From IMG/VR virus record IMGVR_UViG_3300015371_000181, positions 1 to 23,682 of that record: a stretch of 23,682 bases of DNA; one strand, 5' to 3'. The notes below the pieces were generated by a model, which made no database searches, was not told where the DNA came from, and was given only the letters and a program-made list of their open reading frames with translations. This DNA comes from a virus. This document shows, one piece after another, positions 1 through 23,682 of the stretch. A program made the position numbers and the translations under genes. How positions within the stretch are numbered: the stretch's first letter is position 1; the number at the start of each line of letters is the position of its first letter.

Positions 1-840
1 CATGTCGTCGGCGATCATGATGACGCGGATCGGCGTGTTCACCGGGAAATCCGTCGTCGAGAACGTCTGTTTGTACGCCTCCTCGATCGTCGCGGCGGTG
101 AGGATGTCGTAGCTCGGAGCGGCTCCGCCCTTATATTTCCCGACGCTCTGCGTCGCCCTGGTACCACCGCCAGACCCGTTCGACCAGCCGGTCACGTCGG
201 ACGCGACGAGCCACCCCGTGTTTCCGCTGATGACGCCGATCGAGACGGCTCCGAGCGCGTCCACCGTGTTCTGGAAGATGATCGTGACGTCGGCGAGGAC
301 GTCGCCTTCGCTGCCGGCGGTGACAGTGACGGTGAACGACGCGGGGCCAGCCGCGTTCACGAGCGGCGACCCCGACGACCCCATCGTCTGTTTCGCGCCA
401 TACCCGAACGGCAACGCTTGGAGGGTGAGCGTCCCGATCCACCGATTCTGGAGGTCGTCAAGGAAGTCATACGCGCCGTCGAGGACTCCGCCGAGCAGCT
501 TGTACGTCGTTGTTTTCGACGACCCGTTCGGCGTCACCACGAGATCAGTCGGCGCATACCGCGAGGATTTCGCGAGGACATAGGCGATGGCGGAGAGTTT
601 GGATGCGAGGTCGTCCTTCGACGAGCCGATGATCCGCATCGGAAGCGTGATCGTCCGCTGCACCCTTCCCGCTGAGAGGATCGCGTCGATGTCTTCGAGG
701 CGGTACCCGCCCTGCGTGATCACGTCCTGGATCGCAGAGCCGCCCCAGTCGGCGCCGGATTGGATGGAGTAGCCGGTGGCGGTGCCCTGGTTGAGCTGTT
801 GGTTGAGCCCGGTTGGTTCGAGGACGACGGAGAGCGCCAC
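1..840 (-). CDS. Distal/minor tail protein, N-terminal 280 residues (cut by left edge)
   Basis: The frame is open from a GTG at 840 to the window edge with no stop, so only the first 280 residues are present. The start abuts the tape measure stop (TAG then GTG). Residues 1-155 have the mixed beta pattern of distal-tail (Dit-like) or siphovirus tail-component proteins, including LVVTPNGSSKTTTYKLLGG near residue 100, typical of a tail-tube-like beta domain. From about residue 160 a second Ser/Gly/Thr-rich beta-sandwich-like region begins (PASFTVTVTAGSEGDVLADV), as often found in adhesive parts of actinophage minor tail proteins. Its place directly downstream of the tape measure gene is the classic position for the tail-tip hub or distal tail protein. 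The family assignment is by context and pattern only. The C-terminus and any enzymatic or receptor-binding domain lie outside the window. Confidence 0.72.
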   Translation of the reverse strand, partial: MALSVVLEPTGLNQQLNQGTATGYSIQSGADWGGSAIQDVITQGGYRLEDIDAILSAGRVQRTITLPMRIIGSSKDDLASKLSAIAYVLAKSSRYAPTDLVVTPNGSSKTTTYKLLGGVLDGAYDFLDDLQNRWIGTLTLQALPFGYGAKQTMGSSGSPLVNAAGPASFTVTVTAGSEGDVLADVTIIFQNTVDALGAVSIGVISGNTGWLVASDVTGWSNGSGGGTRATQSVGKYKGGAAPSYDILTAATIEEAYKQTFSTTDFPVNTPIRVIMIADDM

Positions 841-2448
841 CTAGTGGCCGCCTGCGCGTTTCCGCCAATCCGCTATGACTGCGCGGCCGACCTGCGCGGC
901 GACGCGGCGCTGCGTCGTCGCGTCTGACAGGTCGGCGCCGTGGATCGTCACGAACACGTTCGGAGACGCCATCGCCACCGCCCGCGGCGCGGCTCGATTC
1001 GCAGTGGCTACATGACCGCCAGGGACCATACCCGACACGCCGTGGCCGATGTCGCTCACCAATCCGCCCGCTCCACTAAGGAGACTCGTGAACCAGCCTG
1101 GAGGGCTCGGCCAGTTGATCGAGATGTCGAACGGAGCCTCGACGATCTTCACGATCTCATCCCAGATCGTACCGACCTTACGCTTCACCCAATCCCACGC
1201 CTCGCCGATGCGAGTCTTCAGCCAGTCCCGCGCCGTTCCAGCGGCAGAACTGATCTTCTGAACGAACCCCCTCGCGACGTCGGCGATCTCGTGGCCCCAC
1301 CACTTGACCCAACTGAACGCGGACGCGCGGACCGCGTTGAACGCTCGCCGCCCCGCGTCCTTGAAGATCTGGACGAAGAAGTCGATGATCCGGCCGCGCA
1401 TCCCGCTGTTCATGATGCCGCGGAGGATCTGCTGTCCGATCTGGATCCCCTGCTTCGTGAAATGATGGCGATTCCACCAATCGATGAATGGTTGGAGGAC
1501 ACCGTCGACGGTGCGGGGGAGGATCTTGAAGACGCCGGGTCGGATCTCGACGGGGTGGCGATCCGTCTCGCCGAACAGGAACCCGACGAAGCGGTGCCAC
1601 CAATCCGCGACCATGACATGGAACGCCGAGTCTTCGAACGCGACGTGGAACGCGAGCCGGATCGGCTTCGAGAGAACCTCGGCGACGCGGTCGACGAACT
1701 GGCCGAGCAGTTTCGTGCCCTGCGTGTCGATCATCCTGAACGCCTGCCCAAGCGGAAGCTTGATGACCTTGTCGAGGAACAGGAGCGCCGTCTCCGCGGC
1801 GTGTCCGAGCTCGATCAGGTAGGGGAGGAAGCGTTGCGCGAGCAGCGTCGACGTGCGGTGGAACATCGAGCCGAGCGTGTCGACGATCCCCGAGAACCCC
1901 TTGAGGTGGATACCGCCCTCCGCGGCGCGTTTCGCGGCGATCGCGAATCCGACTCCGAGACCACCAAGCAGGCCGACGAGGAGCGTGACGGGAGCGACGA
2001 GGTCAGCGACGATCGCGACCAACGTCCCAAGGATCGACGCTAACGCTTCTGCGGCGAACACGACGACCATCGCCGCCGCCGCGAGCGCCACCAACCCGAT
2101 CCCGAGCGACGAGATCGTCGCGATCAACGCCTGTCCGACGGTGCCGGCCTGCTCGAAGTTCTTCGCGAAGTCGGCGCCCGCCTGGATCGGCGCGAGCATC
2201 GCCGACGCGAGGTTCCCGAAACCACGGACGATCGACCCGATCGGGCCGCGGTCGCCGATGTTCCCCAACGCGTAGCGGAGCCTGCCGAGGCGATACGCGA
2301 AGCTGTTGTGGTTCGTCTCGTCGCCGAGGTTATGACCCGCCATCGTGCCGGCGTGGTCGAGATCCTCAACCGCCAGCTTCGCGAGCTCCAACTTGAGCAG
2401 GGTGTCGCCGAGGCTCGCCTCGACGACGATCGTCACGTCGTTCGCCAC
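841..2448 (-). CDS. Tail tape measure protein (short)
   Basis: This 535-residue protein starts at a GTG that shares one base with the preceding stop (TAGTG), with GAGGAG upstream. An Ala/Leu/Val-rich hydrophobic block at about residues 106-172 is followed by amphipathic segments and a Trp-rich part at about 365-460, as in many tape measure proteins that set tail length and help DNA entry. It directly follows the frameshifted tail assembly chaperone and precedes the distal tail gene, the standard siphovirus order. No lysozyme or peptidase motif was seen. At about 1.5 angstrom per residue (the usual helical-ruler rule), 535 residues predict a tail near 80 nm, short for a siphovirus. The assignment rests on position, composition and length. 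A different hydrophobic tail protein is the only real alternative. Confidence 0.85.
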   Translation of the reverse strand: MANDVTIVVEASLGDTLLKLELAKLAVEDLDHAGTMAGHNLGDETNHNSFAYRLGRLRYALGNIGDRGPIGSIVRGFGNLASAMLAPIQAGADFAKNFEQAGTVGQALIATISSLGIGLVALAAAAMVVVFAAEALASILGTLVAIVADLVAPVTLLVGLLGGLGVGFAIAAKRAAEGGIHLKGFSGIVDTLGSMFHRTSTLLAQRFLPYLIELGHAAETALLFLDKVIKLPLGQAFRMIDTQGTKLLGQFVDRVAEVLSKPIRLAFHVAFEDSAFHVMVADWWHRFVGFLFGETDRHPVEIRPGVFKILPRTVDGVLQPFIDWWNRHHFTKQGIQIGQQILRGIMNSGMRGRIIDFFVQIFKDAGRRAFNAVRASAFSWVKWWGHEIADVARGFVQKISSAAGTARDWLKTRIGEAWDWVKRKVGTIWDEIVKIVEAPFDISINWPSPPGWFTSLLSGAGGLVSDIGHGVSGMVPGGHVATANRAAPRAVAMASPNVFVTIHGADLSDATTQRRVAAQVGRAVIADWRKRAGGH

Positions 2449-2711
2449 TAGTTCTCCTCATGCATCGGGAGGCGCTGCCAACCAGGCGGCGGCTCAGAAG
2501 GCGCATACTGAAACGGATCCTCATCCTCGACGCCCTCGACGAGATAGTTGAACCCGACCGGGTCCTCCCACCACTTCTTACTGTCGGTCTCGTGGCGGAT
2601 CAGTTGGCTCGTCAACCAGTCGACCAGGACGACGGGAAGCGCATCGACCTCGACGGGAAGGCGGCGGAAGTAGCGCGCCCAGAGGTAGTAGACCCGCTGG
2701 GCGCTCAGGCT
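2448..2711 (-). CDS. Tail assembly chaperone frameshift extension (T-like part)
   Basis: This 87-codon open frame has no usable start codon of its own near its beginning and sits in the -1 frame relative to the upstream chaperone. It is entered by slippage on C CCC CCA, giving a predicted 208-residue fusion (121 residues from the upstream frame plus 87). It begins SLSAQRVYYLWARYF, has WWEDP in the middle and ends PMHEEN. The stop shares one base with the tape measure start. This G/GT arrangement is conserved in long-tailed phages, where the long form helps assemble the tape measure and tail tube. The extension would be missed by gene callers that require a start codon. Confidence 0.85.
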   Translation of the reverse strand, partial: SLSAQRVYYLWARYFRRLPVEVDALPVVLVDWLTSQLIRHETDSKKWWEDPVGFNYLVEGVEDEDPFQYAPSEPPPGWQRLPMHEEN

Positions 2712-2717
2712 GGGGGG
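2675..2717 (-). promoter_or_regulatory. -1 programmed ribosomal frameshift signal
   Basis: Reading the minus strand, the heptamer CCCCCCA (2717-2711) is in the X XXY YYZ register relative to the chaperone frame (CGC CCC CCA). Six bases further on, an 8-bp perfect stem (GCGCCCAG at 2704-2697 with CTGGGCGC at 2682-2675) can form. Inside it, GGGT and ACCT can pair after a one-base bulge. The chaperone stop TGA lies in the spacer. Slippery site, 6-nt spacer and stable hairpin match the accepted layout for -1 frameshifting in tail chaperone genes. Confidence 0.85.
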
Positions 2718-3073
2718 CGACTCCCAGCCTTCTCCGTCAAGTGCTGCGTCAACCGCTCCAACGCGGAGAAGCTGAGGACATCGTCATCCCACAACCGGAC
2801 GAGTACCTCGTCGGCTGGTGGGCCGCCGTTCTGCTGGCCGAGGAGACCGGCGAGCGCCTTGATCAGCATCCGCGCCGCGTCGTCCATGTCGACGACGTCG
2901 CCGGCGTCGGCGTGCGCCTGCATGTCGCGGGCGTGGCGTTCCTGTTCCTGGAACAAGCGGATGCGGCTCTTCGTCAACGGGAGGACGTCGTAGCGGTGTT
3001 GGACGCCGTCGCCTTCGTTGATGGTGACGGTCTCTCCTACCGGCGTGGTGACGTCGAGTTGGTAGTCGGACAT
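2705..3073 (-). CDS. Tail assembly chaperone, short form (G-like)
   Basis: A 122-residue acidic protein with start ATG at 3073 and AGAGG about 9 bases upstream. It lies directly before the tape measure gene and ends at a TGA just after the slippery CCCCCCA, so most ribosomes make this short form and a fraction shift into the extension ending at 2448. Residues 1-30 look like a small beta region, followed by helices (SRIRLFQEQERHARDMQAH) and an Asp-rich middle. The function is inferred from gene order and the frameshift architecture, known for lambda G/GT-type chaperones that bind the tape measure protein and recruit tail tube subunits. The plus-strand HNH gene separates it from the major tail gene upstream. 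Confidence 0.85.
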   Translation of the reverse strand: MSDYQLDVTTPVGETVTINEGDGVQHRYDVLPLTKSRIRLFQEQERHARDMQAHADAGDVVDMDDAARMLIKALAGLLGQQNGGPPADEVLVRLWDDDVLSFSALERLTQHLTEKAGSRPPA

Positions 3074-3091
3074 GCCCTGCCTCTTCTTTCT

Positions 3092-3123
3092 GGTCGTCGT
3101 ACGACCCCTAGACTTGGTAAACT
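3092..3123 (+). promoter_or_regulatory. Dyad and possible extended -10 promoter for the plus-strand HNH gene
   Basis: The 50-bp gap between the divergent chaperone and HNH genes holds GGTCGT-CGT-ACGACC (3092-3106), which contains the perfect palindrome GTCGTACGAC (3096-3105). Downstream on the plus strand is TTGGTAAACT, with TAAACT at 3118-3123 preceded by TG-G, an extended -10 pattern. A start point about 7 bases further falls on the second in-frame ATG of the HNH gene (3130). No good -35 is visible. The dyad could instead be an operator or an RNA hairpin in the chaperone leader. Confidence 0.35.
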
Positions 3124-3576
3124 ATGGGCATGGGGCAACCACGCCCGATCAAAGAACGATTCTGGGAGAAGGTCGACAAACGCGGTCCGGATGAATGCTG
3201 GAACTGGACAGCGTCACAATGTGAGGGATACGGGCAGATCGGATACCAAGGCCGACCTCGACGCGCCCACCAGATCGCGTGGGAACTGATGGTCGGCCCA
3301 CGAACGCCGGGGCTCGTAATCGACCACCTCTGTTTCAACCGCCTGTGCCAGAATCCCGCGCATCTGGAGGAAGTCACCCAAGGCGAGAACGCCAGACGTG
3401 GGCGTGTGCGCCGCAAGCCTCAGAAGAGGAAGACGCACTGCCCGAAGGGCCACCCCTACTCGGGCGACAACCTACTCCTCACGAAGCAGGGCTACCCCTA
3501 CTGCCGCGAATGCAACCGAGCAAACGCTCTGCGGTACGCCCGCCAGAAGCGATCCGAACGCCGACTAGCTGACTGA
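3124..3576 (+). CDS. HNH homing-type endonuclease (plus strand)
   Basis: This 150-residue protein is the only convincing plus-strand gene. It contains WNWTASQCEGYGQIGYQGR and VIDHLCFNRLCQNPAHLE (residues about 65-82), the DHLC...NPxHL signature of phage HNH nucleases. A C-terminal zinc-binding region has CPKGHPY and CREC (about residues 102-130). Such free-standing nucleases nick or cut phage DNA and often spread as homing genes. It sits between the major tail and tail chaperone genes, and its last 12 bases overlap the convergent end of the major tail gene. There are two possible starts, ATG 3124 and ATG 3130. Neither has a Shine-Dalgarno sequence, so a leaderless transcript is possible. Opposite orientation and intrusion into a conserved tail cluster indicate insertion. 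Confidence 0.88.
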   Translation: MGMGQPRPIKERFWEKVDKRGPDECWNWTASQCEGYGQIGYQGRPRRAHQIAWELMVGPRTPGLVIDHLCFNRLCQNPAHLEEVTQGENARRGRVRRKPQKRKTHCPKGHPYSGDNLLLTKQGYPYCRECNRANALRYARQKRSERRLAD

Positions 3577-4602
3577 GCTGTAGCTCGTGACCCCATTACA
3601 CAGGGTTATCACGTAGCTCGGGCTGCCGCCGCTGCTGCGGCCGAAGGTGACGGGGATCGTCGCGCCGTGGCGGATCTTGTGCTGAAGCGCGTCCGGAGTG
3701 AGATCCGAGTAGACGGCGTTCCCCTCGATGAACAGCTTGTACGGGTACGAACCCGTGATGAACTGGGTGCTGACCCACGACGCCTTGACCGTGAAGTTCG
3801 TCCCGGCGAGCAGTGCGGCGATGTCGTCGGTGTCGAGGTTCCGCGTCGAGAGCTGCACCGTGAGGCGAAGATCGACTCCGGTACGGTCGACGATGTCGGG
3901 GTACATCGACCCGCTGAGCGTCCGGTCGAAACTGACGGGGTTATCGAGGGTGAAGCCGAAGACGGATTGCGTGGCGCTGTTCGTGAGCCACGTCGTCGGC
4001 TGCGTCATGTGCGACCGGAGGAACGGTTTCACGGTCAGCGCGTCATACGTCGGCGAGAGCGCCGGGTCGGCTTCCTGCGCCGTGTAGAGGTTATGGCCGG
4101 TGACGTTCATCGTCATCACCTCGCCATCAGCCTGCACCTGGATCTGCTCGGGGACACACCCCCGCTGGAGGATGAAGACGGACTGGTCGGGGTAGACGAT
4201 GTGGCGCTGCAATGATCGGACCTGCGTGTTCGTGGTGCCGGCTGTCCACACCCACCGGTTCGTCGACGCCGGCATGATCGTCCCACCAGGATCGGTGATG
4301 ACGCCGTTCCCGGCGGTGTACGTCCCGAGGCCGTGACATGCATGCATGTACAGGCCGAACAGGTTCGGGTAGAGACGGAGGTTCGCGCCCCACTCTCCTG
4401 GGTCGTACCCGACCTGGTCGGGCTGGACGTTGTCGGAGAAGCCGCGGAGCTCGTCCGAACGGTCGTCGAACAGGACGGGGACGCGCCACGAAGCCTCCGT
4501 CAACGGGTGATAGAACGTCGTCGCCGACACGGCGCTCGGGTTGTTCTGCCCGTTCGGCGTCGTCTCGATCGCGTTTTGGACGTATCCACCAGCGGCAGCC
4601 AT
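3565..4602 (-). CDS. Major tail (tube) protein
   Basis: A 345-residue Thr/Ser/Asn-rich, beta-rich protein whose ATG abuts the stop of the preceding small gene (TAGATG). It has no membrane segment or enzyme motif. The order head-tail connector, gp10-like protein, tail terminator-like protein, this gene, tail chaperone, tape measure is the standard siphovirus arrangement and places it as the tail tube subunit. It is longer than many tube proteins (150-250 residues), so an added surface domain is plausible, perhaps towards the C-terminus around PYKLFIEGNAVYSDLTPDAL. The last 12 bases overlap the convergent HNH gene, so any loss or gain of that insertion could alter the C-terminal residues. Function is inferred mainly from position and composition. 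Confidence 0.72.
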   Translation of the reverse strand: MAAAGGYVQNAIETTPNGQNNPSAVSATTFYHPLTEASWRVPVLFDDRSDELRGFSDNVQPDQVGYDPGEWGANLRLYPNLFGLYMHACHGLGTYTAGNGVITDPGGTIMPASTNRWVWTAGTTNTQVRSLQRHIVYPDQSVFILQRGCVPEQIQVQADGEVMTMNVTGHNLYTAQEADPALSPTYDALTVKPFLRSHMTQPTTWLTNSATQSVFGFTLDNPVSFDRTLSGSMYPDIVDRTGVDLRLTVQLSTRNLDTDDIAALLAGTNFTVKASWVSTQFITGSYPYKLFIEGNAVYSDLTPDALQHKIRHGATIPVTFGRSSGGSPSYVITLCNGVTSYSSVS

Positions 4603-4803
4603 CTACTCCTCCTTCTTGTCCGCCGGGGCGGCTTTGACGTCCTTGATCAAGAGCGGGAGTCCCTTCTTGATCAGGGCTTCCCACTCTTTCCGAGTCAGCG
4701 GTGTCGCGTCGAGTTCGCAAGGGACGACGACGCCGTGATCCGCGAGTTCCTGCGGTTCCTGCGAGCCGGTCTTGTCAGGGTCGGGGATTAGCATCAGCGT
4801 CAT
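4603..4803 (-). CDS. Small charged protein of tail block, unknown function
   Basis: A 66-residue protein with ATG at 4803 and AGGAG about 10 bases upstream; its stop abuts the major tail start. The N-terminus is MTLMLIPDPDKTG and the C-terminus is Lys/Glu/Ala-rich (KAAPADKKEE). The middle has a helix-like LTRKEWEALIKKGLPLLI segment. No known domain is recognised. Its position between tail terminator-like and major tail genes, with tight spacing, suggests co-expression with tail genes, perhaps as an accessory or scaffolding factor, but that is inference. Confidence 0.7.
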   Translation of the reverse strand: MTLMLIPDPDKTGSQEPQELADHGVVVPCELDATPLTRKEWEALIKKGLPLLIKDVKAAPADKKEE

Positions 4804-4815
4804 AATCGGCGTCTC

Positions 4816-5289
4816 CTATGCGATGGACGAGTCGATAACGGTTCGTAGCGTGGCGACGGTCTGCCATACAGCCCGCGTCGATTCGATCTGTTCGAACGGT
4901 TCGATCATCGTTACGCGCGAGAATCGGCACACGCCGGGACCGTTCGGGTCGATCATCCGGTTCGCGTCGAACGCGGCGACCAGGCGACTCGTGAACACGT
5001 CGTCCTGCTGCTGCGCATCTACCTGGCCGGCGATCTGCGCGTAGATCGTGATCGTCCAATCGACGCTGTGCGTTTCCTGGCCGAGTGCTTCGGTGCCGAT
5101 GCCTTCGCCGTAGACGCTGACTTCGGGCGCCGTGACCGCGCCGCGGCGGATCGTCGCGTACGGCATGTTGTTCGCCGCTTCGACGGTGCCAGGGTCGTAC
5201 TGGTTGACGCGTAAGAGTTCGGGGATCGTGTTCAGGACTGCGGCGATGCCGGCGCGGACGGATGGGAAGTCGAGGGGAGTCGCGGTCAC
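4816..5289 (-). CDS. Tail terminator-like / minor tail protein
   Basis: A 157-residue protein with GTG start overlapping the previous stop (GTGA). The pattern (LDFPSVRAGIAAVLNTIPELL at the N-terminus, strands with THSVDWTITIYAQI in the middle, a final helix and strand) fits small alpha/beta tail-completion proteins of the lambda gpU or Lactobacillus/HK97 gp10-neighbour type, which cap the tail tube before head joining. Its position between the gp10-like gene and the major tail gene supports this. No motif is diagnostic; a profile comparison would separate tail terminator from other neck proteins. Confidence 0.65.
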   Translation of the reverse strand: MTATPLDFPSVRAGIAAVLNTIPELLRVNQYDPGTVEAANNMPYATIRRGAVTAPEVSVYGEGIGTEALGQETHSVDWTITIYAQIAGQVDAQQQDDVFTSRLVAAFDANRMIDPNGPGVCRFSRVTMIEPFEQIESTRAVWQTVATLRTVIDSSIA

Positions 5290-5708
5290 ACGAGTCCCGC
5301 TTTGGCGAGCGCCTTGTCGATCTCGACATCCATGATCAGCGGCAGCTCGGCCTCGAGCCTAGTCGCGCCGCGTTCGAAGAAGTATTGGGGTTCGACCCTG
5401 CCACGACTCGCGCCCGTGTGAGTGTGGCGCTCTCCGGTGCCCTGGTCTTGCCACCGCATGATGTAGGCGTGCGGACCGCCGGCATAGATCTTCGCGGCGG
5501 CCGTGTTCGACAAGCCGCCGACCGACGAGGAGCGGATCCCTGCACGGCCGATACCAGTCTTGACGGGGGCGCCTCGGCGGACATAGGTGCGGCCTTTCGC
5601 CGCTGCTTTCCCGACGGCTGTCCTGATCGCGCGTCGCGCCTGCGTCTCAGTGAACGCCGTCAACTTCTGTTCGAGGCCGTGCGTGTCGACGTGGACGCCG
5701 AGCCTCAT
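5286..5708 (-). CDS. HK97 gp10-like neck/tail-completion protein
   Basis: A 140-residue basic protein that starts at ATG 5708 inside an ATGA overlap with the connector gene stop and ends in a GTGA overlap with the next gene. It has an N-terminal helix (LEQKLTAFTETQARRAIRTA), then RRGAPVKTGIGRAGI, then GGPHAYIMRWQDQGTGERHT and the terminal PQYFFERGATRL, the usual layout of HK97 gp10-family proteins (basic helix, VKTG.. LR, YA..vE.Gt, P.pFl..A). These proteins act at the head-tail neck or as tail completion factors. Position after the head-tail connector agrees. An upstream open extension in this frame is antisense to nothing useful but overlaps the connector gene, so the ATG at 5708 is preferred. 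Confidence 0.8.
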   Translation of the reverse strand: MRLGVHVDTHGLEQKLTAFTETQARRAIRTAVGKAAAKGRTYVRRGAPVKTGIGRAGIRSSSVGGLSNTAAAKIYAGGPHAYIMRWQDQGTGERHTHTGASRGRVEPQYFFERGATRLEAELPLIMDVEIDKALAKAGLV

Positions 5709-6316
5709 TCGACGCGGACCTTGTCGTAGTCCGAGAGCATCGCCTGGACACGCGCCGGGAGTTGCAACTGGTTCACGACGGCCGACAACGCCTCGCCCGG
5801 CACCTGGTAGTAGATGTGGAGCCAATCGAGGACCGTCTCGATACAGCCATGCTCGACGTCCGGCGGGACGCTCGGGAATCCCCACGTGCCCGTCACCGAC
5901 GCTTGGCAGTGGACACCCGTCGGCGCGTAGCCGGGAGCGACGGGCGCGACGAGGCGGATCGATGTGTAGACGCCGTCGGGAGCTCCGATCGGAAGCGGCT
6001 GGTACTGGCTCGCCTGGAGCGTAGTCCCGGTCTGGCCGAGCTGCGTGTTGACGGCGACTATGGTGATCGTCTGCGCGTCGTAGCGGCCGAAGTTGATGTC
6101 GGCATACCCCGCCTGCCACGTGATCGGGAACGTCCTGAGCGTCGACCCGACAGCTGCCGACTTGAACTCGCGGTACGCGAGGATGCGGGTGGTGGCGCTG
6201 TTGATGCAGAACCGGATCGCTTCGTCCTGCGTCGGATCCGTAGAGCGGATCCCGCTGCCCTGTTCCTTCACCCGTTCGACGGTGGTGAGCGCGTTAGGGA
6301 GGAGCGTCGTCGGCAC
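5705..6316 (-). CDS. Head-tail connector (gp6-like adaptor)
   Basis: A 203-residue protein with a GTG start that abuts the preceding stop (TAG GTG). It begins LPNALTTVERVKEQ, then DEAIRFCINSATTRILAYREF, the helical opening typical of phage head-tail adaptor (gp6-like or connector 1) proteins. A beta-rich middle follows and then a C-terminal helical region (CIETVLDWLHIYYQV, LPARVQAMLSDYDKVRVE). These proteins form a ring under the portal and receive the neck. The neighbours (gp10-like, tail terminator-like) support the role. Length is larger than the minimal adaptor (about 100-130 residues) because of the inserted beta region at about residues 60-140. Confidence 0.75.
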   Translation of the reverse strand: MPTTLLPNALTTVERVKEQGSGIRSTDPTQDEAIRFCINSATTRILAYREFKSAAVGSTLRTFPITWQAGYADINFGRYDAQTITIVAVNTQLGQTGTTLQASQYQPLPIGAPDGVYTSIRLVAPVAPGYAPTGVHCQASVTGTWGFPSVPPDVEHGCIETVLDWLHIYYQVPGEALSAVVNQLQLPARVQAMLSDYDKVRVE

Positions 6317-6640
6317 CTAGAACCCCGTCCTAACTTCGAACTCGCCGGCGTCGACGTGCTGCGGCTTACTGGTAGCGTCGAGGAGCGTCCACTGTCCGAC
6401 GTAGACGCCGGGGACGAGCGCGGCGAGGTCGGACGATCCGAGGTCGTAGCGGACAGCGCCCGCCGACGGCGTGACGATAACTCCGTTAGTTTCGAACTTG
6501 TTCGTCGTGTCGTACGCCTGGCGGAGCGCGAACAGGACGCCGGTGTATCCGGTGAGGTTCACGACGCTCCCCGATGGATCCTTGATGATCGCGGGGAGGC
6601 TCGGCTGTTGATCACCGACGTAGAGGACGCTACGAGCCAA
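6317..6640 (-). CDS. Small beta-rich virion protein, BppU-N-like
   Basis: A 107-residue protein. A TTG start at 6640 is chosen because GAGGTGG precedes it and no ATG/GTG is available nearby. The pattern (PAIIKDPSGSVVNLTGYTG, then SSDLAALVPGVYVGQWTLLD, then a final FEVR strand) resembles the N-terminal immunoglobulin-like domain of phage baseplate upper proteins (BppU_N). Such domains describe polymer-like 'applied to material' folds in small virion proteins of many phages. Here it lies between the glycosidase-repeat protein and the head-tail connector, so it may help attach that large protein to the particle. That pairing is inference from adjacency. Confidence 0.65.
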   Translation of the reverse strand: MARSVLYVGDQQPSLPAIIKDPSGSVVNLTGYTGVLFALRQAYDTTNKFETNGVIVTPSAGAVRYDLGSSDLAALVPGVYVGQWTLLDATSKPQHVDAGEFEVRTGF

Positions 6641-6649
6641 GATGCCACC

Positions 6650-8605
6650 TCATGCGTAGTAGGAGTCGAATCCGAGTCGCTGCCACGCAGCGGTGCTCTG
6701 GGCGGACGAGTCGACGTTGTAAAGGTTCGAGTCGGTCTTGATCGTCGTGAACATGTAGCGGCACACGCCGGGGCTGGTCGTTCCGCACCCGTCGAGGTAG
6801 ACACGAATGCTGTCCCACCACGCCGCCTTATCCGTGTGGTTCTGGCTGGTGGCGCCGTCGGCACAGGCGATCTCTCCGATCATCCAATCCTTGTTCCGAG
6901 CGACTGCTTGGGCGCGGACGTCGTCGAGGAGCGTCGCCGCGACAGTTCCGTACTGGACGACGCCGCCACTGAGATTGTTGTAGACGTCACTCCCCACGAG
7001 TTCGTAGTAGCTAGTCCCGGCCGGCGCGGGGCTCGACCCGAGGTCGGGGTCGTAATCCGTGTACGACTTCCCCGGTAGCGGCGAGTTCACCGATCCGTTC
7101 GTGAACATGCGATCCCAGCCGACGTACGCCATGATGATCGGACCGCCGATGAATGCTCCCGTGACGGAGTGGACGCTCGCGCCGAGGCTGTCGAGCAGGA
7201 CGCGGAAGTGGCGGAACGCGTCGATGAACTGTTGCGTCGTTCCGAGCGGATCCCACTGCGGGACGGTCACCTCGTGGCCGTAACAGATGATGAACGGGTT
7301 CGTGGTTGACCATCGCCCGCTGTTGACGATGTTCGTGACGGTCGTCGTGAACCTGGCGTCATAGGTGCCGCTGATCGCGGCGGCGTAGGATTCCGTCGCG
7401 GGGTCGTTCTGGAGCGCGCGATACGAGGCGGTACGGCCAAGGTCGAACTGACTGATATGGGCGCCCGTGTTCACCCAGTTCGTCGAGATGTCCGCGTTCT
7501 GTCTCAGGCCGTGGAAACTCCGACCGATCAACGCTTCGACGGCAGCTACGTCCGTGCCGCCGAGCGCCTGGTTCGAATATCCGAGGACGCAGACGTCCGT
7601 GGGGGCGTATGAGAATCGTGGAATGCCGGTGTCTCCTACGAGAGCTGAGCCCGTCGATCCGACGGCGACGAGGCCGGTATCGCCTACGCTCGTACTGCTC
7701 GTGTCGCCGACAGTGACGTACCCAGTCGCCGGCGTCGTGATCAGCGTCGGCGTGACCGCGGCCGTCGTCGGCCGCGCCGAGGGGAGGATGATCCGGGAGC
7801 GGCGGTGACGCCGCGGCCGGAACGCTGCCTGGTCGACGACGGTGACCGTCCGCGGCGGATTCCCCGTGACGATCACGGGCCGCGGAACGATGACACGACC
7901 CGTTCGTGGCCGTCTTCGCTGCAGCGCGGCCGAGTCGACGACGGTGACTGTCCGCGGCGGCGTGACGATTACCGCGAACGGGTGCGGAGCGATGACAGCT
8001 CCACCACGACGGCGCTGCAGCGGCGTTCGCGCCTGGACGACGACTGGTCGCGGAGGAGCGACGAACACCGCCTGCGTGACCGCGGCGAGTGATTGCCGCT
8101 GCGGCCCGATGACGAGGCTCCGCCGCTGCCTGCGCGGCGAAGCGGCTTCGACGATGCTCGTCGTCTTCGGCGGAGCGACGAACGCTGCCTGCACCGCCGC
8201 AGCTAACGCTTGGCGCTGCGGCCCGATGACGACGCTCCGCAACCGCCTGCGAGGCGTCGAAGCCTCGACCAGTAGCGTCGTCCGTAGCGGCCCCTGGTAT
8301 GGCGTGAACGCCGCTAGCGCCGCCGGTCGCGGCGCGATCACCCGTCCCGATCGCTGCCGACGCGGCGCAGACGTGTCGATGATGGTGACTGTCCGCGGCG
8401 GCGTGATAGTCACCGCGAGCGCCTGCCGCTGCGGCAGCGTTACATCCGCGTCGCGACCCCCGTGGATGCGCTGCGGATAATGCGACTGGACGACATGGAC
8501 CGTCTGCGGAGGAAGACCAGTCGGCGCCGCGACGACGCTCGCCGCGAGCTGGAGCCCGCCGAGGATGATCGGCTTCGACGGGAAGCGTCTTCCAGTCCTA
8601 GCCAT
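6650..8605 (-). CDS. Repeat-stalk protein with C-terminal GH26-like glycosidase domain
   Basis: A 651-residue protein; its ATG abuts the previous stop (TAGATG). Residues about 32-283 are seven degenerate 32-40-residue units built on PPRTVTVVD, an Arg cluster (RRR), then VI.P. Residues 297-327 are short VGDTG-type repeats. The rest (about 330-651) looks like a TIM-barrel glycoside hydrolase of GH26/clan-A type: YGHEV (Glu445, possible acid/base), VGSDVYN (about 536-542), DWMIGEI (Glu578, possible nucleophile) followed by KAAWWDSI. It would cleave a polysaccharide, perhaps host capsule or extracellular glycan. The basic repeat part could be a stalk or bind a charged surface. Unusually, it sits between capsid-associated genes and the head-tail connector rather than among tail fibre genes. 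The GH family call is from motif memory; substrate is unknown. Confidence 0.75.
   Translation of the reverse strand: MARTGRRFPSKPIILGGLQLAASVVAAPTGLPPQTVHVVQSHYPQRIHGGRDADVTLPQRQALAVTITPPRTVTIIDTSAPRRQRSGRVIAPRPAALAAFTPYQGPLRTTLLVEASTPRRRLRSVVIGPQRQALAAAVQAAFVAPPKTTSIVEAASPRRQRRSLVIGPQRQSLAAVTQAVFVAPPRPVVVQARTPLQRRRGGAVIAPHPFAVIVTPPRTVTVVDSAALQRRRPRTGRVIVPRPVIVTGNPPRTVTVVDQAAFRPRRHRRSRIILPSARPTTAAVTPTLITTPATGYVTVGDTSSTSVGDTGLVAVGSTGSALVGDTGIPRFSYAPTDVCVLGYSNQALGGTDVAAVEALIGRSFHGLRQNADISTNWVNTGAHISQFDLGRTASYRALQNDPATESYAAAISGTYDARFTTTVTNIVNSGRWSTTNPFIICYGHEVTVPQWDPLGTTQQFIDAFRHFRVLLDSLGASVHSVTGAFIGGPIIMAYVGWDRMFTNGSVNSPLPGKSYTDYDPDLGSSPAPAGTSYYELVGSDVYNNLSGGVVQYGTVAATLLDDVRAQAVARNKDWMIGEIACADGATSQNHTDKAAWWDSIRVYLDGCGTTSPGVCRYMFTTIKTDSNLYNVDSSAQSTAAWQRLGFDSYYA
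7625..7717 (-). repeat. Short GDT peptide repeat (4 units) before the glycosidase domain
   Basis: This coding segment (residues about 297-327) reads as four 8-9-residue units around VGDT or VGST (VTVGDTSST, SVGDTGLV, AVGSTGSA, LVGDTG). It looks like a flexible or beta-solenoid-like linker between the Arg-rich repeats and the catalytic domain. Confidence 0.75.
7757..8512 (-). repeat. Seven Arg/Pro-rich degenerate coding repeats
   Basis: Units begin with Pro-Pro (or GPL) near residues 32, 69, 105, 145, 184, 216 and 250. Each has a hydrophobic strand (TVTVVD), an Arg-rich turn and a second strand (RVIAPRP or SVVIGPQRQ), then Ala/Val/Thr residues. On the DNA the units share blocks such as gacggtgactgtccgcggcg, so they probably arose by tandem duplication and can be expected to recombine. 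Confidence 0.85.
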
Positions 8606-9490
8606 CTACCACACCGCCGGCGACGAAGGAGCCACCGTAATCACCACGGGCCGCGGCGGAGCGACGAACGGAGCCGCCACCACGGGGGGCGAGACGTTCG
8701 AGAGATCCTCGAAGAACCCGATCGGCGACGTCCACGGGCCAGGCGACCAGATCGGCGGTCGATACGTGTCGTCGAGAAGATTCGCCGGCAACGGGACGCC
8801 ATCCGGACGGAACACGACGATCTGATCGAGAATCCCACCACTGTCCGACAAGAACGTCGGCGCGCTCGTCACCGTCGTCGCCGCACCAGCCGGCATGATC
8901 CGATATTCGGTGTATTGGTGCAGGAACGGCGTCGTCACTCCGGCCACGGGTCCGTCCTGGAACTCGGTGAAGTTCGTCGACGGCGTCCCCGTCTCGCCCT
9001 GCGCACCAGCCCCGATATGGACGACCTGGCCGATCGCGAGTTCGCCGCCATCCACATTCCCGCGCGTCGTCACCGTCGGCTGCGCCGTACCGAACTGGCC
9101 GCGATTCGAATGCCACTGATCCGCGACTTCCTGCGCCACTCCCGAGACGCCCATCGCTGCTAGGCAATGCCGCGTCGGAGACTGGTTGTAGTTCAACGTC
9201 CACGTCGCCGGACCCGTGACGCCCGGAAAGAGCGTTGATGCGTAGATCTGGATGATCCACCCATCCCCGTTCTGGACGCCAGACATGAGGGGATAGATGA
9301 TCGCGGTGAATCCGATCCCCTTGTCGTTCGTGATCGACGTGATATTCGTCGCCGAGGCGAGCCTCGTCGACGCGATAATGAAAAGCGTGTCGCCCTGCGG
9401 GACGTCCGCGTTCTGCGTGATCGTGTCAGACGCGCTAGTGGCGGTACTGGTGACGGTCGTCGCCGCCGAGTATGGGGTACCGATAGCCAC
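8606..9490 (-). CDS. Virion surface/adhesin-like beta protein
   Basis: A 294-residue protein; GTG start directly follows the previous TGA. The main part (residues 1-260) has the pattern of phage and bacterial adhesin-type beta-sandwich proteins: VPQGDTLFIIAST near 30, TNDKGIGF, GPATWTLNYNQ and a late QIVVFRPDG. The last 25 residues (APFVAPPRPVVITVAP) match the start of a repeat unit of the next protein (VFVAPPRPVVVQA). This suggests that the two products share an interaction surface or that repeat units have recombined across the gene boundary. It is probably a capsid-attached or fibre protein. No enzymatic motif was seen. Confidence 0.65.
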   Translation of the reverse strand: MAIGTPYSAATTVTSTATSASDTITQNADVPQGDTLFIIASTRLASATNITSITNDKGIGFTAIIYPLMSGVQNGDGWIIQIYASTLFPGVTGPATWTLNYNQSPTRHCLAAMGVSGVAQEVADQWHSNRGQFGTAQPTVTTRGNVDGGELAIGQVVHIGAGAQGETGTPSTNFTEFQDGPVAGVTTPFLHQYTEYRIMPAGAATTVTSAPTFLSDSGGILDQIVVFRPDGVPLPANLLDDTYRPPIWSPGPWTSPIGFFEDLSNVSPPVVAAPFVAPPRPVVITVAPSSPAVW

Positions 9491-10039
9491 TCAGTAGACC
9501 GACTCCACCGTGTAAAGATGCGCGGTCAGCGTGTTCGACGCGGAAGCGGCGCTCCACGTCAGATAGGTGCCGAGGTTCTGCTGTATCTCGACGTTGAAGC
9601 CACCAGACACGGCCGGAGCCGACGCGGGAAGGAACTGCCCGACCTTCGTGTTCGTCGCCGCGTCCGTCACCGTGAGCTCGCCGATCCCCATCACGTTCGC
9701 CGCCGTCGCGCCATATGCGTCCGACCGGCACGCGATGTCGACTTCGAGACGCCAGATCAGGTTCGCAGCGCCGGACGCTGTCGTGATCGCGGATGAAGCA
9801 CACACGACGCCGTCAGCGTTCGTTCCCGCCGATCCGAGATGCACCTTGAACGTCATCGTCGGCGTGACCGTCGTGGAAAACTGTCCCCACGCTCGGATTC
9901 GGAGAGTCCGTTCGCCACGAAAGAACCTGGGCGGCAGGATGAGGTTCGGAGCGAGCAGCGTCTCCGTTGTCGTGTTCGCGACGGCGGTAAGCGCCTGGTT
10001 CTCGTACTGGATGCACTCGACCCAGGTGTTCTTACTCAT
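9491..10039 (-). CDS. Virion structural protein, beta-rich
   Basis: A 182-residue protein with ATG at 10039 and GAGGT upstream. It opens with TWVECIQYENQALTAVANTTT and TLLAPNLILPPRFFRGERTLRIRAWGQ-type segments and then alternates strands rich in Thr, Ala and Ser (TPTMTFKVHLGSAG). The form is that of a jelly-roll or fibre-head-like structural protein commonly found after phage capsid genes. The name of the family is not recalled with confidence. Neighbours are likely capsid accessory proteins, so head fibre or decoration is the best guess. Confidence 0.65.
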   Translation of the reverse strand: MSKNTWVECIQYENQALTAVANTTTETLLAPNLILPPRFFRGERTLRIRAWGQFSTTVTPTMTFKVHLGSAGTNADGVVCASSAITTASGAANLIWRLEVDIACRSDAYGATAANVMGIGELTVTDAATNTKVGQFLPASAPAVSGGFNVEIQQNLGTYLTWSAASASNTLTAHLYTVESVY

Positions 10040-10048
10040 GCCGCTACC

Positions 10049-10525
10049 TCACTCATCCCATTCGAAGTATGCGCGGGCGTTCACCGTCGCTGACGTGTTC
10101 ACGCGGAGCGCGATGCCCTTCATCGACGTCGACGCCGTGTCGAACCCCGCCGGCTCGCGACCGAGCGGAAACTGGATCGTGAAGACACCCATGAACTGGG
10201 GCACGAACCACGACTTCATCGGCGTGAGCACGGTCGGCTCGGCCGTGTACTGACCCGAGACTGATGCCTGCGCGGTGACGCCGGCGTAGCCACGGATCTG
10301 GGTGATCGTCCCGACCGTGCCGGGAGTACCCGCCGTCGCCTGCGTCGACGCGCACAGCTCGACGACCGCGGGGACGGCGTTGTTCGTGACGCCGTCGAAA
10401 CTGATTCCGAACTCGACCAGCACCGGAGGCGCAGCATTCGTGGGGCTGATGAGATTCAGGATCGTTTTCGCGCCAGTAGCCATCGAAAACGATGCCCCGG
10501 ACGTACATGCGAATCCTGCTGCCAT
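10049..10525 (-). CDS. Virion structural protein (capsid-associated), unknown fold
   Basis: A 158-residue protein with ATG at 10525 and AAGGAG 7 bases upstream. It contains LISPTNAAPPVLVEFGISFD, then TVGTITQIRG, FPLGREP and the ending RAYFEWDE, a layout I associate with small virion proteins of many environmental siphoviruses. No catalytic motif or export signal is present. Position between the SAP-like gene and two other beta-rich genes suggests a capsid decoration or head-fibre role. It may be co-assembled with the 182-residue neighbour. Confidence 0.65.
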   Translation of the reverse strand: MAAGFACTSGASFSMATGAKTILNLISPTNAAPPVLVEFGISFDGVTNNAVPAVVELCASTQATAGTPGTVGTITQIRGYAGVTAQASVSGQYTAEPTVLTPMKSWFVPQFMGVFTIQFPLGREPAGFDTASTSMKGIALRVNTSATVNARAYFEWDE

Positions 10526-10535
10526 CTCTAACTCC

Positions 10536-10916
10536 TTATTGTCCGCGGAGCTTGATCGCGTCGATCAAGCCCTGTTTGTTGAGGGTTCCGGGGGTCACGC
10601 CGCGGCTGCGGGCGACGTCTCTCAGTTCGGCGATCGTGAGCGACTCGAAGTCTTCGACGGCTTGCGGCTCCTCGCCGGCTTCGGGTTCGACGGTGATGCG
10701 TTCCTCGCCGGGCGCCGCGGTTGCCTGCTCGACGCCACCCGATCCGAAACGAACGAACTGTGACTCGTCGACCTCTTCGAACAACGCTTCGCGGCCCTTC
10801 ACGATCGACGAGTCGGCGGTGGCGAGGTCGCCCGCTGAGACCTGTTGGGGAGCTCCGTCGAGCATCGTCACGAACGATTCTTTCGCCCGATAAAACGTCG
10901 CCTTTTTCCGTGCCAT
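10536..10916 (-). CDS. Capsid-associated protein with C-terminal SAP/Rho-N-like domain
   Basis: A 126-residue protein with ATG at 10916 and a purine-rich AGGAGGAG sequence upstream. The N-terminal region (ATFYRAKESFVTMLDGAPQ, residues about 5-45) looks like a small beta domain often found in phage head proteins. After an acidic, Glu/Ala/Pro-rich linker, residues about 90-126 read FESLTIAELRDVARSRGV.PGTLNKQGLIDAIKL, a helix-extended-helix pattern like SAP/LEM or Rho N-terminal domains, which bind nucleic acid or proteins. Such proteins are frequent next to HK97-type capsid genes. A role in capsid or DNA interaction is inference. Confidence 0.72.
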   Translation of the reverse strand: MARKKATFYRAKESFVTMLDGAPQQVSAGDLATADSSIVKGREALFEEVDESQFVRFGSGGVEQATAAPGEERITVEPEAGEEPQAVEDFESLTIAELRDVARSRGVTPGTLNKQGLIDAIKLRGQ

Positions 10917-10929
10917 CCCTCTTCTCCTC

Positions 10930-11217
10930 CTAGTGGCGGGTTGCTGTCCCTCCGGACGTGTACGCGTTAGTGAACGTCGACCCGTTCAGGGTGAACGTGT
11001 TCCCGCCTGTCCGGGTGACGACCCAGTTCCCGTTCGCTTCGACGGTGCCGCCGACGGACGCGACGGTGACGTTGCTGCCAGTCTGGAACTTGTGGCCGTT
11101 CGCGGTGAGTTGGATCAAGCCACCCGCATTCGCGGCTCCGGTGATGGCGATGCTGTACGTCTTGTGGCCGCGTTGGCCCTGCTGCTGGCTCTGCGCTCCC
11201 TGTCCCTGCTCGCTCAC
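10930..11217 (-). CDS. FCCH-domain-like capsid accessory protein
   Basis: A 95-residue protein starting at a GTG in a GTGA overlap with the previous gene. After a Gln/Gly-rich N-terminus (QGAQSQQQGQRG) the sequence TYSIAITGAANAGGLIQLT, then GHKFQTGSNVTV, VGGTVEANGNWVV and FTLNGSTFTNAYTSGGTA follow the well-known phage repeat related to the FCCH beta-barrel domain of ubiquitin-activating enzymes. This module is common in phage structural and decoration proteins; no enzymatic role is implied. It is encoded two genes downstream of the major capsid protein, so surface decoration of the head is likely. Confidence 0.75.
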   Translation of the reverse strand: MSEQGQGAQSQQQGQRGHKTYSIAITGAANAGGLIQLTANGHKFQTGSNVTVASVGGTVEANGNWVVTRTGGNTFTLNGSTFTNAYTSGGTATRH

Positions 11218-11351
11218 TTGCCGAGCCGGGGGATCGCGGGGTTCGGACCCTTCGAGAGCCGCGGCATCGGCGGAGTCCGCTTGACGATGCCTTTCCCCGT
11301 CGCCGGCTGCTTCGGGTGGACCTGGCCCGACACGACTGGCTTCTGCGCCAT
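11214..11351 (-). CDS. Small Pro/Lys-rich protein downstream of capsid gene
   Basis: A 45-residue basic protein (MAQKPVVSGQVHPKQPATGK at the start, ending PNPAIPRLGK) with a strong AGGAGG 5 bases before the ATG. Its stop overlaps the next start (GTGA). It is too short for most default gene cut-offs but the ribosome binding site and tight coupling argue that it is real. It contains no known domain. It is likely disordered. It could be a small capsid cement or an assembly factor, but that is a guess from its place right after the major capsid protein. Confidence 0.65.
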   Translation of the reverse strand: MAQKPVVSGQVHPKQPATGKGIVKRTPPMPRLSKGPNPAIPRLGK

Positions 11352-11369
11352 CTGATCCTCCTATGGGTA

Positions 11370-11395
11370 GGGGCGCCCCATCGTGGCGACGCCCC
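11370..11395 (-). terminator. Possible terminator hairpin after major capsid gene
   Basis: GGGGCG (11370-11375) and CGCCCC (11390-11395) form an inverted repeat 20 bases below the capsid stop, with nearby GGG/CCC bases that could extend it. There is no T run. A partial terminator after the capsid gene is common in phages, allowing higher capsid than downstream expression. Confidence 0.35.
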
Positions 11396-11414
11396 ATATC
11401 CCCATTGGTTCGGT

Positions 11415-12881
11415 TTAGGTGGTTCCGGTCAGCGCGACGAACGCGTTGGCGGACAGCACCTTCGACGTGTTGCGCCAGTAGGCGTAGAGTCCTCGCTGGC
11501 CGATCGGCAGCCGGTTCGCGGCTCCGAAGATGTGCGGGATCAGCTCGACGTTCATGCCGATCCGGTCGACGATCAGGAAATAGTTGAAGTCGCCGACGAT
11601 CATGATCTTCGTCGCGTTCACGACTGTCGCCTGCATCCCTGACGCCTCCCACGCACCCCGGCCGAGCAGCGTCGCGCCCGTGTTACCGGGAGTCGGCGCC
11701 TGCGTGACGAGGCCCTGCGACACGTACAGCCAGAGGGCTGCGCCGCCGGCGGTGTCGATCGCGCGGACGACGTTGTAGATACCGCGGTTCGCCACGAACG
11801 ACTCGTTCGGACGGAACCTTGGCGGAAGCGCCGCCTCCAACGCGTACAGGTTCGCGGCCGTCACCGTCAAGCCGGTAGAGGCGGCGACGGTGTTGGTGGT
11901 GCCGGTCACGAAGCCCTGCGGGAAGACGGTCGTGCCGACGCCGGTTACGAACTGGGCGCCTTCGAGCTCGTCCTTGCCGTCCTGGATCATCCGAGCCATC
12001 TCGGATTCGAGGGCTCCCCAGTCCTCCCCGATCTCCAGGGAGTAGGTGACCATCGTGTGGGCCTTCTGCACCTGCGCAGACGGCTGCACGAGCGTCGGGG
12101 ACGCGTCGGCGACTTCCGTCGCCTCCGCGATGTACGTCGCCGTCACCGATGGAGACGTGACGCCCTGCCACGTGTTCGAACCCGAGATCGTCACCGTCCG
12201 CGCCAGGGCGCGAGCCGGGTTCACGACGAGGTTCGACGTCGGGATCAGAGTCGGGTCAAGCGCGAACGGGACAGCGAAACCACCGCCAGAACCTGCGGTG
12301 CTCAGGCTGGCACGCTCTTCGTTCGAGAGTGGCTTGCCGACGAGTGACTTCCCGAACGCCTGCCGATACGTCGGCGAGCCGGTCTGGAGGATCCTGCGGG
12401 CGACGTCGCCGGGCACAGCCTCCTGCGTGTACTGCAGGAGCCGCTCGACGTGTCCCTTCGCTCGTCCCTCTTCGACCTCGGGGTGAGGCAGCGTCGCCCG
12501 CTCGATCGCGTGCATCGCGTTCGTGCGGAGCTTGCGGACCTCGTCGTCGGGGTTGTTCGCCTGGGTGCGGATCTCCGCGAGGTCGTAGATATCCGCGTCT
12601 CGCCGCTTCGAAATGACGTTGAACGAGCCGCTGCGTTCTGTCCGCTCCGGCTCGGCCGTGATCTCGTGGATGCGCTGGAACCGAGCCTCCAGCTCCTGGA
12701 TCAGCTTCTCGTTCGATTCCATCTCCTCGTTGAGTCCGTTCCATTCGCTACGCGACTCGTCGGGGAGCGCCTCGCCGGCGTATTCGGCGTTGATCTCGTT
12801 CAGCCTGACACGGATCGCGGCCTGCCGTTCGTGCAGTTCGGTCAGACGAGGATGCTCCTCGCCCGCTACAACAGTAGCCAT
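11415..12881 (-). CDS. HK97-type major capsid protein
   Basis: A 488-residue protein with ATG at 12881, overlapping the protease end by 16 bases. Residues about 1-80 form a coiled-coil scaffolding (delta) domain (PRLTELHERQAAIRVRLNEI). A linker leads to the shell domain near residue 195 (STAGSGGGFAVPFALDPTLI), which is where the protease would be expected to cut. The rest has typical HK97-fold features: SNTWQGVT, a spine-helix region (KAHTMVTYSLEIGEDWG), FVTGVGTTVFPQGF and VGDFNYFLIVDRIGMNVELI, ending RNTSKVLSANAFVAL. It builds the icosahedral shell after cleavage. The order portal, protease, capsid is the standard one. Confidence 0.95.
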   Translation of the reverse strand: MATVVAGEEHPRLTELHERQAAIRVRLNEINAEYAGEALPDESRSEWNGLNEEMESNEKLIQELEARFQRIHEITAEPERTERSGSFNVISKRRDADIYDLAEIRTQANNPDDEVRKLRTNAMHAIERATLPHPEVEEGRAKGHVERLLQYTQEAVPGDVARRILQTGSPTYRQAFGKSLVGKPLSNEERASLSTAGSGGGFAVPFALDPTLIPTSNLVVNPARALARTVTISGSNTWQGVTSPSVTATYIAEATEVADASPTLVQPSAQVQKAHTMVTYSLEIGEDWGALESEMARMIQDGKDELEGAQFVTGVGTTVFPQGFVTGTTNTVAASTGLTVTAANLYALEAALPPRFRPNESFVANRGIYNVVRAIDTAGGAALWLYVSQGLVTQAPTPGNTGATLLGRGAWEASGMQATVVNATKIMIVGDFNYFLIVDRIGMNVELIPHIFGAANRLPIGQRGLYAYWRNTSKVLSANAFVALTGTT

Positions 12882-14020
12882 GATGGTTTCCCTCGTTTCT
12901 GGGTGCCATACAGTGGCGCCTGGTCGCGGGCGGTAACACTGGGTGCCGTGGGGCGGGCCGGTGTTAGCGGTGCGGTGGTGGCGTCCTCTTCGGGGATGAA
13001 CTCTACCAACTTCTCCAGATGTTCGCTATCCGAGAAGAACCGAGCCGCGGTGAAATAGTCGCTGAGGCAGCGCATCCCAGCGCCCGCCGCCTCGTAGGCG
13101 GGGAACGTGACGGGGCCGAACTCGCGGACCCTGGCCTCCTTGATCGTCCGCTCCGGAAGGCCCTCCGGGTTCGCGTCGCTCCGCGTCGGCTTCTTGTTCA
13201 CATGCTGATGCAGCACGTTGAAGCGGAAACTCGACCCGTAGAGGCCGGCTTCGAGGCCCGGCACGAGGTCGCGGTTATACGACGTGTCGAGCAGCGGCAC
13301 CTCGTAGTAGGCGCCGTGGTCGTCTTCGCGGAGCGTCTCGATCGGGCCGAGCGGCTTCTCGCCGATGTGGCCGTCGTGGCCGTGCTGGAACAGGACGCGC
13401 ATCTGGCTGATGCCGTTCTGGATCGTCCTGGCGAACGTGCCGGGCGCGATCGCCTCCATGAACGTCCCTTCCCGCTTCGAATCGATCTTCGTCCACTGGT
13501 TGAACACAGCGAAGTGGCCGACGAGCGTCCCGAGCCGACCGTCGCGTTCCTCAGACGCGTCGCGGAGCTCAAGGTCGCCCATCAGGCCGCGGTAATACTC
13601 GTCGCGTGGCACCTCTTCGGAGTGCTGCTGCTGCCAATCCTCCGGGAGGAGCTTCGTCAGGCCGAGCGCGCGGGCGCGCTTCTTGATGTGCGCCTTCGCC
13701 GCGTCGGGATTCGACGCGCGGCCGACAGCGTGGATCGCGTTGCGGAGGTCCTGCTCGTTCTCGATCGGGAACGACCCGTCCGGCATCGCCGCTCCGCTCT
13801 TGGCGAGGTTCTTGCGCTGGTCGGCCGTGAAGGTCCGCCGCGTCTCGTCTTCTGGGGTGCTCATGCGTCCTCCTGGCTCATTCGCGTACAACGCTGCGAC
13901 CTGCTTTTGGGCTTTCTGTTTCGAGATGTGACACGCGACGACGCTGCCGTCGGCGTCCTTGATGACGGCGTAGGGCTTAGAACTCGGACATTTCGCCGAG
14001 CGTGCGACGTGCCAAGGCAT
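12866..14020 (-). CDS. HK97-family prohead protease with extra N-terminal domains
   Basis: A 384-residue protein three bases after the portal stop, with GAGGAG upstream. Residues 1-48 (MPWHVARSAKCPSSKPYAVI and so on) form a small Cys/His-containing domain seen in some phage head proteases. Residues about 63-129 (FTADQRKNLAKSGAAMPDGS to LLPEDW) look like DUF6582. The S78 protease domain starts near 145: GHFAVFNQW, FQHGHDGHIGEKPLG (His213 candidate), LVPGLEAGLYGSSFRF (Ser263/264 candidate) and VTFPAYEAA. It trims the capsid delta domain and scaffold. An internal in-frame ATG at 13864 (Met53) has its own AGGAGG, so a shorter form without the first domain may also be made. The C-terminal tail is Thr/Pro/Ala-rich. 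Confidence 0.92.
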   Translation of the reverse strand: MPWHVARSAKCPSSKPYAVIKDADGSVVACHISKQKAQKQVAALYANEPGGRMSTPEDETRRTFTADQRKNLAKSGAAMPDGSFPIENEQDLRNAIHAVGRASNPDAAKAHIKKRARALGLTKLLPEDWQQQHSEEVPRDEYYRGLMGDLELRDASEERDGRLGTLVGHFAVFNQWTKIDSKREGTFMEAIAPGTFARTIQNGISQMRVLFQHGHDGHIGEKPLGPIETLREDDHGAYYEVPLLDTSYNRDLVPGLEAGLYGSSFRFNVLHQHVNKKPTRSDANPEGLPERTIKEARVREFGPVTFPAYEAAGAGMRCLSDYFTAARFFSDSEHLEKLVEFIPEEDATTAPLTPARPTAPSVTARDQAPLYGTQKRGKPSWLLL

Positions 14021-14023
14021 CGG

Positions 14024-15613
14024 CTACTCCTCTGGGAGGAAGCGTTCCAAGAGTGCCCGCACCGAGTTCTGGCCGGCTGCGGAGGGGACGACCTCGCCCT
14101 GCACGACTGAACCCTTGCCCTGGCCGACCTGTCCGATCGGGCCGAGCTGGACGCCGAACAGGCCGGTGTGCGTCAGCTTCGTCAGGTCCTGCGTCGTGAT
14201 CGCCTCCATCACCGACGAGGGCTCGAAGCCGGCGTCGATCAGCGTCTTCGCGGTCACCGAGTCCTGCGCCTGGATCCCCGCCATCACCTGCGCCATGTAG
14301 ATGTCGGGCGTAGCGATCGGCTGGAGCTGCACCGAGAACAAGCCGGTGTGCGTCAAGAACGAGAGGTCGTCGGCGCTGACGGCGTTGATGACGCTCTGCG
14401 CCTCGAATCCCGCCGACAAGAGGGTAGAGATGGTCGCGGCTTTCGTGTTCGCTATCGCCGCCGCGTCCGCCAAATCCTCCTGCAGAAACGCGATGTCGCG
14501 GTCGTCGTACCAGAGCTCGGCGCCGCCCGGTACCGCGACGACGTTCGCGAGTGCCGCCGACGCGGACCGCCACAACGGCCGCATCGTCGTGTCGCCGAAC
14601 CCGCGCCGAGCCTGCGCCCAGTTCGAATACGTCGACGCCGACAAGCCCTCCGACAAGCCGACGATCATCGCGGGAACGCCGGCGGCAGCCGCGATCCGCG
14701 TCTCGCCAGTCCCCTGCGTCGTCTTGAAATCGATCTGCTGGAAGTTCGACCCGACGACCGTCGCCTCGGCGCCACCACCGAGGTACATCGTCTTATACGC
14801 GTTCTCGAACCCCTCGTGCTTCTCCTTGAACGCCTCGACCCACAACTGGAACTTCTCGTACGTGATCTGCGGGTCGAGCGACACGACCATGTTCGGCGTC
14901 GCGCCGTTCTCGAAGAACATCAATTTATGGTCGGTCGCCGCTCCGTCCGCCTTGATCTCGCGGATGATCGGCGTCAACCACGACATCCCCCGAAAACGGG
15001 CCTGCGGGTCGGGGATCGGCGCCCAATGCGCGACCTCCTCCGGCAGCATCGCCACCACCGGCTGCGACGACTGGTACCCGCCGGGGTGGTACCCATACCC
15101 GACGACCTCGGCGTCCCGATCCGTGACGTCCGACACGGCGATACTGACCCAGTCGGGACGCATCCGGCGGAGCTGGTCGCCATCCCGATACGCATAGAAG
15201 TTGCCCTCCAGGTCGACGTCCTGGATCATCCGGCTCAACAGGTCACCCGTCGTCGCGTCCGTCCACGGCGCCTCCAAGATCGCCAAATCCTGGTTCCCGA
15301 ACAAGTCACCAGGCCGCCCATTCCGAAGCTGGCGGAACTGGAACCGAGCCTCCGAGAAAACACGGCGCCGCGCCTCCATACACGCGAACACGACGCCGTT
15401 CGACTTGTAAATCCCCTGGACGTAGCCGCCATACGTCTGCGAGATCTCCGCCGCCGGCCGGCCCGGCAACGTCTGCTGCGGAACGAACGAGTAGGACTGG
15501 CCGGCGTAGATCATCTGTTCCAGCCACTGCGACACCGTCATCGACGGGTCCGCCCTGAGCACGTCAAGCGCGTTCGGCTTCTCCTTCGGCCTGATCCGGT
15601 CGAAGATGCCCAC
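14024..15613 (-). CDS. Portal protein (HK97-like family)
   Basis: A 529-residue protein; its GTG shares one base with the terminase stop (TAGTG). It has the HK97-family portal pattern: a helical N-terminus, NGVVFACMEARRRVFSEARF near 75, LEGNFYAYRD, HWAPIPDPQARFRGMSWLTP near 195, GATPNMVVSLDPQI, GTGETRIAAAAGVP, and SASTYSNWAQARRGFGDTTM. It forms the 12-subunit DNA channel. The C-terminus contains a duplicated module at residues about 392-434 and 452-494 (AGFE..SV..A...DL..LTHTGLF.VQL.PI), spaced by 60 residues. The tail is Gly/Gln-rich and ends ALLERFLPEE. Confidence 0.95.
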   Translation of the reverse strand: MGIFDRIRPKEKPNALDVLRADPSMTVSQWLEQMIYAGQSYSFVPQQTLPGRPAAEISQTYGGYVQGIYKSNGVVFACMEARRRVFSEARFQFRQLRNGRPGDLFGNQDLAILEAPWTDATTGDLLSRMIQDVDLEGNFYAYRDGDQLRRMRPDWVSIAVSDVTDRDAEVVGYGYHPGGYQSSQPVVAMLPEEVAHWAPIPDPQARFRGMSWLTPIIREIKADGAATDHKLMFFENGATPNMVVSLDPQITYEKFQLWVEAFKEKHEGFENAYKTMYLGGGAEATVVGSNFQQIDFKTTQGTGETRIAAAAGVPAMIVGLSEGLSASTYSNWAQARRGFGDTTMRPLWRSASAALANVVAVPGGAELWYDDRDIAFLQEDLADAAAIANTKAATISTLLSAGFEAQSVINAVSADDLSFLTHTGLFSVQLQPIATPDIYMAQVMAGIQAQDSVTAKTLIDAGFEPSSVMEAITTQDLTKLTHTGLFGVQLGPIGQVGQGKGSVVQGEVVPSAAGQNSVRALLERFLPEE

Positions 15614-17064
15614 TACCCGAACGCCACCATCGGCTCGGCCGCCTCTTGACCCGCCGCAATCGCATGCACCATCGCCGCCGCCGTCAACGCGTCGATAACG
15701 CGCCGCTCCTGCTGCTCCGGAGCGCGACGCGACTCAACCGGCCGCGCGAACCGTGCATCGCCGAGCGGCAAGATCCGCGCGACAGCGTTCAACACATGCC
15801 GCTTCAACCCCTGATCACCGGTATGCCTGAGCCAACCCATCCGCAGCGCCTCCATGAAACTCGCATAGTCGACGACAGCGTCCGCGTTCCCCGTCCCGCG
15901 ATCCACCACAGTCGCGCCGATCTCCGACTCCAACCACGACGCGAGCTGCTCCGCCTGGCTCATGTCCATCACCACCGTATGAATCGGATTCCGCGCATGC
16001 AGCTCGAGAAACGCTCGCTCCACCAAGCCGGGATCGAGCGTCGTCCCGTCCCGCGGCGGCACCAACACCCGCGCATCACCCAACAAGCGGTACTCCGCGT
16101 CGCGCATCCACAACGGCACGATCGCCGTCGTGTCCCACTTCCACGCCACATCCAACCCGACCCAGACCGGTTCGCCCTCCGGGATCCCATCCGCGACGGC
16201 AGCGCCGGCCCACTCGACCTCCTGAATCGCCGCGTCATCACCCCGCGTCGGCAGGTTGCAGTTGAAACGCCGCCAATGCTGCAACGTCATCGTCGACGCC
16301 GCGAACGCCTCCCCCAACGACTCGACCGTCTTCCCCGAAAACGGGTTCGCCGCCTTCACAACCCGCATATCCTCGACGTCGCCGCCCTCCGGCACCGCCC
16401 ACTCATGCATCACCAACCGGCCCGCCTCATACCGGCCGAAACACCCCTCCCGGCGCGCCTTCCCCGCCTGCCGGATCCGCTCCCGCGTCTCCTCGAACTC
16501 GCCACCCGGCTCACCAGCCGTACTAATCGTGACTATCTGTCCCTGCCGCTTCGCCAACTTCCCGACCCACACCCGGTACAGCCGAAGATCCCGGTGGCGG
16601 TGCAGCTCGTCCACAAGACAAAGCGTCGGAATGACCCCGTCCCCGGTTCGATCGTCAGCAGCGAATACCTGAATCCGGCTCCCGTTGAGGAGACACTTGA
16701 CACGGCGATACCCCTCCTGCGGCTTGAAGACTTTGCTGAGCCTCGGAGACCGGAGAACGAAGCCCTCCGCCTGCCGATACATGATCTCCGCCTGCTCCCG
16801 CGAGCTCGCAGCGACCGGCACCGATGCCGAATCCGTGAACTCGCAGTGGTACAACGCCAAACCGGCGAGCAGCGTCGTTTTGCCGTTCCCCTCCGGCACA
16901 ATCAACCACGACTCGACCGCACCAGCGAAGAAATCCGCCAAAAACGCGGTCTGGAACGGCTCCAACACCCACTTCTCGCCGTTATCGAGCACCAACTCAG
17001 CCGCCCACGACTCGAAATGCGGAAGCGTGAACGACTCGTCGACCAGCCGACGCTGCGCAGACAT
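15613..17064 (-). CDS. terL: Terminase large subunit
   Basis: A 483-residue protein; ATG abuts the HNH stop (TAGATG). The ATPase domain has a Walker A-like PEGNGKT at residues 57-63, Walker B LCLVDE ending Asp152-Glu153, and TISTAGEP (motif III-like) near 180. The RNase-H-like nuclease domain has GLDVAWKWD (Asp305), VVMDMSQ (Asp367) and RRVIDAL (Asp458) as likely metal ligands. It translocates and cuts DNA at the portal. An HNH gene directly upstream is typical of cos-type phages, where both can be needed for packaging. No terminase small subunit was recognised in the window; one of the small upstream genes may fill that role. Confidence 0.95.
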   Translation of the reverse strand: MSAQRRLVDESFTLPHFESWAAELVLDNGEKWVLEPFQTAFLADFFAGAVESWLIVPEGNGKTTLLAGLALYHCEFTDSASVPVAASSREQAEIMYRQAEGFVLRSPRLSKVFKPQEGYRRVKCLLNGSRIQVFAADDRTGDGVIPTLCLVDELHRHRDLRLYRVWVGKLAKRQGQIVTISTAGEPGGEFEETRERIRQAGKARREGCFGRYEAGRLVMHEWAVPEGGDVEDMRVVKAANPFSGKTVESLGEAFAASTMTLQHWRRFNCNLPTRGDDAAIQEVEWAGAAVADGIPEGEPVWVGLDVAWKWDTTAIVPLWMRDAEYRLLGDARVLVPPRDGTTLDPGLVERAFLELHARNPIHTVVMDMSQAEQLASWLESEIGATVVDRGTGNADAVVDYASFMEALRMGWLRHTGDQGLKRHVLNAVARILPLGDARFARPVESRRAPEQQERRVIDALTAAAMVHAIAAGQEAAEPMVAFG

Positions 17065-17511
17065 CTACGCCACAAACGGCCTAACCAAGCCGTTTTCGTT
17101 TTCGTTTTTGCTTGCGTCCGCAGGTTTTTCTCGCGGGAAGCTGGTTGGGGGTTTGGGAGGGTGGGCGTCTCGCGATCCTCGATCCACCCCCCCCATCAGC
17201 TGCTGCGCGCGGTGCAGTCTTCCGTGGCAGGAGGGGCAGAGCGGCACGTAGTCAGCAGGGTCCGTGGTGTGGTAGCCATTGCCTACCTTGTGCACCCCTG
17301 TCCCGTACCCACCGCACTGGGTGCATGTGTGGTTGTCTCGGGCGAGGACTGCTGCTCTGGTCTTGATCCATGCGGTGCGGTGGCGACCGTCCTTGATGGT
17401 GCGGGATCGGCGTTTCGCGTTGTCGATTCGTGCGTGCGTCTGGCAGTGCTTGGCTTGGGGTTTGATGAGGCGTGTGCAGCCTGGCGCTGAGCAGACGCGG
17501 AGCATGGTCAT
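17065..17511 (-). CDS. HNH endonuclease next to terminase
   Basis: A 148-residue protein with ATG 2 bases after the previous stop. An N-terminal Cys/His cluster (CSAPGCTRLI, then KHCQTH; Cys7, Cys12, Cys23, His26) precedes the HNH fold: HTCTQCGG (Cys63, Cys66), GVHKV (His74), and YVPLCPSCHGRLH (Cys92, Cys95, His96). This is the phage type found beside the large terminase, shown in several cos phages to stimulate terminase cutting. The C-terminus is Pro/Lys-rich and ends in an Asn-Glu-Asn-Glu run encoded by an unusually AT-rich stretch (about 17089-17112). An alternative start at Met3 (17505) is possible. Confidence 0.9.
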   Translation of the reverse strand: MTMLRVCSAPGCTRLIKPQAKHCQTHARIDNAKRRSRTIKDGRHRTAWIKTRAAVLARDNHTCTQCGGYGTGVHKVGNGYHTTDPADYVPLCPSCHGRLHRAQQLMGGVDRGSRDAHPPKPPTSFPREKPADASKNENENGLVRPFVA

Positions 17512-17513
17512 GG

Positions 17514-17681
17514 TTAGTGGCAGCGGACGGGTTCGAGCACGGCGATGGTGCCGCCATCGACGGCGTATCGCTTGATGCAGAGGACTGGCTCGAGGACCGC
17601 GACGGTGCCGCCGTCCTCGGTCTTGTATCGGCGGAGACAGCGGCGGGGGGCGTCGAAGTGGGAGTGGGGGGTGGGTGTCAC
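17514..17681 (-). CDS. Small protein of two Cys-flanked DGGT repeats
   Basis: A 55-residue protein not long enough for many gene-calling cut-offs. It starts at GTG 17681 with a textbook AAGGAGG 8 bases upstream and ends 2 bases before the HNH start. It is mainly two tandem units: CLRRYKTEDGGTVAVLEPVL and CIKRYAVDGGTIAVLEPVRC. Each has Cys, a basic RRY/KRY, DGGT, then AVLEPV. The three Cys residues lie at equivalent unit boundaries. The pattern suggests a tiny beta-hairpin-repeat or metal-binding protein. Function is not recognised. The position directly before HNH-terminase might make it a packaging accessory, but that is inference. Confidence 0.75.
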   Translation of the reverse strand: MTPTPHSHFDAPRRCLRRYKTEDGGTVAVLEPVLCIKRYAVDGGTIAVLEPVRCH

Positions 17682-17748
17682 GGGGCTTGCCTCCTTAGCG
17701 TCATTTGTTGGGTGGGCTCGGACGCCGCGGTTTGCGCAGTAGCGTCAT
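17678..17748 (-). other. Chain of two mini-ORFs with duplicated AAATGACGCTA junctions
   Basis: AAATGACGCTA occurs twice on the minus strand (17750-17740 and 17706-17696). Each copy holds a stop/start overlap (ATGA). From the first, ATG 17748 runs 15 codons to TGA 17701 (MTLLRKPRRPSPPNK). From the second, ATG 17704 runs 8 codons to TGA 17678 (MTLRRQAP), overlapping the next gene's GTG. The first mini-ORF ends SPPNK, close to the SPPK that ends the preceding gene. It is either a partial duplication of the upstream gene end or a set of coupled leader peptides. Confidence 0.55.
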
Positions 17749-18041
17749 TTGGGGGGGCTCATGGGTCGGACACCACGGATCGGCATCGCCTTGGGGGCGC
17801 GTCCGCTGGTGCTGGTGGTCTTGGCGGTGTGTCCACCGACGGGGCCTTTGTTGGCGGCGTCGTTGGGGTGGCGGCGGCCTTCGGTGACGTAGGCGGGTGG
17901 GTGGCCGTGGTAGCCGAGGCCCTTCGCGGGTGTGGTCGCGCCGCCGGGGTGGCCGTGATAGCCGAGTCCGGTGCCCTTGCGACCCTTGCCGGTGTAGACG
18001 GGCGGCTTCGCCGTCGGGTACTTGGTGCGCTTCCGAGCCAT
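17745..18041 (-). CDS. Small basic protein with duplicated GLGYHGHP motif
   Basis: A 98-residue, Lys/Arg/Gly/Pro-rich protein (calculated very basic by eye) with ATG at 18041 and AGGAG 8 bases upstream. GLGYHGHP occurs at residues 25-32 and 41-48. The rest is low-complexity (ARKRTKYPTAKPP, HTAKTTSTSGRAPKA). It probably binds nucleic acid or is disordered; the paired Tyr-His-Gly-His motifs could also bind metal. No family is recognised. A terminase small subunit or DNA-condensing role is conceivable from position, but there is no helix-turn-helix pattern. Confidence 0.7.
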   Translation of the reverse strand: MARKRTKYPTAKPPVYTGKGRKGTGLGYHGHPGGATTPAKGLGYHGHPPAYVTEGRRHPNDAANKGPVGGHTAKTTSTSGRAPKAMPIRGVRPMSPPK

Positions 18042-18050
18042 CGGCTTCTC

Positions 18051-18185
18051 CTAGCGGTTGTGGGTGGTTTCGGCGATGTGGAGGCGTGCGAGGCGGTCGT
18101 CGTGGCGGATGTCGCGCCAGGTTTGGCAGACGATCGCGACGCCGAGCAGGATGGCGACGTCGGTTATGAGGATGGCGAGGATCAA
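18051..18185 (-). CDS. Small single-pass membrane protein
   Basis: A 44-residue protein starting at TTG 18185, which has AGAGGA six bases upstream; the stop is 9 bases before the next ATG. Residues 1-20 (MILAILITDVAILLGVAIVC) form one membrane segment, followed by a basic, His-rich tail (QTWRDIRHDDRLARLHIAET). A longer version from ATG 18296 is possible, but its added codons have poor third-position GC and cover promoter-like and hairpin sequence. Size and single segment would suit a small holin-like or membrane-associated protein. There is no adjacent endolysin, so this stays tentative. Confidence 0.6.
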   Translation of the reverse strand: MILAILITDVAILLGVAIVCQTWRDIRHDDRLARLHIAETTHNR

Positions 18186-18298
18186 TGGTTGTCCTCTCGG
18201 CGGGTTTTGGGGGCTGCTCTCTGGTTGAGAGCGCAAGAAACCCACTGCGGCGAGTGTAGCATGTCTGTTCGGACGACGCAGCCCTGGAGACGGCATGG
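18186..18298 (-). promoter_or_regulatory. Intergenic leader with possible promoter and small hairpin
   Basis: This 113-bp spacer is the longest gap among the genes between 17500 and 20800. On the minus strand TACACT (18258-18253) fits a -10 box, but the -35 region 17 bases upstream (CTGCGT) is weak. Below it is GCTCTC-AACCA-GAGAGC (18232-18216), a 6-bp stem. The arrangement could drive the small membrane protein and the packaging/structural genes. The evidence is only pattern-based. Confidence 0.35.
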
Positions 18299-18676
18299 TT
18301 ATGCGGTTTCTGCGATTTGTGGGGGACCTACGACGCTGGGGTGGCAGGTTTGCGGTGTTCCGTGTTCGGCGACGTTGTCGACGATGCTGGCGAGTCGGGT
18401 GCTGCGGGCTCGGAGGTGGCGGCGTTCCTCGTTGCGTTGGTGGTACGCGGCGGGGCTATACGCCGGCGGGCGGGACGCGGCGTGGTTGGTGGTGATCGGA
18501 GCTCCGAGGTCGTCTGGTCGGCGGAGTCCGTGGTAGGCGAGGTCGCACAGAGCGGCGTAGGCTTGGGCGTATTCGAGGGGGATGTCGCCGATGATCTGGC
18601 GGAGCGCGAGGTTCTCTTGGCGGAGCCGGTCGCGCTCGTTCCTGGCGGCGGCGAGTTGACGGCGGATGTCGCTCAT
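18299..18676 (-). CDS. Coiled-coil protein, unknown function
   Basis: A 125-residue protein. ATG 18676 is preferred over an upstream in-frame ATG because it has GGAGG about 11 bases before and avoids overlap with the secreted protein gene. Residues 3-30 (DIRRQLAAARNERDRLRQEN) form a strong heptad-type coiled coil. The middle has helical AQAYAALCDLAYHG and the C-terminal half is Arg/His/Pro-rich. It might be a small assembly or packaging factor, or a terminase small subunit lacking an obvious helix-turn-helix. No family is recognised. Confidence 0.7.
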   Translation of the reverse strand: MSDIRRQLAAARNERDRLRQENLALRQIIGDIPLEYAQAYAALCDLAYHGLRRPDDLGAPITTNHAASRPPAYSPAAYHQRNEERRHLRARSTRLASIVDNVAEHGTPQTCHPSVVGPPQIAETA

Positions 18677-18680
18677 GTCG

Positions 18681-19145
18681 TTAGCAGCCTCCGATGAGCT
18701 GGGTGTCGTTGTAGTTGGGGCCGACCTGGCCGATGTTCGGGAAGACAACGACGACGTGGATCCGCCACCAGAGACAGGAGATCCCGCCGTTCACGTTGAA
18801 CGTCCAGAAGTTGGTTGGATAGTCCTGCCCGCCGTTGTAGAGGCCGCTTGATGGCTTGACGCTTTCGCAGCGCGACCCGTTCTGGCAGCCGGCTTCCGTC
18901 CACGGAGCGTTGCCGTTGTTCGAGAACTGGAGGTAGTAGTGGATGTAGTAGTCGCCATTGTTTCCGCTTTGGGAGCCGCCGCACTTGAAGTGGGTCGACC
19001 CGTTGATCTGCTGGTTGTTGATGCTCCACCAGTCGATGGAGACGTCGTGGAGGGTGCATGTGGCTGAGGCTTGGGCTGGGGGGGTGGTGAACGCGAAGGG
19101 GGCGAGGAGCGCCACCGTGGTGGCGAGGAGGAGTAGGCGTCGCAC
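18681..19145 (-). CDS. Exported Cys-rich protein B
   Basis: A 154-residue protein with GTG at 19145 and AGAGG upstream. A Sec signal peptide is clear: MRR, a Leu/Ala core (LLLLATTVALLAPFAF) and cleavage near AQA at residue 26. The mature part is polar and Asn/Gly/Trp-rich, with six Cys (30, 55, 87, 93, 124, 154) and strands such as YYIHYYLQFSNNG and CLWWRIHVVVVF. It shares layout with exported protein A (start 22482): first mature Cys at residue 30, IDW soon after, a C-x5-C pair, then C..W.R....F..... near the end. The pair look like distant paralogues. An extracellular role (for example surface modification, superinfection exclusion or host interaction) is inference. Confidence 0.8.
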   Translation of the reverse strand: MRRLLLLATTVALLAPFAFTTPPAQASATCTLHDVSIDWWSINNQQINGSTHFKCGGSQSGNNGDYYIHYYLQFSNNGNAPWTEAGCQNGSRCESVKPSSGLYNGGQDYPTNFWTFNVNGGISCLWWRIHVVVVFPNIGQVGPNYNDTQLIGGC

Positions 19146-19166
19146 GGTCGAACCTCTTTCGTGTCG

Positions 19167-19207
19167 TCCCCCGTCGCTGCTGCTTTGGCGAGTGGTGCGG
19201 CGGGGGA
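19167..19207. terminator. Intergenic inverted repeat, possible terminator
   Basis: The 77-bp gap upstream of exported protein B contains TCCCCCG (19167-19173) and CGGGGGA (19201-19207), with four more near-pairing bases inside and a 19-base loop. No T run follows on either strand. It could terminate transcription from the zinc-ribbon gene above or act in the leader of the exported protein. Confidence 0.35.
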
Positions 19208-19222
19208 TGGCCTAGGACCGGG

Positions 19223-19393
19223 TTATGCGTTAGGCGGCTCCGGGAGCGTGGGCTGGTCGGGGCGGGTCCTCGAGCCGCGGCAGATGTGGCCGGCTCGTGG
19301 GTGGGGCCAGCGGTAGTGGTGTTTCGCGAGGCGGCCGTCTGCTCGTGTGGTGGGCCACTGTCCGCAGTGGGGGCATTGGACGCGGCGACCCAC
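19223..19393 (-). CDS. Small zinc-ribbon-like protein
   Basis: A 56-residue protein; GTG shares one base with the previous stop (TAGTG) and GGAG lies upstream. It contains CPHCGQWP (Cys7, Cys10) and later HHYRWPHPRAGHIC (His and Cys38), a Cys2/His-Cys arrangement like a treble-clef or zinc-finger protein. It is Arg/Pro-rich throughout. Such tiny zinc proteins are common in actinophage early regions but have no fixed function. Translational coupling to the replisome-organiser-like gene suggests a supporting role in DNA metabolism or regulation. Confidence 0.7.
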   Translation of the reverse strand: MGRRVQCPHCGQWPTTRADGRLAKHHYRWPHPRAGHICRGSRTRPDQPTLPEPPNA

Positions 19394-19950
19394 TAGAGAT
19401 CTCCGAGGATGGGCTTGATCCCGATCTTGGCTTGGACTTCGGCGAGGAGTCGCTGCGCTTCTTCCTTGGTGAGAGGCTGCTCGTCGTCGCTGCTGTTTTG
19501 GTGTCCGTTCTGAGCGCTCGCGGCGACGCCTTCGGCGGAGTCGCGCGCGTGCGCGTTCTTCTTCTCTTTCTGGGGTTCTTTAGAACCCTCTACTTCTGGG
19601 CTTGCATAGTGCTTGCGGACTGCTTGCGCTCTGCTTGCACGCACCTCGATGAAACCCGCATCACTGAGCCGTTGGAGTGTTCGGTGAACGTGGCATGCAC
19701 GGATGTTGAGCGCGTGTTGTACGTGGGTTGGGCGAGCACTGACTCGACCTTGACCCGTCCTTGCAGTGAGCATGTGCAGTCCGTGGAGGACTGCTCGGTC
19801 GTGTGGCGAGAGGTCGATGTATTCGGGGTTGTCGAGCAGGTCGACGTAGAGCTTGATCCACGCAGCTCCAGGGCTGGCGCGACGCTTGACGTCGGGGTGT
19901 TGGAACTCCTCCCAACCCTTGACGTGGATGTATCCGCCGGCTTCTTTCAT
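19393..19950 (-). CDS. Winged-helix, replisome-organiser-like protein
   Basis: A 185-residue protein from ATG 19950 in an ATGA overlap. Residues about 27-104 (WIKLYVDLLDNPEYIDLSPH, RAVLHGLHMLTARTGQGRVS, LNIRACHVHRTLQRLSDAGF, IEVR) match the winged-helix N-terminal domain of phage replication organisers and related initiators. A polar Lys/Glu/Ser/Asp linker (about 118-160) leads to a short C-terminal helix (TKEEAQRLLAEVQAKIGI) that could contact a helicase or loader. Codons 105-117, just after the winged helix, contain four GCAAGC repeats at 11-base spacing, in mixed reading frames. That is what an origin inside its initiator gene (lambda O type) would look like. Helicase loader or helicase genes were not seen in the window. 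Confidence 0.7.
   Translation of the reverse strand: MKEAGGYIHVKGWEEFQHPDVKRRASPGAAWIKLYVDLLDNPEYIDLSPHDRAVLHGLHMLTARTGQGRVSARPTHVQHALNIRACHVHRTLQRLSDAGFIEVRASRAQAVRKHYASPEVEGSKEPQKEKKNAHARDSAEGVAASAQNGHQNSSDDEQPLTKEEAQRLLAEVQAKIGIKPILGDL
19561..19638. repeat. Four GCTTGC iterons plus AT-richer dyad: candidate replication origin
   Basis: GCTTGC occurs at 19600-19605, 19611-19616, 19622-19627 and 19633-19638, exactly 11 bp apart (spacers ATAGT, GGACT, GCTCT). The copies fall in different codon phases of the gene, so the repetition is not protein-driven. Next to them, 19561-19600 has 21 of 40 A/T bases in an otherwise GC-rich region, including GGGTTCT-TT-AGAACCC (19573-19588) and a pyrimidine run. 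Iterons beside an AT-richer segment within an initiator-like gene match the lambda ori layout. Confidence 0.6.
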
Positions 19951-20192
19951 GCTGCTGGGGCTCGCCTTCTGGTCGCTGCTTGGTAGGCTCTGAACGCGTC
20001 GTAGAGGTCGGGTCGGGGCATCCCGGTTTTGTCGTGTGCCCAGTCGATCTCGCTGCGGATCGTCTGCTTGGTGGAGACGTCTACGGGCGCGTCGTAGACG
20101 ATGAGGGGGTCGCCGCCGAGGTGGAGCGGCGACGCTTCGACGATCAACCACGACTCGGAGCCGTGGTCGATGATGCGGGCGGTGAGACTCAT
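19947..20192 (-). CDS. Small acidic protein, unknown function
   Basis: An 81-residue protein linked by ATGA overlaps to both neighbours. It reads MSLTARIIDHGSESWLIVEA, has an LGGDPLIVYDAPVDVS middle and a helical end (PDLYDAFRAYQAATRRR). The first 35 residues look like a small beta sheet. No known family is recognised. It is the gene immediately before the replisome-organiser-like gene in the coupled run, so its product may act with it, but this is only positional. Confidence 0.7.
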   Translation of the reverse strand: MSLTARIIDHGSESWLIVEASPLHLGGDPLIVYDAPVDVSTKQTIRSEIDWAHDKTGMPRPDLYDAFRAYQAATRRRAPAA

Positions 20193-20425
20193 ACGCCGTG
20201 CTCTCGGTACCAGCGGTCGGCGGATGATTCGTGGGCTGCCCTAGCCTTGTCGTCGCATGGGTCGCAGATCCGGGCGCGGTTTGTCGTGCGGAGGCGACAA
20301 CCACAAGAGGCGCAGTAGCGGGGCGCTTCGGGCCACCGGGTGAGTGGCGAATGGTCGAGGCGGTACCCGCCGGGGCGTTCGCCGCGGATGTTGTGGACGT
20401 TGTAACGGAGCTCGATCCGTGTCAT
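20189..20425 (-). CDS. Small zinc-ribbon protein
   Basis: A 78-residue protein. The ATG at 20425 is chosen over upstream in-frame starts because it forms an ATGA overlap with the preceding stop. It contains YCASCGCRL and RICDPC (four or five Cys; CxxCxC then CxxC 13 residues later), a zinc-ribbon pattern. The N-terminus is Tyr/Arg-rich with HNIRGERPGGYRL. It is probably a DNA-binding or protein-binding accessory of the early region. Both of its ends are translationally coupled. Confidence 0.75.
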   Translation of the reverse strand: MTRIELRYNVHNIRGERPGGYRLDHSPLTRWPEAPRYCASCGCRLRTTNRARICDPCDDKARAAHESSADRWYREHGV

Positions 20426-20592
20426 CGGTACCACTTCCAGACGGGCTTCCACGCTCCACGCGACTCGGGCCTGTTCGGGCCGCGGCGATGCGTGCGGCGG
20501 AACGTCGTCAACAGGTAGCCGACGGCTGGTGGTTTGGGGTGGGCGGCGTCCCAGATGAACCATGCGACTTGTTGGGTGTCGCCCGGCTTCAC
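20422..20592 (-). CDS. Small Trp/Arg-rich protein, unknown function
   Basis: A 56-residue protein starting at GTG 20592 within a GTGA overlap and ending in an ATGA overlap. The sequence opens MKPGDTQQVAWFIWDAAHPK, has a VGYLLTTFRRTHRR middle and ends AWKPVWKWYR. It contains five Trp residues. There is no known domain. Coupling on both sides in the same style as its neighbours is the main evidence that it is a real gene. Confidence 0.65.
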   Translation of the reverse strand: MKPGDTQQVAWFIWDAAHPKPPAVGYLLTTFRRTHRRGPNRPESRGAWKPVWKWYR

Positions 20593-20774
20593 GTCGTCGC
20601 CAGCTTCTGGTGGAGTTGGGCGTGCTCGGACGAGCAGTATTGGGTTCCAGTGGGGATGGGTCGCCAGCAGGCTTGGCAGAGCGTGTAGCGGGGGATCGTG
20701 TTCACGGGTTCGCCGTCGACGCGGCGCTGGTTGATCGTGAACGGCTTCCCCGCGCGGGGAGATGGAGACGTCAT
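20589..20774 (-). CDS. Small zinc-finger-like protein
   Basis: A 61-residue protein with ATG at 20774 and AGGAG eight bases upstream, 10 bases after the lysozyme-like gene. The C-terminal half has CQACWRPIPTGTQYCSSEH (Cys, Cys, Cys and His), a treble-clef-like metal site. The N-terminus is polar (SPSPRAGKPFTINQRRVDG). It is the first gene of the coupled run of small genes leading to the replisome-organiser-like gene. Confidence 0.72.
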   Translation of the reverse strand: MTSPSPRAGKPFTINQRRVDGEPVNTIPRYTLCQACWRPIPTGTQYCSSEHAQLHQKLATT

Positions 20775-20784
20775 GGCTTGGCTC

Positions 20785-21144
20785 CTAGGGTTTGCAACTC
20801 CATTGCGTCCAGTGGAATCCGCTGCGGCGGAAGATGAGGTGCGCGTGGTAGAGGTTCGCGCGCCGGCGGTACGGGTTGAACCGCCACCCAAGGCTCGACG
20901 AGCCGTTCCACCAGAACGGCATGAGCTGCGCGACGCCGGCAGCGCCGCTCGACGGGTTCTGGGCGGCGGGGTTCCACCGGCTTTCGCACCAGAACACGCG
21001 GCGGGCTTCGGTGTACCTTTTGGGCCAGTATTCGGGGATGAGGTGCCATGTGCGAAGCTGGGTCTTGGTCCACGCGTCGGCGGGAGACGCCGCGAGGGAT
21101 AGGCCGATGATGAGCGCGGTGAGTGTCGCTAGTAGTCGTCGGAT
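20785..21144 (-). CDS. Exported lysozyme/SLT-like protein with apparent ATC start
   Basis: A 119-residue frame ending at 20785. The mature part has FWCESRWNPAAQNPSSGAAG then VAQLMPFWW and GWRFNP, the SLT/lysozyme pattern with Glu54 as the catalytic candidate. Cys53 and Cys117 could form a disulfide. Before it lies a clear Sec signal: RRLLATLTALIIGLSLAAS then PADA. No ATG, GTG or TTG is in frame upstream of the signal; the expected start position is ATC (21144), with AGAGGA eight bases before it. So either ATC is used, or the start codon is mutated or mis-sequenced (ATG to ATC). A fallback GTG at 20997 would delete the signal. It could be a signal-bearing endolysin or a wall-remodelling enzyme. 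Confidence 0.72.
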   Translation of the reverse strand: MRRLLATLTALIIGLSLAASPADAWTKTQLRTWHLIPEYWPKRYTEARRVFWCESRWNPAAQNPSSGAAGVAQLMPFWWNGSSSLGWRFNPYRRRANLYHAHLIFRRSGFHWTQWSCKP

Positions 21145-21193
21145 AGCCCCTGTCCTCTGATGGTTTTCCCACCGCGTTTGGTGGGCCGGTACC

Positions 21194-21230
21194 GGGGCCG
21201 TCTCGCCGCCGGGAGTGGCGAGACGGCCCC
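21194..21230 (-). terminator. 14-bp perfect hairpin, likely transcription terminator
   Basis: GGGGCCGTCTCGCC (21194-21207) and GGCGAGACGGCCCC (21217-21230) form a perfect 14-bp stem with a 9-base loop. It begins 12 bases after the stop of the coiled-coil/winged-helix gene and precedes the lysozyme-like gene. No T run follows on the minus strand, as is often the case in high-GC bacteria and phages. It is the strongest hairpin between genes in the window. Confidence 0.65.
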
Positions 21231-21242
21231 CTCTATGGGCGC

Positions 21243-21584
21243 CTAGCGCGCCTCAGCCTTGTAGGTGCCTGGCGCGACGCGGATGAATCCGCGCCGGCCG
21301 CGGCTGACGTGGTTCGACAGCAGGATCCCGAGCGAGTCCTTGTTCGTACCGATCGCCGAAGCGATCACGGAGACGTGGCTGGGACCGTGCTCGACGACGT
21401 ACTGGTGCGCGCGGCTTGTCAGCGTCCCCTTCAGCAGCGGAGCCGATTCGGTCTGCACCACATCCGCGAGCTGGTTGAGTTGCCGTTCGAGCCGCTCCTT
21501 CTCGGCGTGCTGCTCTCGCGCGATGCGACGGAGTTCCGTCATGTTGGCGACGAGGTCGTCAGCGATGGCGAGGATGGTCGACAT
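21243..21584 (-). CDS. Coiled-coil protein with winged-helix-like C-terminus
   Basis: A 113-residue protein; ATG abuts the previous stop (TAGATG). Residues about 14-50 (NMTELRRIAREQHAEKERLE) form a coiled coil likely to dimerise. Residues about 53-113 (LTSRAHQYVVEHGPSHVSVI, ASAIGTNKDSLGILLSNHVS, RGRRGFIRVAPGTYKAEAR) have the helix-turn-helix-wing layout of small regulators. It could be a transcriptional regulator of the early region. The hairpin directly downstream would end its transcript. Confidence 0.7.
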   Translation of the reverse strand: MSTILAIADDLVANMTELRRIAREQHAEKERLERQLNQLADVVQTESAPLLKGTLTSRAHQYVVEHGPSHVSVIASAIGTNKDSLGILLSNHVSRGRRGFIRVAPGTYKAEAR

Positions 21585-21953
21585 CTAGTAGCGCGCCTTC
21601 GAGCAGTGCTTGATCGCCGCGACGTACGCGGCGACCTGGTCGACGTTCGTCCAGTCGCCGGGCTTCCCCGGTCCGTGGTCGAACCGGCCTTCGACGGTGG
21701 GTGCTGGGCCGAGGTGCTTGACGCACCGCGCGAACGGGTCGGGCCGGCGAACGAGGCACGTGACCTGCTGCGCCGTCACGTTCAACCCCTCCTTGGTGCT
21801 GATGCCGGGTGGGATGAACGTGACGCGGTGGCACTGAGCGTCGAAGACGTAGGTGACGCCGCCATGTCCGAGGATGTGGCTCGTCCCGGCGACGGCGGTT
21901 CCGCCGGCGGCGAGCAGGGCCGCGACTGCGGCGATGAGCATGCTGCGGGTCAT
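21585..21953 (-). CDS. Exported protein C, four Cys, unknown function
   Basis: A 122-residue protein with ATG at 21953 and AAGGAGG eight bases upstream. An Ala-rich signal peptide (MTRSMLIAAVAALLAAGGTA, cleavage near VAG at 22-23) precedes a mature domain with four Cys (41, 66, 77, 117), enough for two disulfides. It includes TYVFDAQCHRVTFIPPG and VTCLVRRPDPFARC. No enzyme motif is recognised. It is sandwiched between exported protein A and the regulator-like gene with short gaps, so the three are likely co-transcribed. Confidence 0.78.
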   Translation of the reverse strand: MTRSMLIAAVAALLAAGGTAVAGTSHILGHGGVTYVFDAQCHRVTFIPPGISTKEGLNVTAQQVTCLVRRPDPFARCVKHLGPAPTVEGRFDHGPGKPGDWTNVDQVAAYVAAIKHCSKARY

Positions 21954-21975
21954 GCGTTCTTCCTCCTTGTAGTGG

Positions 21976-22482
21976 TCACGTGCACGTCGTTTCGGGCGTG
22001 AACTTCGTCGTGATCAGCGTGTTGTCGTAGCCGTTCTTGAACGTCTCTTTCACGCGCCAGACGTAGTCGCAGACGTCGCCTGGCTGGTTGAATCCGTCGG
22101 CGGCGTTCCAGTAGCCGGTGAAGCCCTGCGGCGTTCCGGACGGCTCGTCGTAGGTGTGTGTCGTCCCGGCGCCCCACCCGACCTGGTTGGGGGTGCAGCT
22201 ATCGGCGAAGCCGCACAGGACGTTCACGCCGCACGCCTGGTAGCTGGTGTGGCCCGTCTTGCATTGCGGCGTGAAGCTGACGTACCACTTCGACGAGCAC
22301 GACGCGGTCATGGTGGGGGCGATCAGGAGCGTCCAGTCGATCGGTGGTATGTCATGGCCGATCTGCGTCGACGCGAACTGTTGGGTGACGGTGCACGTCG
22401 GCGCCGCCTCCGCCGGCGCGGTCGAGAAGAGAAGGCCGGCGAGGAGGCCAGCGATGAAGCAGACGGTGAAGACGCGTTTCAT
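21976..22482 (-). CDS. Exported Cys-rich protein A
   Basis: A 168-residue protein with ATG at 22482 and GGAGG four bases upstream. The signal peptide is MKRVFTVCFIAGLLAGLLFS then TAPAEA, cleaved near residue 26. The mature part has eight Cys (30, 62, 74, 84, 90, 96, 138, 167), Gly/Thr/Trp/Tyr-rich strands, and a CDYVWRVKETFKNGYDNTLI ending. The spacing and ending resemble exported protein B about 3.3 kb away. It is the first gene after the gene-free spacer, so it may have its own promoter there. An extracellular or cell-surface function is likely; nothing more specific can be read. Confidence 0.8.
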   Translation of the reverse strand: MKRVFTVCFIAGLLAGLLFSTAPAEAAPTCTVTQQFASTQIGHDIPPIDWTLLIAPTMTASCSSKWYVSFTPQCKTGHTSYQACGVNVLCGFADSCTPNQVGWGAGTTHTYDEPSGTPQGFTGYWNAADGFNQPGDVCDYVWRVKETFKNGYDNTLITTKFTPETTCT

Positions 22483-22774
22483 ATGGCCTCCGTGGTGGGG
22501 GTGTTGCGCCGCCCGCCTGTACCAGGCGTTGGGTGGACAGGCTGAATCGAGCAGCTCCTACGGAAGCTGGCTACGACTGGCCTTGGACGGGCAGCGCAAG
22601 CCTTGGCGGTGTCCAGAATGTGTCCACGCCGCGCTCTAGGCCCAGACTCAGGCCCGATCGGCGTGGCGAACAGACTCCCCGCAAACGTGTGGAATACCGG
22701 GGTTAGAGTCGCCTTGCGTAGGTTGGCGTCGGGACGCTGGCACCCGATTTTGAGTCGCGTCGCTATCCGCATGG
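22483..22774. other. Gene-free spacer with repeats and a possible stem-loop
   Basis: No convincing gene covers these 292 bases. A 97-codon minus-strand frame (ATG 22772 to TGA 22479) exists, but its third-position GC is about 68%, well below true genes here, and its sequence shows no domain. The spacer holds one copy of the paired GTGTCCA repeat and a potential stem on the minus strand, GACT..CCCCG with CGGGG-AGTC (about 22668-22700). It may contain the promoter of the exported-protein genes, but no clear -35/-10 pair was found. Confidence 0.5.
22608..22626. repeat. Paired GTGTCCA direct repeat, copy 1
   Basis: GGTGTCCA-GAAT-GTGTCCA: two GTGTCCA units 11 bp apart (one helical turn). A second copy with the same spacing lies 188 bp away, across the gene-free spacer. 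It could be an operator for a dimeric or tandem-binding regulator. Confidence 0.5.
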
Positions 22775-23350
22775 TTACGCCACTTCCGACGGTTCGGTGT
22801 CCACAAAGTGTCCAGTGTGATCTAGCGCCTCGTTGCCCCAGGTATCCCAGCCGATCCTCTGACGACGAGCGAAGAGTTCGAGACGGGGCTCGGGGCTGAC
22901 CGCCTCGATGTAGTCGAGCCAGACCTCCGGCTTCGTCGAGTGTCCGCCTGACCGCGTAGCCGAGATCACCGCTGATGGGAGAGTGCCTAGACGGCCGGGG
23001 AAGCCTTTCTGAGCGACGAGGAGGAACTCGGCGCTGTTTGGGGCGATGCTGCTCGGGAGGTTCGCGTCGGTCTTGTGCCAGACGAGCGTCTGGCGGTAGC
23101 GGAAGCCCCAGGATTCGATGATGTCGAATGCGTCGGGAAGGTAGCGGTTCGTCGTCCAGAGGAAAAGTCGGCACCGCTTGTCGGCGAGTTCCGAGACGGG
23201 CAGCTCTGCGATGTCCTCAAGCGTCATAGGCGGGTATGGCAGCGGCCGAACCTCAAGCGTGCCGTGTCCGGGACCGAGCGCGAACCCTTCGGGGTAGTCC
23301 CAAGGCGGGTCAGCGACGATCGTCCGGTACTTGGCCGCGCTACTAGGCAA
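22775..23350 (-). CDS. MT-A70 family adenine methyltransferase
   Basis: A 191-residue protein. TTG 23350 is taken as the start because it overlaps the previous stop by 8 bases and lies just ahead of the core; no ATG or GTG fits. The catalytic motif DPPWDY is at residues 14-19, followed by PYPPMTLEDIAELPV, RLFLWTTNRYLPDA, WGFRYRQTLVWHKTD and TKPEVWLDYIEAVSPEPRLE, all standard MT-A70 features. It would methylate adenine N6 in DNA, protecting phage DNA from restriction or regulating it. It follows a C5-cytosine methyltransferase by two genes. Weak Shine-Dalgarno sequence suggests translational coupling. Confidence 0.92.
   Translation of the reverse strand: MPSSAAKYRTIVADPPWDYPEGFALGPGHGTLEVRPLPYPPMTLEDIAELPVSELADKRCRLFLWTTNRYLPDAFDIIESWGFRYRQTLVWHKTDANLPSSIAPNSAEFLLVAQKGFPGRLGTLPSAVISATRSGGHSTKPEVWLDYIEAVSPEPRLELFARRQRIGWDTWGNEALDHTGHFVDTEPSEVA
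22796..22814. repeat. Paired GTGTCCA direct repeat, copy 2
   Basis: GGTGTCCA-CAAA-GTGTCCA, same 11-bp spacing as copy 1. It lies in the last codons of the MT-A70 gene, so part of it is coding. Two copies at different reading frames argue for DNA-level function. Confidence 0.5.
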
Positions 23351-23498
23351 AGCGCGGCCCCCCCGCCGGCGGGACGGGCTTGAGTTCCGCGTCGGTGTAC
23401 CAGCCCTCGCCTTGCGTGTAGGGCGTTGGTGCGGGTGGGCTGGGAGTCATGTTGCCCCAGTTCCGCCACGCGACGGGGCCATGCCACTGCTTCTTCAT
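23343..23498 (-). CDS. Small Trp/Pro-rich protein, unknown function
   Basis: A 51-residue protein starting at ATG 23498 with AAAGGAG six bases upstream, which decides the start against a longer frame from an upstream ATG. It reads MKKQWHGPVAWRNWGNMTPS, then a Pro-rich middle, EGWYTDAELKPVPPAGGPRF. It lies between two DNA methyltransferase genes and overlaps the second by 8 bases. No domain is recognised. Confidence 0.65.
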   Translation of the reverse strand: MKKQWHGPVAWRNWGNMTPSPPAPTPYTQGEGWYTDAELKPVPPAGGPRFA

Positions 23499-23527
23499 CT
23501 TGGTCTCCTTTGGGGCGCGATTCGCAG

Positions 23528-23682
23528 TCACGCGGCCACCGCTGCCTGTTCGAGCAGGAACCGACCGATCCACTCCGTATAGGCCGGCGGGATCGCCTCG
23601 GCGAGCTCACTGCGGGTCATCCAGTCGATCCCCATCGCCGGGCCCCAATGCTCTGCGGCTTTCCCGCCGCCGGTGCCGTAGA
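23528..23682 (-). CDS. C5-cytosine DNA methyltransferase, C-terminal fragment
   Basis: The last 51 codons run off the right edge; the first two bases of the window end belong to a split codon. The C-terminus has AMGIDWMTRSELAEAIPPAY and TEWIGRFLLEQ, typical of the final conserved part of phage C5-cytosine methyltransferases (motif X region). The catalytic PC and ENV motifs lie outside the window. Together with MT-A70 it points to DNA modification in the early region. Confidence 0.8.
   Translation of the reverse strand, partial: YGTGGGKAAEHWGPAMGIDWMTRSELAEAIPPAYTEWIGRFLLEQAAVAA

Follow-up and report, generated by a model that had tools for sequence, protein, structure and literature searches.

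A putative replication origin with 11-bp iteron spacing inside the initiator-like gene of an uncultured phage

What function is served by four identical hexamers set at one exact interval within a viral gene? In the window analyzed here, which takes up the whole of a 23,682-bp viral contig, the sequence GCTTGC occurs at positions 19600, 19611, 19622 and 19633 (span 19600-19638), a step of exactly 11 bp. The segment 19556-19638, which includes these repeats and the DNA beside them, is probably the phage's replication origin (a probability of roughly 0.86), of the intragenic iteron type and lying inside the gene for the initiator that would act on it. The coding context and the individual repeats are as follows.

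19393-19950, minus strand: replication-initiator-like gene of 185 aa, assigned from PHROG matches, an AlphaFold model and a fold match to PhiPLPE gp04
19636-19860, minus strand: winged-helix domain codons (approximately residues 31-105), from the AlphaFold model; presumed iteron-binding domain
19633-19638, minus strand: iteron 1, coding-strand GCAAGC, kept in the relative L174
19622-19627, minus strand: iteron 2, coding-strand GCAAGC, kept in L174
19611-19616, minus strand: iteron 3, coding-strand GCAAGC, replaced in L174 by an inverted GCTTGC with changed amino acids
19600-19605, minus strand: iteron 4, coding-strand GCAAGC, kept in L174

On the coding strand, the four GCAAGC sites begin at nucleotides 313, 324, 335 and 346 of the gene, corresponding to codon phases 0, 2, 1 and 0, and they encode residues 105-118, directly after the winged helix. 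The observed count of in-register GCTTGC triples was reached by none of 100 shuffles of the contig. When the gene was recoded synonymously, with the protein and contig codon usage held fixed, all four sites were kept by only approximately 7e-6 of the recodings; among 20,000 gene recodings, any hexamer occurred four times at 11 bp in none and three times in 16. The original prediction, which described four GCTTGC copies 11 bp apart, lying just past the winged-helix codons in three codon phases and not kept in place by the protein sequence, is therefore borne out on each of these points.

The same observations bear on whether the repeats merely reflect the protein, in the form of a repetitive linker, or recent slippage, with no function at the DNA level. 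Linkers in such proteins are often of low complexity, but a protein-level explanation sits poorly with three reading phases and with the rarity of the array under recoding. In addition, the cores are identical while the spacers between them differ, which indicates that the array is not a recent duplication. In L174 (65% identity), all four sites persist at 11 bp, the third as its reverse complement (GCAAGC to GCTTGC), and the amino acids beneath this inverted site have changed from K-H-Y to L-Q-A. Given this evidence, a purely protein-level or slippage origin for the repeats is hardly credible, the least so of the alternatives considered here.

The encoded protein belongs to phage replication-initiation families, in keeping with its earlier description as a winged-helix, initiator-like product. 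Over residues 10-145, a segment that covers the DNA-binding region, it matches the profile phrog_26426 (replication protein; E 4.5e-7), with further, weaker matches to several replication-initiation PHROGs. Compared with DnaD-like helicase loaders or replisome organizers, it gives E 0.002 (phrog_186); the match to the O-like phrog_345 is insignificant (E 0.077). AlphaFold predicts, with confidence, the helices and strands of a winged helix up to approximately residue 105 (pLDDT mostly 85-94 per block), beyond which come a disordered linker and a helix at the C-terminus. The nearest viral fold is that of Iodobacter phage PhiPLPE gp04, a putative replication protein. The closest PDB folds (Z 6.4-7.0, weak and generic for winged helices) include entries titled as initiators or Rep-DNA complexes, and the fold match to the DnaD N-terminal domain (Z 5.2) is likewise not specific. 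DNA binding by the winged helix, the presumed iteron-binding domain, is inferred.

Adjoining the array is a second set of elements, among them the anticipated AT-richer 40-bp stretch with a dyad, which turns out to be more extreme than had been claimed.

19556-19595, no strand: candidate DNA unwinding element, of all 40-mers in the contig the lowest in both stability and GC (40%)
19573-19588, no strand: dyad GGGTTCT-TT-AGAACCC (GGGTTCTTTAGAACCC), inside the AT-rich element (fold z -4.1)
19495-19560, no strand: stretch nearly identical to L174, with 97% identity in one 30-bp block; can form a G+C-rich hairpin (fold z -2.0)

Nowhere else in the 23,682 bp is there a 40-mer of lower GC content or lower thermodynamic stability than 19556-19595. 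The least stable 40-mer of the 34.8-kb L174 contig lies in the same place, beside that contig's own array, and the least stable 40-mer of L175 (40.0 of 41.1 kb examined) is also the same AT-rich element. The dyad core, GGTTCTAAAGAACC, is common to all three contigs; in L174 the outer base pair of the dyad is altered on both arms through two synonymous changes. The GCWWGC array is absent from L175 (41% identical), though the AT-rich dyad is kept, and so L175 either has iterons of another sequence or has lost the array. On the other side of the AT-rich element, 19495-19560 matches L174 nearly throughout, even at synonymous sites; it is a possible further origin element.

A winged-helix protein together with an ordered array of sites would also be expected of autoregulation, and the dyad resembles an operator. 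Conceivably, then, the protein binds within its own gene and blocks transcription there, and the locus is no origin at all. The array, however, lies in the middle of the gene rather than at a promoter, it recurs in replication initiators, and it adjoins the least stable DNA of the contig, as it does in L174, which an operator does not require. An operator is thus an improbable reading, albeit the strongest of the competing ones.

Conservation of the iterons and of their spacing, proposed at the outset as a check, was examined in homologues fetched with protein patterns that are blind to DNA repeats (80 sequences); these, the window gene and three phage homologues gave a dereplicated set of 60 genes. 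Because CAGAGA runs distort lag statistics at even distances, pairs of sites were counted instead. At a distance of exactly 11 bp there were 74 GCWWGC pairs, as compared with 2.3 expected from synonymous shuffles, and 34 of the 60 genes (2.1 expected) had at least one; at 10 bp there were 4 pairs, and at 9, 12 and 13 bp none. The spacing is thus kept, in L174 and across homologues, beyond what the protein demands, which reflects selection at the DNA level and contradicts the view that the repeats are a by-product of the protein. This conservation has a limit, as L175 has no array and 26 of the 60 homologues lack an exact 11-bp pair. The core consensus across homologues is YGCWWGCR. Pairs occur after nt 200 in 26 of the 60 genes and before nt 200 in 24, with 16 having both, indicating that the place of the array within the gene is not fixed.

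Two other features were seen among the homologues. In many homologues, among them L171 (3103-3126), L176, L178, L191 and L213, further GCTTGC/GCTAGC sites with 11-bp spacing form a second group within the winged-helix codons, at approximately nt 106-150. In many members of the series L174-L253 (for instance L187, 2280-2400), the linker codons that follow the iterons contain a CAGAGACAGAGA run that is strand-asymmetric and possibly part of the unwinding element.

Across these homologues, 67 of the 11-bp pairs lie in 38.5 kb of initiator genes and 0 in 181.5 kb of flanking DNA. This distribution bears on whether some other protein uses the array for packaging or segregation. Phage pac sites and plasmid centromeres are in some cases repeat arrays, but here the arrays track the initiator gene, and the contigs of relatives end close to the terminase, on its upstream side and approximately 2.5 kb from the array, which probably places the packaging end elsewhere. 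A packaging or segregation role accordingly appears very unlikely.

Those sequence-level expectations of the origin reading that were open to analysis held up, save for a cumulative GC-skew turn at the array: the minimum of the skew lies at 17091 instead. It falls near the ends of the terminase relatives' contigs and so probably marks a genome end, making the turn at approximately 17.1 kb uninformative as to the position of the origin. Many of these contigs start a little upstream of the terminase, frequently carrying NNNNNCCGCGAGAAA there, and L002, whose terminase is 100% identical, starts exactly at window position 17141. A (CGTTTT)3 repeat at 17091-17108 coincides with the skew minimum. 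On the strength of these sequence features, approximately 17091-17141 on the minus strand is a candidate cos-type genome end.

When viral contigs were scanned, without reference to protein, for GCTTGC in three copies at 11 bp, 93 stretches came up, in which 71 distinct ORFs of at least 100 aa lie over the array. At least 49 of the 71 are related to phage initiators, as judged by transitive phmmer searches from annotated phage initiator seeds, either directly or through intermediates; this is a lower bound, since in some cases a spurious antisense frame is longer than any other ORF across the array. Matches to a single DnaD-like family number 34. Spacing of 13 bp gave 15 stretches and no initiator matches among the 5 distinct ORFs tested, a small number, whereas 10-bp arrays lay in initiators for 9 of 19 ORFs, so that the association is not limited to 11 bp. 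With the permuted hexamer GTCTGC, chosen as a negative control and likewise spaced at 11 bp, initiators again made up the majority (24 of 38 ORFs), and GCTTGC itself is thus not shown to be special. These sequence comparisons suggest that spacing and location count for more than the sequence of the core, so that the core would drift while a spacing of nearly one helical turn, inside the initiator gene, persists. A GCAAGC triple at 11 bp was also seen, outside the initiator count, in a primase-like phage gene (L091, L105, L114 and L161).

Among known phages, initiator genes with 11-bp arrays occur in Cellulophaga phi18:3, Vibrio 1.116, Bacillus Palmer, PhiPLPE and the metagenomic phage ctEw122. 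PhiPLPE gp04 and a hypothetical protein of Vibrio phage phiV208 are homologous to the window's initiator by sequence, and in the case of PhiPLPE also by fold; their genes have GCTAGC/GCTTGC sites at 11 bp, although the C-terminal parts of these proteins are different and longer, and no origin is annotated there. The DnaD-like initiators of phi18:3 and Palmer have intragenic 11-bp arrays with GCAAGC or CAAGCA cores, but they belong to a more distant protein family, and their adjacent repeats are near-identical over the whole unit.

Origins embedded in replication genes have precedent. In lambda and Stx phages the origin is known to lie inside gene O (PMC7466680), SPP1 oriL lies inside gene 38 and comprises direct repeats and an AT-rich element (PMC6316719), and the 80alpha origin was placed in ORF20 by inference, given that attempts to complement this ORF in trans failed (PMC5499656). 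The window locus has in-register repeats within an initiator gene, immediately after the DNA-binding codons, and an adjoining AT-rich element. In plan it therefore resembles the lambda origin, with four iterons inside the initiator gene and an AT-rich neighbor (PMC7466680), as the original prediction had it, and, like SPP1 oriL and the inferred 80alpha origin, each placed in a replisome-organizer gene, it would be embedded in the gene of its initiator. The likeness does not extend to detail: lambda iterons are 18 bp long and recur at 20-24 bp, as is proper to the lambda O family, whereas the window has a near-palindromic core of 6-8 bp at 11 bp. Nor does it match the 15/30-bp period of the 80alpha repeats. 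Across characterized or annotated intragenic origins, together with a related DnaD-like gene, the periods are 20-24 (lambda O), 15/30 (80alpha), 15 (TP901-1), 5/10/15 (Tuc2009) and 12 (A118), of which those of TP901-1, and of 80alpha at 15, are weak, being multiples of 3 that do not exceed synonymous shuffles. The best reading of the locus would thus be a lambda-like intragenic origin whose one-turn spacing is a variant of the known plan, distinct from that of lambda, 80alpha, TP901-1, Tuc2009 and A118.

If the segment serves as an origin, the winged-helix protein would bind, in multiple copies, to the GCWWGC cores of the four iterons, all of which lie on one face of the helix by virtue of the 11-bp spacing, and the initiator would wrap or bend the iteron DNA. 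The resulting nucleoprotein complex may then melt the adjoining AT-rich element at 19556-19595, where a host or phage helicase would be loaded, with recruitment probably mediated by the C-terminal part of the initiator. A replicative (DnaB-type) helicase was looked for and not found in three possibly partial contigs, those of the window, L174 and L175.

The recurrence of such arrays raises a broader proposal, for and against which the odds seem about even: that there is a widespread class of phage origins, spanning several host phyla, in which a winged-helix initiator acts at an origin within its own gene through 11-bp iterons, and in which the core (GCWWGC, GCAGAC, GATATC or GCAAACGA) drifts along with the cognate protein. 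Spacing and location would, in that case, amount to a conserved code from which the origins of uncultured phages could be read in sequence. In the open-access papers searched, no description of an 11-bp spacing class was found, which speaks weakly for its novelty. For the window itself, an unannotated gene would gain a function, and the origin of an uncultured phage would be placed from its sequence alone. The 11-bp signature marks initiator genes on many unrelated viral contigs, which would permit origin prediction at scale, and the rule that pairs a winged helix with its iteron core could become open to comparative study.

Compared as DNA with isolated phages, the region gave no match, a scan of viral contigs with the 185-aa protein as single query gave no relatives, and contigs bearing the window's terminase have no copy of the initiator, save for one weak match. 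A scan of genome contigs yielded a single, distant homologue, which lies in a Phycisphaerae MAG (L374, 3000-3800) and is possibly part of a prophage. It too carries arrays, two of them of GCTAGC type, the second of which is followed by CAGAGA runs.
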